Shown: in pieces, positions 1 to 64,000 of the stretch
Layout of the letters: each line of letters opens with the position of its first letter
How positions within the stretch are numbered: position 1 is the stretch's first letter
Assembly (NCBI GenBank): GCA_903828565.1
Contig: CAIKMQ010000003.1
Span: forward strand, 62,001 to 126,000
Origin: an uncultured Leptolinea sp.
GTDB taxonomy: Bacteria > Chloroflexota > Anaerolineae > Anaerolineales > Anaerolineaceae
Reading direction: 5' to 3'
Length of the DNA stretch: 64,000 bases
The notes under the pieces: model-generated
The model's database searches: none
Told to the model about the DNA's origin: nothing
The model's input: the letters and a program-made list of their open reading frames with translations, nothing else
Position numbers and translations under genes: made by a program

Positions 1-170
1 GGCAGGCTGGCCCCTGCCAGTAGGACGCGGGTAGCAGGCGGCAGCGGCGTGGGGCTGGGGATGGCCGTAGGAATTGCAGTGGGCAGTTCAGGGGTAGGTT
101 CCACTGCAGCCGGGGTGCAGCCGGCAACCAGGAAAAGAAGAGACGCAAGCAAGATCATCTTTCGCAGCAT
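1..170 (-). CDS. Lipoprotein, N-terminal part only (cut by window edge)
   Basis: Read on the minus strand, an open frame starts at ATG 170 and runs off the window. It begins with Met-Leu-Arg-Lys, a hydrophobic stretch, and the lipobox Leu-Val-Ala-Gly-Cys with Cys18 as the predicted lipidated residue. A Pro/Thr/Ala-rich linker follows, as in extracytoplasmic lipoproteins of this lineage. An in-frame ATG at 179 also exists, but it overlaps a TAAAAT box (178-183), so 170 is preferred. Function cannot be told from 56 residues; the substrate or enzyme domain lies outside the window. Confidence 0.75.
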   Translation of the reverse strand, partial: MLRKMILLASLLFLVAGCTPAAVEPTPELPTAIPTAIPSPTPLPPATRVLLAGASL

Positions 171-177
171 ACATTCC

Positions 178-183
178 ATTTTA
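178..183 (-). promoter_or_regulatory. -10 box (TAAAAT) for the lipoprotein gene at 170
   Basis: TAAAAT lies 7 bases before ATG 170, the same geometry as the other presumed leaderless starts in this window. Confidence 0.4.
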
Positions 184-205
184 CCGCATCGACCCTTTTC
201 AGGCA

Positions 206-211
206 TATAAT
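206..211 (+). promoter_or_regulatory. -10 box (TATAAT) for the HAD-like gene at 218
   Basis: Perfect TATAAT ending 6 bases before ATG 218. Transcription would begin at or next to the start codon. No clear -35 is visible. Confidence 0.6.
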
Positions 212-217
212 CTGTGC

Positions 218-688
218 ATGCTGACTATTGAGATCTCCGGTTGGAAGACTTTGAAGCTGGAATACCTGGTTCTGGATGTGAATGGTACCCTGGCAACCGA
301 TGGTGAATTGGCCGCGGGGGTCAGCCCTGCTGTCCAGCAATTGAAGGAAACTTTGCAGGTGATCCTGTTGACCGCGGACACTTTTGGCCAGGGGAGCAAG
401 CTGGCTGAGATGCTTGGGGTAAGCATACATATTCTAAGCGTTGGAAATGAGCGGGAACAAAAACGGGACTTTATCCATTCGCTCGGAGCCGGGCAGGTGG
501 CTGCCATCGGTCAGGGAATCAATGACGAGTGGATGTTGCGGGATGCTGCTTTGGGAATATGTGTTCTTTCAACTGAGGGGACGGCAGTTCAAACCTTGCT
601 GACCGCAGATGTGCTTGCGCGGGATGGCGCTGAAGCTTTGGCTCTCTTACTTCACCCGGACAGACTTAAAGCTACGCTGCGACGTTAG
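218..688 (+). CDS. HAD-superfamily protein, soluble P-type ATPase-like
   Basis: A 156-residue protein with the HAD motif I Asp-Val-Asn-Gly-Thr-Leu-Ala-Thr (about residues 19-26), a motif II-like Leu-Thr-Ala-Asp-Thr, a downstream Lys, and a motif III-like Gly-Gln-Gly-Ile-Asn-Asp-Glu. The compact core without a cap and the DVNGT variant match the family called soluble P-type ATPase (COG4087). These resemble the phosphorylation domain of P-type ATPases without membrane segments; substrate is unknown. The start at ATG 218 is supported by the TATAAT box. The 3' end overlaps the convergent amrS gene by 17 bases. Confidence 0.75.
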   Translation: MLTIEISGWKTLKLEYLVLDVNGTLATDGELAAGVSPAVQQLKETLQVILLTADTFGQGSKLAEMLGVSIHILSVGNEREQKRDFIHSLGAGQVAAIGQGINDEWMLRDAALGICVLSTEGTAVQTLLTADVLARDGAEALALLLHPDRLKATLRR

Positions 689-1763
689 TTGCCCGATCAC
701 TGGCAGACCAGACACCGGGGATGACCCTGCCGCAGGATGTACAGCGGCCATCCATTTGCATCCCGATGATCTGAACCCGGTATCCTGTGCGCTCCACTAA
801 CAATGCCTGGCAACCCGGGCAGTAGGTGTTTTCAAGTGAACTCACCTTTCCCGGCAGATTGCCTGCATAGACGTACCTTAATCCGGCTTCCTGGCCAATC
901 TCTGCTGCCTGCAATAGAGTGGCAGGTTGGGTGGGACCGCGATCCTGCATGCGGTAATCCGGGTGGAAGCCCGTTACATGCCAGGGGAGGTCGGGCGAGA
1001 TCCCGCGGATAGCTCTGGCAGCATCCCATAGCTCTGCCGGGTCATCATTGAAGCCCGGTATCACCAGTGTAACAACTTCCACCCAATAACGGAGTGCATG
1101 CGCTTTTTCAATGGCTGCCAGCACGTGTTTCAACTGTCCACCCATGGCGCGGTAATTCTCCTCCCGCATGGATTTCAGGTCTACCTTGTAGCCATCCATC
1201 ACCGGCCGCAGATACTCCAAACATTCCGGGGTGGCGTATCCGTTGGAAACCATGATGGTCTTCAATCCCATTTGTTTCGCCTGTGAGAAAACCGCGTGTG
1301 CCCATTCTGCAGTGATGACCGGTTCATTGTAAGAGGATGCCAGGACAGCAGCGCCGCGGCGTACCGCCATGCCTGCCAGGTCAATAGGTGAGATGCGCTC
1401 CACCCAGCTAAGAAAATTCTCGGGGTCGGTCAGCTGGGGAGATTGGGAAGATTGCCAGTTCTGGCAAAAATCACAATGAAAGTTGCAGCCGAGCATGCCG
1501 AAGGTGAACGCACCGCTACCCGGAAGAAAATGAAAAAAAGGTTTCTTTTCGACCGGGTCCAGATTAGTACCGGCAACATACCCCCAGGGTACGCGCAAAC
1601 CATCCGCGGCACGGTATCTTACCTGGCAGATACCGTGCCTTCCCGGGTGCAACAGGCAGCGATGGCTGCAAGCCAGGCAGCGAACACTATCATCCTCCAC
1701 CAGCTGTACCAACTGCCCCGGATGGGTGAGATCATCCAGACTGTGATTAGAATCGCGGGTCAT
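672..1763 (-). CDS. amrS: AmmeMemoRadiSam system radical SAM enzyme
   Basis: A 363-residue radical SAM protein. The 4Fe-4S cysteines are Cys93-x3-Cys97-x2-Cys100, the classical CxxxCxxC. An N-terminal cysteine-rich stretch (Cys29, Cys32, Cys36, Cys46) and a C-terminal CxxC...CxxC element typical of AmrS (PflA-like, COG1180) are both present. In many genomes AmrS is linked to MEMO1 and AMMECR1 homologues; neither is in this window, so partners may be elsewhere. The chemistry of the family is unsettled. Start ATG 1763 lies 6 bases after a perfect TATAAT (1770-1775), again a likely leaderless gene. Convergent with the HAD gene. Confidence 0.9.
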   Translation of the reverse strand: MTRDSNHSLDDLTHPGQLVQLVEDDSVRCLACSHRCLLHPGRHGICQVRYRAADGLRVPWGYVAGTNLDPVEKKPFFHFLPGSGAFTFGMLGCNFHCDFCQNWQSSQSPQLTDPENFLSWVERISPIDLAGMAVRRGAAVLASSYNEPVITAEWAHAVFSQAKQMGLKTIMVSNGYATPECLEYLRPVMDGYKVDLKSMREENYRAMGGQLKHVLAAIEKAHALRYWVEVVTLVIPGFNDDPAELWDAARAIRGISPDLPWHVTGFHPDYRMQDRGPTQPATLLQAAEIGQEAGLRYVYAGNLPGKVSSLENTYCPGCQALLVERTGYRVQIIGMQMDGRCTSCGRVIPGVWSASDRATNVAA

Positions 1764-1769
1764 TCAATT

Positions 1770-1775
1770 ATTATA
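1770..1775 (-). promoter_or_regulatory. -10 box (TATAAT) for amrS
   Basis: Perfect TATAAT 6 bases upstream of ATG 1763. A TTGAGT hexamer at 1795-1800 (spacing 19) is a possible -35. Confidence 0.65.
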
Positions 1776-1864
1776 ACCATCCGTCCTGTGGTACACTCAA
1801 TGAGCCGGGGCGGCGACGGGTTCAACTGAACCATTGTTTCGTTTAATCTTGATTTGGAAACAGT

Positions 1865-4267
1865 ATGGAACAAAAAACACTCTCTGTCCTCGAATTTCCG
1901 CGGGTACTGGAAGCCCTGGCATCCCATACCTCATTTAGCATATCCCATGAACGCGCAATGCAGATCCAGCCAACTACAGATCTCCAGTTGGCGCTTACCT
2001 GGCAGAAGGAGACCAGTGAAGCCAGACGGCTGCTGGATGTGAACAGCGAGGTCAACCTCGGCGGGGTGGTCGATATCCGCGTCCAGCTGGAGCTGTGCGC
2101 CCGCGGTGGTGTCTTGATCCCAACCGAATTACTGGATGTAAAGAATACGCTCATCGCGGCGCGCACCCTGCTGCGTTCACTGGGCAATCTGGAAGGCTCC
2201 TACCCGGCGCTTTCAGCCGTTGTGATGGACCCGCCCCAACCCTACGGCATCATCGACACGATCTCACGCTGTATTTCAGACCATGGGGATATTCTGGATT
2301 CAGCTTCAGATAAACTTGCCGAAGTCCGGCGTGAGGTGAAAACCGCACACGGCCGTTTGATGAGCAGGCTGGAACGTTTTCTTGGAGACACGCATACAGC
2401 GCCTATGCTGCAGGAAGGCATCATCACCCAGCGGGATGGCAGATATGTGCTGCCGCTGCGGGCTGAGTTCAAGGGACAGATCAAATCCATCGTCCACGAC
2501 CAGTCCTCCTCCGGGGCGACCCTGTTCATTGAACCGCTGGCAGTTGTGGAATTGAATAACCGCTTCAAGGAATTGCAGCTGGAAGTGCGGGATGAAGAAC
2601 GGCGTGTCCTGGCGATGCTCTCAGGGCAAGTGGGAGCCCAGGCCGCAGAGGTGAGCGGATTGCTGGAATTGCTGGCGGATCTTGACCTGATCTTCGCGCG
2701 CGCTCGATATGCCGAAACCTTGCACGCGGCCGAACCCATCCTGCATGCCGCCCAGCCAGGGCGGGAGGACGGACACCCGGGCAGCGTCATCCGCTTATAT
2801 CAGGCACGACATCCATTACTGGATCCACAGAAGGTGGTCCCGGTGGACCTGCTGTTGGATGAAAAAACCTTTATTTTGATCATCACCGGCCCGAATACCG
2901 GTGGAAAAACCGTTACTTTGAAGACACTTGGCTTGTTCGCCTTAATGGCACAGGCGGGCATACATCTGCCGGCACAGAGTGGCACGGAGATCAGCGTATT
3001 CCAACAGATCTTCGCGGATATTGGCGATGAGCAATCCATCGAGCAGTCGCTTTCCACGTTCTCCGGGCATATAACCAACATCATCCACCTGCTAAAACGC
3101 GCAGACCGCGGCAGCCTGGTACTACTGGATGAACTGGGGGCGGGTACGGATCCACAGGAAGGCGCTGCGCTGGCTATGGCGATCTTGAAAGACCTGCTGG
3201 AACGCGGGATCACTAGCCTGGTTGCCACACATTACCCTGAATTGAAGGCTTTCGCGCACAACACGCCGGCAGTAGCCAATGCCAGCCTGGAATTTGATTT
3301 GAAGACCCTGCGCCCCACGTACCGGTTGACCATTGGTTTACCGGGGAGATCCAACGCGCTCTCCATCGCTGAGAGGCTGGGTCTGCCGGAGAGGATCATC
3401 ACCGCGGCGCGTTCCACCATCCACCCGGATGAATTGAAGGCTGAAGACTTACTGGATGAGATCTACCAGCAGCGCGGCCTGGCGCGGGAAGACAGGCAAA
3501 AAGCGGAGCTGCACCGCATCCGCACAATCGAACTTGAAAAACAGCTGGCTGTGCGCTTGAAGCATATCGAACAGGAAAGACAGGATCTGATCCAACAAAC
3601 GCGCCAGCAGATGGATGAGGAATTGGCCCGCTTCACACGGGAGACGGAAGAGCTGAAGCGTGAATTGACGCGGGCGCGCCAACCGCTGGAGGTGGTGAAA
3701 GCCATCCAGAACGAGATCACCCGGATGGAAGATGATACCGCGGCTGTAACCGGTGTGCGGATACTCCCGCGCGCGGACAGCAGGTTCACTACTGGCAGTA
3801 AGGTGATGGTAAGTTCGCTGAACATGCCGGGAAAGATCACAGCTGTCACCGCAGTGGATGCTGAGGTGCTGGTGGGAAATCTGCGTATTCGGGCACGCCT
3901 GTCGGACCTGCGGTTACCGGATGAAATGGAACCTGAACCGGTTGAGACAAAAAAAAGAGGTGGCGGAAAAAGCTCCCAGCAGCAAACTGCGCCGCGGGCG
4001 GAAGGCATGCGCCAGGCTCCGGGGATGGAGTTGGATATCCGCGGGCAGCGCGCTGAGGATGGATTGGACCTGCTGGACCGATACATTGCCCAGGCATACA
4101 CCAATGGATTGCCGTTTGTGCGGATCATCCACGGGAAAGGTACAGGCAGACTGCGCCAGGTGATCCGCGAGGCATTGCGTTCCAACTCGCAGGTGAAGGA
4201 TTTTGAGAGCGGGCTGGATAATGAGGGTGGAGATGGCGTGACTGTAGCCCGTTTGAAACAGGACTGA
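1865..4267 (+). CDS. mutS2: Endonuclease MutS2
   Basis: An 800-residue MutS2. It has the family-length N-terminal core/clamp region, an ABC-type ATPase with Walker A Gly-Pro-Asn-Thr-Gly-Gly-Lys-Thr (342-349), Walker B with Leu-Leu-Asp-Glu-Leu-Gly, a charged coiled-coil region (about 530-620), and a C-terminal Smr domain (about 720-800) with Leu-Asp-Ile-Arg-Gly and His-Gly-Lys-Gly-Thr-Gly. Unlike MutS1 it lacks the mismatch-recognition domain. Known roles include anti-recombination and, in Bacillus, splitting of collided ribosomes. The ATG at 1865 has only a weak ribosome-binding site. A 16-bp hairpin follows the stop codon. Confidence 0.95.
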   Translation: MEQKTLSVLEFPRVLEALASHTSFSISHERAMQIQPTTDLQLALTWQKETSEARRLLDVNSEVNLGGVVDIRVQLELCARGGVLIPTELLDVKNTLIAARTLLRSLGNLEGSYPALSAVVMDPPQPYGIIDTISRCISDHGDILDSASDKLAEVRREVKTAHGRLMSRLERFLGDTHTAPMLQEGIITQRDGRYVLPLRAEFKGQIKSIVHDQSSSGATLFIEPLAVVELNNRFKELQLEVRDEERRVLAMLSGQVGAQAAEVSGLLELLADLDLIFARARYAETLHAAEPILHAAQPGREDGHPGSVIRLYQARHPLLDPQKVVPVDLLLDEKTFILIITGPNTGGKTVTLKTLGLFALMAQAGIHLPAQSGTEISVFQQIFADIGDEQSIEQSLSTFSGHITNIIHLLKRADRGSLVLLDELGAGTDPQEGAALAMAILKDLLERGITSLVATHYPELKAFAHNTPAVANASLEFDLKTLRPTYRLTIGLPGRSNALSIAERLGLPERIITAARSTIHPDELKAEDLLDEIYQQRGLAREDRQKAELHRIRTIELEKQLAVRLKHIEQERQDLIQQTRQQMDEELARFTRETEELKRELTRARQPLEVVKAIQNEITRMEDDTAAVTGVRILPRADSRFTTGSKVMVSSLNMPGKITAVTAVDAEVLVGNLRIRARLSDLRLPDEMEPEPVETKKRGGGKSSQQQTAPRAEGMRQAPGMELDIRGQRAEDGLDLLDRYIAQAYTNGLPFVRIIHGKGTGRLRQVIREALRSNSQVKDFESGLDNEGGDGVTVARLKQD

Positions 4268-4287
4268 CTCATTAATGAATAAACAGG

Positions 4288-4330
4288 AAGGAAGTCGATA
4301 GTGTTTGAGCAATTCACTATCGACTTCCTT
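4288..4330. terminator. 16-bp perfect hairpin between convergent genes, probable bidirectional terminator
   Basis: Arms 4288-4303 and 4315-4330 are perfect reverse complements with an 11-base loop. It sits 20 bases after the mutS2 stop and faces the 3' end of the minus-strand regulator gene. The T tract is short on both strands. A second 7-bp hairpin (4332-4338 with 4346-4352) follows. The rest of 4353-4493 shows no gene or motif I can name. Confidence 0.6.
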
Positions 4331-4493
4331 ACACAAGGCCCCTATCCTTGTGAGCTAGAGGCAAGACCATGTTTACTGTTCATAATTGTAAGGACAAGCA
4401 GTAGACAGAATGTAGACAAGTTAGATAATTATTAGGATATTTCAACCAGTAAAAAAACGAGTACCTATAGGCTTCATTATATCCCCAGCGGGA

Positions 4494-5273
4494 TCATTGA
4501 GTCATTCCAGATTGTAGTTTTTCCAGTAGATCCAGAAATGCTGTGGACGGAGGCAGGCCCATTTCCAATTCGTATTTGATCCGGATCTTCTGGCCGTACG
4601 AATAAGCTTCACGTGGATTGTTGAAATCCACCAGGGTGTGCATCACCTCTATGTGGTAATCATCATTATAGGGGTCGAGCAGAGCCAGGTTGTAAAGCCA
4701 GCGCAACCTCCCACCGTGGTCTTTCAGTAAGCCGCAATGGTGAACCATACGCTCCAGCAGCAGAACACGGCTGCGCCATTTGCGTTTTTCTTCGTAGGTC
4801 AGCCATTCTTCATATTCCAGCGAGTCGTGCAACATGGAGCCGGCCAGCAACTGCGGTGAGCGCCACAGGGCATTTGCCCGCATGCAATTTGTATATAGTT
4901 CTTCGGTGAGGGGATGATCGTCCGGTATATGCCTGGCCGCGTCTATGATCTGGTAGATCAAATGCATGTAATCATGCACATCTACAGAAGTACGTTGAAA
5001 ATCAAGGGTTACATTCTCGGCATCTGTAAGCAGCAGGGTTTTATCTGGCAATGCCGCGCGCAGCTTGGAAAGATGGTCGCGCAGGTAAGACCTGGCTTTA
5101 TTCTCTGCCAGATCCGACCACAACAGGTTGATCAACTCCCCCCGCCCGACGGGATCACCCCGGATGGCCAGGAAATATAAAATGGACCGCAAGATGCGGC
5201 GCCTGATGATGAATGACCTTTCATGCCAGAGTATGACCGGTGTACCAAGTAATAGAAGTTTCAGTTCGCTCAT
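4494..5273 (-). CDS. SARP-type transcriptional regulator (winged helix plus BTAD domain)
   Basis: A 259-residue protein. Residues 1-100 look like the winged-helix DNA-binding domain of SARP/OmpR type, with the conserved run Leu-Trp-Ser-Asp-Leu and Arg-Asp-His-Leu-Ser-Lys-Leu-Arg. Residues 100-255 are helical and resemble the bacterial transcriptional activation domain, with Glu-Trp-Leu and a Pro-Tyr-Asn-Asp-Asp turn typical of BTAD. No ATPase or TPR module is attached. It lies 21 bases after recN, has a strong GGGGGA ribosome-binding site, and is probably the last gene of the nadK-recN transcript. Target genes are unknown. Confidence 0.8.
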   Translation of the reverse strand: MSELKLLLLGTPVILWHERSFIIRRRILRSILYFLAIRGDPVGRGELINLLWSDLAENKARSYLRDHLSKLRAALPDKTLLLTDAENVTLDFQRTSVDVHDYMHLIYQIIDAARHIPDDHPLTEELYTNCMRANALWRSPQLLAGSMLHDSLEYEEWLTYEEKRKWRSRVLLLERMVHHCGLLKDHGGRLRWLYNLALLDPYNDDYHIEVMHTLVDFNNPREAYSYGQKIRIKYELEMGLPPSTAFLDLLEKLQSGMTQ

Positions 5274-5294
5274 AAATCCCCCATCTTGAGCATT

Positions 5295-6995
5295 TTACCT
5301 CAATTCCTTTACCTGTTGCAAGAGTTCTCGGGCTGAATTGAGAGTATTCTCACTGGATGTCCCGAGCATTTGGGCCAGTTCCGCCACGCGGGTTTCGCCC
5401 TCTAATACCCTCACGTGCGTGGTGGTGCGGCCATCTGCCTGTGCTTTGACAACATGGAAATGTTGGTCGCCGTATGCCGCCAACTGCGGCAGATGGGTGA
5501 CGCAAAACACCTGATGGTGCCGTGCCAGCTGCCACAATTTCTGCCCGACGATACTGCCTACCCTTCCGCCAATTCCCTGGTCAATCTCATCAAATACCAG
5601 TGATGGAATGCGGTCTTGCCGGGCCAGTACGTTCTTCAAAGCCAGCATCAACCGTGAGGTTTCACCACCGGAAGCTACTTTCGCCAGCGGTTTCAACCCT
5701 TCACCGGGGTTAGGCGCGATCAGGAATTCCACCCGGTCCATGCCGGTTGAGTCCAACCCGGGCTCCTGGACATCTGCGGTGTGCAGGAGCTCGAAACCTA
5801 CCTCGAAACGAGCGCCTTCCATACGCAATTCACCCAACTCAGCTTCGATGCCGGCAGCCATGCGGAGGGCCGCCTCGTGCCGCACCTGTGAGATCATACC
5901 GGCCAGCCTGAGGGCTTCTGCCTGTAATTGCTGCAGGCTGGTTTCCAATTCCGCACCGCGTTCACCGGAACTTTGTATCAGCTGCAGTTTCTCCCGGGTT
6001 ACTGTCAGAAAAGCCTGGCAGTTATCAATACTGCCGCCGTATTTTCGTTTTAGATTATTCAGCAGCGCGATGCGGTCTTCGATCTCTTCCAGCCTGCGGG
6101 GGTTGAACTCGATTTCATCAGAATAGGCATTGACCGAGCGAGCCAGGTCTTCCGTTTCCTGCAGCAGGGTATTCCCGCTATCCAGCAAGTCCTGCCGGGA
6201 GGAATCTAGCCGGGCGAGCGTTTGCAGCTGGTGATTCAATTGACCGAGCAGGTCGGTCAGGCTGGGCAGTTCGGGTGCGCCTTCTTCAAGCAAAGTCAAG
6301 GCTGCCTGGGCTGCAGTCGCCAGGCTTTCCGCATTGGCCAGGCGATTGCGTTCCTGCTCCAATAACTCATCCTCCCCGCTTTGAAGACGAGCAGTTGTGA
6401 GTTCCTGCTCCTGAAAAGTGAGCAGTTCCAGACGGGCGGCGGCTTCCTGTTCCATTGCCCGCAATTCCCGCAATTCCCGGCGGGTTTCCTGCAGTTTACG
6501 GTACACCAGTTGGTATTCACGCAAGGAGTTTTCTACCCCGGCGAAAGCATCCAGTAGCCCGATATGTTTGCGCGGGTTTAGCAGGGAAAGGTGTTCGGAC
6601 TGGCCGTGAATATCCACCAGCTGATCTCCTATTGCGCGCAAGACCCCCTGAGTGACCGAGCGTCCGTTGACGCGCGCGCTGGTGCGGCCTTCCAACCGCA
6701 GCTCACGTTCGATGGTCAGCAAGCCGCCTTCTTCCTGAAGGTCTTCACTTTCCAACAGGGATAACAGCTCGACTGTGGCATCTGCCAGGGAGAATACTGC
6801 GCCAATCCGTGAGCGGGCAGCGCCAGCCCTCACCGAACCGGCTTCATAAGAGCCGCCCAGGAGAGCCATGATCGCATCCAGAATGATGGACTTGCCCGCA
6901 CCGGTTTCACCGGTCAGGATGACCAAGCCGTTGGAAAAATCCAGCTCCAGCTGGTCGATGATGGCAAAATTCTCGATGCGCAGGTGTTTTAACAT
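5295..6995 (-). CDS. recN: DNA repair protein RecN
   Basis: A 566-residue SMC-like ATPase for double-strand-break repair. Walker A is Gly-Glu-Thr-Gly-Ala-Gly-Lys-Ser (29-36). The middle (about 155-370) is predicted coiled coil. The C-terminal head carries the signature Leu-Ala-Ser-Gly-Gly-Glu-Thr-Ser-Arg-type motif and Walker B Val-Phe-Asp-Glu-Ile-Asp. Length and domain order match RecN. It starts 3 bases after the zinc-finger membrane gene in the nadK transcript, a nadK-recN linkage that is common in bacteria. Confidence 0.95.
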   Translation of the reverse strand: MLKHLRIENFAIIDQLELDFSNGLVILTGETGAGKSIILDAIMALLGGSYEAGSVRAGAARSRIGAVFSLADATVELLSLLESEDLQEEGGLLTIERELRLEGRTSARVNGRSVTQGVLRAIGDQLVDIHGQSEHLSLLNPRKHIGLLDAFAGVENSLREYQLVYRKLQETRRELRELRAMEQEAAARLELLTFQEQELTTARLQSGEDELLEQERNRLANAESLATAAQAALTLLEEGAPELPSLTDLLGQLNHQLQTLARLDSSRQDLLDSGNTLLQETEDLARSVNAYSDEIEFNPRRLEEIEDRIALLNNLKRKYGGSIDNCQAFLTVTREKLQLIQSSGERGAELETSLQQLQAEALRLAGMISQVRHEAALRMAAGIEAELGELRMEGARFEVGFELLHTADVQEPGLDSTGMDRVEFLIAPNPGEGLKPLAKVASGGETSRLMLALKNVLARQDRIPSLVFDEIDQGIGGRVGSIVGQKLWQLARHHQVFCVTHLPQLAAYGDQHFHVVKAQADGRTTTHVRVLEGETRVAELAQMLGTSSENTLNSARELLQQVKELR

Positions 6996-6998
6996 AGG

Positions 6999-7550
6999 CT
7001 ATAGCTTCAATCGTGTCCCGGTGAGCCGGTAATACATGGAAGTGGTCACCAGTACCGTATAGATGGCGCGGATGGCGAACCACAAGAGGTTCTGTAATGT
7101 ACTGGCAATACCCGCCTGCCCGAATAGGTTGAAGAGAAGCGCCAGCAATGGAAGAGCGACCCCAACCAAACTACCCAGTATGGTACCCACGGTTGCGGCG
7201 GTATACAAGCCTGGACCGCGCCGGCGATGAATGACCAGGCGGACGACTTCCGCCACCCCGATGCCCACCAGGGGAGCCAACAGCAGGGTAAAAAACCCGA
7301 CAAAATTCACAACCAGGCTGCCCAGGTAGCTGATGACTGCAGCGCTGAAAAACGCCAGCGGGTAATCCACCCAGGTTGCGGTGGTGAAGACCTTTTGCTG
7401 CCCGCGGACGCACTCACGGCAGCGGTAGCCGGTGGGAGTCAGCACGGCGCACTGCGGGCAGATGGGTTTTTCGCAGCGATTGCATCGCAGGCTGGTTTCT
7501 TGCCTCGGGTGATTGGCACAATAGATGGGGAGTGGGGTTGCATCGCTCAT
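6999..7550 (-). CDS. B-box-type zinc finger membrane protein
   Basis: A 183-residue protein. The N-terminal 45 residues hold a B-box-like zinc-binding pattern (Cys-x2-His, CxxC, CxxC, CxxC). This is followed by about three or four hydrophobic segments (roughly residues 65-95, 115-145, 150-175). Proteins of this layout are common and uncharacterised in Chloroflexota. The start overlaps the nadK stop as ATGA, so translation is probably coupled. A link to NAD metabolism or repair is only suggested by position. Confidence 0.7.
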   Translation of the reverse strand: MSDATPLPIYCANHPRQETSLRCNRCEKPICPQCAVLTPTGYRCRECVRGQQKVFTTATWVDYPLAFFSAAVISYLGSLVVNFVGFFTLLLAPLVGIGVAEVVRLVIHRRRGPGLYTAATVGTILGSLVGVALPLLALLFNLFGQAGIASTLQNLLWFAIRAIYTVLVTTSMYYRLTGTRLKL

Positions 7551-8419
7551 GAGTGGGCGGCCGCCGGATTTTGTTCCATGTGGCTCATCAGGCTCCTGTA
7601 AAAGTATCCGGCATCAAAGAACCGGATGAAACGCAGAGAATGGTTTCCGGCAAAGACATCCACCCTGTCTTCTGCACCCAGGGGGATGGGGTGCTGTCCG
7701 TCAATACTGAGAACAGCATTATCACTGCCGGGGGATGAAATGCTCACCTGCGCCCCTTCCGCCAGGATGACCGTCCGGTCAACCGACAGATGCGGAGCGA
7801 CTGGCACGAGCAGGATGTTACGCAATTCGGGGGGCATGATGGGGCCGCCGGCAGCCAGGGCATAGGCTGTGGAGCCGGAAGGGGTGGCTGCTATCAGGCC
7901 GTCGGCAACATAAGTTGCCAACCGTTCGCCATCCACCTCAGCGACGATGTGCAGGGGTTTGACCAGCGGGCCGCGGCACACAACGACCTCATTCAGCACA
8001 TCCCATGTGCCTTGTACCTGGTTTTCATGGATGTGGTTCGCGGTGAGCATCATGCGGGTTTCATAGCGAAAATCACCAGCCATCAACCGCGGAATGTATT
8101 GCTGCCAGCCGCTGCGTTCGAGTTCCATCAGAAAACCGAAACGGCCGAAGTTGATCCCAAGAATGGGTGTGTTGGAAGAGGCGCACAGATGCCCCGCACG
8201 CAGGATGCTGCCGTCCCCGCCGAGGACGATAGCGAGCCCGCATTCGCCTGCTGAGACAGCCTGCCGTATCCCGGGGTCATCCAGCCGGCCGGATATCACC
8301 TGAATGGGGTAAGAGGACAATGCTTCGCATACCCGGGTGGATTCAGCGATGGCATCTTTCATGCCGGAATGGGACAGGATGGCGACCTTTTTCTTCGGGT
8401 CGGGTGAATGGCCTTGCAT
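7547..8419 (-). CDS. nadK: NAD kinase
   Basis: A 290-residue ATP-NAD kinase that makes NADP. The signature Gly-Gly-Asp-Gly (67-70) with the catalytic Asp, the Asn-Phe-Gly-Arg-Phe-Gly-Phe-Leu stretch (about 90-97), and the Asn-Glu-Val-Val motif are all present, as is the Thr-Pro-x-Gly-Ser-Thr-Ala-Tyr stretch. It starts with ATG 8419 just 6 bases after a perfect TATAAT, so it probably opens its own transcript, which continues into the zinc-finger gene and recN. Confidence 0.95.
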   Translation of the reverse strand: MQGHSPDPKKKVAILSHSGMKDAIAESTRVCEALSSYPIQVISGRLDDPGIRQAVSAGECGLAIVLGGDGSILRAGHLCASSNTPILGINFGRFGFLMELERSGWQQYIPRLMAGDFRYETRMMLTANHIHENQVQGTWDVLNEVVVCRGPLVKPLHIVAEVDGERLATYVADGLIAATPSGSTAYALAAGGPIMPPELRNILLVPVAPHLSVDRTVILAEGAQVSISSPGSDNAVLSIDGQHPIPLGAEDRVDVFAGNHSLRFIRFFDAGYFYRSLMSHMEQNPAAAHS

Positions 8420-8425
8420 AGATTA

Positions 8426-8431
8426 ATTATA
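8426..8431 (-). promoter_or_regulatory. -10 box (TATAAT) for nadK
   Basis: Perfect TATAAT, 6 bases before ATG 8419, in the 41-base gap after the split nuclease genes. It divides the block into an ssb-nuclease unit and a nadK-recN unit. Confidence 0.65.
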
Positions 8432-8460
8432 GCCGTAACATGCGGCTTGTGTGAGCAGCA

Positions 8461-8973
8461 TTATAAACGTTGATCACAGAGGCGTTGATACCCGCACCCG
8501 CTGCAGCGGGCAGGCTGATCATGGCTGCGTGGGATGGATGCTTTACGTTCCTGCGTGTGCATTTCACGCAATAGTGTTAACGTCTCCTGTCGCAGCTCAT
8601 CAGTGAAATCTACTAAAAAGGTACGCCCGGGATAGTGGATCAGGCCGTGGGAAGGGCGCGACTGGTACACTTTTTCCACCAGCAAGCAGTAGGCTGCCAG
8701 CTGAAAGATATGAGAGTCGTACGGCGCGGGTGGAGCCTGGCAACTTTTGACTTCCACGGGGATCCATTCATGACCTTGCTTTACCAGGTAATCCGGCTTT
8801 CCCACCAGGCCAATGCTGCCGTCGTACAACGGCTGCTGCACCGGCTGCCCCCACATGCGTGTATCTGAATAGATGATCTTCCCGCCGGGAAGCCCGCTCA
8901 CGCGGCGCAAGCGCCCGGCTACCAGCCAGAACAGCAGGGCGATGAGGAAGAGAAAACCAATGAGCCAGGGCAT
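8461..8973 (-). CDS. Cas4/Dna2-like PD-(D/E)XK nuclease, C-terminal half, membrane anchored
   Basis: A 170-residue protein beginning with one transmembrane helix (about residues 2-20). Then comes the second half of a Cas4/Dna2-type nuclease: Gly-Lys-Pro-Asp-Tyr-Leu-Val with the first active-site Asp, Val-Glu-Val-Lys-Ser with the Glu-x-Lys pair, a Gln-Leu-Ala-Ala-Tyr helix, and three C-terminal cysteines (Cys-x2-Cys-x5-Cys) of the iron-sulphur type. The fourth cysteine expected for the cluster is in the preceding gene. The start ATG overlaps the upstream stop by one base (TGATG); a TTG three bases earlier is also possible. Substrate is unknown. No CRISPR array or other cas gene is present. Confidence 0.75.
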   Translation of the reverse strand: MPWLIGFLFLIALLFWLVAGRLRRVSGLPGGKIIYSDTRMWGQPVQQPLYDGSIGLVGKPDYLVKQGHEWIPVEVKSCQAPPAPYDSHIFQLAAYCLLVEKVYQSRPSHGLIHYPGRTFLVDFTDELRQETLTLLREMHTQERKASIPRSHDQPARCSGCGYQRLCDQRL

Positions 8974-9203
8974 CAACGGACGATCAGGGTATAGATACCG
9001 AGGGCGAGCGCGGAAAGGACTGCCAGCCCCGCGAAAATGCTCAACAAGGTGGATGCAGCCACCACGCGCCCGTGGGCATAATGCATGGATGTACCGGCTT
9101 GCAGTTCCCGCTTATTCTCCGGCTCCACCCCCGTCAAACGATACCACCAGGAGCGCTGGCAGTAGAGATAAGTACCGATCTCAGAAGCGCGGATGGTGCG
9201 CAA
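8973..9203 (-). CDS. Cas4/Dna2-like nuclease, N-terminal half, membrane anchored
   Basis: A 76-residue protein. Residues 1-46 match the N terminus of Cas4/Dna2-type nucleases: Ala-Ser-Glu-Ile-x3-Leu-Tyr-Cys-x3-Trp-Trp-Tyr-Arg with the first iron-sulphur Cys, then Leu-x2-Gly-Thr-x-Met-His. Residues about 48-75 are a transmembrane helix and the protein ends at once after it. The rest of the fold is supplied by the next gene in a different frame. The start appears to be TTG 9203, five bases after the translin stop; no ATG fits. Both halves are probably needed together. Confidence 0.7.
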   Translation of the reverse strand: MRTIRASEIGTYLYCQRSWWYRLTGVEPENKRELQAGTSMHYAHGRVVAASTLLSIFAGLAVLSALALGIYTLIVR

Positions 9204-9208
9204 TCAGG

Positions 9209-9847
9209 TCAACTTTCGTTATCTAGCCGGCGGGTGAGATCTTCCAATGACCGCTGCAAGTGCATTTCCCGCTGGCTGATCGTCAGGTCAGCACGGGTGC
9301 GTTCAACGATCCCACGCACCAGGTCTGTGTGCCGCCGCAAGCCGTTGGTGATGGCATCCGGGTAGTCGATGGTCACCAGCACAGAGTAGATGTCATCCAT
9401 ACAAGTCAGCAGGCGTTCGGCTTCACTGGAGTAGCCCTGCCGCAAAATGTCCATACAGCGGCGGCGCAGCTCCCCGGTTACCTCCGCCAGCCCGTTCAGC
9501 CAGGTGGCATCTTCCACGCCGACCTCAGACGGTGAGGGCAGGGGGTTGTTGCGGATGAGCGCGCTAGTGATTGTAGCTTCGGCATATTCCTTCAGGGCAT
9601 CCTGGGTATAACCGGCATAATACAGGTCGTCATAAGCTGCCAGGGTCTCACGCAGGCGTGCGATCAACGCGCCGGCTTCATGCAGGTGCTGGTCGGCTTC
9701 TGCCTGATCTTGCCGGTGCACGGCGCGGATGGCGTGGGCACAGTGACGGGTCAGAACGCGGCAGACAGCCAGGGCTTCGTCGCGGGCTTTGTTCCGCGCT
9801 TCAAAACCGGCACGCACCTGTTCGATGATGGGTTCAAGATTATCCAT
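9209..9847 (-). CDS. Translin family protein
   Basis: A 212-residue, almost all-helical protein. The stretch Asp-Tyr-Pro-Asp-Ala-Ile-Thr-x-Gly-Leu-Arg-Arg near residues 160-171, followed by Arg-Gly-Ile-Val-Glu-Arg-Thr-Arg, is the hallmark of translin/TRAX proteins. In eukaryotes and archaea these form octameric RNases on structured or small RNAs; bacterial members are little studied. Acidic residues that could bind metal occur in the C-terminal helices, but activity cannot be judged from sequence alone. It sits between DUF3467 and the split nuclease in one compact minus-strand run. Confidence 0.8.
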   Translation of the reverse strand: MDNLEPIIEQVRAGFEARNKARDEALAVCRVLTRHCAHAIRAVHRQDQAEADQHLHEAGALIARLRETLAAYDDLYYAGYTQDALKEYAEATITSALIRNNPLPSPSEVGVEDATWLNGLAEVTGELRRRCMDILRQGYSSEAERLLTCMDDIYSVLVTIDYPDAITNGLRRHTDLVRGIVERTRADLTISQREMHLQRSLEDLTRRLDNES

Positions 9848-9850
9848 AGC

Positions 9851-10195
9851 CTATTCTGTCTGCCCGGACGGGCGATCGGGAGGTTCGGGAGGTGATTGAG
9901 GAGGTTTGAAAAGCTGGTCTGCCAGGTCTTTGTTCGCTGCGGGGAACTGAATGGTGCCGAAGGTATTCTCAAAGCGAGCCAGGTTCTCCCCCAGTACCTG
10001 CAGCAGAACCTTGGCGACCTGTGGTGTCACCACCAGGCGCGAAACTACCACCGGATCCGGCTCACCAGGCAAGATCCGGGCGAACTCCAACACCACCTCC
10101 GCCGGAGAATGCGAAACACGCACCAGATTGGCGTATTCCGTTTTCAAGAACGGCGGGGTGGTAAATTGTAGCGGGTGAACTGCTCGAGGCGGCAT
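9851..10195 (-). CDS. DUF3467 family protein
   Basis: A 114-residue protein with the DUF3467 pattern: Tyr-Ala-Asn near residue 21, Glu-Val-Val-Leu-Glu-Phe, Val-Ser-Arg-Leu-Val-Val-Thr-Pro, a Lys-Val-Leu helix, and Phe-Gly-x-Ile near residue 79. A Pro-rich tail ends the protein. The family has no firm function. It lies 21 bases after ssb and 3 bases before translin, so it is very likely cotranscribed with them. Confidence 0.75.
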   Translation of the reverse strand: MPPRAVHPLQFTTPPFLKTEYANLVRVSHSPAEVVLEFARILPGEPDPVVVSRLVVTPQVAKVLLQVLGENLARFENTFGTIQFPAANKDLADQLFKPPQSPPEPPDRPSGQTE

Positions 10196-10216
10196 CTGCC
10201 GGTTTATTTTCCCGGG

Positions 10217-10636
10217 TTAGAAGGGAATATTGTTGTCTTCAGCGGAGCCATCCGCTAAAGCATCATCTGCCTGGCCGTCCTCTTCAGGACGTGTCGAGGA
10301 GAGGAAGCGCACTGTATTGGCCATGACCTCAAAGTTCGTGCCGGTTGTGCCATCCTGGCGCTGGAAGGTACGTGGATGCCCGGTAGTGGGATCGGCTTGA
10401 AGACGGCCTTCCACCAGGACTTTACTGCCTTTCCGCAGGTACTGGTTGCAGGATTCTGCCTGTTTTCCCCATACACTTACCTTGAACCAGATGGTTTCTT
10501 TTACATTCGCGCCGGCATTGTTGGTGTACTGCCGGTTGGTGGCGACGTTGAATGAAGTCACCGCCTGACCTGAGGGTGTGTAACGCATTTCGGGATCACG
10601 GCCCAGGTTGCCAACTAAAACGATGGTATGGAACAT
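10217..10636 (-). CDS. ssb: Single-stranded DNA-binding protein
   Basis: A 139-residue SSB with an N-terminal OB fold (Val-Leu-Val-Gly-Asn-Leu-Gly-Arg-Asp-Pro-Glu) and an acidic tail ending Asn-Asn-Ile-Pro-Phe, the partner-binding C-terminal peptide. Start ATG 10636 is chosen over upstream options because AGGAGG lies 5 bases before it. A likely promoter with TACAAT lies about 70 bases upstream. It heads the unit ssb-DUF3467-translin-split nuclease. Confidence 0.95.
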   Translation of the reverse strand: MFHTIVLVGNLGRDPEMRYTPSGQAVTSFNVATNRQYTNNAGANVKETIWFKVSVWGKQAESCNQYLRKGSKVLVEGRLQADPTTGHPRTFQRQDGTTGTNFEVMANTVRFLSSTRPEEDGQADDALADGSAEDNNIPF

Positions 10637-10752
10637 ATGTCCTCCTGATAAGGTTTTCATCAGGGTGCAAGGGAAAGCCTGGATAAATCGGTACCCTGAT
10701 GTGTCTTAATTGTACTGATATTTCACAGAATGCAAATGTTTTTGCACCGGGT

Positions 10753-11592
10753 TTATGGGGTTGGCTGGGTGGGATACGGTTTCTTCGTGGGGGTCGGGGT
10801 GGTGGTCGGCGTAGGTGGATAATCACCTGCGGAGACGGAGTACGCCTGCAGGTCAGAGAAGCTGATGTTCATGGCAGCGCTGGCGTGCGATTCTGCGAAG
10901 AAACCGATGCCACCCGCGCCAGGTGTCAGATAGGTGTCTGCGATCAGTTGATTGTTCACATACACGCGCGCCAGTCCGCCGCCAAGCCATAAACCCACGC
11001 GGATCGGAGATAACACACCGCGAGGCACCTGGCTGCTGGGAGACCAGGGCAGGTAGGTGCCTGTGCGTCCGTCTTTCACTTTTTCCAGCGCGAACTGGCC
11101 AGAGCAATCGAATACCAGGCGGGAATAATGCTCTTCATTCACACTCCAGAAGGCAATGCCGTACCTGTCTGAGGGCGAGCAAAGGTTGGGCTGGATGGTC
11201 ATTTCAATGTACAGGTCTGTTGTAATGGTGTTTTTCCGCAGGCTCAGCAGGTATCCGCCGGGAGTGGATACTGCCAGGTTAAGTTTGTGATCGTCATAAG
11301 CAATATTCCCCCCGGCAAAGCTGCCGCTGACCCAGTCATTGGTTTCGCTGAACTGGTCAGAGAAGAGGATATCGCCGTAGCGCAGCTGGCCGACTGTTGT
11401 CGGTGTGATGGATGGCGGTACATATTGCGTGGGAGTGGCGGTAGCCGGGAACCAGACGCGCGTGGATGTCGGCGTGGATGCGGCTGCCGTGGCTGTGGGT
11501 GGAGATCCCACCTCTCCGGCGGATGGCAGGCACGCGGACAGCATGGCACCAGCCCAAAGGAAAGCCAGTGCCAGGTTCAGGGATCGCTTCAT
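10753..11592 (-). CDS. Lipoprotein with LamG/DUF1080-like sugar-binding fold
   Basis: A 279-residue protein with a signal peptide and lipobox Leu-Ser-Ala-Cys (Cys21). A Thr/Pro/Ala-rich spacer follows (25-60), then a beta-rich domain of about 180 residues resembling concanavalin-like 3-keto-disaccharide hydrolase/LamG domains (Phe-Ser-Asp-Gln-Phe start, a repeated Gly-x-x-Phe pattern, a Tyr-Val-Asn-Asn-Gln turn). A Thr-Pro repeat tail ends it. It is predicted to be anchored outside the membrane; ligand unknown. The start at 11592 is fixed by the lipobox and by TATAAT 7 bases upstream. Divergent from the LysM gene. Confidence 0.75.
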   Translation of the reverse strand: MKRSLNLALAFLWAGAMLSACLPSAGEVGSPPTATAAASTPTSTRVWFPATATPTQYVPPSITPTTVGQLRYGDILFSDQFSETNDWVSGSFAGGNIAYDDHKLNLAVSTPGGYLLSLRKNTITTDLYIEMTIQPNLCSPSDRYGIAFWSVNEEHYSRLVFDCSGQFALEKVKDGRTGTYLPWSPSSQVPRGVLSPIRVGLWLGGGLARVYVNNQLIADTYLTPGAGGIGFFAESHASAAMNISFSDLQAYSVSAGDYPPTPTTTPTPTKKPYPTQPTP

Positions 11593-11599
11593 GCGCTTG

Positions 11600-11605
11600 A
11601 TTATA
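11600..11605 (-). promoter_or_regulatory. -10 box (TATAAT) for the lipoprotein gene at 11592
   Basis: Perfect TATAAT ending 7 bases before ATG 11592. It forms the left half of a compact divergent promoter region with the box at 11656. Confidence 0.65.
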
Positions 11606-11655
11606 CCCTTGCGACCGTCACCCTGGAGCGTGTGATGGGTTCTTATGCTGCGTGT

Positions 11656-11661
11656 TATAAT
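11656..11661 (+). promoter_or_regulatory. -10 box (TATAAT) for the LysM gene at 11671
   Basis: Perfect TATAAT ending 9 bases before ATG 11671. Confidence 0.65.
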
Positions 11662-11670
11662 TTTACTGTC

Positions 11671-12450
11671 ATGAAAACGATCAAAAACATCTTCCCCCTG
11701 GTTACCCTGGCTGTACTGGTTGCATTCCTTTCGCTCGGCATCCATGCCACACCAACACAGGCGCAGGCGGTTGTGCCAACGCCAACCGCTCAGCCGGATG
11801 GGCGCATCATCTACATCGCGCAGGCTGGCGATACCTGGTGGACCATTTCGATCAAAACCGGTGTCACCCAGGAACAACTGTACTCACTGAACAATACCCG
11901 CTCGGATGATGTGGTGATGGAAGGCCAACAGATCCTGCTCGGCAGCATCACCCCGACTCCAGTGGTACCCACTTCATCAGTAGCCACGCCCACGCCGGCA
12001 GTGATCACCCCCCAGGCCAGCGGCACAGGCAATATTTGTGTGATGTTGTATGACGATATCAATGGGGACTCATCCCGCCAGTTGGATGTTGAGTTACAGC
12101 TGCCCGGCGGCGCCATCAGCCTGGTGAACAGCATTGGCACCATCAACCTGACCGCATCCACCACCTCGGAAGTAAAGCCGGCATGCTTCAATGATCTGCC
12201 CGCCGGTGATTACAATTTAAGCGTAGCTGTACCTGAAGGCTACAACCCAACCACCAATACCAGCGCACCGCTCACCCTGAAGCCGGGCGACCAAACCACC
12301 ATGAACTTTGGCGCACAGGCCAGTTCCCTGCTCAACCCGGGCGGAGCCGGCGGCACCGGACGTAACCCGCTGCTGGGGATCGCCGGCCTGGTGCTGGTTC
12401 TGGCAGGCGGCGGTATGGCCTTCTTCATCTGGCGGTCGCGCCGACTCTAG
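11671..12450 (+). CDS. LysM-domain surface protein with C-terminal membrane anchor
   Basis: A 259-residue protein. It has an N-terminal signal segment (about 1-30) and a LysM domain (about 48-90; Ile-Ala-Gln-Ala-Gly-Asp-Thr-Trp-Trp-Thr-Ile) expected to bind peptidoglycan-type glycan. Next come a Thr/Pro spacer, a Cna-B/SdrD-like beta domain (about 120-210), and a C-terminal transmembrane helix with a short Arg-rich tail. A longer in-frame extension upstream exists but crosses the promoter, so ATG 11671 is chosen. Its stop lies in a CTAG that is also the stop of the convergent gene. Confidence 0.8.
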   Translation: MKTIKNIFPLVTLAVLVAFLSLGIHATPTQAQAVVPTPTAQPDGRIIYIAQAGDTWWTISIKTGVTQEQLYSLNNTRSDDVVMEGQQILLGSITPTPVVPTSSVATPTPAVITPQASGTGNICVMLYDDINGDSSRQLDVELQLPGGAISLVNSIGTINLTASTTSEVKPACFNDLPAGDYNLSVAVPEGYNPTTNTSAPLTLKPGDQTTMNFGAQASSLLNPGGAGGTGRNPLLGIAGLVLVLAGGGMAFFIWRSRRL

Positions 12451-13085
12451 CCGAAGCGCTCTTCTTTCCAGATATCTGCGTTGTTATGATACCCGGCCTG
12501 TTCCCAGAAGCCGGGTTTATCTTCTTTCATGAATTCCAACCCGCGAAGCCACTTAGCGCCTTTCCAGAAATAGGGAGTCTCCAGGCCGTCACGGCCGGGG
12601 ATGGCCCCCACCACACCGCGCAGTGGATAGCCATGGTCCGGTGAGATCGGCTCGCCGTTGAAATGCGTGGCCAACAGGAAGTTTTCCTGCAGGATGACTT
12701 TCAGCGGTAGATTGACGGTGAAACCGTATTCTGCGTGCTGCAGCACATAAGCGGCAGAGGGTTTAAGGCGGATCAGGCCGGCATCTACCAGCGAGCGCAC
12801 GCTGACACCTTCCCAGGTTGTATCAAATTTGCTCCACTGTGTCACGCAGTGGATGTCCATCTCGATGCTGGCGCGGGGCAGCTGGTTGAATTCCTCCCAA
12901 CTCCATTCGCGCGCTTCTTCCACCTCCCCCCAGGCGCGGAAGTTCCAGGTGAGCGGGTTGAAAGCAGGCACCGGGCCGTAATGCAGCACCGGGAATTTAC
13001 GCGTGAGCGACTGCCCGGGCGGCAGGCGGCCTTCGCGCTGCATTTCTTCTTCTTCCATTTTTCGCAAAAAGGGATTATCCAGCAT
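12447..13085 (-). CDS. Molybdopterin-dependent oxidoreductase, sulfite-oxidase fold
   Basis: A 212-residue protein with the oxidoreductase molybdopterin-binding domain. Cys80, in Cys-Val-Thr-Gln-Trp-Ser, is the expected molybdenum ligand. The Asp-His-Gly-Tyr-Pro-Leu-Arg stretch and Lys-Gly-Ala-Lys-Trp-Leu near the end fit the MsrP/YedY and sulfite oxidase family. There is no signal peptide or Tat motif, so it is probably cytoplasmic, unlike MsrP. The substrate is unknown. AGGAG precedes the start, and TATAAT lies about 18 bases upstream. Confidence 0.85.
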   Translation of the reverse strand: MLDNPFLRKMEEEEMQREGRLPPGQSLTRKFPVLHYGPVPAFNPLTWNFRAWGEVEEAREWSWEEFNQLPRASIEMDIHCVTQWSKFDTTWEGVSVRSLVDAGLIRLKPSAAYVLQHAEYGFTVNLPLKVILQENFLLATHFNGEPISPDHGYPLRGVVGAIPGRDGLETPYFWKGAKWLRGLEFMKEDKPGFWEQAGYHNNADIWKEERFG

Positions 13086-13162
13086 AGCTTCTCTCCTGCC
13101 GCAATTATAGCAGGCAGAGGAGGAGGGGTAAGGGCTGTGTACACCCGGCGGGGAAGAACGAT

Positions 13163-13191
13163 TTGCGCCGCTGAGGGTTCTAAAGCATAAT
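13163..13191 (+). promoter_or_regulatory. Promoter candidate for the YfcC-type transporter gene
   Basis: TTGCGC (13163-13168), 17-base spacer, CATAAT (13186-13191), 28 bases before the start. A GGAG ribosome-binding site follows. Confidence 0.4.
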
Positions 13192-13219
13192 ACAGGTATC
13201 CTGTCATTGGAGAACGGTC

Positions 13220-14671
13220 ATGGATCAAAAATCAGGCGCGCAGATTTCCAAGAAAGCCTTCATTCAATCCTTTGTCATTTTGTTGGTAATCATGCTGATT
13301 GCCGGTGTGTTGACGCTGGTGGTGCCGGCAGGCAGTTACACCCGTGTAGAACAGGCTGGACGGCAGGTGATCGACCCGGCATCCTATACGGCGCTGGCCA
13401 AACCGGATTACCCGGTGTGGCGCTGGTTCACGGCGCCGTTGGAGGTGCTTGGCGGACCGGACGGGCTGACCATCATCGTCATCATCTTCTTCCTGTTGAT
13501 GGTGGGGGCGTCGTTCGCCGTACTGGATGGCAGCGGTATTCTGCGGGCTGTGATCGCGGCGATTGTCAAACGATTCGGCGGGCGTAAATACCTGCTGCTG
13601 GCGCTCATTTCGCTCTTCTTCATGCTGCTGGGTGCTTTCTTCGGCATTTTTGAAGAGGTACTGCCGCTGGTGCCCATCATGATTGCCCTTTCCATTTACC
13701 TGGGTTGGGATACGCTGGTGGGGTTGGGTATGTCCATTTTGGCGGTCAACATGGGCTTCTCTGCCGCGGTGACCAATCCCTTCACGATCGGTGTGGCGCA
13801 GAAACTGGCCGGGCTGCCGTTGTTCTCTGGTGCGTGGCTACGCATTCTCTTCTTCATTATCACGTACGGGCTGTTCTTCCTCTTCCTGTCACGTTATGCC
13901 CGCCGGGTGGAAAAAAATCCGGCTGCGTCCCCTGTATATGTCGAGGACCAGGGGTACCGGCAGAACCACCCCGCGTTCGACCTGCAGCAGGAGTTGATCG
14001 CGGATACCCAGTTGAAAGCTTCGCTTACGTGGTTCGGGGCGTTCGCGCTGGGGATCCTGGCCGTGCTGGTCTCGGCTCCCTTTATTACCGCGATCAGCGA
14101 TTACTCACTGCCGATCGTGGCGCTGCTCTTCTTTGCCGGCGGCATGGGAGCAGGCTTCTTCAGCGGTAAACCAAAGCGCGTGGTTTGGAAGGCAGCGTTG
14201 GACGGCTTGCAGGGCATTGCCCCGGGCATCATCCTGATCCTGATGGCTTCCAGCATCAAGTACATCATCGTCACCGGCGGCATCATGGATACGATCCTGC
14301 ATTCCGCCTCCGGCGCACTGGCAAAGGCTACCCCCTTCACCTCGTCCCTGTTGGTGTACGGGCTGGCTCTGTTCATTGAGTTCTTCATCGGTTCCGGCTC
14401 GGCCAAAGCCTTTTTACTGATGCCGATCCTGCTGCCCCTGGGAGACCTGGCCGGGTTGACGCGCCAAGTGGCGGTGACGGCCTACTGCTTTGGTGACGGC
14501 TTCTCCAACCTGGCTTACCCCACCAACCCGGTGTTGTTGATTGCGCTCGGGCTGACGGTAGTCACTTACCCCAAGTGGCTGCGTTGGACGCTGCGCCTGT
14601 GGGCGGTGGTGGTGCCCATCACGCTGGTGTTTCTGGCGCTGGCCGTGGCCATCCATTACGGGCCATTCTAG
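13220..14671 (+). CDS. YfcC/ArcD/DcuC-superfamily membrane transporter
   Basis: A 483-residue membrane protein with about 11-12 hydrophobic segments. The N-terminal Val-Val-Pro-Ala-Gly-Ser-Tyr motif after the first helix, the Ile-Phe-Glu-Glu-Val region, and the C-terminal Asp-Gly-Phe-Ser-Asn-Leu-Ala-Tyr-Pro-Thr-Asn match the YfcC family (COG1288), related to ArcD antiporters and p-aminobenzoyl-glutamate transporters. Substrate is probably an amino acid, peptide or dicarboxylate, but the sequence does not say which. A GNRA-type terminator follows. Confidence 0.85.
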   Translation: MDQKSGAQISKKAFIQSFVILLVIMLIAGVLTLVVPAGSYTRVEQAGRQVIDPASYTALAKPDYPVWRWFTAPLEVLGGPDGLTIIVIIFFLLMVGASFAVLDGSGILRAVIAAIVKRFGGRKYLLLALISLFFMLLGAFFGIFEEVLPLVPIMIALSIYLGWDTLVGLGMSILAVNMGFSAAVTNPFTIGVAQKLAGLPLFSGAWLRILFFIITYGLFFLFLSRYARRVEKNPAASPVYVEDQGYRQNHPAFDLQQELIADTQLKASLTWFGAFALGILAVLVSAPFITAISDYSLPIVALLFFAGGMGAGFFSGKPKRVVWKAALDGLQGIAPGIILILMASSIKYIIVTGGIMDTILHSASGALAKATPFTSSLLVYGLALFIEFFIGSGSAKAFLLMPILLPLGDLAGLTRQVAVTAYCFGDGFSNLAYPTNPVLLIALGLTVVTYPKWLRWTLRLWAVVVPITLVFLALAVAIHYGPF

Positions 14672-14698
14672 AGTACAAAGCACACTCAGGTATTTCAG

Positions 14699-14722
14699 GC
14701 GCCGCGGCAACGCGGCGCTTTT
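14699..14722 (+). terminator. Rho-independent terminator after the YfcC-type gene
   Basis: An 8-bp GC stem (14699-14706 with 14711-14718), GCAA tetraloop, then TTTT. Confidence 0.8.
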
Positions 14723-14778
14723 CATTCCCTCCCTGCGCCGGCGGGGGAGTATGCTACAATATCGCCACGAGGTGAACG

Positions 14779-16566
14779 ATGACTGATACCCCCATTCTGG
14801 TGGCTGTTGCCTGGCCGTATGCCAATGCTGAGATCCACGTAGGCAATCTCACCGGCTCTTACCTGCCGGCGGATATTTTTGCGCGTTTCAGCCGCCTGCG
14901 CGGCCGCCACACGCTGATGGTCTCCGGCTCTGATTCTCACGGCACGCCCATCACCATCCGCGCGGATGCCGAGGGCACCACCCCGTATGCCGCCTATCAG
15001 CGCTTCCATGGAAGCTTTTTGGACTTGTACCAGAAACTGGGCATCAGTTATGACCTTTTCACCAGCACGCATACCGACAACCATTTTGAGATCTCGCAAA
15101 AGATCTTTCTGGCGCTAAAAGAGAACGGTTACCTCTACACCGAAAAGAGCAACCAGTGGTTCGCCACCTCGCAGTCACGCTTTTTGCCGGATCGCTACGT
15201 GGAGGGCACCTGCTACATCTGCGGGGATACCAACGCGCGCTCGGACCAGTGCGATAAATGCGGCAGCCTGCTGGATGCCGATCAGCTGATCAACCCGCGC
15301 TCGAAGGTGGATGGCTCGACGCCCGAGTTGCGTGAGACCGAGCATTACTACCTGGACCTGGGCAAATTACAGCCGCAGGTGGTGGAGTTTTTGAAAGAAA
15401 AACAGGAGCACCTGCGCCCGAACGTGCTGCGCCAGTCGCTGGGGCAGATCGAAGCCGAAGCCCTGCATGGACGGGCTATTACGCGCGATCTCGATTGGGG
15501 CATCCCTGTGCCGTTGGAAGGCTGGACGGGCAAGTGCCTTTACGTCTGGTTCGAGGCTGTCATCGGCTACCTTTCTGCCTGCGTGGAGTGGGCCGCGCTG
15601 GAAGGCAAAAGCGCGGACTGGCGTGATTGGTGGTATGACGCCCTGGCACGCACCTATCACTTCATCGGTAAAGACAACATCCCCTTCCACGCGGTCATCT
15701 GGCCGGCGCAGCTTTCCGGCTGCGGCACTGCCTTCTCGCGCCTGATGGGCGATGAACCCCACACGCTCACCCTGCCGTATGATGTGCCGGCGAACGAGTT
15801 CATGAACCTTGAGGCGCAGAAGATCTCAGGCAGCCGCAACTGGGCCGTCTGGGGGTTGGAATTTCTCACACGCTACGACCCGGACCCACTGCGCTATTAC
15901 CTGACGGTAAACATGCCAGAAACCAAAGATACCGACTGGGACTGGGATGATTTCTACCACCGCAACAATGACGAGCTGGTGGCCACCTGGGGCAACCTGG
16001 TGAACCGCGTGCTGGCCTTCACCTACAAGCACTGGGAAGGGGTATTGCCGGACCCGGGCGAACTGCGGACTGCCGACCGCCAACTGCTGGAGGCGGTGGA
16101 GAAGGGTTTTGAGGATGTGGCCGCGCATTTTGAAGGCGTGCGCCTGCGCGCCGCCCTGGCTGAAGGCATGCGCCTGGCGGGTGAGGTGAACAAGTACCTC
16201 GATACTTCAGCGCCGTGGTTCGAAATCAAGACAGACCGCGCCGCCGCAGCCAAATCGGTCTATACCGCCATCCGCGCCATAGACAGCATCAAGGTCCTGC
16301 TGGCGCCGTTCATCCCCTTTACCTGCGAGAGGCTGCACAGTTTTCTGGGATACGATGCCCCGCTGTTCGGCCGGCAGTACACCCAGCTTGTGAAAGACAG
16401 CCTGGGCGAGCATACAGTGCTGCGCTATGACCCCTCCGCCGCCAGCGGGCGCTGGCAGGCTTCTACTTTGCCGGGCGGCACGACCCTGCGCCAGCCCGCA
16501 CCGCTCTTCAGAAAGCTGGAGCCGGAGATCGTGGAGCAGGAACGCGCCCGCCTCGGGCGAAAGTAG
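14779..16566 (+). CDS. metG: Methionyl-tRNA synthetase
   Basis: A 595-residue class I synthetase. The HIGH motif appears as His-Val-Gly-Asn in Pro-Tyr-Ala-Asn-Ala-Glu-Ile-His-Val-Gly-Asn. A zinc knuckle with Cys-x2-Cys and Cys-x2-Cys lies near residues 149-168, and the KMSKS loop reads Lys-Ile-Ser-Gly-Ser near residue 350. The anticodon-binding helical domain is present; the optional C-terminal tRNA-binding (Arc1p-like) domain is missing. A GAGGTG ribosome-binding site precedes ATG 14779, and TACAAT lies 18 bases upstream of the ATG. Confidence 0.95.
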   Translation: MTDTPILVAVAWPYANAEIHVGNLTGSYLPADIFARFSRLRGRHTLMVSGSDSHGTPITIRADAEGTTPYAAYQRFHGSFLDLYQKLGISYDLFTSTHTDNHFEISQKIFLALKENGYLYTEKSNQWFATSQSRFLPDRYVEGTCYICGDTNARSDQCDKCGSLLDADQLINPRSKVDGSTPELRETEHYYLDLGKLQPQVVEFLKEKQEHLRPNVLRQSLGQIEAEALHGRAITRDLDWGIPVPLEGWTGKCLYVWFEAVIGYLSACVEWAALEGKSADWRDWWYDALARTYHFIGKDNIPFHAVIWPAQLSGCGTAFSRLMGDEPHTLTLPYDVPANEFMNLEAQKISGSRNWAVWGLEFLTRYDPDPLRYYLTVNMPETKDTDWDWDDFYHRNNDELVATWGNLVNRVLAFTYKHWEGVLPDPGELRTADRQLLEAVEKGFEDVAAHFEGVRLRAALAEGMRLAGEVNKYLDTSAPWFEIKTDRAAAAKSVYTAIRAIDSIKVLLAPFIPFTCERLHSFLGYDAPLFGRQYTQLVKDSLGEHTVLRYDPSAASGRWQASTLPGGTTLRQPAPLFRKLEPEIVEQERARLGRK

Positions 16567-16624
16567 CATCCGGCACACATTCTGCACCCTCTGATGTACG
16601 GCCGTAACAAGCCTGGAGGGTGTG

Positions 16625-16822
16625 ATGGATAAAGAGGAAGCTGTTCAGGCTGCACTGCAGCTGCTGCAGCAGGCTGGCATTCATGCCAGCATCGTACGCA
16701 TCTACGGTTCCACCACCGAGGCGGTGATCGTGCTGCCGGAGGTGCGCCTGGCTCCGCGGCACGGCGCATATATTCCCCTGGAAAACCGTAAACCGCAACT
16801 CTCGGTCGTTTTGGACCAGTGA
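16625..16822 (+). CDS. Small hypothetical protein
   Basis: A 65-residue protein, mixed helix and strand, with no transmembrane segment. The first 20 residues are a helix rich in Gln and Leu; the rest carries Val-Arg-Ile-Tyr-Gly-Ser and Ala-Val-Ile-Val-Leu-Pro-Glu strands. I do not recognise a family. GGAGG lies 5 bases before ATG 16625 (a GTG at 16622 is possible but less likely). It follows metG by 58 bases and precedes the SGNH gene by 27. Confidence 0.55.
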   Translation: MDKEEAVQAALQLLQQAGIHASIVRIYGSTTEAVIVLPEVRLAPRHGAYIPLENRKPQLSVVLDQ

Positions 16823-16849
16823 GCCAATCATTTCAAGGATATTCACCCC

Positions 16850-17524
16850 ATGGAACTACTTACCGGTATTTTCTTTCTGTCTCTCTTTATTGCCACTTTC
16901 ATTATTTTGGCGGTTACCCGCGTGGAAGTAGGCCGGCTGGTGCGCCAGCATCACGAGCAGAAGGTGGATTTCTTCCGCACACAGCCGATTCAACCCGGTG
17001 ACACGGTGATGGTCGGAGACAGCCTGACCGACGGCTGCAGGTGGGATGAGGTCTTCCCCGGTGTGCCCATAAGGAACCGCGGCATCAACGCGGATACGGT
17101 GGCGGGCGTGCTGGCGCGGCTGGATGAGGTGATTTCCGGCAAGCCGGAGCGCGTCTTTCTGCTGATTGGCACCAACGACCTGCCTGTGTACGAGTACCGC
17201 CAGGATAGCGACATTCTCAGTGATTACAGCCTGCTGCTCAGCCGCCTGCGCCAGGGGACGCCCGCCACGCGCGTGTATGTCCAATCTCTGCTGCCGCGGC
17301 AGCGGCGTTTCGCCCGCCGCATCACCCGCCTGAACGCGGCACTGCGCCGCCTGGCAGCCGAACACGGCTGTGAATTCATTGACTTGCACCCCGCGTTCAG
17401 CGACGCGCGCGGAGCCCTGCGCCGGGAGCTGACGAACGACAACCTGCACCTGCTGGGCGAGGGGTACCGCGTCTGGGCGCGCATCCTGGCGGGTACCATG
17501 CCGCCGCCCGCGCCGCGGCGCTGA
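16850..17524 (+). CDS. SGNH/GDSL-family hydrolase, membrane anchored
   Basis: A 224-residue protein with an N-terminal transmembrane helix (about 2-22) and an SGNH hydrolase domain. The nucleophile block is Gly-Asp-Ser-Leu-Thr near residue 56. The oxyanion blocks are Arg-Gly-Ile-Asn and Gly-Thr-Asn-Asp, and the Asp-x2-His block near the end is Asp-Asn-Leu-His. Such enzymes are esterases or acetylhydrolases of lipids or glycans. The anchor suggests action at the membrane or outside it. A weak AAGGAT site precedes the start. Confidence 0.85.
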   Translation: MELLTGIFFLSLFIATFIILAVTRVEVGRLVRQHHEQKVDFFRTQPIQPGDTVMVGDSLTDGCRWDEVFPGVPIRNRGINADTVAGVLARLDEVISGKPERVFLLIGTNDLPVYEYRQDSDILSDYSLLLSRLRQGTPATRVYVQSLLPRQRRFARRITRLNAALRRLAAEHGCEFIDLHPAFSDARGALRRELTNDNLHLLGEGYRVWARILAGTMPPPAPRR

Positions 17525-17559
17525 TACCGCACGGTCTGTGCTATCCTCCGGTGTTGTGT

Positions 17560-17565
17560 TACAAT
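17560..17565 (+). promoter_or_regulatory. -10 box (TACAAT) for tRNA-Gln
   Basis: TACAAT ends 10 bases before the mature 5' end of the tRNA. This calibrates how close to transcription starts these boxes are in this genome. Confidence 0.5.
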
Positions 17566-17575
17566 TTTGCCACAT

Positions 17576-17646
17576 TGGGGCATGGTGCAATGGCAGCACA
17601 CCAGACTTTGGATCTGTGGATCTTGGTTCGAATCCAGGTGCCCCAG
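17576..17646 (+). tRNA. tRNA-Gln (anticodon TTG)
   Basis: A full cloverleaf of 71 bases: 7-bp acceptor stem (TGGGGCA with TGCCCCA), 4-bp D stem (GTGC with GCAC), anticodon loop CTTTGGA with TTG at 34-36, 4-base variable loop, T arm with TTCGAAT loop, and discriminator G. CCA is not encoded. The outermost anticodon-stem pair is C-T, an unusual mismatch. An AT-rich foreign-looking gene starts about 110 bases downstream. Confidence 0.95.
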
Positions 17647-17652
17647 CCTGAT

Positions 17653-17687
17653 CGCGGCGGATTTTACCCCGTCCGCGGTTTTATTTT
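17653..17687 (+). terminator. Terminator after tRNA-Gln
   Basis: A stem of about 8 bp with one bulge (17653-17660 with 17670-17678), followed by TTTTATTTT. Confidence 0.7.
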
Positions 17688-17724
17688 AAGGGGAGAGATG
17701 GGGGGGTGCTTCGCAAGTTACAAT

Positions 17725-17730
17725 TATAAT
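17725..17730 (+). promoter_or_regulatory. -10 box (TATAAT) upstream of the DUF2075 gene
   Basis: Perfect TATAAT in an AT-rich stretch, 27 bases before ATG 17758. No -35 is clear. Confidence 0.4.
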
Positions 17731-17757
17731 GATATGTAATGATTAGCTGAAGTTTTC

Positions 17758-19749
17758 ATGGGGCCGAACATGCGCAGAGATTATTACTCAGGGACAATCA
17801 GCCAGTTTTTACAAGCCAGCTCTAATGAGATTCTTGGCGAGCTCTCTTCCAACAACGAGTTCGATCTTGATTTAACACAGAGAGATGCCTGGGCAGTTGA
17901 AATCGAAATCTTAAAACAGTCTCTGCACGGTGTTCAGGGATCCATTCATTTTGAATACTCAATCCCTAGAATGGGAAAACGAATAGATGTAGTGATTGTT
18001 ACGCCAACTGCGGTCTTTGTGGTCGAGTTTAAGGTTGGGAAGAAAGATTTTCTCTCTCAAGATGTCGATCAGGTTGTTGATTATGCACTGGATTTGAAGA
18101 ATTTCCATGAACCAAGTCACAACGCAGCTATTATCCCCATCCTTGTCGCAACCGAAGCGAGAAGAATAACTAAACAGAGCCTAATAGAGTTTTACGAGGA
18201 TAAAGTCTGTCATCCATTATTTACAAATGCATCACAATTAGAAGAAACCATCCGTAAAGTTCTCGCATCAAGTTGGGTTTACGACGAAATTGCTGTCAAT
18301 GAATGGGGAATTGGGAGATATAACCCAACCCCAACAATTATTGAAGCTGCGGTAGCTTTATATAAAGGACATTCCGTAGAGGAGATAGCCAGAAGTGATG
18401 CGAACGCAATCAACCTCAAGGATACTTCGCTAACAGTATCAGAGATAATCTTTCAATGTAAGGTGAATAAAGAAAAAGCGATCTGTTTTGTTACAGGAGT
18501 GCCTGGCGCAGGGAAAACATTGGTGGGATTGAACATTGCCTACCAACATCTTGACCCTACGAACGATCTCTACAGCGTTTTTCTATCTGGGAATGGCCCA
18601 TTGGTAGCGGTATTACGTGAGGCTTTAGCAAGAGATAGGGTCTTTAGTGAAAAACAGAAAGGCAAAAAACTACGGATTGGTGATTCGAGCAGAGAAGTGA
18701 AGGCCATCATACAGAACGTCCATAATTTTAGAGATACTTGTTTACAAGATGAACTACGACCTCCCATTGAGCATGTGGCATTATTTGATGAAGCCCAGAG
18801 AGCATGGAATTTGGAGCAGACATCCAATTTCATGAAACGAAAAAAAGGCCGCCCCAATTTTAATATTTCGGAACCTGAATTTCTGATATCTTGTCTTGAC
18901 AGACACGATGATTGGGCTGTGGTGGTTTGTTTGGTGGGCGGGGGGCAAGAGATCAATACTGGTGAAGCGGGCATCAGTGAATGGATTGCGGCTTTAAATC
19001 GATCCTACCCATCGTGGAAAATCTACATATCCTCAAGACTAACTGATAGTGAGTATGGGGCAAGTAATGTCATTGAGAGTATCAAGGAAAAACAGAGATT
19101 GATGACGAACGATAATTTGCATCTCTCGGTATCAATGCGATCCTTCCGAAGCGAGAAGGTCTCACTCCTAGTGAAGCAGATTCTAGATTTAGAAGAGCTT
19201 AATGCAAAAGCTACATTTGAAACAGTTAATTCACATTATCCGATCTGGATAACAAGGGATTTGAATGCTGCAAAACAATGGCTGAAAGCAAGGGCGAGAG
19301 GTACGGAACGTTATGGTATAGTCGTTTCATCACAGGCAGTGAGATTAAAGCCACATGCCATTGATGTGCGACCTGATGTGGATCCCATACACTGGTTTCT
19401 CGATAATAAAGGGGATGTTCGGTCTTCGTATTATCTCGAGGATGTTGTCACAGAGTTTCAAATCCAGGGTCTCGAGTTAGATTGGGCATGTATGGTTTGG
19501 GATGCTGATTTCCGTTATTCTCATGCGGGTTGGGAGCATCGATCCTTTGTTGGGGAAAAATGGAATTCCATAAACAAGATAGAGCGCCAGGTTTATCTTA
19601 AGAATGCTTATCGTGTACTACTAACCCGAGCGCGACAAGGAATGGTCATTGTTGTTCCGCCAGGGGATAATCAAGACCCCACACGCAAGCCAGCTTTTTA
19701 TGACCCTACATTTGAGTATCTTTGCCGAGTTGGTTTTCCAATTCTATAA
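17758..19749 (+). CDS. DUF2075/Schlafen-type helicase with N-terminal nuclease-like domain; putative defence gene
   Basis: A 663-residue protein. Residues about 60-110 resemble a PD-(D/E)XK nuclease core: Arg-Ile-Asp77 followed by Val-Glu90-Phe-Lys92. The DUF2075 P-loop helicase follows, with Walker A Gly-Val-Pro-Gly-Ala-Gly-Lys-Thr (247-254), a Walker B-like Ala-Leu-Phe-Asp-Glu-Ala-Gln near residue 345, and a C-terminal Arg-Val-Leu-Leu-Thr-Arg-Ala-Arg motif of superfamily 1. The gene is clearly richer in A/T than its neighbours, uses AGA, ATA and TTA codons freely, stands alone just after a tRNA, and has no visible partner, all signs of horizontal acquisition. Nuclease-helicase fusions of this kind are frequent in phage-defence loci; function here is inferred. 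The start could also be ATG 17770. Confidence 0.75.
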
Positions 19750-19915
19750 GGGGCCATACCTAATGCAATAGAACCAAAGTGCAGCGTTGGGGTGTTGTCA
19801 GCACCCACTAGGTTTTGATAATCCCCCCTCATCCATGCCAGCCGCGACCGGAGAAAGAACCGGGCGCGGCTCTTGTGTTAAAATGAGAAGCAAGAACTCT
19901 GGTATGGAGCCCAAT

Positions 19916-21262
19916 ATGGAAACAATAGCGATCATCCTGGCCGCGGGCCAGGGCACGCGCATGAAGTCAATCCTGCCCAAGGTGCTGCATCCCCTGCTGG
20001 GGCGGCCGCTGGCAGCCTACAGTGTGGAGATGGCCGCTTTAGTTTGCGGCCGGCCGCCGCTGGTGGTGGTGGGGCACGGCGCGGGCCAGGTACGCCAGGC
20101 GCTGGGGGCATCCGCGCGCTACGTGGTGCAGGCGGAACAGCTGGGCACGGGCCACGCGGTGCTGCAGGCCGAAGTGGAGCTGGCAGATTTTGCCGGGCTG
20201 GTATTGATCATCAGCGCGGATATGCCGCTGCTGCGCGCGGAGACGATCGCCGCGCTGGCGCAAACGCAGGCATCCAACCCCGGGCCGCTCAGCCTGCTGA
20301 CGGTCAGCGGGCCGGACCCGCGCGGTTTCGGGCGCATCGTCCGCGACGCGGACGGCGGGGTACTGGCCATTGTGGAGGAAGCACAGGCGACCCCCGCGCA
20401 GTTGGCCATCCGCGAATACAATGTGGGCGCGTACTGCGCCTGCTCCGCCTGGCTGTGGCAGGCGCTCAAGAAGGTCAAACGGTCGCCGAAGGGCGAATAT
20501 TACCTGACAGATATCGTGCAGCTGGCTGTGGAAGAGGGGCAGGCCGTGGTGGCCAGCCCGGTGGCAGAGCCGGTGGAAGCGCTGGGCATCAACACCCGCG
20601 CGCACCTGGCCGAGGCGACAGCCGCCATACGCGCGCGCGTCAACCTCCGCTGGATGGAAGCCGGCGTGGCCATGATCGACCCCGGGCAGGTCTACATCGA
20701 ACCGGGCGTCACCCTGGCGCCGGATACGACCCTCTGGCCCGGCACTTACTTGAAAGGCAGCACATCCATCGGCAGTGGTTGTGTGATCGGGCCGGATACG
20801 ATCATCGAGTCCAGCACGGTCGGCAATGACTGTCGCATCCTCTCTTCGGTGCTGGAATTTGCCACCCTGGAAGACCACGTAGAGATGGGCCCTTTCTGCC
20901 ACCTGCGCAAAGGCGCGCACCTGGCTTCGCACGTCCACATGGGCAATTTCGGCGAGGTAAAAGATTCTTACCTGGGCGAAGGCACCAAGATGGGCCATTT
21001 TTCTTACATCGGCAATGCCAGTATTGAAGGTAATGTCAACATCGGCGCCGGCACCATCACCTGCAATTATGACGGCGAGCAGAAACACCCGACTGAGATC
21101 GGCGAAGGCGCGTTCATCGGCAGCGATACCATGCTGGTGGCTCCGGTGAAGATCGGTAAAGGCGCGCGCACCGGGGCGGGCTCGGTGGTGAACCGCGACG
21201 TCGCCCCGGGGGATGTGGTGGTGGGTGTGCCGGCCCGTCCGCTGCGCAAGGCGGGCAAATGA
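19916..21262 (+). CDS. glmU: Bifunctional GlcNAc-1-phosphate uridyltransferase / glucosamine-1-phosphate acetyltransferase
   Basis: A 448-residue protein that makes UDP-GlcNAc in two steps. The N-terminal pyrophosphorylase has Leu-Ala-Ala-Gly-Gln-Gly-Thr-Arg-Met. The C-terminal half is a left-handed beta helix of hexapeptide repeats with Ile-Gly-Ala-Gly-Thr-Ile and Asn-Tyr-Asp-Gly near the acetyltransferase site. ATG 19916 is chosen because GGAG lies 7 bases upstream; longer frames run into the TAAAAT box at 19879. Its stop overlaps the next start (ATGA). The 166 bases before it hold only a weak GGGTG/CACCC hairpin. Confidence 0.93.
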   Translation: METIAIILAAGQGTRMKSILPKVLHPLLGRPLAAYSVEMAALVCGRPPLVVVGHGAGQVRQALGASARYVVQAEQLGTGHAVLQAEVELADFAGLVLIISADMPLLRAETIAALAQTQASNPGPLSLLTVSGPDPRGFGRIVRDADGGVLAIVEEAQATPAQLAIREYNVGAYCACSAWLWQALKKVKRSPKGEYYLTDIVQLAVEEGQAVVASPVAEPVEALGINTRAHLAEATAAIRARVNLRWMEAGVAMIDPGQVYIEPGVTLAPDTTLWPGTYLKGSTSIGSGCVIGPDTIIESSTVGNDCRILSSVLEFATLEDHVEMGPFCHLRKGAHLASHVHMGNFGEVKDSYLGEGTKMGHFSYIGNASIEGNVNIGAGTITCNYDGEQKHPTEIGEGAFIGSDTMLVAPVKIGKGARTGAGSVVNRDVAPGDVVVGVPARPLRKAGK

Positions 21263-22530
21263 ACCAACAGACCATCGCCATCCTGCTGGGGGTCACTGCC
21301 TTCTTTGACCTCTTCCTGACGCTCATCCGCTTCAGCCTGGTGAATGCCCACCTGCCGCGCCTTTTAAACGTACGCGAAGGCCGCGAGGCCCTGGTGGACC
21401 GCGCCATCCGGGTGATTGAGCGGCCGCGCATCCGCGTATCGCTGCGGGTATCGCAATCCGCGCTGCACCTGCTGTTCGGCGCGCTGGTGCTCTGGCTGGC
21501 CGCGGGTACGCTGGTCCAGCCGGTGGTGGATGCCCGTCCGCTGTTGTGGCTGGCGGGCGGCAGCCTGGCGCTGATTCTGGCAGAAGCCCTGCTGGAACGC
21601 TTCGCGCTGGCTAACCCCGAGGGCTGGTCGCTGCGCCTGGCCGGTTTTGGCCTGGTGACCGACATTCTCTGCTGGCCGCTCACCGCGCTGGTTGTCCGCC
21701 TTTCGGGGCAGGCAAAGATCACCATGCAGCAGTTCACTCCGCCCACGGATGATGAGCTGAAAAGCTGGGTGGAAACAGGCCAGGTGGACGGCGCGCTGGA
21801 AAAAGAAGAGCGCCGGATGATCTATTCCATCTTCCAGTTCGGCGATACGCTGGCGCGTGAGATCATGGTGCCGCGCATCGACATGCTGGCGCTGGATGTA
21901 GAATCGCCGCTGGAGGAAGTGGTGCACGCCGTCAGCGCGTCGGGGCATTCGCGCATCCCCATCTATGAAGATACGATCGATAATATCATCGGCCTGCTTT
22001 ATGCCAAGGACCTGCTGCAGTGCCTGGGTAAAGATCAGCACTTCACCTCCCTGCGGGCGGTCATGCGCCCGGCCTTCTTTGTGCCTGAGGCCAAGAAGCT
22101 GGATGATCTGCTGACGGAGATGCAATCCAGCCGCACGCACATTGCCGTGATCGTGGATGAATACGGCGGCGTGGCGGGCCTTGTGACGCTGGAAGACATC
22201 CTCGAAGAGATCATCGGTGAGATCCGCGATGAATATGACCAGTCTGAAGAGCAGCCTTACATCCGCATATCGGAGGGTGAGTATCTCTTCCAGGGGCATG
22301 TGGACCTGGACGACTTCAACGAGCTGATGGGCACGGAATTTGAAAAGGACACCGCCGATACCCTGGGCGGTTTGATGTACGGTCTGATCGGCAAGGTGCC
22401 GGAAGGCGGTGAGCAGCAATTGCTGGACGGCGTGCTGCTGACCGTAGAGGCCGTCAAAGGCCGGCGCATTGCCAAAGTGCGCGCCAAAAGACAGGCACCG
22501 CTAGAGAATGAGGAAAAACATGACAGTTGA
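21259..22530 (+). CDS. CNNM/CorC-family membrane protein with CBS pair
   Basis: A 423-residue protein. The N-terminal 150 residues hold three or four hydrophobic segments (CNNM/DUF21-like). A tandem CBS pair follows (about 195-310; Met-Val-Pro-Arg-Ile-Asp-Met, then Val-Asp-Glu-Tyr-Gly-Gly-Val-Ala-Gly), and a C-terminal CorC/HlyC domain. Such proteins are linked to Mg2+/Co2+ efflux and have often been misnamed hemolysins. Translation is probably coupled to glmU through the 4-base overlap, and the 3' end overlaps cdd by 11 bases. Confidence 0.88.
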   Translation: MNQQTIAILLGVTAFFDLFLTLIRFSLVNAHLPRLLNVREGREALVDRAIRVIERPRIRVSLRVSQSALHLLFGALVLWLAAGTLVQPVVDARPLLWLAGGSLALILAEALLERFALANPEGWSLRLAGFGLVTDILCWPLTALVVRLSGQAKITMQQFTPPTDDELKSWVETGQVDGALEKEERRMIYSIFQFGDTLAREIMVPRIDMLALDVESPLEEVVHAVSASGHSRIPIYEDTIDNIIGLLYAKDLLQCLGKDQHFTSLRAVMRPAFFVPEAKKLDDLLTEMQSSRTHIAVIVDEYGGVAGLVTLEDILEEIIGEIRDEYDQSEEQPYIRISEGEYLFQGHVDLDDFNELMGTEFEKDTADTLGGLMYGLIGKVPEGGEQQLLDGVLLTVEAVKGRRIAKVRAKRQAPLENEEKHDS

Positions 22531-22936
22531 GTTATCCGCTGAAGACAAAGAGAGGCTGGTGCAGGCGGCCTGTTTAGCCCGCAAATGGTCTTACAGCCCC
22601 TATTCACATTACCCGGTGGGCGCGGCGCTGCTCACCCGCTCCGGGAAGGTGTATGACGGTACGAACATCGAAAACGCGTCTTTCCCGCTTTCCAACTGCG
22701 CCGAGCGTACCGCCATCTTCAAGGCGGTATCTGAGGGCGAGCACGAGTTCACTGCCATTGCCGTGGTGACCGCGAACGCCGGCTCTCCCTGTGGTGCCTG
22801 CCGCCAGGTGATGGCGGAGTTCGGGCTGGATATGCTGGTATTGATCGCGGATGCTGACGGCAAGATCCACCGGGAGATGACCGTGGCCGGCCTGCTGCCG
22901 GGCGCGTTCACCCCCGCCGATCTGCCGCGTCCCTGA
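22520..22936 (+). CDS. cdd: Cytidine deaminase
   Basis: A 138-residue deaminase of the pyrimidine salvage pathway. Zinc ligands are Cys60 (Asn-Cys-Ala-Glu), Cys91 and Cys94 (Pro-Cys-Gly-Ala-Cys), with Glu62 as catalytic residue: the tetrameric, all-cysteine form. ATG 22520 is chosen because GAGGAA lies 5 bases before it and the family begins here; it lies inside the 3' end of the CNNM gene. Confidence 0.95.
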   Translation: MTVELSAEDKERLVQAACLARKWSYSPYSHYPVGAALLTRSGKVYDGTNIENASFPLSNCAERTAIFKAVSEGEHEFTAIAVVTANAGSPCGACRQVMAEFGLDMLVLIADADGKIHREMTVAGLLPGAFTPADLPRP

Positions 22937-22951
22937 CCCCGCGAGGGGAGC

Positions 22952-23716
22952 ATGGCCGATACCCCGCGCTCTTTCCGCGTGGAAGCCCTGGTGCTGCGGC
23001 ACAGCAATTTTGCCGAAGCAGACCGGCTGCTGACGCTCTTTACGCGCGAACGCGGAAAAATGCATGTGGTGGCAAAGGGGGTGCGCAAGCTGAAATCACG
23101 CAAGGCCGGGCATTTGGAGCCGTTCACGCGCGTGCAGCTGCAGTTGGCCCGCGGGCAGGGCATGCCGATCATCGCCCAGGCGGAGACAATGGAAGCATAC
23201 AGCGCCATCCGCGCCGACCTGGATATGACCGCCCGCGCTGCCTATGTGTTGGAAGTGCTCGACCGCTTCACGTATGACGAAGAGGAACATCCGCAGCTCT
23301 TTCAGCTGGCGGTAGAGACGCTGGAACGTCTGAATGCCGGCGTGGAGGCTTTCTTTGCCAATCGCTACTTTGAGCTGCATGCCCTGAATACGCTGGGTTT
23401 CAGGCCGGAGTTGTTTGCCTGTGTATCTTGCCGACAACCGGTACAGCCGGTAGATCAGTTCTTTTCCGCGCGGCGCGGCGGTGTGGTCTGCCCGGATTGC
23501 GCGCTGCGGGTCGAAGGCGTCCGCCCGGTCAGCGTGGACACGCTGCGCTTTCTGCGGCATTTTCAGCGCAGCAGTTTCAAAGAGGCCTGTCGCGCCGATC
23601 CCCGCCCCGCGCAGAGGGAAGAGATGGAAACCCTGCTGCAGTACTACATCCTCACGCAAATGGAAAGCCGGCTGAACACGCCCGGCTTCATCCGCGCGAT
23701 CTCAGAAAAAGCATAA
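22952..23716 (+). CDS. recO: DNA repair protein RecO
   Basis: A 254-residue RecO, which loads RecA with RecF/RecR and anneals SSB-coated strands. It has an N-terminal OB fold (Val-Glu-Ala-Leu-Val-Leu-Arg), a helical domain, and a Cys-x2-Cys...Cys-x2-Cys zinc finger (about 158-183). It follows cdd by 15 bases with a GAGGGGAG ribosome-binding site, so glmU, the CNNM gene, cdd and recO form one tight run. Confidence 0.95.
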   Translation: MADTPRSFRVEALVLRHSNFAEADRLLTLFTRERGKMHVVAKGVRKLKSRKAGHLEPFTRVQLQLARGQGMPIIAQAETMEAYSAIRADLDMTARAAYVLEVLDRFTYDEEEHPQLFQLAVETLERLNAGVEAFFANRYFELHALNTLGFRPELFACVSCRQPVQPVDQFFSARRGGVVCPDCALRVEGVRPVSVDTLRFLRHFQRSSFKEACRADPRPAQREEMETLLQYYILTQMESRLNTPGFIRAISEKA

Positions 23717-23929
23717 AAAACTCCTTTTCTATCTCCGTGTCCTACGGTAGGTGGATCTGGCTGTATGTACTGCCCATGCGTGTTTGCCCGCAAGGGTAGA
23801 GTTCTGTATACTGGTTGTAGTCGTGGAAGGTTCGTATTTACCCGACTCAGCTGGTATTTGAGTTGGTACCTTCTCAATAGTCGCCCCCGGCATAAGCAGT
23901 TTTCATGTTCAGTACTTTCCAGAGGTCTC

Positions 23930-25288
23930 ATGCCTGAGATAGCGGAAAAAAAGAGAACTTTCATTCAACGGTTTTGGTGGGTTTTTGTAGTACTCGTCAC
24001 CTATATACTTGCGACCTGGTCCAGTATGCCTTATGTGGATCACACCATGGATAAAGATGCGAATTCAGGCGGGGCTGAAAACAACCAGGGGGATCAGGGG
24101 AATGGGAACATGGGGAAAGGTGCCTACTCGGCCTGCCCGGCAGACCTTGCGGGGATATTGACTGCTCCGCTGATGGACCCGGCTGTCATCTCGGCCATGA
24201 TCCCGCTGGGGAATGTCAGCCCGCCCGGGCATACCTACCCGGTCGACCATATTTACTTCGTGGTGAATACCGATGATCCGGTGCCGTTGTACGCCCCGGC
24301 AGACGGTTGGATCACTCACATTATGGCTAACTCTGAAAAAAAGACTGCAGACAGCGACTATGAATTTGAAAGTTTTGTGGTGACTTATACCATCTGTGAC
24401 GGCCTGGTGTTGGATTTTGCGGGATATAACGATGTGGTACAGCCCATCAAAGATGAGCTGGCAAAACTCACCGGGCAGTGCAAGAGCGGTATCGTAAAGA
24501 CCGGGCATGACGCCGCGGCTGAACAGCAATGCGATTACCCTGATCTGAAGATCCCGGTGACCGCGAATGAGTTGATCGGATATACGCAGAGAGCCTTTCG
24601 CGCGGACGGCTATGGGTACAACATTCCCTTTGAGATTTGGGCGGCGGATTACAACCAGCCTGCCCGCAGCGATGTGGATTGGTCTTACTATAACGATAAC
24701 CGCTACGCGCATGCTATCTGCACGTTCGATCTGTACAGCGGTGCATTGAAAGATGCGTATGATGCCAAATTTGGCACCTGGTCCGATGGTGTGACGAAAA
24801 GCCCGGATGGCAAGGTAACGGTGGGAGAGGGCAGTTTCATTCCGCGAACGATCGAGCCGCTGTGTGGTGAAATCGTCCAAGATATTGCCGGCACGCTGCA
24901 GGGAGCCTGGTTCAGCGGCAAGCCTGATCTGAACGATAAAAGCGGGAACGTCGGGAACGCGGGGTACGGCATCACCATCATCCATAACAATATCAACCCC
25001 GGGGTGGGCGAGGTGGTCATCGGGGGAGAATTTGGCACCGGGCTAATCGGGGTGATCGCTTTCGCCCCCACCCACGCGGGAACGGTCAACCGCGAACCTT
25101 CTGAAGTGAAGGCAGACGGGCAGGTGTACTGCTACTCTTCCGATGTGAACGGCATCAATGTGGGCCCGCCGATTAGAGGGAAGGTCTTGATTCGCCTGAT
25201 CGATGACCATCATATGGAAGCTGCATATCAGGACGGCACTTGTGGTACGGAAGAAACCATCAGCGAAGGGTTTAGCTTCACCCGATAA
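23930..25288 (+). CDS. Secreted/anchored protein with M23 peptidase-like region
   Basis: A 452-residue protein with one N-terminal transmembrane helix (about 15-33), then a Gly/Asn-rich linker and a large extracytoplasmic part. Around residues 85-125 the order Pro-Pro-Gly-His, Pro-Val-Asp-His-Ile-Tyr-Phe, then Tyr-Ala-Pro-Ala-Asp-Gly-Trp-Ile resembles the fold entrance of LytM/M23 metallopeptidases. A clear His-x-His motif is missing, so peptidase activity is doubtful. Nine or so cysteines suggest disulphides. ATG 23930 follows AGAGG. The 213 bases after recO show only a TATACT at about 23807 and no gene I can support. Confidence 0.6.
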   Translation: MPEIAEKKRTFIQRFWWVFVVLVTYILATWSSMPYVDHTMDKDANSGGAENNQGDQGNGNMGKGAYSACPADLAGILTAPLMDPAVISAMIPLGNVSPPGHTYPVDHIYFVVNTDDPVPLYAPADGWITHIMANSEKKTADSDYEFESFVVTYTICDGLVLDFAGYNDVVQPIKDELAKLTGQCKSGIVKTGHDAAAEQQCDYPDLKIPVTANELIGYTQRAFRADGYGYNIPFEIWAADYNQPARSDVDWSYYNDNRYAHAICTFDLYSGALKDAYDAKFGTWSDGVTKSPDGKVTVGEGSFIPRTIEPLCGEIVQDIAGTLQGAWFSGKPDLNDKSGNVGNAGYGITIIHNNINPGVGEVVIGGEFGTGLIGVIAFAPTHAGTVNREPSEVKADGQVYCYSSDVNGINVGPPIRGKVLIRLIDDHHMEAAYQDGTCGTEETISEGFSFTR

Positions 25289-25310
25289 GACCGCGCCTTT
25301 TGATCTACAA

Positions 25311-25348
25311 ATAAAAGCACAGACGCGGAAACGCGCCTGTGCTTTTAT
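25311..25348. terminator. Bidirectional terminator
   Basis: Arms 25311-25322 and 25337-25348 pair perfectly. After one A/C mismatch there is a further CGCG/CGCG pairing closed by a GAAA tetraloop. A-rich and T-rich ends serve both convergent genes. Confidence 0.85.
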
Positions 25349-25366
25349 TATTGAGCCAGTATTTGC

Positions 25367-25762
25367 TTAACGGTTCAGGTATTCTTTGACTTCCGGGCTG
25401 TCGAGGAAGACCAGGTTCAAGATGCCAGCTGTCAGCGAGACCAGGTTGCCGTAGATGATGTTGATGATCTCAAAGATGGCGAGAGTTCGCAGGCGGTCGG
25501 CGGGGACGGGGCGGTTGGAAAGGATATTGGCAGCGTTCACCACTTCGAACACGCCCAAGACCAGCGGCAGCACAGTGATCGGCATACAGAAGATACCAAC
25601 GATGGTGGCAATGGCTCCCCAGGTGAGGGTGAGGCCAATGATGATGTTGATGATGCCGTTTGCCAGCATGATGATTGTGACAGCCTGGTACTTTCCCGGC
25701 ACGGGTGTGAGGGATGGCTGCGCCTGGGCCGGCGCGGGGGTTTCATTCATTTGATCAGACAT
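25367..25762 (-). CDS. Hypothetical membrane protein
   Basis: A 131-residue protein: a Pro/Ala/Gln-rich cytoplasmic N terminus of about 28 residues, then two closely spaced hydrophobic segments (about 30-75) and a third (about 100-120). I do not recognise a family. ATG 25762 is chosen for the GAGGAA site in front of it; an ATG five codons earlier is less likely. It stands alone between a terminator and the ALDH gene. Confidence 0.6.
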   Translation of the reverse strand: MSDQMNETPAPAQAQPSLTPVPGKYQAVTIIMLANGIINIIIGLTLTWGAIATIVGIFCMPITVLPLVLGVFEVVNAANILSNRPVPADRLRTLAIFEIINIIYGNLVSLTAGILNLVFLDSPEVKEYLNR

Positions 25763-25859
25763 TTTTTCCTCTTTCAATTTTGGTTTCTAAGAGGATATAC
25801 GCAGCAAGCCCTTCCAGGTTGCAGGTTGATGAGGGGGGAATTATTCTGCGGACCACGCC

Positions 25860-27254
25860 TTATCCCAGCCAGCAGGCGATCGTGAAAATGACCCGCATGA
25901 CGCGCTCGCTGATACGATTCGGCGGGTAGCGCAGGGGGACATCCGGTTTGAGGCTGCGCCGTAATATGCTTTTATAGTGTGTGAAGGTTTCAAAGGTGTG
26001 CCGGCCGTGATACCTTCCCATACCGCTGGAACCGCGGCCGCCAAATGGCAGATCCGAGTTGGCAAAGTGGCTGACGACATCGTTGATACATCCGCCGCCG
26101 AATGACACCTGGCTGACCACAAGCTCCTCCACGCGCTTATCACGGGTGAACAAATACAGCGCCAGCGGGTTGGGGTGGAGTTGAACAATGCGCATGGCCT
26201 CTTCCAGGGAGTTGTACTCCAGCACAGGAAGGATCGGGCCGAAAATCTCTTCTTCCATTACCAGGTCACCGGGGGAGACAGGATCCAGGATGGTTGGGGC
26301 AATATAATGCTGATGGTCCTTCGCCTGACCGCCGTAGACCACCTTCTGCGGATCGATCAGTTTTTTCAGCCGGTTGAAATGGTGCCCGTTGATAATACGC
26401 GCCAGGTGCGGGCTGACGGATGGGTCTTCCCCGTAATATTCCCGGGTTTTACGAACCATGCGTTCCACTAATTTCGCGCGGATGCTGGCATGCGCCAGTA
26501 CATAATCCGGCGCGATGCAGGTCTGGCCGGCGTTAAAGAACTTCCCCCACACAATGCGGCTGGCTGCCACTTCCAGGTCAGCGCTGGCATCCACGATGAC
26601 GGGGCTTTTTCCACCCAGTTCAAGTGTGACGGGGGTCAGGTGTTCGGCAGCAGCCTTCATCACCAGTCGCCCCACGCGGGTCCCGCCGGTAAAAAAGATG
26701 TAATCATAAGGCAGCGAGAGCAGATTGCGGGCGACTTCCACACCGCCATTGATGACATGGGCCAGCCCGGGGTCGAACGATCCGTTCACCAGTTCTTCGA
26801 TCACCGCCGCTGTACGCGGGGCGTGTTCTGATGGCTTCAGCAGGGCGACATTGCCAGCGGCCAGCGCGCCGATCAGGGGCGACATGAGCAGCAAATAGGG
26901 ATAGTTCCACGGCGAGATGATCAGCACCTGTCCGAATGGTTCCGGGTGGATGGCGCTGGATGCCGGGGCATGCAGCAGTGGGGTGCGCACACGCCGCGGG
27001 CGCACCCAGCCGGTGAGGTGCCGCAGGGTATAGTCCAACTCTTCCTGCACAGCCCAGATCTCCGCTGTGGCGGCTTCAAACCAGGGTTTGCCCATATCCG
27101 CCTGCATCGCCTGAAGCAGGCGCGGTTCAAAAGCAACCAGGCGTTCTTTCAACGATCTCAACGCAGCTGTGCGGTAAGAGAGCGGCAGCGTGGCATGGCT
27201 GGCAAAGAATTCCTTCTGCTGGCTGTGGATGGATACGATCTTCTCTATTTCCAT
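25860..27254 (-). CDS. Aldehyde dehydrogenase family protein
   Basis: A 464-residue ALDH of the class 3 / fatty aldehyde type: short N terminus, Ser-Pro-Trp-Asn-Tyr-Pro (114-119), general base Glu212 in Glu-Leu-Gly-Gly-Lys, catalytic Cys246 in Gly-Gln-Thr-Cys-Ile. The hydrophobic C terminus suggests membrane association. It oxidises aldehydes to acids with NAD(P). It starts 6 bases after the GMC oxidase gene with an AGGAG site; the pair could turn an alcohol into an acid in two steps. Confidence 0.92.
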   Translation of the reverse strand: MEIEKIVSIHSQQKEFFASHATLPLSYRTAALRSLKERLVAFEPRLLQAMQADMGKPWFEAATAEIWAVQEELDYTLRHLTGWVRPRRVRTPLLHAPASSAIHPEPFGQVLIISPWNYPYLLLMSPLIGALAAGNVALLKPSEHAPRTAAVIEELVNGSFDPGLAHVINGGVEVARNLLSLPYDYIFFTGGTRVGRLVMKAAAEHLTPVTLELGGKSPVIVDASADLEVAASRIVWGKFFNAGQTCIAPDYVLAHASIRAKLVERMVRKTREYYGEDPSVSPHLARIINGHHFNRLKKLIDPQKVVYGGQAKDHQHYIAPTILDPVSPGDLVMEEEIFGPILPVLEYNSLEEAMRIVQLHPNPLALYLFTRDKRVEELVVSQVSFGGGCINDVVSHFANSDLPFGGRGSSGMGRYHGRHTFETFTHYKSILRRSLKPDVPLRYPPNRISERVMRVIFTIACWLG

Positions 27255-27260
27255 GAAAAC

Positions 27261-28868
27261 TTACTCCTGACGGGCAATGTCCCGCGTCTGATTATACCCG
27301 CCGGATCTGTCCTGCCGCGCAGGTATCTGCGAAAGGATGAATTCTGCCAGCGCGGTGATGGTGAGGGAGGGGTTGGCATTGAGGTTGACAGGGACTACCG
27401 ACCCATCTGCCACATACAGGCCGGGATATCCATGCACCTGCCCGGCATGATCCACCACGCCGTCGGCTGCGGTCTTGCCCATCACACAGCCGCCAAGGAT
27501 GTGGGCGGTGGAGGGGGCATCCATCAGCACCTCGAACCAGCTGCCTTTGGCAAAGCCGTTCATCTTTTTTGCCATGCGGCGGGTGACCTCGTTGGCAATG
27601 GGAATATACGAAGGGATGCGCTGGCTTTTTTCAGGCAGGGAGGATGATAAACCAAAGAAGCCGCGGCGCAGGCGCAAGTAATTCTCGCTGGATTGCATCA
27701 CCAAGATGACCGAGGTGCGCGCGCTCTGCCCGGGGATCCACAGGGCACGTAAGAACTGTAAGGGGTGCCGGGCGATATTCCCCAGGAAACGAAGCACCCG
27801 GGGGATGCGGCCGCCGCCGTCGGTCAATACGGTGGCGATGGCGTACAGCAGGTCAGACCCGCGGTTGTAGCGCACGATCTCCATGTGGGTATATGGATCC
27901 GCATAGATGCCAGATGTAATGGCAATATGATCGTTCCAGTCGCGGCTGCGGTCGCGCGAATCTACGCCCAGAATGGCTTCAGAGTTGGTACGGGTGAAGT
28001 CCCCCAACCGGTTCGAGAGGTTTGGCAGGAGGCCATCATTTTTGCAGCGGAGCAGCAGATCCACCGTACCGAGGACTCCTCCTGCGAAGACGACCTGCTT
28101 TGTGTAGAAGGTGCGCCTGGGACGGCGAAGACCATGGGAAGGCTGGGCGGTGACCAGGTAGCCGTTATTTTCGGGACGGACGGCTGTCACCTCGGTAGCG
28201 GCGATGATCTCCACACCGAGGCGCTCAGCCAGGTAAAGATAGTTCTTATCCAGGGTGTTCTTGGCACCCACCGGGCAGCCGATCATGCAGGCGCCGCATT
28301 TTTTACAGCCGGTGCGCTCCGGGCCCTCGCCGTTGAAGTAGGGGTCCGGCATGGTGACTCCCAGCTGCCCGAAGAATACACCCACCGGGTTGATGTGAAA
28401 GGTGTCTTCTCCGCGCAGTTCGATTCCCACTTCGCGCAAGACAGCATCCGCGTTGCCAGTATCGGGGCAGGTGACCGCACCAAGCATGCGGCGGGCTTCG
28501 TCATAATGCGGTGCCAGCCGCGCTTTCCAGTCGCCGTCGCCCCATTCCGGCTGATCGAAGATCGTATCTTCTGGTTGGATCAGTTGATTGGCGTAAACCA
28601 GGCTGCCGCCGCCCACACCGCTGCCGTGCAGCACCAGTACATGACGCAGCAGGGTCAAAGCCTGTATCCCCAGCAGGCCAAGCTGCGGCAGCCAGACCGA
28701 GCGGCGCAGGTGCCAGTTGGTGGGCGGAAAATCCGCGGTTTCGTAGCGCAAGCCTTTTTCCAGAACGGCGACGCGGTAGCCCTTCTGCGCCAGGCGCAGG
28801 GCTGCCACCGACCCGCCGAAGCCGGAGCCGATCACGATGAAGTCATAGGAGTCTGGGGTGTGCTGCAT
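27261..28868 (-). CDS. GMC-family FAD oxidoreductase, cholesterol-oxidase-like
   Basis: A 535-residue flavoprotein. The FAD-binding Gly-x-Gly-x2-Gly lies at about residues 14-19. The C-terminal GMC domain ends with Ala-Asp-Gly-Ser-Val-Val-Pro-Val-Asn-x-Asn-Pro-Ser. A cysteine cluster Cys-x2-Cys-x2-Cys-x3-Cys near residue 185 is seen in a bacterial subgroup of cholesterol-oxidase-like GMC proteins and may bind an iron-sulphur cluster. Start ATG 28868 gives the FAD motif its usual position. The electron acceptor and substrate are unknown. It is the first gene of a pair with the ALDH. Confidence 0.85.
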   Translation of the reverse strand: MQHTPDSYDFIVIGSGFGGSVAALRLAQKGYRVAVLEKGLRYETADFPPTNWHLRRSVWLPQLGLLGIQALTLLRHVLVLHGSGVGGGSLVYANQLIQPEDTIFDQPEWGDGDWKARLAPHYDEARRMLGAVTCPDTGNADAVLREVGIELRGEDTFHINPVGVFFGQLGVTMPDPYFNGEGPERTGCKKCGACMIGCPVGAKNTLDKNYLYLAERLGVEIIAATEVTAVRPENNGYLVTAQPSHGLRRPRRTFYTKQVVFAGGVLGTVDLLLRCKNDGLLPNLSNRLGDFTRTNSEAILGVDSRDRSRDWNDHIAITSGIYADPYTHMEIVRYNRGSDLLYAIATVLTDGGGRIPRVLRFLGNIARHPLQFLRALWIPGQSARTSVILVMQSSENYLRLRRGFFGLSSSLPEKSQRIPSYIPIANEVTRRMAKKMNGFAKGSWFEVLMDAPSTAHILGGCVMGKTAADGVVDHAGQVHGYPGLYVADGSVVPVNLNANPSLTITALAEFILSQIPARQDRSGGYNQTRDIARQE

Positions 28869-28937
28869 AGGGAGTCTCTCAGGGTTAGGATGTGGTGAAG
28901 TTCTGAGAGGATTAACCCCACAGGGATGTTTTCGGTA

Positions 28938-28967
28938 CAAAAAACGCACGGCGGTGAAGCCGTGCGT
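28938..28967 (-). terminator. Rho-independent terminator for the zinc-ribbon gene
   Basis: A 9-bp perfect stem (28944-28952 with 28959-28967) with a 6-base loop, followed on the minus strand by TTTTTTG. It lies 75 bases after the stop at 29043. Confidence 0.85.
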
Positions 28968-29042
28968 GGGGGGGGTAAGGTTGTTGGGATGAGGTGGCGT
29001 AGGTCCAATCGACGTTGAATGGAGAAGACTGTTGAACTCTGG

Positions 29043-29564
29043 TTACGAGTCCATCAGTTGACCTAAGACTACTAAATAATAGATAATCTGCCCGAAGAAG
29101 AAGATAATCGTTGAACCCGCTCCGGTATTGTTATCTATGATAGGTAAACCAGCTCGATGTGCTCGAACACCTCTGATGATCCAACTGACCAAAGAGAATA
29201 GAAACCCATAGATAAGAAAACTGGAAAATCCATGCATGATGGCATTATTGATATGTCCTGATAACCCGTATTGGGGGTACTCGATTGGTTTGTTCATGTT
29301 ATACGCAAAAAGCATCCCCCCAATGGATAAACCGAAAAGGAACGCTTTCGGAAACACCGGTTTGTCGGTCTTTTTCGTTTCCCCTGATTCTTTTTCGGTG
29401 TCCACCACGTCCTGCTTGAGATTTCTCTGGGCTATGGCATTTCCATGCTGCACAATATAGGTCTGGTTTTCAACTCCGATTGGAAGAGTCAAATCGCTAT
29501 GGCAATACCGGCAAAGTATTGCTTCGTCTTGAATCATTTCGGCGCAATATGGACATTTCTTCAT
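29043..29564 (-). CDS. Zinc-ribbon membrane protein
   Basis: A 173-residue protein. The N terminus is a double zinc ribbon half (Cys-Pro-Tyr-Cys-Ala-Glu...Cys-Arg-Tyr-Cys). A polar linker with charged residues follows, then three or so hydrophobic segments (about 78-95, 110-132, 148-170). The layout suggests a cytoplasmic ribbon with membrane anchor; function unknown. GGAGGGG precedes the start. It lies just downstream of sigA, and its base composition is somewhat more A/T-rich than its neighbours. Confidence 0.65.
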
Positions 29565-29609
29565 TTCCCCTCCACTTATGTTGTTTGAATCAATAATCGG
29601 TGGATAAGC

Positions 29610-30782
29610 TTACAAATAATCCTTCAGCTGTCTGGCGCGGCGCGGATGGCGCAGGCGGCGCAGGGCTTTCCCCTCGATCTGGCGGATGCGCTCACGCGTC
29701 AGGCCGAATTTCTGTCCCACCTCTTCCAGGGTGTAAATCCGGCCGTTATCCAGCCCGAAGCGCAGGCGTAAAATGCGCGCTTCGCGCGGTGAGAGCGTAC
29801 CCAGCACTTCGTCCACCTTCTCTTGCAGAAGGTTCTGGTAGGCGCTCTGCGTGGGGGTGGGGGTGACCTCATCCTCCACAAACATGCCCAGCTCAGAATC
29901 CTCCTCATCGCCCACCGGGCTTTCCAGAGATAGAGGCAGCCAGGAAACGCGCTGCATCCACTGCACCTTGTTCTCGGTCAGGCCGAGCTCCCCGGCCAGT
30001 TCATTGGCGGTGGGGACGCGCCCCAGCTTCTGCTCCAGTTCATGAGTGGTTTTGTACAGCAAGCGGATGCGGTCGATCATATGAACCGGCACGCGGATGG
30101 TGCGCCCCTGGTCCGCGATGGAGCGGGTGATGGTCTGGCGGATCCACCAGGTGGCGTAAGTAGAGAAACGGAAGCCGCGGTGGTAGTCGTATTTTTCCAC
30201 CGCCTTCATCAGGCCCAGGTTGCCCTCCTGAATGAGGTCCAGAAACGGCACGCCGCGGCCGATGTACTTCTTGGCTACGCTGACCACCAGGCGGGTATTG
30301 GCCTTGATCAGGTGATCACGCGCCTGCATGCCATCCTGTACCTGCTTTTCCAACTCTTCGTGATGGCGCGGCCCGGGGCGGGTGGTGGCCAGTTCTTTGC
30401 GGGCAGCCCGGCCGACCTCAATGCGCGTGGCCAGGTCCAGCTCTTCCGCCACTTTCAGCAGCGGCACGCGGGACATTTCTTTCAGATAAAGCCCCACGGT
30501 ATCATCCGTGGAGATGCGTTCCAGGTCTGAAAAGCCTTCAAAATCGGTGCTGGGTTCGGGGCCTTCCTCTTCCAGGAAGGGGTTTTCCTGCTCATGGTCC
30601 ATCACTTCCACGCCGCGGCGGCGCAGGGCAACCATCAGCGCGGTGAGGTGCTCGTTCTCTTCATCCCCCTCAGGATAGAATTCCATCAGGTCTTCGGTTG
30701 TCAGGTATCCTTGCACGTCTGCTTTTTCCAGCAGCATGCTTAGTACCTCGGCATTTTGCCTGCTTCTGCCACTCACTGCCAT
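29610..30782 (-). CDS. sigA: Principal RNA polymerase sigma factor
   Basis: A 390-residue sigma-70 factor. Region 1.2 (Asp-Thr-Val-Gly-Leu-Tyr-Leu-Lys-Glu-Met), region 2 with Tyr-Lys-Phe-like Phe-Arg-Phe-Ser-Thr-Tyr-Ala-Thr-Trp-Trp-Ile-Arg-Gln, region 3, and region 4.2 with a C-terminal helix-turn-helix are intact. Residues in 2.4 fit recognition of TATAAT, in keeping with the many such boxes seen here. ATG 30782 is preferred because AGGAGG lies just upstream; it is inside a longer frame starting at 30800. Confidence 0.93.
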   Translation of the reverse strand: MAVSGRSRQNAEVLSMLLEKADVQGYLTTEDLMEFYPEGDEENEHLTALMVALRRRGVEVMDHEQENPFLEEEGPEPSTDFEGFSDLERISTDDTVGLYLKEMSRVPLLKVAEELDLATRIEVGRAARKELATTRPGPRHHEELEKQVQDGMQARDHLIKANTRLVVSVAKKYIGRGVPFLDLIQEGNLGLMKAVEKYDYHRGFRFSTYATWWIRQTITRSIADQGRTIRVPVHMIDRIRLLYKTTHELEQKLGRVPTANELAGELGLTENKVQWMQRVSWLPLSLESPVGDEEDSELGMFVEDEVTPTPTQSAYQNLLQEKVDEVLGTLSPREARILRLRFGLDNGRIYTLEEVGQKFGLTRERIRQIEGKALRRLRHPRRARQLKDYL

Positions 30783-30857
30783 GTGCACCCTCCTCTTCAC
30801 TCATTGATCCAGTGGGCCTACCCCCGTCCGCCTGGCTGGGCGGGATCAGGCAAGAAA

Positions 30858-30889
30858 GCCGGATATGCGATTGGTGCGGAATATCCGGC
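30858..30889 (-). terminator. Weak terminator or attenuator between DUF177 and sigA
   Basis: A 9-bp perfect stem (30858-30866 with 30881-30889) with a 14-base loop starts 2 bases after the DUF177 stop and is followed on the minus strand by TTTCTT. Some read-through into sigA is likely since no other strong promoter is obvious. Confidence 0.5.
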
Positions 30890-30891
30890 AA

Positions 30892-31356
30892 TCAGGTATG
30901 GTGTTCGCACACCCTTTCATTGAGGTTCTCACCGCATTCCGCGCACAGGCCTTTGCAATCCGGCCGGCACAGCGGTTGGATGGGAATCTCCAGCATCAGG
31001 TATTCGCGCAGGATGGGCTCCAGGTCGATATGCCCGTCCTCCGGCAGCAACAGACCGGATTCAGTGACAGAGCGTTTCGAAAAAGCGAACAGCTCGTCAA
31101 ATTCCGTCTGTAACGGTACAACGGTCTCTCCCAGGCAGCGGACGCAATCCAGGCGGGTGTTCCCGTGGAATTTTGCCTGCATCACCAGCCCCTGTTGTGT
31201 GCGGTCAATGCGCACCACCCCCTTGAAATCCGAAACTTCCAGTTCAGAGGAAATGGTAAGCTGGGGATGATCGAACGTGAACTCGCGATGATAGCCGATG
31301 GATTGGCCGATAATAAAGCCAACGTTGAGCCGTAGAAGATGATGAGGTTGGTTCAC
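30892..31356 (-). CDS. DUF177/YceD family protein
   Basis: About 154 residues. The DUF177 pattern is clear: an N-terminal beta part (Leu-Arg-Leu-Asn-Val), Cys-Val-Arg-Cys-Leu in the middle, Leu-Glu-Pro-Ile-Leu-Arg-Glu-Tyr-Leu, and the C-terminal Cys-x4-Cys-Lys-Gly-Leu-Cys-x2-Cys-Gly. In plants and bacteria this family is tied to 23S rRNA accumulation and usually precedes rpmF, which is not here; sigA follows instead. Start: an ATG at 31407 lies inside the promoter, so GTG 31356 is preferred. Confidence 0.8.
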   Translation of the reverse strand: MNQPHHLLRLNVGFIIGQSIGYHREFTFDHPQLTISSELEVSDFKGVVRIDRTQQGLVMQAKFHGNTRLDCVRCLGETVVPLQTEFDELFAFSKRSVTESGLLLPEDGHIDLEPILREYLMLEIPIQPLCRPDCKGLCAECGENLNERVCEHHT

Positions 31357-31395
31357 TGGGGCCTGATTCGTTCCGGTGGAATAGATATTGAGAAT

Positions 31396-31424
31396 AATAT
31401 AGCACATTTATGGGAATGAGTCAA
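31396..31424 (-). promoter_or_regulatory. Sigma-70-type promoter for DUF177 (and perhaps sigA)
   Basis: TTGACT (31419-31424), spacer of exactly 17, TATATT (31396-31401). One of the two best -35/-10 pairs in the window. Confidence 0.75.
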
Positions 31425-31451
31425 TTTATTATGATATTTATCATAATAAAT
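31424..31451. promoter_or_regulatory. 28-bp operator-like palindrome
   Basis: Two 14-base halves (31424-31437 and 31438-31451) match as reverse complements except at the centre pair. It is purely AT-rich with a GAT/ATC core, touches the -35 of the DUF177 promoter and lies 55 bases before the rdgB -10 box, so a dimeric repressor here could control both directions. The regulator is unknown. Confidence 0.5.
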
Positions 31452-31505
31452 AGGAGGTGGGTGCCAGAATAAAGCCTGAAATTGCCGAATATTGGCCGCC
31501 TGCCG

Positions 31506-31511
31506 TATAAT
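31506..31511 (+). promoter_or_regulatory. -10 box (TATAAT) for rdgB
   Basis: Perfect TATAAT ending 6 bases before ATG 31518. Confidence 0.65.
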
Positions 31512-31517
31512 TACCGG

Positions 31518-32126
31518 ATGAAATTGATCCTTGCGACTGAGAATCCCGGAAAGGTTACGGAAATGCGCGCATTGCTCGCCGGTTTACTGTTGGAGCCGCT
31601 CTCTCCCCTCAACCTGGGTTGGCGGCTGCAGGTGGTCGAGACCGGGGCAACCTACGCCCGCAATGCTTACCTGAAAGCCTCGGCGCATGCCGTCCGCGGT
31701 GGATTGCCGGCGCTGGCGGATGACAGTGGCCTGGAAGTGGACGCGCTGGATGGCGCCCCGGGGTTGTATTCGCACCGCTTTTTAAACCTGCCCAACCCGA
31801 CGGATGCTGACCGACGGGCTTACCTGGTTTCATTATTGAAGGAAAAACCGCGTCCGTGGCGTGCCAGCTTTTTCTGTGCTGTGTGCGTCTGCCTGCCGAA
31901 CGGCCGTCACTGGTCCTTTAGCGGCCGCTGTCACGGAGAGATTATCCCCGAAGAACGGGGCGGTAATGGATTTGGGTACGACCCGATCTTTTTAATGGCT
32001 CACAGGCCGCAGACCATGGCGGAATTGAGCGATGAGGTCAAGAATCAACTCAGCCATCGCGCGTTGGCGATCCGGCAGGCGGAACCCACGCTGAGGCAGC
32101 TGGCAGCACGCACGCGCCAGTTCTAG
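31518..32126 (+). CDS. rdgB: dITP/XTP pyrophosphatase (HAM1/RdgB)
   Basis: A 202-residue enzyme that cleans the nucleotide pool of non-canonical purine triphosphates. It has Leu-Ala-Thr-x-Asn-Pro-Gly-Lys at the start, Leu-Ala-Asp-Asp-Ser-Gly-Leu-Glu-Val-Asp-Ala-Leu in the middle, and Gly-Phe-Gly-Tyr-Asp-Pro-Ile-Phe. The start at 31518 is fixed by the family N terminus and the -10 box. Its stop shares a CTAG with the stop of the convergent small membrane gene. Confidence 0.95.
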   Translation: MKLILATENPGKVTEMRALLAGLLLEPLSPLNLGWRLQVVETGATYARNAYLKASAHAVRGGLPALADDSGLEVDALDGAPGLYSHRFLNLPNPTDADRRAYLVSLLKEKPRPWRASFFCAVCVCLPNGRHWSFSGRCHGEIIPEERGGNGFGYDPIFLMAHRPQTMAELSDEVKNQLSHRALAIRQAEPTLRQLAARTRQF

Positions 32127-32260
32127 AGGTTGATGACCAGGCTTAACAGCCAGGAGATGATCAGCAATATCGCAATAATGGAAAACACCAACTTCTGGGT
32201 ATTAGCCCGGCGCTGGTCATGATTCAATGAGTTCTTACGTTTTTTCGGATCCTTGCTCAT
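32123..32260 (-). CDS. Small single-pass membrane protein, 45 residues
   Basis: A 45-residue frame on the minus strand: a strongly basic N terminus (Lys-Lys-Arg-Lys, Arg-Arg) followed by one hydrophobic helix of about 22 residues (Ile, Leu, Trp-rich) ending at the C terminus. AAGGGA lies 3 bases before ATG 32260, and the start is 9 bases after the phosphohexomutase stop, so it is probably cotranslated with that gene. No family is recognised; topology is predicted N-in. Confidence 0.65.
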   Translation of the reverse strand: MSKDPKKRKNSLNHDQRRANTQKLVFSIIAILLIISWLLSLVINL

Positions 32261-32269
32261 ATTTCCCTT

Positions 32270-33730
32270 TTAGACAATGGTGCGGGCGAATTTTTCGCCA
32301 AAACCCAGCAGTTCCTGAACCATTTCGGGGCTGCGGCCTTCTGCGTACACCCGAAGCACCGATTCGGTGCCGGATGGACGCACCAGCAGCCAGGAGTCAT
32401 CCGCGAAGAGATACTTCACTCCATCCAGGGTAGATACATTCAATAAGGATTGCCCGCCCAGTTGGGATGGCGCTTCCTGTGTCAGGCGGCGGGTCATATC
32501 TTCCTTGCTGACGGGGTGTTTCAGGCGCAGATCCGTGCGTTCATAGAATGCCGGGCCGACTTCTTTCAACAGGTTGTCCACCAGTTCGTGCAGGGGTGTG
32601 CGGGTTTCAGCGATGATCTCCACCAGCAGCAGCCCCATGATGATGCCGTCGCCTTCCGGAATGTGCCCCTGGAAGGCGATACCGCCGGATTCTTCCCCGC
32701 CGATCAGCACACCGCCGCCCAGCATGTGGTCGGCAATATGGTTGAAACCAACGGGGGTTTCGTGGCATTCCAGCCCGTAGCGAGCTGCCAGGCGGTCGAT
32801 CATGCGGGTGGTGGACACGGTGCGCACGACCGAGCCGCGCAAACCGCGTTTTTCCACCAGGTATTTCAGCGCCAATGCCATGATCTTATGGGGATCCACA
32901 AAATTACCGCGGCCGTCCATGGCGCCGATGCGGTCGGCATCGCCATCCGTCGCCAGGCCGAAATCGCCCAGGCTGTTGGAAACAGCCCCGGCCAACGCGG
33001 TCAGGTAACGGCCGATGGGTTCAGGGTGTACGCCGCCAAAACCAGGGTTCAATTCACCGCGGATTTCGTGGATCTCACATCCGGAGCCCTGCAGCAGTCC
33101 TTTGATCACACCCCGGCCGGAGCCGTACATGGAATCCACCACAAAACGCTGCGGGTTCTCTGCGATCAGGTCAAAATTGATCAATGAGCGCAGATGATTG
33201 CCGTATTCCAGAATGGGGTTGAAGCGTTCAATCAACCCGGTGGCGCGCGCCTGGTCAAAATCCATCAGATTGGGTCCGCGAGCCTGGGCTTCGTTATCAG
33301 ATAAAAAGACTTCCACCCGGCGGCATTGTTCCGGCAGAGCGGAGCCGCCGTACGCGGCTTTCAGCTTCACACCGTTATACCGCGGGGCGTTGTGGCTGGC
33401 GGTGATCATCACGCCGCCGATGGCGTTCAGCTTACGCACAGCGTAGCTGATGGCAGGTGTCGGCGCGTCTGATTGTGCCAGAAATACCTTGAAACCGTTG
33501 GCAGCCAGCACACGCGCCACATCCTGCGCGTACCGGTCCGAGAGGAAGCGGGTATCAAAGCCCACGACCATGCGGTTGGCGTCCACATCACTTTCCAGTG
33601 TGTACCCGTTGCTCCAGTGGCCGGAAGCGATCGCGTCCGCGATGGCTTGCGAAACCAGCCGAAGGTTGGAAAACGTGAAAGTATCTGAGATCACGGCGCG
33701 CCAGCCGTCAGTTCCAAAGTGTATGGTCAT
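32270..33730 (-). CDS. Phosphoglucomutase/phosphomannomutase family protein
   Basis: A 486-residue alpha-D-phosphohexomutase. The phosphoserine loop Thr-Ala-Ser-His-Asn lies near residue 105, the metal loop Asp-Gly-Asp-Ala-Asp-Arg near 247, the sugar-binding Gly-Gly-Glu-Glu-Ser-Gly-Gly near 332, and the phosphate loop Arg-Pro-Ser-Gly-Thr-Glu near the end. It interconverts hexose 1- and 6-phosphates; which hexose cannot be decided. GGAG precedes the start. Confidence 0.9.
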   Translation of the reverse strand: MTIHFGTDGWRAVISDTFTFSNLRLVSQAIADAIASGHWSNGYTLESDVDANRMVVGFDTRFLSDRYAQDVARVLAANGFKVFLAQSDAPTPAISYAVRKLNAIGGVMITASHNAPRYNGVKLKAAYGGSALPEQCRRVEVFLSDNEAQARGPNLMDFDQARATGLIERFNPILEYGNHLRSLINFDLIAENPQRFVVDSMYGSGRGVIKGLLQGSGCEIHEIRGELNPGFGGVHPEPIGRYLTALAGAVSNSLGDFGLATDGDADRIGAMDGRGNFVDPHKIMALALKYLVEKRGLRGSVVRTVSTTRMIDRLAARYGLECHETPVGFNHIADHMLGGGVLIGGEESGGIAFQGHIPEGDGIIMGLLLVEIIAETRTPLHELVDNLLKEVGPAFYERTDLRLKHPVSKEDMTRRLTQEAPSQLGGQSLLNVSTLDGVKYLFADDSWLLVRPSGTESVLRVYAEGRSPEMVQELLGFGEKFARTIV

Positions 33731-33876
33731 GATTTATTGGACTCCTGCAGGTATGGTACGTGGACGCGGCGGCCCACAACGGGTAATTTTACCACGGTGC
33801 GCAGGGGGTACCTTAAAACCTCTTTCCGGTGTAAGTTTTAAGGTGGCTGTCGCGGTTCCCGCCGGAGGCTCCATGC

Positions 33877-33882
33877 TATAAT
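33877..33882 (+). promoter_or_regulatory. -10 box (TATAAT) for dnaE
   Basis: Perfect TATAAT ending 9 bases before ATG 33892; no ribosome-binding site fits in between. Confidence 0.65.
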
Positions 33883-33891
33883 CATTTCAGA

Positions 33892-36800
33892 ATGTCCTTC
33901 GTTCACCTGCACGTCCACTCCACATATTCCCTGCTTGACGGTTTCAGCGATATAAAGAAACTGGTTTCGACCGCCAAAAACATGGGAATGAATTCGATCG
34001 CACTGACCGATCACGGCACCATGTTCGGTTCATACGAGTTCTATCTGGCTGCCAAAGAGGCCGGCGTCAAGCCCATCATTGGCCTGGAAGCCTACCTTTC
34101 CGCCCGCGGGATGACAGATCGCGACTCCAAGCTGGATAAGCATTCCAATCATATGCTGCTGTTGGCGGAAAATGAGACCGGCTACCAGAACCTGTTAAAG
34201 ATCGCCAGCGCGGCACAGGTGGAGGGGTTCTATTATTTTCCGCGCATCGACCGCGATTTTCTTGCGCGGCACAGCGCCGGGTTGATCGCAACCTCCGGCT
34301 GCATGGCCTCTGAGATCCCGCGGGCGATTATGGCCGGGGATATGGAAGTGGTACAGCGCAAACTAGACTGGTATTACGAGGTCTTTGGCAAGGACAATTA
34401 CTTTCTGGAGCTGCAAGAACATAATATTACCGACCTGCCGCGCATCAACAAGGCATTGCTGGACCTGGGTCCACGCTATGCGGCTCGCTACGTGGCCACC
34501 AATGATGTTCATTATATAAAACCGGAAGATTCACGCCTGCAGGATGTCTTGCTGGCTGTTCAGACCGGCTCCACCCTGAACGACCCCAACCGTATGCGCA
34601 TGGGGGATAACTCGTATTACCTGCGTTCGCCTGAAGAGATGGCACGTATCTTTTCCGAGGTGCCTGAGGCGCTCAGCAACACGCAATTGATCGCGGACCG
34701 CACTTCACTGGACTTGCAGCGCAAGACTTATCACATGCCGTTGTTCGAGGTTCCCGAGGGATTTACTACCGAATCGTACCTGCGCCAGCTCTGTGAAGAT
34801 GGATTTGTGCGGCGTTATGGCAACCGCGCACGGGATCCACAGGTGCGGGAACGTCTGGAATACGAGTTGGGCGTGATCCACACCATGGGGTTCGATACCT
34901 ACTTCCTGATCGTTTGGGACCTGTGTCGCTTCGCCCGCTCCCACGGATTCTGGTACAACGCCCGCGGTTCGGCACCAGGTTCCATGGTGGCGTATGCCCT
35001 GGATATTACCCTGATAGAGCCGATCGACCACGGGTTGATCTTTGAACGTTTCCTCAATCCCGGCCGCAACGAAATGCCGGATATTGATCTGGATTTCCAG
35101 GACGACCAACGTGCCAAGGTAATGGAGTACTGTTCCATGAAATACGGTGCAGACCGGGTGGCACAGATCATCACCTTCGGGACGATGGGCGCACGCGCCG
35201 CCCTCAAGGATGTCGGCCGGGTGATGGATATTCCGCTGGACGAGGTGCAGCGCGTATCCAACATGGTCACTCCCCAGGGGAACAAGACGATTTCCCTGAT
35301 GGATGCATTGAATGCATCTCCGGAGCTCAGGCAGCTGTACAACGACTTACCGCACATCCATGAACTGGTGGACACCGCCTCGCAGATGGAAGGCACCGTT
35401 CGCAGCGCAGGCACGCACGCGGCGGGTGTGATCATTGCCGACAAGCCGATCGTAGAGTATGCACCGCTGCACCGTCCGACAAACGGAGCGGAAGATTCAC
35501 CGATCAAATCGGTGGTGCAGTACGAAATGTCGCATGTGGATAAGCTCGGCCTGCTGAAGGTGGACTTTTTAGGCCTGGCTACACTGACTATCATGCAGCG
35601 GGCATGCAAACTTATTCAGGAGAGGCACGGCGTCGAGTTCAACCTGAATAATATTCCCACGGATGACAAAGCCACATATGAGTTCATCGGCAAGGGGCGT
35701 ACCGCCGGCATCTTCCAACTGGAAAGTAACGGGATGACCAAGTGGATTGTGCAGATGAAGCCGCGATCTCTGGCGAATGTCATTGCGATGGTGGCACTTT
35801 TCCGCCCGGGGCCGATGGATTACATCCCGACCTATATCCGCCGGATGCATGGAGAAGAGATCGTTGAGTACCGGCACCCCGCGTTGGAAACCATCATGAA
35901 AGAGACCTTCGGCGTTGCGGTCTACCAGGAGCAGGTGATGTTCGCGGCCATCCAGATGGCCGGGTATACCGCTTCAGAAGCGGATAATCTTCGCAAGGCC
36001 ATCTCAAAAAAGAATGCGGAAGCAATTGCCAAACATGCCCGCATGTTCATAGATGGCTGCGTGAAGAATGGCATTGCCGCAGAAACAGCTGAAGGCATCT
36101 TTGAAGATTGGAAGGGCTTTGCCGATTACGCATTTAATAAATCACACGCCGCAGATTATGGCGTGATCGCTGTACAGACCGCCTACCTGAAATTGCATTA
36201 CACCGCCGAGTATATGACAGCTTTGCTTTCAGCATCTAAAAACGAGATGGAGAAAGTGGCCTTCTATGCCGCGGATTGCCGTTCTATGGGCATTGAGGTA
36301 CTGCCGCCGGATATCAATACCAGCGGATGGGATTTCACCATCGAAGACCGGCCGGATGGCAAGTCAGCCATCCGCTTCGGCCTGGGTGCGGTGAAGAATG
36401 TGGGAATTGCGCCGGTGGATGTGATCATTACCGGGCGGGCAGGCAGCCCGTACAGCGATTTAACCGACCTGGCTAACCGGGTCGATCTGCGCAGCGTTGG
36501 TAAGCGACCGTTGGAAAGCCTGGTGAAGGTTGGCGCTTTGGATTGCTTCGGGCCGCGCCTGGCTGTATTGCAGTCTTTGGATAGAGTGATCAACGTATCT
36601 ACTTCACACTTCCGTGCACTGGAAAGCGGGCAGCTGAGCTTCTTCGGTGGGGATACCGGCGTGGCAGAAACAATCGTGCTGCCGTACAGCCGCGAGCCTG
36701 AGCGAAAAGAGCTGTTGACCTGGGAAAAAGAACTGATCGGGTTGTATATCTCGGCTCATCCACTCACCCCGTATGCAGGTATGCTCACCCAGCGCACGAC

Positions 36801-37644
36801 ACACCGATCCGGTCAACTGGCTGAGGTTGCGCAGGGTGAGAAAGTGACACTGGGTGGGATTGTGCTGCGCATGCGTCCGCATGCCACCAAAGACGGCAAG
36901 CCGATGGGATATATTACGATCGAAGACCTGCAAGGTGAGCTGGAGATGGTGCTCTTCCCCCGGGTTTGGGAAAAATACAACCGCCAGGTGAAGGAAGAGA
37001 TGGTGGTGGTGGTGGAAGGCAAAGTAGATAACGTCGGCGCTAGCCCTAAGTTGCTGATGGATAAATTGACCATCCTCAAACCTGAAGACCTGGATGCGAT
37101 GAAGGATAGCGGCAGCGCGCAGCAAATACCCGCGGCACCCCTGACTATGGCCTCCAGCGGGCATGAAATGGATTGGCCGGCATCCGATATGGAAGCGGTT
37201 CTCGGTGAGGATGATGGCTGGCTGCCGGTTTTGGAAGATGAAATGATGCCGGATGATCTGGTTTCGGCAGCTCCAACAACTTCAACCCGCATGGATGATG
37301 CGCCGGCAGTACGATTGGACCCGGTGACTGTTCCGGGTTTCAAGTATGATGTAGACCCAATCATCAATCCGCGGGCGCAAAACCAGGGCAACCAGGTAAT
37401 TACGTTGGTACTGCGTACGAGCGAGGATAAACAGCGCGATATCCGCCGCTTGAAAAAGGTGCAGGGTTTCTTGCTCTCCCACCCCGGCAGCGACCATTTT
37501 CAAGTGGAAGTGATCGATGGCGGTCAGGTGACTGTCATGGATTTCCCCAACTCATCTACCTGCATCTCCCCTGAACTGCTTCAGCAATTGGAAGAAATGC
37601 TGGGTACAGGCAATGTGCGGGTTCACCCGGTCGTACTACAGTAA
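33892..37644 (+). CDS. dnaE: DNA polymerase III subunit alpha
   Basis: A 1250-residue replicative polymerase of the DnaE type. The N-terminal PHP domain begins His-Val-His-Ser-Thr-Tyr-Ser and keeps its metal-binding His residues (Asp-His-Gly-Thr; His-Ser-Asn-His), so it may proofread. The catalytic Pro-Asp-Ile-Asp-Leu-Asp-Phe lies near residue 397. Finger, helix-hairpin-helix and OB-fold domains follow, then a C-terminal 130-residue extension ahead of the end. Start is leaderless. No intein is present. Confidence 0.95.
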   Translation: MSFVHLHVHSTYSLLDGFSDIKKLVSTAKNMGMNSIALTDHGTMFGSYEFYLAAKEAGVKPIIGLEAYLSARGMTDRDSKLDKHSNHMLLLAENETGYQNLLKIASAAQVEGFYYFPRIDRDFLARHSAGLIATSGCMASEIPRAIMAGDMEVVQRKLDWYYEVFGKDNYFLELQEHNITDLPRINKALLDLGPRYAARYVATNDVHYIKPEDSRLQDVLLAVQTGSTLNDPNRMRMGDNSYYLRSPEEMARIFSEVPEALSNTQLIADRTSLDLQRKTYHMPLFEVPEGFTTESYLRQLCEDGFVRRYGNRARDPQVRERLEYELGVIHTMGFDTYFLIVWDLCRFARSHGFWYNARGSAPGSMVAYALDITLIEPIDHGLIFERFLNPGRNEMPDIDLDFQDDQRAKVMEYCSMKYGADRVAQIITFGTMGARAALKDVGRVMDIPLDEVQRVSNMVTPQGNKTISLMDALNASPELRQLYNDLPHIHELVDTASQMEGTVRSAGTHAAGVIIADKPIVEYAPLHRPTNGAEDSPIKSVVQYEMSHVDKLGLLKVDFLGLATLTIMQRACKLIQERHGVEFNLNNIPTDDKATYEFIGKGRTAGIFQLESNGMTKWIVQMKPRSLANVIAMVALFRPGPMDYIPTYIRRMHGEEIVEYRHPALETIMKETFGVAVYQEQVMFAAIQMAGYTASEADNLRKAISKKNAEAIAKHARMFIDGCVKNGIAAETAEGIFEDWKGFADYAFNKSHAADYGVIAVQTAYLKLHYTAEYMTALLSASKNEMEKVAFYAADCRSMGIEVLPPDINTSGWDFTIEDRPDGKSAIRFGLGAVKNVGIAPVDVIITGRAGSPYSDLTDLANRVDLRSVGKRPLESLVKVGALDCFGPRLAVLQSLDRVINVSTSHFRALESGQLSFFGGDTGVAETIVLPYSREPERKELLTWEKELIGLYISAHPLTPYAGMLTQRTTHRSGQLAEVAQGEKVTLGGIVLRMRPHATKDGKPMGYITIEDLQGELEMVLFPRVWEKYNRQVKEEMVVVVEGKVDNVGASPKLLMDKLTILKPEDLDAMKDSGSAQQIPAAPLTMASSGHEMDWPASDMEAVLGEDDGWLPVLEDEMMPDDLVSAAPTTSTRMDDAPAVRLDPVTVPGFKYDVDPIINPRAQNQGNQVITLVLRTSEDKQRDIRRLKKVQGFLLSHPGSDHFQVEVIDGGQVTVMDFPNSSTCISPELLQQLEEMLGTGNVRVHPVVLQ

Positions 37645-37668
37645 AAGATCAATATTTGGCAGGATAGA

Positions 37669-38649
37669 ATGAGCGATAAGAAGTTGCAAACCATTGGAGT
37701 GATGACCTCGGGCGGAGACGCGCCGGGGATGAATTCATGCGTGCGTGCGGTTGTTCGCACAGCTATTGCCAGCGGCTTGAAAGTCTACGGCATTTTAGGC
37801 GCTTACGAAGGCCTGATGCACGGGAATTTTCAGGAGATGGGCTTGCGCGATGTGGGTGGTATTCTCCAGCGCGGCGGCACGATCCTGCAAACGCGCCGCA
37901 GCACAGCTTTTATGGAACCAGCAGGTCAACGAGAGGCCATCCGGCAGATGAACAATATCGGCATGGATGGGTTGGTAGTGATCGGCGGGGATGGTTCCAT
38001 TACCGGCGCCAGTAAATTAATGGAACACGGTGTACAGGTGGTGGGTGTGCCCGGCAGTATCGATAACGACATCACTGGCACAGATATGTGCATTGGTACA
38101 GATACCGCATTGAACACTATTGTGGACGCGCTGGATAAACTGCGCGATACCGCCTCCTCTCATAACCGTGCTTTTCTGGTGGAAACTATGGGCCGCAAAT
38201 GCGGGTACCTGGCGTTGATCGCCGGTTTGACCTGCGGAGCTGAGATGGTGCTCATCCCTGAAGTGGACCATGAACCATCTGAGGTCGTCCGTGCCATCGG
38301 CGATGCCTACCTGCGCGGAAAAACGCATGCCATCATCATGGTGGCTGAAGGGTATAAGACCAACATCAATGATTTGGCAGCCATGATCGAAGCGGCAGAT
38401 GTGGGCTTTACCACGCGGGTCACCATACTGGGCCACATCCAGCGCGGCGGAAAACCGACTGCCTACGACCGCTGGCTGGCCACGCGCATGGGAGTTCGCG
38501 CGGTGGAGTATCTGGTGGAAGGCCGCAGCGGTGTGATGACCGGCTTGAACGGCCGCGAGATCGTTCCGGTGCCTTTCTCTGAGATCATCGGTACCTACCG
38601 CCAGATCAGCCCGGAATATTACGCACTGGCGCGCATGCTGGCTCAGTAA
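37669..38649 (+). CDS. pfkA: 6-phosphofructokinase, ATP type
   Basis: A 326-residue glycolytic kinase. Gly-Gly-Asp-Gly-Ser (106-110) has Gly at the position that is Asp in pyrophosphate-dependent enzymes, and Pro-Gly-Ser-Ile-Asp-Asn-Asp (128-134) has Gly where those have Lys. ATP is therefore the predicted donor. Asp132 is the catalytic base. An AGGA site precedes the start; the gene follows dnaE by 24 bases and is probably on the same transcript, with the UPF0173 gene next. Confidence 0.93.
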   Translation: MSDKKLQTIGVMTSGGDAPGMNSCVRAVVRTAIASGLKVYGILGAYEGLMHGNFQEMGLRDVGGILQRGGTILQTRRSTAFMEPAGQREAIRQMNNIGMDGLVVIGGDGSITGASKLMEHGVQVVGVPGSIDNDITGTDMCIGTDTALNTIVDALDKLRDTASSHNRAFLVETMGRKCGYLALIAGLTCGAEMVLIPEVDHEPSEVVRAIGDAYLRGKTHAIIMVAEGYKTNINDLAAMIEAADVGFTTRVTILGHIQRGGKPTAYDRWLATRMGVRAVEYLVEGRSGVMTGLNGREIVPVPFSEIIGTYRQISPEYYALARMLAQ

Positions 38650-38662
38650 TCCAGGAAGGTGA

Positions 38663-39349
38663 ATGGTGAGCACCAGCCTGCGTTTTCTCGGTCATGCCGC
38701 CCTCTGGTTGGAAACCGGTGATTCGCATATTCTGGTGGATCCATTTATCACTGGTAACCCACTGGCCCCGGTGAAAGCAGAAGATCTGCAGCCGGAATAT
38801 ATCCTGGTGACGCACGGGCACGGAGATCACCTGGGTGACTCGGTGGAGATTGCGCGCCGCAGTGGCGCGGCTGTCATCACCAACGCTGAGATCCGTGATT
38901 GGCTAAAACAAAAATCGGTACGTTCCTTTGGAATGAACATTGGCGGCAGCCACCAGTTCCCGTTTGGCACCCTCAAGATGACCCAGGCAATTCACAGTTC
39001 TGGGTTGGATGATGGTACGCCGGGGGGAAGCCCGGCAGGTTTTGTATTGCGGACTCTCGATGAGAAATGCCTGTATATGGCTGGAGACACCGGCTTATTC
39101 GGGGATATGAAACTCATCGGTGATGAGGGCTTGGATGTGGCGTTGATCCCCATTGGTGATAATTACACCATGGGGCCGGAGGATGCCCTGCGAGCCGTGA
39201 AGTTGCTTCATCCGCGGATCGTTATCCCCATCCATTACAATACTTTCGAGGTGATCAAGCAGGATGCCCGTGCCTGGGCTGAACTAGTGGAATCACAAAC
39301 CGGAACGAAGGTTCATATTTTAGAGCCTGGTGAAACCCTGCGACTGTAA
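38663..39349 (+). CDS. UPF0173 metal-dependent hydrolase
   Basis: A 228-residue beta-lactamase-fold protein. Phe-Leu-Gly-His-Ala near the start, Thr-His-Gly-His-Gly-Asp-His (metal site, about 51-57), Ala-Gly-Asp-Thr-Gly, and Pro-Ile-His-Tyr-Asn near the end match the UPF0173/UlaG-like group. Substrate is unknown. GGAAGG precedes the start, 13 bases after pfkA. Confidence 0.9.
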   Translation: MVSTSLRFLGHAALWLETGDSHILVDPFITGNPLAPVKAEDLQPEYILVTHGHGDHLGDSVEIARRSGAAVITNAEIRDWLKQKSVRSFGMNIGGSHQFPFGTLKMTQAIHSSGLDDGTPGGSPAGFVLRTLDEKCLYMAGDTGLFGDMKLIGDEGLDVALIPIGDNYTMGPEDALRAVKLLHPRIVIPIHYNTFEVIKQDARAWAELVESQTGTKVHILEPGETLRL

Positions 39350-39406
39350 CAACTGTCGTAGCCAAGTATTTATTTGAGGAAGACGATAATCAACGAAAAG
39401 GAAGGC

Positions 39407-40645
39407 ATGATGGAATCAGTCATAGATCGTTTCATCCGGTATATCAAGATCGATACCCAATCAGATATGGAATCAGACACCAACCCCAGTACCGTCCGCC
39501 AGTTTGACCTGGCACGGCTGTTGGTGAGCGAACTGCAGGCGCTGGGTTTGCAAGATGCTGCGGTGGATGAGAGATGTTATGTCATGGCTACCCTGCCTGC
39601 CAATACCAGCCGGGACATCCCTGCGATCGGCCTGATAGCGCACATGGATACCAGCCCGGATGCTTCCGGGGCGAATGTCGATCCGCGCCTGATCAAAGCG
39701 TATGACGGGCAGCCCATCGTGCTGGACGCCGCCAGCAAGACGATCCTTTCGCCGGCAGAGTTCCCTGACCTGCTCAAATATATCGGGCAACCGCTGCTGA
39801 CTACCGACGGCAAGACCTTATTAGGCGCAGATGACAAGGCAGGCGTCGCCATTATCATGTCCGTGGTGGAGATGCTGGTGAACCACCCAGAAATTCCACA
39901 TGGAAAAATCTGCGTCGGGTTTACCCCGGATGAGGAGATTGGCCGGGGAGCTGACGGTTTCGATGTAAAGAAATTCGGTGCCCTTTTTGCGTATACCGTG
40001 GATGGCGGGGAGATCGGTGAACTGGAATATGAATGCTTCAATGCTTCCATGGCCCGAATTCACATCCAGGGGCGCAATGTACACCCCGGAAAATCCAAAG
40101 ACAAAATGGTCAATTCCATGCAGATCGCTATGGATCTACATGTGATGCTGCCTGTGGATCAGCGCCCGGAATATACCGATAATTATGAAGGTTTCTTCCA
40201 TCTGATTCACTTCAATGGTACGGTTGAAGAGACCGATGTTATGTATATTATCCGCGACCACGACCGGAAAAAATTTGAGCAGAAAGAACAGCTACTGCGT
40301 GAGGCCATTCTGTTCCTGAACTCCCGCCTGGGTAGTGAGCGGATCACGATGAGGCTGGACCAGCAGTACCGCAATATGCGCGAAGTATTGGAACCCGAGA
40401 ATATGCACATCGTGGAAACTGCTCGCCAGGCAATGGAAGCCTGTGGGGTTGCGCCGATCATCAAACCCATCCGCGGCGGTACCGATGGGTCGCGCCTTTC
40501 CTATATGGGGCTGCCCACCCCCAATATTTTTACGGGCGGACATTACGGCCACGGCAAGTACGAATTCATCCCTACCCATTCACTGGAAAAAGGGGTGGAA
40601 GTTGTTTTGAAGATCATTGACCTGTATGACGCTAAATCCCATTAA
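39407..40645 (+). CDS. pepT: Peptidase T (tripeptide aminopeptidase)
   Basis: A 412-residue M20 metallopeptidase. Zinc ligands can be placed: His in Ala-His-Met-Asp-Thr, bridging Asp in Gly-Ala-Asp-Asp-Lys, Glu in Asp-Glu-Glu-Ile-Gly with its neighbouring catalytic Glu, Asp in Val-Asp-Gly-Gly-Glu, and His in Gly-His-Tyr-Gly-His-Gly. It removes N-terminal residues from tripeptides in the cytoplasm. ATG 39407 follows GGAAGG; ATG 39410 is equally possible. Confidence 0.93.
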   Translation: MMESVIDRFIRYIKIDTQSDMESDTNPSTVRQFDLARLLVSELQALGLQDAAVDERCYVMATLPANTSRDIPAIGLIAHMDTSPDASGANVDPRLIKAYDGQPIVLDAASKTILSPAEFPDLLKYIGQPLLTTDGKTLLGADDKAGVAIIMSVVEMLVNHPEIPHGKICVGFTPDEEIGRGADGFDVKKFGALFAYTVDGGEIGELEYECFNASMARIHIQGRNVHPGKSKDKMVNSMQIAMDLHVMLPVDQRPEYTDNYEGFFHLIHFNGTVEETDVMYIIRDHDRKKFEQKEQLLREAILFLNSRLGSERITMRLDQQYRNMREVLEPENMHIVETARQAMEACGVAPIIKPIRGGTDGSRLSYMGLPTPNIFTGGHYGHGKYEFIPTHSLEKGVEVVLKIIDLYDAKSH

Positions 40646-40688
40646 GACCATTATCACTTGACGCGCTTTCTCAGGCGTGATAACCTAA

Positions 40689-40901
<213 letters not shown>

Positions 40902-40919
40902 TCCAGCTCCAATTAAGTG

Positions 40920-40950
40920 GCCAGCGTGATGAACGCTGGCTTTTTTATTT
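40920..40950 (+). terminator. Rho-independent terminator of the ferredoxin gene
   Basis: A 7-bp stem (40920-40926 with 40934-40940), 7-base loop, then TTTTTTATTT. Confidence 0.9.
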
Positions 40951-41007
40951 CCCGCTTCATTTCAGATTCTGTTTGATTTCATATACAATCTATTCAGGAG
41001 TCAGTGT

Positions 41008-41709
41008 ATGAATGCGACACGAATCATGGTAGTGGAAGATGAACCCAGCGTAAGCGAGGTGGTCAGCCTGTACCTGGGGAAAGCAGGCTATGATGTCATT
41101 TCGATACGCAACGGGCAGGCAGCCCTGGATGAGCTGGAAAAAGAGCTGCCTCATCTGGTAGTTTTGGATCTCATGCTGCCGGAAGTGGACGGCCGCGAGA
41201 TTCTTGCCTGGCTGCGACAGCGCAGCGCAGTGCCCGTGATCGTTCTTACAGCCCTGCGTGATGAATCGGATCGCATTGATGGACTGGAAATGGGCGCGGA
41301 TGACTACATTACCAAGCCTTTCAGCCCGCAGGAGTTGGTCAGCCGGGTGCGCGCCGTGTTACGTCGCGGCGGTGGAGCAACGGCACCCGGTCAGGAAGGG
41401 GATAATTCACAATCTCTGGTGTATGAGAACTTACAGATCAACCCGGTGATGCGGTTGGTGATCGCTCAAAGCCGGGAGATCGACCTGACGGCAAAGGAAT
41501 TTGACCTGTTGCTGCTGCTCGCCCGCAATCCCAAAAAAGTATTCACCCGCTCGCAGTTGTTGGAACAGGTGTGGGGGCTATCCGAATACATTGATCCCGG
41601 CACGGTAACAGTTCATATGCGCAGATTGCGCGAAAAGATCGAGGTCGATCCTTCCGATCCGCGGCACATTGAGACCGTCTGGGGCGTAGGGTACCGTTTT
41701 GAGCCATAA
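41008..41709 (+). CDS. OmpR/PhoB-family response regulator
   Basis: A 233-residue regulator: a receiver domain with acidic pocket Glu10-Asp11 and phospho-acceptor Asp54 in Val-Leu-Asp-Leu-Met-Leu-Pro, Lys near 104, then a C-terminal winged helix (about 135-230) with Leu-Thr-x-Lys-Glu-Phe-Asp-Leu-Leu. AGGAG precedes the ATG. It overlaps the kinase gene by 11 bases and is its partner. Targets are unknown; the envelope cluster that starts 77 bases after the kinase is a candidate by position only. Confidence 0.93.
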   Translation: MNATRIMVVEDEPSVSEVVSLYLGKAGYDVISIRNGQAALDELEKELPHLVVLDLMLPEVDGREILAWLRQRSAVPVIVLTALRDESDRIDGLEMGADDYITKPFSPQELVSRVRAVLRRGGGATAPGQEGDNSQSLVYENLQINPVMRLVIAQSREIDLTAKEFDLLLLLARNPKKVFTRSQLLEQVWGLSEYIDPGTVTVHMRRLREKIEVDPSDPRHIETVWGVGYRFEP

Positions 41710-42976
41710 ACCGGAACCTTCCAGCCAGCAAGGGCATCATATCTCGCGGGCTTTCCTGCGTTTCAGTATCGGCATTCTCTTTGCGCTGGAGGCTTCGCTA
41801 GCTCTGGTGTATTACGTGCTTAAAATACCAGAAAGCAAGTTCGCATTCATCGCCATAGTGATGGGCGTTTCCGTGGTCTTTTCTCTGGCACTGGTGTACG
41901 CTGCCTTTGAGCGGGGTTGGATCTCACAGATTCCGCGGTTGGACTGGACGATGTTTGGAGGTTACTCTTTTTCCATGATCATCGTGGTGACGGTGATCGC
42001 CATTATCACCAGCCGTGTCTTTACCAATACCCTCGATGCCTGGTTGACTGCCATGCTGCTCTTTTTTGGCAGCGGCATCTTCCTTTCATTTGGTTATGCG
42101 CTCACACATTCGATCACATCCCGGCTAAAACTGCTGCACACAGCCTCGCGGGGGATTGCCGGCGGCAATCTGCAGGAGCGCGTACCCGTTTCAGGCCAGG
42201 ATGAGATTGCTGAACTAAGTGCCACCTTCAACGCCATGGCAGCCCAGTTGCAGGATCTGGACGCGCACCAGAAAGAACTGCGGCGTGTGAGAAATGACCT
42301 GTTCGCATGGGCCGGACATGACCTGCGCACACCGCTCACTTCCATCCGCGCGATGCTGGAAGCCCTGTCAGATCAGGTGGTGGATGACCCCATCACCCGC
42401 CAGCGTTACTTGCAGATCGCACGCAAGGAGATCGATTACCTCTCACGCCTGATTGATGATCTATTCGACCTTGCCCGGATGGACGCGGATGGTTTGAAGC
42501 TGGACTTGCAGCCTGTGTCACTGGGGGACCTCATCTCAGACACGCTGGGCTGGTTCCACACCCTGGCCGTTCAGAACCGGATTGACCTGAGCGGGTCTGT
42601 GCAGACAGGGGTGGACCTGGTGTACGCGGATGCGCAGTTGCTGAACAGGGTTCTTTCCAACCTTACCAGCAACGCCCTGCGATTTACACCTCCAGGCGGG
42701 AGGGTGGTGATCAGCGCAGAGCGGGCTGCAGGCAAGATCCTGGTAATGGTGCGCGACAACGGTGAAGGCATTCGTGCCGAAGACCTGCCCTTCATCTTTG
42801 AGCGTTTCTACCGTGGAGAAAAATCACGCAATCGTTCGACCGGGGGTTCAGGGCTGGGATTAGCCATCAGCCGGGGGATCATTGAGGCGCATCACGAACG
42901 CATCTTTGCCAACAGCGCACCGGGTGAGGGGACGACCATTTCCTTCACTCTGCAGGAAAATTCACCCAAGAGATAG
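41699..42976 (+). CDS. Membrane sensor histidine kinase
   Basis: A 425-residue kinase. Four hydrophobic segments lie in the first 145 residues (about 15-35, 43-62, 78-100, 110-135) with almost no external sensor domain, suggesting it senses within the membrane. A HAMP domain, HisKA with Gly-His-Asp-Leu-Arg-Thr-Pro (His near 207), and HATPase_c with Asp-Asn-Gly-Glu-Gly-Ile and Gly-Ser-Gly-Leu-Gly-Leu follow. The start is TTG 41699 with TAGGG just upstream, inside the end of the regulator gene. Confidence 0.9.
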   Translation: MSHKPEPSSQQGHHISRAFLRFSIGILFALEASLALVYYVLKIPESKFAFIAIVMGVSVVFSLALVYAAFERGWISQIPRLDWTMFGGYSFSMIIVVTVIAIITSRVFTNTLDAWLTAMLLFFGSGIFLSFGYALTHSITSRLKLLHTASRGIAGGNLQERVPVSGQDEIAELSATFNAMAAQLQDLDAHQKELRRVRNDLFAWAGHDLRTPLTSIRAMLEALSDQVVDDPITRQRYLQIARKEIDYLSRLIDDLFDLARMDADGLKLDLQPVSLGDLISDTLGWFHTLAVQNRIDLSGSVQTGVDLVYADAQLLNRVLSNLTSNALRFTPPGGRVVISAERAAGKILVMVRDNGEGIRAEDLPFIFERFYRGEKSRNRSTGGSGLGLAISRGIIEAHHERIFANSAPGEGTTISFTLQENSPKR

Positions 42977-43006
42977 TTGGTGGAGGTCAAATCGGAGGTG
43001 CTTAGC

Positions 43007-43035
43007 TTGACCTTTGATTTCCGTTCATATAAAAT
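43007..43035 (+). promoter_or_regulatory. Near-consensus promoter of the 43-50 kb envelope cluster
   Basis: TTGACC (43007-43012), spacer of 17, TAAAAT (43030-43035). Predicted start of transcription near 43042, about 11 bases before the first ATG. Confidence 0.7.
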
Positions 43036-43052
43036 GAAAATGGATTCAAAGT

Positions 43053-43322
43053 ATGAAAAACGGGATTGACGTTGAACAGATAGACGCATGGGCGGCAGAG
43101 ATTAGGGACCGCGGGTTTGCACAACCCGCGGCATTGTTGATGACGGCCTTTACGCCATTTAGCTGGGTATTCGGGCAGTTCTATTATTTCAGTCAACCTT
43201 TTCTCGCCACTCTATTACCGGAAAAGGATCAGGAAGTTATCCGAACCCTGCTTCAGGATGCGAACGCATGGAAAGAATTCGCTGAGCGGTTGAAGGATCC
43301 CCGGGGGAGTGAAAATGGTTGA
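43053..43322 (+). CDS. Hypothetical small protein, first gene of envelope cluster
   Basis: An 89-residue protein. Residues 1-25 and 65-89 are polar and helical; residues 26-58 are hydrophobic and aromatic-rich (several Phe, Tyr, Trp and Pro), more like a membrane-embedded or re-entrant segment than a simple helix. No family is recognised. It overlaps the next gene by 8 bases and sits directly behind the strong promoter, so it belongs to the cluster. Confidence 0.6.
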   Translation: MKNGIDVEQIDAWAAEIRDRGFAQPAALLMTAFTPFSWVFGQFYYFSQPFLATLLPEKDQEVIRTLLQDANAWKEFAERLKDPRGSENG

Positions 43323-44049
43323 CCCTGCGCTCTACCTGGTTTTTCTGGCTGGGCTGCTAATGGGGGGTTATTACGTGCTGGAAAGCCGCGGCAGGCAGAG
43401 GCCATTTCGCATCGTTCCTTCCTTTGCGCGTCTCAGACGGGCAGTTGCTATCCTGGTGGAAAATGGACAATCGGCACAGGTTGCTCTGGGTCAGGGTAGT
43501 ATTCTGGCACCTCAGGCCGGCTCTTCGCTGGCGGCGCTTGAGACCCTGGCTGGCCTTTCTCGGTTGTGCCTGGCTGGTGATTCTCCGCCATTGGCCAGTA
43601 GCGGCGATGGATCTCTGCATCTGCTGATCACGGAGGCCTGGCGAGTGAGCCAGGGTTTTCGGGCGTCTGCAAAAAGAACCAACCGGCAAGTGATCTTCCC
43701 CGGTGCTTCACCTTTCTCCTATATTGCCGGTGCCATGCTGGCACAGCAGGGCGAAGATGTTGCCATGTCGCTCATCACCGGCAGCCAGGGGCCGGAAGTC
43801 GGGTTATTGGTGGAAGCCGCGGAACGGAACCGGGCATTTACTGCCGGCGGAAGTGAACATCTGCTGGCACAGGCTGTGCTGGTGGGTACGACGCGTTTGG
43901 CATTTACAGGGGAAGAGTATTTTGCCATGAATGCCGGCTGGAAGCGGGATCGCCTGCATGCTGCCAGCCTGCATACTCAGGATGCGCTGCGGCTGCTGAT
44001 CATTGCTGCCATCCTCCTCGGCGGCATACTTACATTGGTAGGTAAATAA
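43315..44049 (+). CDS. DUF6754-like membrane protein
   Basis: A 244-residue protein with transmembrane helices near both ends (about 2-20 and 222-241) and a soluble alpha/beta part between. Conserved-looking stretches are Gly-Ser-Glu-His-Leu-Leu-Ala-Gln-Ala, Glu-Glu-Tyr-Phe-Ala-Met-Asn-Ala, and Leu-His-Thr-Gln-Asp-Ala-Leu-Arg, which I associate with DUF6754, a family without known function. ATG 43315 (rather than GTG 43309) has GGGGGAG 4-10 bases before it. Its stop overlaps the next start as TAATG. Confidence 0.65.
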   Translation: MVDPALYLVFLAGLLMGGYYVLESRGRQRPFRIVPSFARLRRAVAILVENGQSAQVALGQGSILAPQAGSSLAALETLAGLSRLCLAGDSPPLASSGDGSLHLLITEAWRVSQGFRASAKRTNRQVIFPGASPFSYIAGAMLAQQGEDVAMSLITGSQGPEVGLLVEAAERNRAFTAGGSEHLLAQAVLVGTTRLAFTGEEYFAMNAGWKRDRLHAASLHTQDALRLLIIAAILLGGILTLVGK

Positions 44050-44660
44050 TGCGTTCACGCATTCTGGCTATTCTGACTCCCCTGGCTGCAGTTCTACTGC
44101 TTGCTGGTGTTTTCTTGCAGACACCTGTCGTGCAGGCGATGAGCAGAACCCTGCTGGGGTGGGTCATTACACTGGCTGGTGTGGCCGGCTTGATAGGCAT
44201 TGGCTCTTTGCTTGCTTCGCATACCCGCCGGGTGGCGAATGGGCAGAAAGATTGGTTTTACAGCCTGATTGCTTTGCTCAGTTTCTCGGCGATCTTTACA
44301 TTGGGGCTGGTGCTGAAACCGGCGGACACCTTCTACACATCTCTGGTTGCAGCCATTTTGGTACCGATTGAAACCAGTCTGCTGGCCTTGCTGGTGGTAT
44401 CTTTGGTAGCCGCCCTGATCCGCATGCTGCGGCCGGGAATGGACCTGCACAGTGCCCTGTTTTTTTTCTCAGCGGTGGTGTTCCTCTGGGCTGCAACCGG
44501 TTTTGTGCCTTTTGAACGATCAGCGGGGATACAGGTCGTCCTGACACTCTTCAATACAATCCCGCTTGGTGGTGCCCGCGGACTTTTGCTAGGTATTGGG
44601 CTGGGCAGCCTGATGGCTGGTTGGCGAACACTCATCCGGCCTACTCAAGGGGGGCAGTAA
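44049..44660 (+). CDS. Hypothetical six-helix membrane protein
   Basis: A 203-residue protein with six predicted transmembrane helices (about 5-23, 34-55, 66-84, 97-123, 135-152, 165-195), short loops and no soluble domain. No known family is recognised. It is coupled to the DUF6754 gene by TAATG, and its own stop is directly followed by the ATG of the next gene. Likely a subunit of the membrane complex suggested by the cluster. Confidence 0.65.
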   Translation: MRSRILAILTPLAAVLLLAGVFLQTPVVQAMSRTLLGWVITLAGVAGLIGIGSLLASHTRRVANGQKDWFYSLIALLSFSAIFTLGLVLKPADTFYTSLVAAILVPIETSLLALLVVSLVAALIRMLRPGMDLHSALFFFSAVVFLWAATGFVPFERSAGIQVVLTLFNTIPLGGARGLLLGIGLGSLMAGWRTLIRPTQGGQ

Positions 44661-46295
44661 ATGGCGGGCGTGATCTGTCCCAATTGCCGGCGCAGCAACC
44701 CTGAAGGGGCTTTGTTCTGTGTTTTCTGCCAGGCGGCTCTTAACAGACCCGGGATTCCACCCGCTCCGCGTCCGGGAGCAGCGGATGATGAGCCTGAATG
44801 GCTGCGCCGCGTCCGCGAGCGAAAGGAAAAAGACTCCACCCGTCCACGGACCAGCGGTGAAGAAGTAGATTCGAACCTGGATACGGTGCTGCGGCGCATT
44901 GGCTTTACCCGGAATCCGTTGAGCGGGCATGATGACGAAACAGCCCGTCCGCAAGAAACACCGCAACAGGCGGAATTAATCCCGGAGGAAACCGCCGGGT
45001 CTGAAGACATAGACATCCAACTGGTTGTGGGCCAAAATACACCTTCGAGCGAGCCGGCAACTAATACGCTTGAAGAAAGCCTTCAGGCGGAACCGGATGA
45101 AGGCATTCAAGTGGCAGCGGCGGAAGATAGCCGGGAAGATATCCTTTCCGCTGGTGATGATGCTCAGACCCCGGATACTCCTGACGATGGCAATTCGGTT
45201 GATCCGGAGTTAATTCCTGAAATTATTACAGAACCTGCAGGAACTGCCCAGGCGCCCTACACCCCGGTCATGCCGGGGTTGGAAGAGATCCAGGGTGCTC
45301 TGCAGGGTGAAGAGATCACATATACTGAACCGGTTTCAATTCCTCCCGTCCAGCCAGACCGTCCGCAGCGCGTCTCCTTTGAAGAAACATTACGCGCAGA
45401 AAGACAGCCGACTGTTCTACCTGCCTATCGGCGGAATAGATCGTCTTATGTAGTGCGCTGGCTGATCACCGGACTGCTGTTCGGGTTGATCTCACTGGCC
45501 ATTCTGGGTGGAGCTGCTCCACGCAGCCTGCCGGTCAATATCCCTTTGGAAACAGCTAGTCTGTATGAATCACTGCGAGGTATTCCACCTGCGGCGAAAG
45601 TCCTTCTGGTGATCGGCTATCAGCCGGCCTACAGCGGCGAAATAGAAACAGCAGCCGGGGCTGTCATGCGCCTGTTGGCTGAACGGGGATCAAAATTCCA
45701 GGTGATCTCAACCTCCAGCCAAAATCTCTTTCTGGCGAATAGATTACTGGATTCAACCAAGCGGAATTACCCCTCTCAGCTTGCGCCTTATATGGCCGGC
45801 AATGGATACGACATATTAGGATACCTGCCAGGCGGTCCGGCGGGCTTACGCGGATTGCTGACAGATCTCCCCGCCAGCTTGCCGGTGGGTGTGGACTTGA
45901 ACCCGGCTCAAAATGCTCTACAGGCAGCGGGTATCCAGCAACTGGATGATTACGATGCCATTCTGGTATTGACCGATGACCCGGAGACAGCCCGTCTCTG
46001 GGTGGAGCAGATCAGCCCGGACCTTTCCGGGACGCGTTTATGGATGGCTGTCAGCAGTCAGGCGATACCACTGGTACGTCCTTACTTCCGCTCCGGGCAG
46101 GTGGACGGGTTGGTAGGCGGGTTATATGGCGCAGCCTGTTTGGAACAGGTACTGCGGGAAACCGGCCCGGCTTTGCGACTATGGAATGGCTACGAGAATG
46201 GCCTGCTGATCGCTCTGTTCACCATACTGGTTGGCGGAATTCTGAATTTCACCGGCTTTTCATTGATCCATCACAGAAAGGAAGAAGCCCGATGA
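44661..46295 (+). CDS. Zinc-ribbon, acidic-linker membrane protein with extracytoplasmic domain
   Basis: A 544-residue protein with an unusual order of parts. Residues 5-25 are a zinc ribbon (Cys-x2-Cys...Cys-x2-Cys). Residues about 30-250 are acidic, low in hydrophobics and probably disordered. A transmembrane helix lies near 268-290, then an alpha/beta domain of about 200 residues, and a second helix near 515-537 with a His/Lys/Glu tail. With both termini inside, the folded domain is outside; it starts Lys-Val-Leu-Leu-Val-Ile-Gly-Tyr, like a Rossmann-type fold. No family is recognised. GGGGGGCAG precedes the ATG; the stop overlaps the next start (ATGA). Confidence 0.65.
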   Translation: MAGVICPNCRRSNPEGALFCVFCQAALNRPGIPPAPRPGAADDEPEWLRRVRERKEKDSTRPRTSGEEVDSNLDTVLRRIGFTRNPLSGHDDETARPQETPQQAELIPEETAGSEDIDIQLVVGQNTPSSEPATNTLEESLQAEPDEGIQVAAAEDSREDILSAGDDAQTPDTPDDGNSVDPELIPEIITEPAGTAQAPYTPVMPGLEEIQGALQGEEITYTEPVSIPPVQPDRPQRVSFEETLRAERQPTVLPAYRRNRSSYVVRWLITGLLFGLISLAILGGAAPRSLPVNIPLETASLYESLRGIPPAAKVLLVIGYQPAYSGEIETAAGAVMRLLAERGSKFQVISTSSQNLFLANRLLDSTKRNYPSQLAPYMAGNGYDILGYLPGGPAGLRGLLTDLPASLPVGVDLNPAQNALQAAGIQQLDDYDAILVLTDDPETARLWVEQISPDLSGTRLWMAVSSQAIPLVRPYFRSGQVDGLVGGLYGAACLEQVLRETGPALRLWNGYENGLLIALFTILVGGILNFTGFSLIHHRKEEAR

Positions 46296-46963
46296 GCACC
46301 GCAGATCTTGTGTGGGCTGCCATTGGTTTCGTGCTTTCCGTGATGGTTTTCAGCTATCTGCTGGGGGATAACGCGCTCTTCCGCCTGGCCATACACCTGT
46401 TCATCGGGGCAGCCTCTGGCTACGCTGCTGTCATTCTGGCAACCCAGGTGGTCTATCCCCGGCTGATTTTACCCTTGCTATCCAAACCGATCACTACTGG
46501 GGATCTAATTCTGGATATCGTGATCCCCATGCTACTCTCCCTGATGCTGTTATTGGTCCTCTGGCAGCGTTTTTCGCCGGCCGGCAGGGTTCCGCTGGCT
46601 TTATTGTTGGGAGCAGCGGCAGCATTCGCCATCAGCGGTGCAGCCCGTGGCACGCTTCTGCCTCAGGCACAGGCGACGATCCAGCTATTCAATCCTGCCG
46701 GATTGCCGGCTGCTTTACCTGAAGCGATTCTAACGACTCTTGGGGTAGTGACGGTACTGGTGTATTACTATCACGGGGTGAAGGTCGCTCCGGATGGCTC
46801 ATTGAAAAGGCCGCGCTGGGTACGCATAGGGGCTGTTATTGGCGGTACCATTATCTTCATTACCTTGGGGGCTCTGTATGCGGGTGTTCTGACGACTGCC
46901 ATCTCTGCACTGGTGGAACGTTTGTATGCCTTCTGGACCCTGGTTTCAGCACTGGTGAGATGA
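46292..46963 (+). CDS. Hypothetical six-helix membrane protein
   Basis: A 223-residue protein with about six transmembrane helices and a basic cytoplasmic loop before the last (Lys-Arg-Pro-Arg-Trp-Val-Arg). It is not obviously homologous to the other six-helix protein of the cluster. ATG 46292 overlaps the previous stop (ATGA), and a GGAAG site lies upstream; a longer frame starting 46040 only reads through the preceding gene. No family is recognised. Confidence 0.65.
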   Translation: MSTADLVWAAIGFVLSVMVFSYLLGDNALFRLAIHLFIGAASGYAAVILATQVVYPRLILPLLSKPITTGDLILDIVIPMLLSLMLLLVLWQRFSPAGRVPLALLLGAAAAFAISGAARGTLLPQAQATIQLFNPAGLPAALPEAILTTLGVVTVLVYYYHGVKVAPDGSLKRPRWVRIGAVIGGTIIFITLGALYAGVLTTAISALVERLYAFWTLVSALVR

Positions 46964-46969
46964 GCGTAT

Positions 46970-48694
46970 ATGGCTAGATCTGCTATTGAATCGGTGCTGG
47001 CAATTGATATCGGTGAATTGACCACCCGAGTATTGCTGTATGAACAGGTGGATGGTGGTTTTCTGGCTGTCGCCCGTGGCGAAGCGCCCACCACGGCGGG
47101 AATACCGGAACTGGGTGTCATGCCTGGGGTTTTGGAAGCACTGAAGGTGGTAGAAACTGCCGCTGGCAAAGTATTTATAATCCCGCAAGGGAACATACAA
47201 GCCGCCCCAAACCTTGTAGATGCTGTAGTGGTGACCCTGGCAGCCGGCGCGGACATCCGGACGGTATGCGTCAGCCTGACGACAGACATCAGCCTTGAAA
47301 GCGTAATACGCCTGGCATGCAGCAGTGATACTGCTGTCGTGGCATCCCTGGCGCGTGGGGATGGACGACCTCTTCAAGAACAGATGGACGCTGTTCTGCA
47401 CTCCTCGCCAGAACTGATCATTATCGGCGGTGGTACTGAACACGGCAAGGCAGGACAGGCAGGAGATCTGCTCAATGCTCTTCGTATGGCACTGGCCTTA
47501 TTGCCGCGCGATAAGCGTCCGGAGGTATTATACGCGGGCAGCTCTGCCCTGGAGGAAAAAACCAGGCATACAATTGGCACCCAGGCACCGGTGATAGTGA
47601 CGGCAAATATACAACCACAGGTGGATCAGGAAAGCCTGGACCCTGCCCGAACCATATTGATGGGGATGACTGCCCGCTTGAAAAGCCGACGAGTGACGGG
47701 CATGCAATCACTGGTGGATCAAACCGGTGGTGAGGTAACGCTCCGCACCACATCTTTCGGCCGCATGATCCGTTACCTGGGAAGCGTCTACCAGTCTGCG
47801 CGTGGAGTGTTGGGTGTTGACATGGGTATTACGCATCTTACCCTGGCGGGCGCCCGCGCCGGGCAACTGTGGCAGGGACGCTATCTATATCCCGCTGCTC
47901 AGCAGGAGATTTCCTCTGATAGCATGCAACAGCTGCTGTCCTGGCTGACAGAGCCGGTGTATCCGGAAAAGGCGGCTGAGTGCTGGCTGCAGCGAGATAT
48001 CTACCCCGGGGCCATCCCTGAATTATCGGATGAGGTGGCTGTGGACCTTTCCCTGGCACGTCTGCGCATACAGCAGGCTATGCAGCAATATCAGCAGATG
48101 TACCCGGTTTTGCAGCTTTCAACAGATTCGGGGCTGACACCGGGCTGGGAGCCGATCATCCTTTCGGGTGAGTGGCCTGCGCGCTGGCTGAGCCCTGCGC
48201 AAGCTGTCCACCTGTTGCTGGATGCACTCCAGCCAACCGGTATTACTAACCTGGTGTTGGATTCTGGAAATCTTTTATCGCTGTTGGGAGCCTGTGGACA
48301 GGTTGCGCCAAATTTACCGGTGGACCTGTTGGAAGCCGGGCTGTTGCAACATCTCGGTACGGTCGTTGCCCCGGTCTGTTTGCGAGCTGGAGTATCCCGC
48401 TGGATGGAGCTTTCCATGCAGCCTGAAGGGGGTGAGGAGGTCAGGGTTACAGTGTACGCAGGCAATCTGTTCAATCTTCCCCTGGATGAGGGGCAGAGTG
48501 CCAGACTGACCCTGATACCGGAGCCGCAAATCCAGTTGGGACGGAAGCTGAACCACGGGGAACTGACGCTCAAAGTGACCGGCAGCGCTCTGGGGGTGAT
48601 CATTGATGCACGTGGCAGAAAAATCCAACTGCCGGCAGGTGCCCTGGAACGGCAAAAACTGCTAAAAAAATGGCAAAGTTCCTTGATACGCTGA
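46970..48694 (+). CDS. GlmL/MutL-like ASKHA ATPase
   Basis: A 574-residue protein of the actin/Hsp70/sugar-kinase fold resembling GlmL, the ATPase that reactivates glutamate mutase. Ala-Ile-Asp-Ile-Gly-Glu-Leu-Thr-Thr (10-18) is the first phosphate loop, Ile-Ile-Gly-Gly-Gly-Thr-Glu lies near 150, and Val-Asp-Met-Gly-Ile-Thr-His-Leu near 284 is the second phosphate loop. Ala-Arg-Gly-Glu-Ala-Pro-Thr-Thr near 35 is very GlmL-like. No B12-dependent mutase is in the window, and all its neighbours are membrane or surface proteins, so a role in assembling or powering an envelope complex is the better guess. Confidence 0.75.
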   Translation: MARSAIESVLAIDIGELTTRVLLYEQVDGGFLAVARGEAPTTAGIPELGVMPGVLEALKVVETAAGKVFIIPQGNIQAAPNLVDAVVVTLAAGADIRTVCVSLTTDISLESVIRLACSSDTAVVASLARGDGRPLQEQMDAVLHSSPELIIIGGGTEHGKAGQAGDLLNALRMALALLPRDKRPEVLYAGSSALEEKTRHTIGTQAPVIVTANIQPQVDQESLDPARTILMGMTARLKSRRVTGMQSLVDQTGGEVTLRTTSFGRMIRYLGSVYQSARGVLGVDMGITHLTLAGARAGQLWQGRYLYPAAQQEISSDSMQQLLSWLTEPVYPEKAAECWLQRDIYPGAIPELSDEVAVDLSLARLRIQQAMQQYQQMYPVLQLSTDSGLTPGWEPIILSGEWPARWLSPAQAVHLLLDALQPTGITNLVLDSGNLLSLLGACGQVAPNLPVDLLEAGLLQHLGTVVAPVCLRAGVSRWMELSMQPEGGEEVRVTVYAGNLFNLPLDEGQSARLTLIPEPQIQLGRKLNHGELTLKVTGSALGVIIDARGRKIQLPAGALERQKLLKKWQSSLIR

Positions 48695-48719
48695 TCCTCG
48701 CGGTATAGTTCTTGCACAT

Positions 48720-48742
48720 AATCCCGGTAGGAACCGAGGATT
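48720..48742 (+). promoter_or_regulatory. Hairpin covering the ribosome-binding site of the gene at 48743
   Basis: AATCC (48720-48724) pairs with GGATT (48738-48742), and CGGT (48725-48728) with ACCG (48733-48736), with a 4-base loop and one bulged A. The GAGG site is inside the stem, right before ATG 48743. A TATAGT at 48704 could start a transcript here. Confidence 0.45.
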
Positions 48743-49804
48743 ATGTTCGTACCCGCCACCCATTACCTTTCCCTGACCAAGATCCGTAGAGAACGTTACC
48801 TGCCATTGCCGGGGACTGTCCTGGTGGCTGCAGGTCAGGCTGTGAAAGCAGCTGATGTGATTGCTGAAACAGGTCTGACCAATTCACACCTGTTGATTGA
48901 TACACGCGAAACCCTCGGCCTGTCGCCCCGACAGGCTGCTTCTCTGATGCAGGTAAAGTTGTACGATGCAGTCCATCGGGGAGATATCCTTGCCGGCCCG
49001 GTGGGGTTTCCGCCACGCCAGCTGCGGGCTGCCCACGATGGCACGGTGGTATACCTGCAAGACGGCCAATTAATACTGGAGGTATACAGCTCGCCATATC
49101 GGCTGTTGGCTGGCTTGGACGGACAGGTGACAAAGGTCGTGCCAGGAAGAGGGGCGGTGATCGAATCGACTGGAGCCCTTATACAGGGAGTCTGGGGCAA
49201 TGACCGGTTGGGGTGTGGGGAGTTATCCATCCCGAGTGATCGACCGGATGCCGAGTTGACTGGAGATTTTTCTGAAAAAGACTTACAGAGATCCATCTTG
49301 CTGGCAGGAACCGTTCGTAGCGTGGAAGTTCTCAGATCTCTAAAGAAAACCGGAGTAGCGGGGTTGATCCTGGGCAGCTTGCCGGGCAGCCTGGTTCCGC
49401 TGGCAACGCAATTGGATATTCCAATCATTGCGCTGGATGGTTTCGGGCAGCTGCCTGTGAACCCGGTGGCTTATCGCATTTTGAGCGAGCATGCAGGCAG
49501 AGAGGTGATCATAAACTCCAGCCATTGGGACAGATATAACAACACCCGGCCTGAAGTGGTGATACCGACCCAAAATGAAAACATGCCGATCCCCCCGGTC
49601 AACCAGCCGTCATTTATGCCGGGGCAGGAGATTCGCGTAAATTCGAGCCTGAATAAAGGGAAAGTTGGCAAGTTTATTGCACTAGAGAGAGAACAGGTTT
49701 GGCTGGAAAATGGGATCCAAATTCCCGCAGCGACCATTCACCTGGAAGATGGAAATAACACCTGTGTCCCGCTGGCCAACCTGGAAGCACTGGCGGTCAG
49801 GTAG
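48743..49804 (+). CDS. Hypothetical protein with lipoyl-like and KOW-like parts
   Basis: A 353-residue protein without signal peptide or membrane helix. Residues about 24-45 (Gly-Thr-Val-Leu-Val-Ala-Ala-Gly-Gln-Ala-Val...Asp-Val-Ile-Ala) and 97-145 look like lipoyl/biotinyl-type beta hairpins, as found in RnfC and membrane-fusion proteins. The C terminus (about 293-350; Gly-Gln-Glu-Ile-Arg-Val, then Gly-Lys-Val-Gly-Lys) resembles a KOW beta barrel. It could be a scaffold for the cluster's complex. No family name is known to me. Translation may be limited by the leader hairpin. Confidence 0.6.
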   Translation: MFVPATHYLSLTKIRRERYLPLPGTVLVAAGQAVKAADVIAETGLTNSHLLIDTRETLGLSPRQAASLMQVKLYDAVHRGDILAGPVGFPPRQLRAAHDGTVVYLQDGQLILEVYSSPYRLLAGLDGQVTKVVPGRGAVIESTGALIQGVWGNDRLGCGELSIPSDRPDAELTGDFSEKDLQRSILLAGTVRSVEVLRSLKKTGVAGLILGSLPGSLVPLATQLDIPIIALDGFGQLPVNPVAYRILSEHAGREVIINSSHWDRYNNTRPEVVIPTQNENMPIPPVNQPSFMPGQEIRVNSSLNKGKVGKFIALEREQVWLENGIQIPAATIHLEDGNNTCVPLANLEALAVR

Positions 49805-49819
49805 AAGAGAGAGGCAAGA

Positions 49820-50401
49820 ATGTCTGATTTCGATTACTCGCAATTTGAAGAGGTACCGGAACCCAAAAAGAAGGGCAACCGCACATTCGCGGTGCTTGCC
49901 TCCATCCTGGGTGCCATCATTCTGCTGGCAGTTGTCGCAGGTGCGGCGTATGCCATTTTCATCATGCCTGGTCAGCAAGCACAGCAGGCGGAATTGGCAT
50001 CTAAAGCATCTGCTGAGGTAACGGCTACCGTGATGGCAGCTACCGAAGCTGCTGTGGTGGTCATTCTGCCCACGGAAACCCCCGTTGATGCGGGTACCGG
50101 GGGAGAGTTGACTGAGGAGTTGTCCATGACGGCAACTGTATCCGCGTTGCTGACACAGGCTGCCGGATCGAACCCTACCGTACCTGTGGCAACCGAAACT
50201 CCGACACCGGTAGCAGCTGCAGGACAACCGCTGGCGACCGCCACACAGTTGAAAGCCGCAACAGCCATCCCCACACCGACGGCTCTGCCGACGACAGGCT
50301 TCGCGGATGAAGTGGGCTTGCCCGGCCTGATGGGATTGGCGTTCCTGTTCGTGATGATCATTGCCATCACCCGCCAGGTACGCGCAGCCCAAAACCGCTG
50401 A
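49820..50401 (+). CDS. Surface protein with C-terminal LPTTG sorting-like signal
   Basis: A 193-residue protein. A 20-residue acidic then basic cytoplasmic start leads to a transmembrane helix (about 22-48). Residues 55-155 are Thr/Ala/Pro/Val-rich and extended, without cysteine. At 156-160 stands Leu-Pro-Thr-Thr-Gly, followed by a hydrophobic helix (about 167-184) and an Arg-containing tail: the order of a sortase sorting signal. A sortase is not in the window. It is the last gene of the cluster and is followed by a strong hairpin. Confidence 0.7.
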   Translation: MSDFDYSQFEEVPEPKKKGNRTFAVLASILGAIILLAVVAGAAYAIFIMPGQQAQQAELASKASAEVTATVMAATEAAVVVILPTETPVDAGTGGELTEELSMTATVSALLTQAAGSNPTVPVATETPTPVAAAGQPLATATQLKAATAIPTPTALPTTGFADEVGLPGLMGLAFLFVMIIAITRQVRAAQNR

Positions 50402-50424
50402 CATTACCGGATTTATTCTCCCGA

Positions 50425-50459
50425 GCAATAAGGACGGCATGAGCAACCGTCCTTATTGC
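50425..50459. terminator. Bidirectional terminator closing the envelope cluster
   Basis: A 13-bp perfect stem (50425-50437 with 50447-50459) with a 9-base loop, followed by GCTTGTATTT on the plus strand. It also serves the convergent gene ending at 50468. Confidence 0.8.
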
Positions 50460-50467
50460 GCTTGTAT

Positions 50468-51211
50468 TTAATAGTAATAACCGGGGACATCATTAGGGTC
50501 GCGGCGCTGCCCTTCGGGCGATTCGCTGCCGAAACCCAGCCGCCACCAGAAAACTTCTCGCCTGCGAGGTGCCAGGCAGACCTCGAAGCCGCGCAGTACG
50601 TCGATGCCTAACACACCCCGGCTGTCCATCGCAGACAGCATACTTGCCAGTGGTGCGGGGACTTCTCCCACTTCCAATTCCACATCGTACCCCGCCACCC
50701 AGATGGCGATGCGGTACAGCGAGGTGGTGAACACCCCTATCCCGGGGTAGTACTCGGTCGTGGTTCCGTGGGCAATCTGGCCGCGCAGCAGGTCCGCGTT
50801 CAAGTAACTGCGGCGGGCAGCAGTTACAAAGAAAAGGCGCATATCTTGATTAAAGATCGATACCGGAGTGATCGGTACACCCATATAAAGCTCAAAGTGA
50901 TTGGCATAACCATACGGCCTGAATTCGCCAGTAGTAAAGACGATCTGCATCCGTTCAGGCAGAAGTTTGAAGTCATACTGGGTGAGAATATCTGCCCCGA
51001 GCATGCCGTCCACAGGCGTTGACAACCAGCTTGAAAGCGATTCGACGGTCAGGCGTAAAGTAGATGGTTTGATCGGATGGGTGCGTTTATCTAATGTGAA
51101 TTGTGCCATACGCCCCATGCTTTCAGCGGAACCGGTGTTCAAAAGCATCTGGTATTCGCCCACCTGAATGACAGGATATCCATTTTGCAGGGTGTACGGG
51201 AAAGATTGCAT
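50468..51211 (-). CDS. Retropepsin-like aspartic protease homologue with altered active site
   Basis: About 247 residues. The first lobe has Leu-Leu-Asn-Thr-Gly-Ser where aspartic proteases have Asp-Thr-Gly-Ser, followed by Gly-Met-Leu-Gly-Ala-Asp-Ile-Leu and a Phe-Lys-Leu-Leu-Pro strand, as in retropepsins. A second lobe repeats the Gly-Val-Leu-Gly-Ile-Asp-Val-Leu element near residue 207. With Asn for the catalytic Asp it is probably inactive, unless the other lobe supplies one. ATG 51211 lies 7 bases after TATAAT; ATG 51214 is the alternative. Confidence 0.6.
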   Translation of the reverse strand: MQSFPYTLQNGYPVIQVGEYQMLLNTGSAESMGRMAQFTLDKRTHPIKPSTLRLTVESLSSWLSTPVDGMLGADILTQYDFKLLPERMQIVFTTGEFRPYGYANHFELYMGVPITPVSIFNQDMRLFFVTAARRSYLNADLLRGQIAHGTTTEYYPGIGVFTTSLYRIAIWVAGYDVELEVGEVPAPLASMLSAMDSRGVLGIDVLRGFEVCLAPRRREVFWWRLGFGSESPEGQRRDPNDVPGYYY

Positions 51212-51218
51212 CATCGGT

Positions 51219-51224
51219 ATTATA
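51219..51224 (-). promoter_or_regulatory. -10 box (TATAAT) for the retropepsin-like gene
   Basis: Perfect TATAAT, 7 bases before ATG 51211. Divergent from the box at 51284. Confidence 0.6.
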
Positions 51225-51283
51225 CCTTCCCGGCTTTGCGCACGCGCGGCTTGTGGAAGCCGCGCGTGCGCCGGTTTATGCGC

Positions 51284-51289
51284 TATACT
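51284..51289 (+). promoter_or_regulatory. -10 box (TATACT) for the histidine phosphatase gene
   Basis: TATACT ending 8 bases before ATG 51298. Confidence 0.6.
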
Positions 51290-51297
51290 ACAGCGGT

Positions 51298-51909
51298 ATG
51301 AGCGAAACAACCATTCATTTCATCCGCCACGGTGAGGTACTTAACCCGGCTGGCAGGTTTTACGGTCGTTTACCCCGGTATCCATTAAGTAACAGCGGAC
51401 GTATACAGGCACAGCAGGCTGCCAATCATCTGGAAGGATCGCCTGTGCGGGCAGTCATTGCCAGCCCGTTATTGCGGGCCCGCCAGACGGCAGACATCAT
51501 CGCGAACTGGCTGGGATGTATCCCGGTGTCGTACAGTCAATTGATCTTGGAATGCCATACGCCCTATGATGGTTGGTCGGTCAGCCAACTGGAAGACAGA
51601 CACTGGGACCTGTATACGGGTAACCAGCCGCCTTACGAACTTCCCGAAGATGTCATTACCAGGGCTTGCCGGTTTGCCGAAAAGACAAGGTTGCGGTATG
51701 CGGGGCAGCAGGTGGTCGCCGTCACCCATGCGGATGTTATCCTTTTTTTGGCACTGTGGGCCAACGGGTTGCAAGTCAATTATGAAAATAAAGCGCGGGT
51801 GGAAAGAGGGGAACTACCTATCTGTTTCCCTGCCACAGCGTCCATCACATCGCTGGCTTGGAAATCCGGGCAATCACTCCCTGAACACACCTATACTGAG
51901 ACATGGTAA
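51298..51909 (+). CDS. Histidine phosphatase family protein
   Basis: A 203-residue phosphoglycerate-mutase-like phosphatase. The catalytic Arg10-His11-Gly-Glu13 motif, a second Arg in Leu-Leu-Arg-Ala-Arg-Gln-Thr-Ala, a Glu-Cys-His-Thr-Pro region, and Val-Thr-His-Ala-Asp with the second His are present. Substrate (phosphosugar, nucleotide or other) is unknown. The start at 51298 is fixed by the family N terminus; a longer frame from 51253 crosses the promoter. It overlaps the PIG-L gene by 7 bases. Confidence 0.9.
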   Translation: MSETTIHFIRHGEVLNPAGRFYGRLPRYPLSNSGRIQAQQAANHLEGSPVRAVIASPLLRARQTADIIANWLGCIPVSYSQLILECHTPYDGWSVSQLEDRHWDLYTGNQPPYELPEDVITRACRFAEKTRLRYAGQQVVAVTHADVILFLALWANGLQVNYENKARVERGELPICFPATASITSLAWKSGQSLPEHTYTETW

Positions 51910-52760
51910 GCGGCAATCCACAGAAAACTTTGATGGCAATCGTAGCCCACCCCGATGATGAGACCTTCGGCATGGGCGGCACACTGGCTTTGTATGCCAG
52001 CCGTGGCGTCCGTGTCTGCCTGGTATGTGCCACCCGTGGAGAGGCGGGTCAGGCGTTGCCGGGAACTCAGAAGAACTATGCCAGCCTGAGTGAACTGCGC
52101 GAAGCTGAATTACGGTGTGCGGCAGCGGCGTTGGGAGTATCTACCGTTCAATTGCTGGACTGTCGGGATTCGGGTATGGAAGGCTGGGAGAGCAGTCAGC
52201 ATCCACAGGCGCTCATCCAGGTTCCAACAAGACAACTGGCTGAGCAGCTGGCTGAGATCATTCGCCGGGAAAAGCCACAAGTGGTGATCACGCATGATCC
52301 GGTGGGCGGATACTTCCACCAGGATCACATCTCCCTGCATCAGGCTGTCAATGCCGCTTTTGAAGTTGTCGGAGATGCGGCCTGGAAAGGCAGTGGGCAG
52401 CCTGCATGGCAGCCTGACAGGCTTTTTTACAATACGATCGCGCGCGGGGTGTTGCGCTGGTTGGTGCGCCTGATGCCTGTCCTCGGGCAGGATCCGCGCT
52501 GTTGGGGTGAGAACCACGATGTGGACCTGACCCGGATTATCGCCGCGAATATTCCGATCCATGCGCGCATCTGTTATCGCGCGGTGGCAGATCAACGAAA
52601 CGCAGCCACCCGCTGCCATGCCAGCCAGGGTGGAACCAGGCAGGACCGTGGTATGGCCGGGTTACTGCGCGGCTGGTCACGTTCGCACGAGGTTTTCATG
52701 CAGGGATACCCTGCACCGGCAGACGGTGTTGTGAGATCTGATCTCTTTGAGGGAGTTTAA
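51903..52760 (+). CDS. PIG-L/LmbE-family deacetylase
   Basis: A 285-residue zinc deacetylase. Ala-His16-Pro-Asp-Asp19-Glu is the metal/catalytic motif, and Tyr-Phe-His-Gln-Asp-His the second metal motif. Relatives remove N-acetyl groups from GlcNAc-containing conjugates, for example in mycothiol (MshB) and bacillithiol (BshB) synthesis. Its stop shares a TTAA with the stop of the convergent GT4 gene, and GT4 enzymes (MshA, BshA) make the substrate of such deacetylases. The actual pathway is not established. Confidence 0.88.
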   Translation: MVSGNPQKTLMAIVAHPDDETFGMGGTLALYASRGVRVCLVCATRGEAGQALPGTQKNYASLSELREAELRCAAAALGVSTVQLLDCRDSGMEGWESSQHPQALIQVPTRQLAEQLAEIIRREKPQVVITHDPVGGYFHQDHISLHQAVNAAFEVVGDAAWKGSGQPAWQPDRLFYNTIARGVLRWLVRLMPVLGQDPRCWGENHDVDLTRIIAANIPIHARICYRAVADQRNAATRCHASQGGTRQDRGMAGLLRGWSRSHEVFMQGYPAPADGVVRSDLFEGV

Positions 52761-54013
52761 GGAGTTGTTTGAATAACACCCGTCAGTAATTGCTTGTACA
52801 GGTCGATCATCCTGCCGGCAATATTTTCCCAGGCATAATTCCGGGCATAGGCAGCTGCATTGATCCCGATATTCCTGCGCAGGTCATCATCCAGCAGCAG
52901 ACGGGTGAGGGTATCCGCCAGGGCAGTGATATCACCGGTAGGTACTGTAAAACCTGTCTCGCCGTTGCGTACCAGGTAAGCCAAGCCGCCGGCATTGGAG
53001 GTGACCACGGGGGTACCGCAGGCCATGGATTCCAGGGCTACCATGCCAAAGGATTCGTAGAAGGAAGGCATCACCAGACAGAGCGCTGCTGAGTAGTAAT
53101 AGGGCAATGTCGTCTGGTCGCGTTTACCGAGGAAGACCACCATATCATCCAACCCCAAACGATGACAAAGGGCCTTCAGGCGCGCCATCTCTGAATCGGA
53201 TTGGGCAGGTTGATCTTCCAGGTCGCCGCCGATGATTGCCAGGTGATACGGGCAGATGTCGCGGGTGCAATCTTCACGCATTCGCGCCAGCGCACGCAGC
53301 AGTGTATCCACGCCTTTCAGGGGTTCGATCCGACCTACAAAGAGCAGCATGCGGGCATCCGCGGGGATGGATATGGCGGCGCAAGCTTCATCCGGTGGGA
53401 TGGGGTAGAAGTAGCTCAGGTCTACTCCGGGCGGGATGACCACCAGGCGGGTTGGATCCACCCGGTAATGTGCCTGTAATTGCTCCACCTCATCTGGGGT
53501 GGCTGCTACCACGCGATCCGCAGCATCCAGCGCCTGCTGTTCCCCTTCCATCCGGTAAGCGCCTTCCACCTCATGACCGCGGGCAATGCGGTTCTTCACC
53601 GCGCTGAGGGTGTGGAACATCTGCACCATCGGTACACCCCATGTTCGTTTTAGATCAGCACCAGCCACACCAGACATCCAGTAATGAGTATGGATCAGGT
53701 CGTAACGCAGGTTTTTCTGCTCTGCGAAACGGCGCACCCCTTCGGTAAATGATGGAATGTGATTTGCCAACTCGCTTTTAGGCAATGGATGCTCGGGCCC
53801 GGCGGGGATATGCACAACACGGTTGCCGTAACCCAGGTCGTGCAGCACATGAGGGACATGCTCATCTTGCGAGCGGGTGAAGACATCCACGTGAACACCG
53901 CGTTTGCCCAGGAAGCGCGTTAGTTCGCGGACATAGACATTCATGCCGCCGGTGTCTTTGCCCCCCAGGATGGCCAGCGGGCAGGTGTGGTAAGAGAGCA
54001 TGGCAATACGCAT
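52757..54013 (-). CDS. GT4-family glycosyltransferase, MshA-like
   Basis: A 418-residue GT-B glycosyltransferase. The N terminus Ser-Tyr-His-Thr-Cys-Pro-Leu-Ala then Gly-Gly-Lys-Asp-Thr-Gly-Gly-Met-Asn-Val-Tyr-Val and His-Thr-His-Tyr-Trp-Met-Ser-Gly are like MshA and sucrose-phosphate-type enzymes. The C-terminal nucleotide-sugar site has Pro-Ser-Phe-Tyr-Glu-Ser-Phe-Gly-Met-Val-Ala-Leu-Glu-Ser-Met-Ala. Acceptor could be inositol phosphate, a lipid or another sugar. ATG 54013 follows TATACT by 8 bases. Confidence 0.88.
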   Translation of the reverse strand: MRIAMLSYHTCPLAILGGKDTGGMNVYVRELTRFLGKRGVHVDVFTRSQDEHVPHVLHDLGYGNRVVHIPAGPEHPLPKSELANHIPSFTEGVRRFAEQKNLRYDLIHTHYWMSGVAGADLKRTWGVPMVQMFHTLSAVKNRIARGHEVEGAYRMEGEQQALDAADRVVAATPDEVEQLQAHYRVDPTRLVVIPPGVDLSYFYPIPPDEACAAISIPADARMLLFVGRIEPLKGVDTLLRALARMREDCTRDICPYHLAIIGGDLEDQPAQSDSEMARLKALCHRLGLDDMVVFLGKRDQTTLPYYYSAALCLVMPSFYESFGMVALESMACGTPVVTSNAGGLAYLVRNGETGFTVPTGDITALADTLTRLLLDDDLRRNIGINAAAYARNYAWENIAGRMIDLYKQLLTGVIQTTP

Positions 54014-54021
54014 CAGTAAAA

Positions 54022-54027
54022 AGTATA
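54022..54027 (-). promoter_or_regulatory. -10 box (TATACT) for the GT4 gene
   Basis: TATACT 8 bases before ATG 54013. Confidence 0.6.
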
Positions 54028-54046
54028 TCAGACAAGCGAGGGGGGA

Positions 54047-54494
54047 TCAGTCTTGTTGAGAGGAATCGGTTCCTTGGAGAGCAGCTAGGATCTCCACGGG
54101 AGGTAATACTGGTACCAGTGCGGGTTGGTAGTCACGTGGGTTACGGGTAGCTATCATATCTGCATTGGTTTCCAACGCGCAAATCATCTGAACAGCATCC
54201 TCAAAATCCGGATAATCTAGATTGAGAGCTTTTTCAATGGTTGACAGTGTAACAGGGGCTATTTGCAGGATTTGGAACAGGCTGGTTAGGATGGCACGCG
54301 CATCCGCACTGGAGGACCCTTTTTTTTAGCAGGTAGAAAAAAGTGGTGACAGAATGCACTGAGATAAAACCATTAATCCGGTTGGTTTCAGCTGTAGCTA
54401 ACAATGTGGCACTGTTAGGATAAAACGGTTCACGTCGTTGCAACACATCAGGAATGATATTTGTGTCAAGTAAAACATTTGGTTACCTGGCCAT
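54047..54494 (-). pseudogene. PIN-domain toxin (VapC-like), disrupted
   Basis: Joining two frames gives a complete PIN protein of about 145 residues: Leu-Leu-Asp-Thr-Asn-Ile-Ile-Pro-Asp near the start, Arg-Arg-Glu-Pro-Phe, Asp-Phe-Glu-Asp-Ala, and Ala-Thr-Arg-Asn-Pro-Arg-Asp-Tyr near the end. Two lesions break it. A run of eight A (plus-strand T 54320-54327) has one base too many. At the N terminus, ATG 54494 meets an in-frame TAA at its fourth codon, while ATG 54478 needs one more T to reach the Leu-Leu-Asp frame. It follows the broken antitoxin by 6 bases. PIN toxins cleave RNA; this copy cannot make the full protein without frameshifting. Confidence 0.75.
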
Positions 54495-54500
54495 ATTTCT

Positions 54501-54718
54501 CTACAGATGGTCTTCGTAATCGCTTGTTGACAGGTTGGCAGGGATGCAGCCGGTTATCCGACTGACAATTGGGGCATCGGATAGAACTGATTGAGGAGGA
54601 AGACGGTTAAGAAAGGCTTCTACCAGGGCCGTCAGTGTCGTGTGGTGGGCTGCTGCGTTTTTTTTGAGTTCATAATCAGTACTTTTGGTAATCGAACGGT
54701 TAGTTTAGTCTCTTCCAT
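54501..54718 (-). pseudogene. Ribbon-helix-helix antitoxin, frameshifted
   Basis: Begins with AGGAGAG and ATG 54718, then Lys-Leu-Thr-Val-Arg-Leu-Pro, the start of a DUF6364/VapB-like antitoxin. The frame is lost at a run of eight A (plus-strand T 54658-54665). One extra A restores Ala-Ala-Ala-His-His-Thr-Thr-Leu-Thr-Ala-Leu-Val-Glu-Ala-Phe-Leu and a 72-residue protein ending at 54501. It is the antitoxin of the PIN gene just downstream. Assembly error in a homopolymer is possible. Confidence 0.7.
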
Positions 54719-54796
54719 TGTGCTCTCCTGACGTACATTATGCCTAAATATGTACGGCAACACAATGACCTTAGCTGCCCTCATTAATATTTGCGA

Positions 54797-55885
54797 TCAA
54801 GCACGGGCAGTGACGCGAGTGATGAAGGCATCCAGCCGCTCGACCATATTGACTTCACCGCTCTTGCTGTCTTCTTCAATGCTCATCAGCAGGCGATAGG
54901 CATGACGCAATTCTGACCGGGAGAATGCCGCTGCTTGTTTGATCAGATTCTTTGCCTGGAATTGTTGTACCTTTAATGTGACGCTCAAGGATTGCTGATC
55001 GACAGGGCCGGCAGCCTGGGCTTCACGGGTCCATAGAAGCTGACGGAAATGGCCGATCAGCATGATGAATAAAAAAGCCGGGTCGTTGCTTTCCAGCAGT
55101 TGATGGTGCAAGTCCAGCGCCTTCCGCGTATCGCGAGCCCCTAAGGCTTCCAGCATCTGCCAGATCTTGGCACTGGAAGAAAAAGTACAGATGGCCGATA
55201 TATCTTCCAGCTGCACCTCACGGCGCTTCCCCAGGTACAAATCCAGTTTCTCTACTTCCTGGCTTGTCTGGCGGGTATCGTTGCCGGTGTATGCAACCAA
55301 TTCTGTCGCGGCTTCTTCGCTGAAGCGTAATCCGCGGGCAGAACCTTCCTGCCGCACCCAGGCAACCATCTCAGCCGGTCTGGGTAATGCAAAGCTTTTC
55401 ATCCCGGCGATCTGTGCGTGTTCCCGGACCCATTTAACCAGGTAATGGGTCTCTTTCAATACAGACCAGACCGTATTCTTAGTACTCCACTCGTATTTCG
55501 ATTCGTCCCCTATCACCATCACCAGGCGGGTAGTCTCAGGCAATGTGTCCAGCAGGGTGATCAGCTTCTTTTTTTTCTCAGCAGCGCTTCCCCTCTCAAC
55601 GGTATCGCTTTCTACTCCTTCATCCTCCGCTTCGCCTTTTTTTGCCCGCGCGGCAGGCAGTGGATTATCCAGCACCACCAGGCGCTGCGGTGTAAAGAAG
55701 GGGATGGAGTGGACGGCAGTCTGGATCTCTTCCGGCCGGTCCACCGCCGCATCCAGCCGGCTGACGTTCAACTCACCCATTTCCGTACTATTGAAGCTGG
55801 TGATGATCTTACGCAATTCACGGTCTATGCCGTATTCATCATCTCCATGCAGAATTAGTATTCTCGTATCGCCCATATCGGTCAT
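54797..55885 (-). CDS. holA: DNA polymerase III subunit delta
   Basis: A 362-residue clamp-loader subunit. The N-terminal Ile-Leu-Ile-Leu-His-Gly-Asp-Asp-Glu-Tyr, an AAA-like fold with no functional P-loop, and the C-terminal helical collar with Lys-Gln-Ala-Ala-Ala-Phe and Leu-Leu-x-Ile-Glu-Glu-Asp-x-Lys-Ser-Gly fit HolA. A charged insert (Glu/Lys-rich, about 84-112) is unusual but not disruptive. It follows DUF6391 by 3 bases and shares a transcript with radA. The start could also be the internal ATG at 55876. Confidence 0.88.
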   Translation of the reverse strand: MTDMGDTRILILHGDDEYGIDRELRKIITSFNSTEMGELNVSRLDAAVDRPEEIQTAVHSIPFFTPQRLVVLDNPLPAARAKKGEAEDEGVESDTVERGSAAEKKKKLITLLDTLPETTRLVMVIGDESKYEWSTKNTVWSVLKETHYLVKWVREHAQIAGMKSFALPRPAEMVAWVRQEGSARGLRFSEEAATELVAYTGNDTRQTSQEVEKLDLYLGKRREVQLEDISAICTFSSSAKIWQMLEALGARDTRKALDLHHQLLESNDPAFLFIMLIGHFRQLLWTREAQAAGPVDQQSLSVTLKVQQFQAKNLIKQAAAFSRSELRHAYRLLMSIEEDSKSGEVNMVERLDAFITRVTARA

Positions 55886-55888
55886 TTT

Positions 55889-56398
55889 TCACCCGCGGGT
55901 TGAAACGCGTGAGAGCCTGATCTTCCCCTTACCAAAAATCCGGATATTCGTTATCTGCATGGCCCCTGGCTGCGCGCAGGTTGTCACCTGGGTCTGCAGC
56001 CTGGTTCCCAAAGGTTGAGCGACAACGGCTCCCAGCATTGCCAGAGTGATGACTAGCGGCAGGCGATCGAGCTTTTGCCGGTACCCACCCTTCACACCGA
56101 GCATACCCAGCCAGGCCAGGCTGCCAGCAACGATGCCGGTGACAGCGTAACCAGTGCCACAACCGGCGTGATATGCCAGCCGGCGTTCACCCCCGCGCAG
56201 GCGGGTCAACCCATCCACCACTGCGGCAGAAAGCGCGTCCACTTCCACAGAACCCACTACCCAGAATCCGGCGGCATCCGACAAACCCGCCAGCGATCTT
56301 CCCGGCAAACGGGAGGAAAGGATATTGAGCGTTGTATGTTCTAAAGCGTGGTTGCGCCGGATACGCGAGATCCATGGGAGATCGAGAAATTTGAGCAT
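55889..56398 (-). CDS. DUF6391-like membrane protein
   Basis: A 169-residue protein. Arg-Arg-Asn-His-Ala-Leu-Glu-His-Thr-Thr near residue 15, then Gly-Leu-Ser-Asp-Ala-Ala-Gly-Phe, then two hydrophobic segments (about 100-120, 118-140) fit DUF6391, a family of unknown function common in Chloroflexota and cyanobacteria. It overlaps the radA stop by one base (TAATG) and lies between radA and holA, two replication/repair genes, but no direct role is known. Confidence 0.65.
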   Translation of the reverse strand: MLKFLDLPWISRIRRNHALEHTTLNILSSRLPGRSLAGLSDAAGFWVVGSVEVDALSAAVVDGLTRLRGGERRLAYHAGCGTGYAVTGIVAGSLAWLGMLGVKGGYRQKLDRLPLVITLAMLGAVVAQPLGTRLQTQVTTCAQPGAMQITNIRIFGKGKIRLSRVSTRG

Positions 56399-57852
56399 TA
56401 GGTGTCTTTCTGTTGAGAAGCGATGATACGCGGCTTGCGTTCCGCTGGCGGAGGCGGGGTTTCAAGGGTTAACAGGGCATGGCCGAGGGCTTCACGCAAC
56501 GAGCGGGCTTCGATCACGGTGATGCCCACCGGGTAATTCTCGCCCCCGCGCAGCCGTTTGGGTACCACCGCGGTCTTAAAGCCGAGTTTAGTTGCCTCGC
56601 GCAGGCGGGCCATCATCTGGCTTGCCTGGCGCAACTCTCCAGAGAGGCCGATCTCACCGATCAGGATCGTGTCTGCTTTGACAGGGATATCGCGGAATGA
56701 AGATGCGATCGCAGCCGCCAGTGCCAGATCCGCAGCCGGTTCTGTGATACGCAATCCGCTGACCACATTGGCATAAATATCCTGTTCCATCAGGTTGATC
56801 CCCACGCGGCGGGTGAGCACAGCAGCGATCAATAGAACGCGATTCAGATCGAAACCATTTGCGGTGCGGCGTGGATTTCCGAAGGAAGTGTGGTTGGTCA
56901 ACGCCTGCACCTCCACCAGAAGCGGACGTGTGCCTTCCATAGTCACCGCAATGGCAGACCCGGGAGCATTCGCCATGCGTTCTGTCAAGAAGGCTTCTGA
57001 GGGATTGATGATCTCCACCATGCCGCGTTCGCGCATTTCAAATACACCGATCTCTGAGGTAGCCCCAAAACGGTTCTTGACTGAACGCAGCAACCTGAAA
57101 GATTGATAACGGTCGCCTTCCAGGTACAAGACGGTATCCACAATATGTTCCAGCACCCGCGGGCCGGCAATTAGCCCTTCTTTGGTGACATGGCCGATGA
57201 GAAAAACGGTAATGTTGGCAGTTTTTGCCAGTTCCCGTAACCGGGATGCTGTTTCGCGCACCTGAGAAAATGAACCGGCTGATGATTTCATTTCAGGCAG
57301 GTAGACTGTCTGGATGGAATCGATAATCAATATCTCGGGTCGGGTGATCTCTACATGTTGAAAAATGGTATCCAAGTTGGTTTCTGTGACCAGAAGCAGG
57401 TCATCAGGTTCTTTGTTCTCACCCTCCTGCGTATGGTGCAGCCGGGTAGCCCGCATGCGGATCTGGCGTTCAGATTCTTCTCCCGAGGCATACAGCACAC
57501 GGTGGTGAGCAGCCATCTCCACTGCCAGTTGCAGCAGCAGGGTGGATTTGCCGATCCCGGGGTCTCCGCCGATCAAAACGATGGAGCCAGGCACAATACC
57601 TCCACCCAAAACGCGGGCAAACTCACCGATCGGCAGCGGCATACGCTCTTCATCATCCACGCTAATCTCTGCCAGCCGGCGTGGGGTGGAACGGCTACTA
57701 AGGTGCCCGGCTTTTTCAACGGCTGATGATGGTGGGGTGATCAGCTCTTCCACCATTGTCCCCCAGGCTCCGCAGCGCGGACATTTTCCGATCTGCTGGG
57801 GGGATGTGCGTCCGCAGTTCTGGCAGACAAACTGGCTGTGTGTTTTTGGCAT
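56398..57852 (-). CDS. radA: DNA repair protein RadA/Sms
   Basis: A 484-residue RecA-like helicase that processes recombination branches. N-terminal C4 zinc finger (Cys10, Cys13, Cys24, Cys27), Walker A Gly-x2-Pro-Gly-Ile-Gly-Lys-Ser-Thr (95-104), the RadA-specific Lys-Asn-Arg-Phe-Gly motif, and a C-terminal Lon-protease-like domain are all visible. ATG 57852 is 6 bases after TATAAT, whereas the longer frame from 57909 lacks the right N terminus. Confidence 0.95.
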   Translation of the reverse strand: MPKTHSQFVCQNCGRTSPQQIGKCPRCGAWGTMVEELITPPSSAVEKAGHLSSRSTPRRLAEISVDDEERMPLPIGEFARVLGGGIVPGSIVLIGGDPGIGKSTLLLQLAVEMAAHHRVLYASGEESERQIRMRATRLHHTQEGENKEPDDLLLVTETNLDTIFQHVEITRPEILIIDSIQTVYLPEMKSSAGSFSQVRETASRLRELAKTANITVFLIGHVTKEGLIAGPRVLEHIVDTVLYLEGDRYQSFRLLRSVKNRFGATSEIGVFEMRERGMVEIINPSEAFLTERMANAPGSAIAVTMEGTRPLLVEVQALTNHTSFGNPRRTANGFDLNRVLLIAAVLTRRVGINLMEQDIYANVVSGLRITEPAADLALAAAIASSFRDIPVKADTILIGEIGLSGELRQASQMMARLREATKLGFKTAVVPKRLRGGENYPVGITVIEARSLREALGHALLTLETPPPPAERKPRIIASQQKDT

Positions 57853-57858
57853 AAGGAT

Positions 57859-57864
57859 ATTATA
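57859..57864 (-). promoter_or_regulatory. -10 box (TATAAT) for radA
   Basis: Perfect TATAAT, 6 bases before ATG 57852. The remaining 58-kb divergent gap of about 250 bases is AT-rich and holds no other gene I can support. Confidence 0.65.
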
Positions 57865-58111
57865 GCCTTGATGAAGAGCAGGATCTTCCGGGATATTAGA
57901 TAAACACATAGAACACCCGGTTTCTATAAAATAAATAATTGGATTGATCTAACGATTTCCTTAACGATGAATTAAGAACAGATACTATGCTGGCAATCGT
58001 GTTCTGTGGGTGTAAAATGTAAAGTCGGGACTCGCCGCATGGCTGCTCCTTCATCTGTACTGCGTGCCTTATCGGGTAATTTATACGCGCCTGGTAGTAA
58101 AAAGGATCAAT

Positions 58112-59365
58112 ATGTCGCAAGAAACTATCAAGAAAAAAGCCCCCATGCTTACCCCATTACTGCTCCTCTTCATGGCAGCCATGGTGTTGGCAAATACTGG
58201 CGGTAATATGTATGGACCGCTGGAAGCTCTCTACCTTAAGGACTTAGGCGCCGGTATCGGTCAGATTGGCCTCTTCTACACCTTGTCACAGATCATTCCG
58301 CTCCTTCTGCAGATCCTTGGCGGGTGGATCTCTGACACCCTCGGCCGATTGAAAGCGATCGCGATCGGCAGCGTGATCGGGATCTTTGTGTACATTCCCC
58401 TGTTACTGGCAAACCGCTGGGAGTGGGTACTGGCATCCTCTGTGCTGGGGGCTATGACCCGTGCTCTGGTGGGGCCAAGTTTTGATGCGTTCATTGCGGA
58501 TCATTCTGCCCCTGAGAACCGGGCCAGGTTGTTTGGCATCACACAAACTCTTTTTAGTATCGTTTCGGTGGTTGGCCCGCTGTTGGGCGGTTACCTGGTT
58601 GAGAAGCATGGTTTCAAGTACATGCTTGCGATAGCAGCGATCCTTTACATCTTCGCAACGGTTATCCGTGTATTGATGGCCCGTGAAGCCAGCCGTACGC
58701 AAACGGGTGAGAAACCCGCGCTTTCCATAACTTCACTTAAGAAGAATATGGGTGCCATGTTTGGTTTGATCCTGGCGGGTGGCTTGTTTACCTGGATCAT
58801 GATCACCGACGGGGTGCGGGATATTTTCTTTAATATGTCCTTTAGTTTCCTCTCCATTTATATGCAGGATGTTGCCAGCCTGACGATCAGCCAGATCGGT
58901 ATTATGAACAGTATCTTTGGAGTAGCCAGCATGGCCGTGATGATCCCTGCCGGCTGGCTGGCCGATAAGACCGGTGAGCGGGTGAATATAGCCATCGCCT
59001 TCGTTTTCATGGCAGTGGCCATCGGCATGATGGCTCTTCTTCCGCCATCCAGCCCGGCATGGATGTACGGCCTGGGGTGGGTACTGGCTGGCATCGGCAG
59101 TGGATTGGCCGCACCGGCTTACCAGTCACTGATCAGCAAGTCTGTGCCGGCTCACCTGAGAGGCGTGGCTTTCGGGCTCTTTAGCACCAGCCTGGGATTG
59201 GTTTCACTGCCAGCCCCGCTGATCGGCAGTTATTTGTGGGAGCATTTCTCCCCCCAAACGCCGTTCATGATCACAGCCATCGTTTCCATGCTATCCATCA
59301 TCCCGGTGTGGTTGTTCTTCAAAGTGCCACCGACCGAAAAACCTTCTGAGCCTCTGGCATCGTAA
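58112..59365 (+). CDS. Major facilitator superfamily transporter
   Basis: A 417-residue protein with twelve hydrophobic segments in two six-helix halves. The loop between helices 2 and 3 has Gly-Gly-Trp-Ile-Ser-Asp-Thr-Leu-Gly-Arg, and the matching loop in the second half Gly-Trp-Leu-Ala-Asp-Lys-Thr-Gly-Glu, as in drug/H+ antiporters. Substrate unknown. ATG 58112 has AAGGA 6 bases before it; a longer frame from 58064 lacks a ribosome-binding site. Confidence 0.88.
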   Translation: MSQETIKKKAPMLTPLLLLFMAAMVLANTGGNMYGPLEALYLKDLGAGIGQIGLFYTLSQIIPLLLQILGGWISDTLGRLKAIAIGSVIGIFVYIPLLLANRWEWVLASSVLGAMTRALVGPSFDAFIADHSAPENRARLFGITQTLFSIVSVVGPLLGGYLVEKHGFKYMLAIAAILYIFATVIRVLMAREASRTQTGEKPALSITSLKKNMGAMFGLILAGGLFTWIMITDGVRDIFFNMSFSFLSIYMQDVASLTISQIGIMNSIFGVASMAVMIPAGWLADKTGERVNIAIAFVFMAVAIGMMALLPPSSPAWMYGLGWVLAGIGSGLAAPAYQSLISKSVPAHLRGVAFGLFSTSLGLVSLPAPLIGSYLWEHFSPQTPFMITAIVSMLSIIPVWLFFKVPPTEKPSEPLAS

Positions 59366-59378
59366 ACAGAAATAATAA

Positions 59379-59409
59379 AGAACCGGCTGGCTAATCGCCA
59401 GCCGGTTCT
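59379..59409. terminator. Bidirectional terminator
   Basis: A 12-bp perfect stem (59379-59390 with 59398-59409), 7-base loop, between the convergent MFS and holin-like genes. Confidence 0.8.
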
Positions 59410-59425
59410 GTTTGATCAGGTGAAA

Positions 59426-59797
59426 TTACTTTGCTTTGATCTTTTTGCCGACAACAGAAAGTGTGAAACTGACCAGGCTGATGATAAGGGCACCAAGCAC
59501 CGCAGTCCAGAACCCGTTTACCTGGAATTGCAGGCCGACCAGCCCCGAAATAAACCCGGTTGCCATGAGCATAAGCGCATTGGCGATGAAGGTAAACAGT
59601 CCCAGGGTGAGGACATACAGGCCGCAAGTCACCAGTGAGAACAGTGGTTTTATCACCGCGTTCACCAAGCCAAAGATAAGCGCTACGAGCAGCACGGTCA
59701 ACCATTTTGGTTCCCCTACGGTAATTCCGGGCAGGAGCCAGGCAATGGCGGCGATGGCGATGATGTTTACGATCCAGCGTGATATGAACGATTTCAT
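59426..59797 (-). CDS. Phage holin family IV-like membrane protein
   Basis: A 123-residue protein with four hydrophobic segments. Trp-Leu-Leu-Pro-Gly-Ile-Thr near residue 20 and Asn-Ala-Val-Ile-Lys-Pro-Leu-Phe near 48 match the superfamily IV holin-like proteins (COG1950). These are widespread housekeeping membrane proteins in bacteria and seldom true holins; no phage genes are nearby. AGGAGG precedes the start. Confidence 0.85.
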   Translation of the reverse strand: MKSFISRWIVNIIAIAAIAWLLPGITVGEPKWLTVLLVALIFGLVNAVIKPLFSLVTCGLYVLTLGLFTFIANALMLMATGFISGLVGLQFQVNGFWTAVLGALIISLVSFTLSVVGKKIKAK

Positions 59798-59903
59798 AAG
59801 TTCCTCCTTACATTAATACGCCGGGCAGAGTGAATAGTTGCACGGTGAATTTGATACAATACAACACGTATTGATAAGTATAGACCGAATAAAAGGTTCT
59901 GAC

Positions 59904-61343
59904 TTGAATAATTGGCCTTCCAACCCTCTGATCTACGAGATCAACACCCCAGTCTGGTTAAATGAATTGTCTCAGCGTCAAAAGCGTGATGTAACGTTGG
60001 GGACCGTTCCCCCGGAAGCGTGGAACGAGCTGGCCGGTGCGGGTTTTGATGCTGTCTGGTTCATGGGTGTCTGGCAGCGCAGCCCGGAGGGTGTGCGAAT
60101 ATCGAATGGGCATGAAGGGCTGCGCCAGGAATTTTTCAAGGCGTTACCAGATTTTTCCAGAGTGGATAACCTGGGTTCAGCATACTCTATTCGCTCGTAT
60201 GAAGTTGATGAACGCTGGGGAGGCCGTTCCGGATTGGCGGAAGCGCGGCGGCAGCTGGCAAGCCGCGGACTCCGCTTGCTGCTGGATTACGTGCCGAACC
60301 ATGTGGCGCGAGACCATGACTGGGTGCTGGATCACCCGGAGTATTTCATTTCAGCCAGCCGAAAAGAGTTGATGAACGATCCGCGGGAGTATTTTGAAAG
60401 CGCCGGGCGGGTGATCGCTTGCGGCAAGGACCCCAACTTCCCTGCCTGGGAGGATGTGGCGCAGGTCAATGCTTTCAACCCTGGTTTTCGCATGGCGGCC
60501 CGGGCAACCGTACTGGATATTGCCGGCCAGTGTGACGGCGTGCGCTGTGACATGGCTATGCTGCTGTTGGACCGCATCTTTTCCACGACATGGGGTGGAA
60601 AAGATGGCCAGGCGCTGCCCACCCCTTTCTGGAAGGAAGTGACCGGAGCTGTTAAACGCCAGTTTCCCGATTTTCTGTTTATCGCTGAAGCATACTGGGG
60701 CACTGAACCCGAATTGGTGAAGGAAGGCTTTTCTTACTGCTATGACAAGGAGTTTTATGACCGGTTGAAGCAGGGAGACTCCCGCGGTGTTGCCGAAAGC
60801 TTGATACAGGCAGGTCCACATCCACGGACGGTGCGTTTCATCGAGAACCATGATGAAGCCAGAGCCGCTGTGGCTTTCCCGCAGGAACGAGCCAAAGCGG
60901 CAGCTTTCATACTGGCAACCATACCGGGAGCGCGCCTCTTCCATCAGGGGCAGCTGGAAGGGCGGACTCTCCGCTTACCCGTCTTTTTGCACCGCTGGGG
61001 AGTGGAAATGCCCGATAAAAAACTCCTCGATTTCTACCGCGGGCTGCTGCGCTTCATCCAGACCCCTTCCCTGAAAACCGGAGAGTGGGAGTTCCTGGGG
61101 TCAACGCAAGAACCCTGCCTGGCATGGACATGGAAAAACAAAGCTGAATGGATTGTAGCTGTGGTGAATTATTCTGCATCTCCTGCAGAACGAGTGTTGG
61201 ATATACCTTTTGAGTGCCGGCTTGCAGCGGATGGCTTTTCATCCCCCGGCTCAACTATTGAGGTACACCCGGACGGGAAGAGTGCTTTGAAGGTGAAGAT
61301 GCCAGGCTGGGGGTATACCCTGGCGCGTTTACACCCGGTGTGA
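59904..61343 (+). CDS. GH13-family alpha-amylase-like enzyme
   Basis: About 479 residues. The GH13 barrel has Asp-Tyr-Val-Pro-Asn-His (region I), Gly-Val-Arg-Cys-Asp-Met-Ala with the nucleophile Asp, Phe-Ile-Ala-Glu-Ala-Tyr with the acid/base Glu, and Glu-Asn-His-Asp-Glu with the third Asp. It has no signal peptide, so it likely acts on intracellular glucans or maltodextrin. The start is uncertain: TTG 59904 with AAAAGG 7 bases upstream is preferred over TTG 59838, which precedes the expected N terminus. Confidence 0.85.
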
Positions 61344-61377
61344 TTCCTCGACCGGGTCAGCAGCCCAGGTAAAATGC

Positions 61378-61383
61378 TATACT
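61378..61383 (+). promoter_or_regulatory. -10 box (TATACT) for guaA
   Basis: TATACT ending 9 bases before ATG 61393. Confidence 0.6.
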
Positions 61384-61392
61384 AGAAGTACC

Positions 61393-62946
61393 ATGACCGC
61401 GGCTATCGTCATTCTCGATTTTGGCTCGCAATACACCCAGCTGATTGCCAGGCGGGTACGCGAACTTTCGGTGTATTGTGAATTATTGCCCCATGACGCG
61501 GATCCGGCCAGGGTACGGGCGTTATCACCCCGCGGTTTCATTCTATCCGGCGGACCCAATTCCGCCTACCAGATGGATGCACCTGCTATTCCGGCTTATG
61601 TCTTTTCGAGCGGGTTGCCGGTGCTGGGGATCTGTTACGGCATGCAAGCCATGGCTCAAGCTCTGGGTGGGCAGGTGGTATCCGGTACCGTCCGTGAATA
61701 CGGGCATGCGATGATCCAGGTGGGCGCAGAAAACCCGTTGCTGTCTGTGGGCGAGCAGACTGTCTGGATGTCGCACGGCGACCGGGTCGAGCAGCTGCCC
61801 GCTGGCTTCTCCTGCCTGGCATCCTCTGCCAACTGCCCTCTGGCTGCAATAGCGGATCTGCGACGGCGGTATTACGGTGTGCAATTCCACCCGGAAGTCA
61901 GGCATACCCCTGGCGGTATGGATCTGCTACGGCGGTTCGTGCGGGAGATCTGTGAGATCACCCCAGATTGGACACCAGATTCCATTATTCGCTCCAGTAT
62001 TGAGAGCATTCGGGCGCAGGTGGGTGATCACCGCGTCCTTTCTGCGGTCAGCGGCGGCGTGGATTCCAGCGTAGCGACCGCGCTGGTTCACCGGGCCATT
62101 GGTAACCAGCTGGACGCTGTCTTTATTAATCACGGATTGCTTCGGCTGGATGAACAAAACCAGGTGGAAAAGGCTTTTCGTAAAGGCTTGCAGATGGATC
62201 TCATCACCGTGGATGCCCGTGACACCTTTCTTGCCAACCTGCGGGGGGTTATCGACCCGGAAGAAAAGCGCAAAGTGATCGGAGAGACCTTCATTCGTCA
62301 GTTTGAGCAGCAGGCACTGCTGCAGGGATCGCCCGATTTTCTGGTGCAGGGCACCATTTACCCCGATGTGGTGGAATCCAGTGCCCCTGAACGCAGCAAA
62401 GGCGTGCGCATCAAAACGCATCACAATGTCGGTGGATTGCCGGAGAGAATGCACTTTCAGCTGATTGAACCGCTGCGCTTTTTATTCAAGGATGAGGTAC
62501 GCAAGGTGGGTGAAGCGCTAGGGTTACCTCATGAACTCGTCTGGCGACAGCCTTTTCCCGGGCCGGGGTTGGCAGTCCGTTGCCTGGGGGAGATCTCGGA
62601 AGACCGATTGGAGAGCCTGCGACAGGCAGACCACATTTTCACTTCTGAACTGGAACGTGCTGGATTATTGAACCTTACCGGTGGAGATGTGGAAAGTGCA
62701 TCACAGGCTTTTGCGGTCCTGCTGCCCGTCCGCTCGGTAGGCGTGATGGGAGACCAACGAACCTATCAGGAAACCTGTGTGCTGAGGGCTGTTTCTACGG
62801 ATGATTTTATGACCGCCAGCTGGACCCGGCTGCCGTATGATCTGCTCTCCGTGGTTTCGAGCCGCATCGTCAATGAAGTACTTGGAATCAACCGGGTGGT
62901 GCTGGATATCACCGGCAAACCACCGGCTACGATCGAATGGGAGTGA
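61393..62946 (+). CDS. guaA: GMP synthase (glutamine-hydrolysing)
   Basis: A 517-residue enzyme making GMP from XMP. The class I glutamine amidotransferase has catalytic Cys81 (Gly-Ile-Cys-Tyr-Gly-Met) with His and Glu in Phe-His-Pro-Glu near 167. The ATP pyrophosphatase has Ser-Gly-Gly-Val-Asp-Ser-Ser near 219, and the C-terminal dimerisation domain ends with Pro-Pro-Ala-Thr-Ile-Glu-Trp-Glu. Leaderless start. The next gene begins 3 bases after its stop. Confidence 0.96.
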
Positions 62947-62949
62947 CCT

Positions 62950-63906
62950 ATGAATTTCAGTGAGATACTTACACAAGCTTGGAAGATCACCTGGAAGCAC
63001 AAGGTGTTATGGATTTTCGGCATTCTGGCCAGTCTTGGGCAGGGTGGAGGTGGTGGAAGTTCCAATTCCAGGGTGGATGGCAGCAACTATACCGATCTCC
63101 CGACCGAATGGACACATACATTTACGCAGGCATCCAATTACCTCTCACAGGTGGACTGGTGGATCTGGATGCTGGTGGCAATTGTGTTCATTGTGCTGTG
63201 TTTTGTTCTCTATGGGCTTTCTACATTAGGCGAAGTCGGTCTGATCACCGGCACACAGCAAGCCGAGAAGATAGAAGGAAAGCTTCAGTTCAACACAGTT
63301 TTTCGAATGAGCCAGCCATATTTCTGGCGTATTTTTGCCTTCAATTTACTGGCCGGTCTGGCGATCGCGCTGATGATCGTGCTATTGGTGGCGCCATTGG
63401 TCGGATTGGGGATCCTCACGGACGGGATCGCCCTGATTTTCATGATACCGTTGGCATGCGTTGTGATCCTCCCCGGTTCGATCATCCTGGGTATCGTGAT
63501 GCGGCAGGCGGTCATCGCCATGGTGACCGAGAATCTGGGGATGCTCCCTGGCCTTGCCCGTGCCTGGCTGGTCGTCCGGAAGAATCCTGGTCCGGTGGCT
63601 GTGATGGCGATCATTCTGGCTGTGGGCGGCGGTATCGTTGGTTTCATCATTGCCATTCCAGCCGTACTGGCAGTTACCCCGATAATGGTTCCACTGTTTA
63701 CCGGCTCGACAGATATGCTGGTACAGGCAATCCTGGTTTCCGTGGCTCTGATTTGTGCCTATTCACCGATACTACTGCTGGCTTCCGGCATCTTGACGGC
63801 CTTTACCAGTGTTGCCTGGGTACTGACCTACCTGCGGTTGTCTCGACCGGCTGCGGACCAGACACCCGCAGTGGCTGTGCTATCTGAAACTCCTCCCGGA
63901 ATATGA
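62950..63906 (+). CDS. Hypothetical polytopic membrane protein
   Basis: A 318-residue protein with about six transmembrane helices and a short Gly/Ser/Asn-rich external loop after the first. The opening Ala-Trp-Lys-x-Thr-Trp-Lys-His-Lys-Val-Leu-Trp-Ile-Phe-Gly is typical of a group of uncharacterised membrane proteins distantly like glycerophosphodiester phosphodiesterase membrane domains. It shares a transcript with guaA, and its stop overlaps the next start (ATGA). Function unknown. Confidence 0.75.
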   Translation: MNFSEILTQAWKITWKHKVLWIFGILASLGQGGGGGSSNSRVDGSNYTDLPTEWTHTFTQASNYLSQVDWWIWMLVAIVFIVLCFVLYGLSTLGEVGLITGTQQAEKIEGKLQFNTVFRMSQPYFWRIFAFNLLAGLAIALMIVLLVAPLVGLGILTDGIALIFMIPLACVVILPGSIILGIVMRQAVIAMVTENLGMLPGLARAWLVVRKNPGPVAVMAIILAVGGGIVGFIIAIPAVLAVTPIMVPLFTGSTDMLVQAILVSVALICAYSPILLLASGILTAFTSVAWVLTYLRLSRPAADQTPAVAVLSETPPGI

Positions 63907-64000
63907 GAAAAATTGCCCTGTTGTGCCTGTGTTGCTGCCTGCTGCTGCCTGCCGGGGTGGTTGCTGCTGAGGGTGGAGCGGAGGCTGTTCTTTCTGATCT
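63903..64000 (+). CDS. Secreted protein, N-terminal part only (cut by window edge)
   Basis: ATG 63903 overlaps the preceding stop. The 32 visible residues are a signal peptide: Met-Arg-Lys-Ile, a Leu/Cys-rich core with three consecutive cysteines, then Val-Val-Ala-Ala-Glu, a good signal peptidase I site. The mature protein lies outside the window. Confidence 0.7.
   Translation, partial: MRKIALLCLCCCLLLPAGVVAAEGGAEAVLSD

Follow-up and report, generated by a model that had tools for sequence, protein, structure and literature searches.

The 64,000-nucleotide window analyzed here, from an uncultured Leptolinea sp., contains a conserved multigene system whose existence is near certain. Its natural unit is a cassette of four membrane-protein genes (g2-g3-g4-g5), together with the pair g6-g7 and the small gene g1. 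The cassette occurs in up to seven copies per genome, and the g6-g7 pair is usually single; the unit is not the set of eight genes found in the window. We tentatively read the locus as a cytoplasmic-membrane transport or translocation complex, several versions of which share one ATP-driven activator.

All eight open reading frames (g1 to g8) are on the + strand, and the genes are real and closely packed. As an earlier note on this DNA had it, g1 and g2 overlap by 8 bases, g2 and g3 by 1 base (TAATG), and g4 and g5 by 4 bases (ATGA). The gene order conserved in other genomes rules out chance or artefact as the source of this block. The earlier note also described a near-consensus promoter and a 13-bp terminator. 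The sigma-70-like promoter (43007..43035, +) does match 10 of 12 consensus bases, with a 17-nt spacer; however, the region contains 4 such sites versus 4.7 ± 2.2 in shuffled sequence, and a match no commoner than in shuffles is in itself no evidence. The hairpin that is the likely terminator (50425..50459, +) is a perfect 13-bp inverted repeat, as described, with arms at 50425-50437 and 50447-50459 separated by a 9-nt loop. The T-rich stretch 3' of the hairpin is modest, and a terminator scan of the region did not list it.

The same gene order recurred in every one of 40 further genomes from the family and class. It recurred again at each of the Chloroflexota-labelled loci in a named collection, and further classes of the phylum have it as well. 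Across the phylum, the conserved core consists of g1-g6, usually with g7; probable Chloroflexus, Roseiflexus, and Herpetosiphon are among its carriers. The idea that the eight genes form one unit thus holds with respect to linkage, in all 40 genomes and phylum-wide, but with g1-g7 as the core and g8 as a local addition. The homologues were not scattered when order was checked across Chloroflexota genomes as the earlier note had proposed, and with no match of the membrane subunits to a known system found either, its idea of a linked system stands. Gene sets outside the phylum were detected with profiles built from Chloroflexota only. Homologous proteins in permuted order are found in WOR-3, Planctomycetota, Bathyarchaeia, and Methanomethylicota; these bacterial and archaeal homologues rule out a system restricted to Chloroflexota. 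The order is g1-g6-g7-g2-g3-g4-g5 in Planctomycetota, and in WOR-3 g1-g6-g7 is followed by two cassettes. DUF6754, the family of g2, is present in 140 of 147 WOR-3 genomes and 41 of 149 Planctomycetota. Mis-binned contigs were ruled out as the source of the archaeal matches: the archaeal ribosomal protein L21e is present in all five archaeal genomes, and in one of them (G502) L21e and several cassettes are located on a single 1.08-Mb contig.

The number of cassettes reaches seven per genome, while Chloroflexota keep one. Most genomes with multiple cassettes have one full-length g6 for 2-7 cassettes; g7 is the constant neighbor of g6, and the pair is usually present once per genome. The products fit the single membrane complex, served by an ASKHA ATPase in the cytoplasm, that the earlier note envisaged; however, with about one full-length g6 per genome and up to seven cassettes, g6 is not dedicated to one complex. 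Within a cassette the genes evolve together, with rank correlations of 0.80-0.90 between their distances over 61 cassettes. Paralogous cassettes were nearer to those of another genome than to those of their own in 27 of 27 WOR-3 and 7 of 10 Methanomethylicota cases. Judged from these sequence distances, the paralogous cassettes are anciently diverged and distinct, and their closeness across genomes is as expected for distinct cargo.

The DUF6754 protein g2 (43315..44049, +) has, according to PF20539, its AlphaFold model, and the charge pattern, an N-out TM helix, a cytoplasmic Rossmann-like domain, and a C-terminal TM helix. Its match to PF20539 (33.9 bits, E 2.3e-8) exceeds the gathering cut-off of 27, its homologues reach E 1e-126, and g2 and all these homologues are members of the family, to which no function is assigned. 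The AlphaFold model of g2 (mean pLDDT 92.5) predicts a Sir2/SIS-like Rossmann fold inside the cell. The second Rossmann-type protein, g4 (544 aa; 44661..46295, +), consists of a zinc ribbon, an acidic cytoplasmic linker, a TM helix, an outer Rossmann-like domain (45546..46157, +; AlphaFold mean pLDDT 92.2), and another TM helix; the fold matches of the outer domain are generic Rossmann only (best Z 8.9). Six TM helices each are predicted for g3 (203 aa; 44049..44660, +; N-in/C-in) and g5 (223 aa; 46292..46963, +; N-out/C-out), so that both six-helix proteins and the outer domain of g4 agree with what had been noticed earlier. The motif DNPL(F/Y)R..E.LFVG characterizes g5, and neither g3 nor g5 has a Pfam family or a solved relative. 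In the topology predictions, the charge pattern of g3 is opposite to that of g5, and that of g2 opposite to that of g4. Profile comparisons of g3 with g5 and of g2 with g4 detected no homology between the halves; the idea of inverted halves is therefore based on topology and general fold only.

The linker of g4 in the window contains a single PEWL copy of a PxWL motif (44793..44804, +). In the g4 tails of other Chloroflexota the motif forms arrays: the cytoplasmic tails of 55 orthologues contain 639 copies versus 11.7 expected, a 55-fold excess. Among 1530 neighboring genes, no other had such an array.

The ATPase g6 (574 aa; 46970..48694, +) belongs to the GlmL/MutL-type ASKHA proteins (PF13941; TIGR01319). 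Its match to PF13941 (111.8 bits, E 4.6e-32; gathering cut-off 27) spans the whole model, with residues 9-455 aligned to positions 1-447 of 450; the earlier assignments of g6 to this type and of g2 to DUF6754 are thus both borne out above the Pfam cut-offs. The ASKHA phosphate motifs are intact in the alignment, with D13 in 21 of 22 sequences and G15 and T19 in 22 of 22 (phosphate-1), and D284 and G286 in 21 of 22 (phosphate-2). In contrast to GlmL/MutL, g6 has an extra C-terminal domain of ~120 aa and adjoins g7 and membrane genes instead of mutase subunits. The soluble protein g7 (353 aa; 48743..49804, +) contains barrel-sandwich-hybrid repeats, an alpha/beta region, and a KOW/NusG-like SH3 domain; its profile matches the KOW domains of SPT5/NusG/L24 and NqrA in the PDB. 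An alignment of 25 orthologues characterizes g1 (89 aa; 43053..43322, +) as a small, soluble, aromatic, amphipathic core member. A Chloroflexota-only profile located g1 next to g6 in Planctomycetota and WOR-3 (E 4e-15 to 1e-11); the match in Bathyarchaeia had E 6e-7. The product of g8 (193 aa; 49820..50401, +) has an N-terminal TM helix, a Thr-rich stretch, and a C-terminus (LPTTGF, TM helix, basic tail) that resembles a sortase signal. The LPxTG is kept in most family orthologues and altered or missing in several others. No match to g8 was found in the loci tested outside Chloroflexota, and it is absent beyond Anaerolineae-type loci; g8 is a local accessory, not part of the core.

In the transport reading, each cassette would be a transporter or translocator for its own cargo or ligand, which the outer domain of g4 would read while the inner domain of g2 would act as a gate. 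The g6 and g7 proteins would dock on the cytoplasmic side and serve the cassettes in common as an ATP-driven activator or assembly factor; their contact with the membrane proteins is something we infer as part of the proposal. Like GlmL-type ASKHA proteins, which probably act in this way on their mutases, g6-g7 might reset or prime the complexes. In Chloroflexota, the multivalent PxWL tail of g4 may serve to recruit a partner from the cytosol (g6, g7, or cargo), while a wall-side component may be contributed by g8. Transport is suggested by topology and the behavior of the paralogues only, and receptors or sensors could give the same pattern. In neither sequence nor fold did any subunit resemble a known channel or transporter. 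Comparison of g2-g5 with curated families and solved structures gave no meaningful match, though a distant relation could escape it, and neither an enzyme nor a transporter stood out in structure searches with g2 and g4.

In ECF-type transporters, a single ATPase module serves several substrate units. The logic of many membrane modules per one ATPase is the same here; however, the ATPase is the ASKHA protein g6 and not an ABC ATPase, and no relation in sequence or fold was seen. Type IV pilus PilM/PilN likewise place an ASKHA protein at the membrane, and g6 has a weak profile match to PilM (E 0.02), but it matches MutL far better, and the set is without pilus genes. We are doubtful, but raise the idea, that the system is a new class of transport machine common to bacteria and archaea, with two halves of opposite topology, many cargo-specific modules, and one ASKHA ATPase with a barrel-sandwich/KOW adaptor. 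It is just as questionable whether one half would be the inner Rossmann and a six-helix protein and the other the outer Rossmann and a six-helix protein, with the ATPase energizing or assembling the modules.

The earlier note had suggested that the complex moves or displays a surface polymer. More specifically, g6 would be the cytoplasmic motor of an envelope machine for the export, assembly, or anchoring of a polysaccharide or glycoprotein of the surface. In WOR-3, one cassette type is immediately preceded by a Poly_export/SLBB (Wza-type) gene and another is immediately followed by a Wzi capsule-assembly gene, which would fit such a machine; so would the Wzz-type and DUF11 surface genes that follow g6 in a Herpetosiphon-like locus, the sugar transferases near several Anaerolineae loci, and the LPxTG-like signal of g8. 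It is nevertheless unlikely: of the 45 Poly_export genes in 37 WOR-3 genomes, just 7-8 are near a cassette, apparently as one conserved block, most cassettes have unrelated neighbors, and the archaeal ones are alone or adjoin amidohydrolase and peptidase genes. A general link to polysaccharide export was rejected, being confined to a few conserved local blocks, which leaves the surface-polymer claim unlikely. No constant neighbor naming a cargo or substrate was found among the cassette loci.

Rather unlikely, too, is a sensing or signaling complex in which g4 binds an outside ligand, the nucleotide-binding Rossmann domain of g2 transmits the signal inward, and g6 is an ATP-dependent switch; that paralogous cassettes sense different ligands is rated no higher. 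The Rossmann domains inside and outside in one complex, the diversified paralogues, and the DUF4388 and roadblock-like genes that follow some WOR-3 cassettes would agree with such a role, and several of the folds matched by g2 belong to regulators that bind ligands or nucleotides (SIS, RCK). However, the twelve TM helices of g3 and g5 exceed the needs of a receptor, the fold matches are generic, and there is no constant output domain.

A redox or energy-converting complex is improbable. Here, the DHS-like NAD(P)/FAD-type fold of g2 and the NqrA/RnfC-like domain of g7 would couple cytoplasmic electrons to ion movement. The closest fold to g2 is Sir2 (Z 12.6, 147 residues, 3.6 Å), followed by transhydrogenase domain III (Z 9.9) and CODH epsilon (Z 9.8). 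At the domain level, g7 resembles the NqrA/RnfC barrel-sandwich and the NusG/SPT5 KOW; its WOR-3 orthologue matched RnfC_N (2e-5), NQRA_N (3e-5), and KOW (1e-4), with scores that reach the curated cut-offs at most. Inspected translations placed heterodisulfide-reductase-like or oxoacid:ferredoxin genes near several WOR-3 and archaeal cassettes. However, the RnfC_N and NQRA_N scores were below the Pfam cut-offs (24.9 vs 25.6 and 24.4 vs 25), the FMN/NADH and Fe-S parts are not apparent in g7, Nqr/Rnf partners were not seen at the loci, and no conserved cysteine or cofactor motif was found in g2 or g7. The lineages carrying the system include aerobic as well as anaerobic ones, which also argues against this role. 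The remaining alternative, an ordinary GlmL serving a B12-dependent mutase beside incidental membrane genes, is very improbable despite the Pfam membership of g6: the NCBIfam GlmL-type models gave 28.9-38 bits against cut-offs of 204-600 (28.9 for both accessory_GlmL and glmL_fam, cut-offs 475 and 204.05), no mutase was recognized among the most recurrent neighbors, and incidental linkage is contradicted by co-occurrence and by linkage conserved across bacterial phyla and Bathyarchaeia.

None of the eight proteins matched PADLOC models, which rules out an anti-phage defense system, and no PHROGs match was found that would indicate phage genes. The earlier note knew of no described system with this set, and the membrane subunits are indeed unmatched to known systems or solved structures. 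We found no description in the open-access journal papers searched; DUF6754, PF20539, and PF13941 were never named there, and GlmL never appeared together with ASKHA. DUF6754 is absent from 14 model genomes used as controls, and the system may be unstudied for this reason. Families without a Pfam match (g1, g3, g4, g5, and g7) and one DUF thus become parts of one system, which is near-universal in WOR-3, common in two other phyla, and present in archaea. The pattern of many modules to one ATPase makes its function testable genetically for the first time. The system is apparently present in cultured organisms: in probable Chloroflexus and Herpetosiphon genomes and, by name, in Levilinea saccharolytica.

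All eight genes that the earlier note had placed in a packed set were recovered, all on the plus strand, in the window (C3:62001-126000 of a 2.2 Mb genome). These are g1 (43053-43322), g2 (43315-44049), g3 (44049-44660), g4 (44661-46295), g5 (46292-46963), g6 (46970-48694), g7 (48743-49804), and g8 (49820-50401). Three gene pairs overlap, by 8, 1, and 4 bases as claimed, and a perfect 13-bp hairpin ends the set, in agreement with the proposed terminator. The near-consensus promoter gains no weight from its match; such matches are no commoner than in shuffled sequence. Pfam gave names to g2 (DUF6754) and g6 (MutL/GlmL) only, and NCBIfam gave no match above its cut-offs for any of the eight proteins. 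Immediately upstream, also on the plus strand, are genes for a response regulator and a histidine kinase (41008-42976), and a locus of the same genus (L062) has a comparable pair upstream; these are possible regulators of the gene set.

Within the class, 62 of 120 genomes carry DUF6754; for g6 within the family the figure is 36 of 41. The earlier note had suggested gene order as a check. Profiles from the window proteins located the genes, on one strand and in the window's order, in all 40 other genomes retrieved, 20 within the family and 20 in other families of the class. Among these, two have no g1 and several lack g8; g7 is missing from one, where the sequence stretch stops early. In other classes of the phylum the g1-g6 order is kept, in many cases with g7; these genomes presumably include Chloroflexus aurantiacus, C. 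aggregans, Roseiflexus, and Herpetosiphon aurantiacus. Every Chloroflexota-labelled locus of the named collection keeps the order. Some 16 Chloroflexota loci encode, close to the operon, a DUF389 membrane protein that also has an SH3_3 domain (L070:14293-15492).

The named-collection scan also yielded one locus each from Bathyarchaeota, Methanomethylicota, WOR-3, and Planctomyces, and g6 is strong in all four genomes (1e-101 to 1e-160). DUF6754 occurs in 140 of 147 WOR-3 phylum genomes, 41 of 149 Planctomycetota genomes, and 4 of 200 genomes of the sampled archaeal phylum (4-7 matches per positive genome). Profile drift was ruled out as the source of these matches, because profiles built only from Chloroflexota recover them (E 1e-7 to 1e-153). 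Archaeal L21e is present in the archaeal genomes, in one of them on a contig carrying several cassettes (g2-g3-g4-g5). The g6 tree places the non-Chloroflexota sequences in one fully supported group, within which the two archaea are sisters; the Chloroflexota groups track taxonomy for the most part. Gene order is g1-g6-g7-g2-g3-g4-g5 in Planctomycetota, and g1-g6-g7 followed by two cassettes in WOR-3. In Bathyarchaeia, g7-g6 is divergent from g2-g3-g4-g5-g1, and Methanomethylicota have several lone cassettes separate from g6-g7. Amidohydrolase and D-aminoacylase-like genes, identified by inspection, lie near archaeal copies (L165:33-2920, L241:4213-9814). Poly_export/SLBB or Wzi capsule genes directly adjoin WOR-3 cassettes (L248:7333-8586, L256:10312-11583, L261:12131-13669), and DUF4388 and roadblock-like genes lie downstream of several (L251:12365-13855).

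The gene set splits into two distinguishable modules. The cassette reaches seven copies per genome; most of the 22 genomes checked (one to seven cassettes each) have just one full-length g6, and a few show a second, partial GlmL-like match. Across 61 cassettes, inter-cassette distances correlate among g2-g5 (Spearman 0.80-0.90); therefore, the four genes evolve as one. Paralogous cassettes sharing a genome are old: they average 33% identity in Methanomethylicota and 53% in WOR-3, against 72% and 78%, respectively, to their best counterparts in other genomes.

AlphaFold, given alignments of 41-42 sequences, produced confident models of g2 (pLDDT 92.5) and the outer part of g4 (pLDDT 92.2). Both are modelled as a TM helix, a Rossmann-like domain, and a TM helix; the charge pattern predicts a cytoplasmic position for the g2 domain and an extracytoplasmic one for that of g4. 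Charges likewise predict g3 as N-in/C-in and g5 as N-out/C-out, thus making g4+g5 the topological inverse of g2+g3. Because profile comparison between these halves detected no homology, an inverted duplication is only a suggestion. The g2 fold is closest to Sir2 (Z 12.6), and also resembles SIS isomerases, transhydrogenase domain III, and the CODH epsilon subunit; the g4 outer domain has generic Rossmann matches only (best Z 8.9). These likenesses of the modelled folds do not show function. The g6 protein retains the ASKHA loops, and g7 contains barrel-sandwich and KOW parts. Many g2 proteins of WOR-3 and Planctomycetota carry an N-terminal extension ahead of the first TM helix, Fn3-like by inspection; a planctomycetal g5 copy (L149:152-1162) has one with an additional TM segment.

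The analysis establishes a conserved membrane gene set, its module copy numbers, co-evolution, and predicted folds and topology. Beyond this, the products would form a physical complex, in which each cassette would set cargo or ligand specificity and g6-g7 would be an ATP-driven activator common to the cassettes. We tentatively rank transport or translocation first, because it best accounts for two six-helix proteins with soluble domains on either side of the membrane and for the diversified paralogues. Export of a surface polymer is a less likely function, with sensing close behind it and redox coupling the least likely of the four. No paper in the literature searched names DUF6754 or either Pfam accession (PF20539, PF13941), and g2-g5 had no match by sequence to solved structures. 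The individual parts have known folds, but the system as a whole matches no described kind.

The cytoplasmic tail of Chloroflexota g4 has one or more zinc ribbons and a linker packed with PxWL motifs, of which 55 orthologues contain 639 versus 11.7 expected from shuffles. Chloroflexus-like loci (L102, L103, L104) have 49-63 per g4; none of 1530 neighbouring genes checked has three. A second motif, GPLAGLxGVLP, lies near the membrane in 19. Outside Chloroflexota, most g4 proteins are about 280 aa long, and a comparable long tail is absent. The tail of the window g4 is reduced and carries one PEWL (44793-44804).
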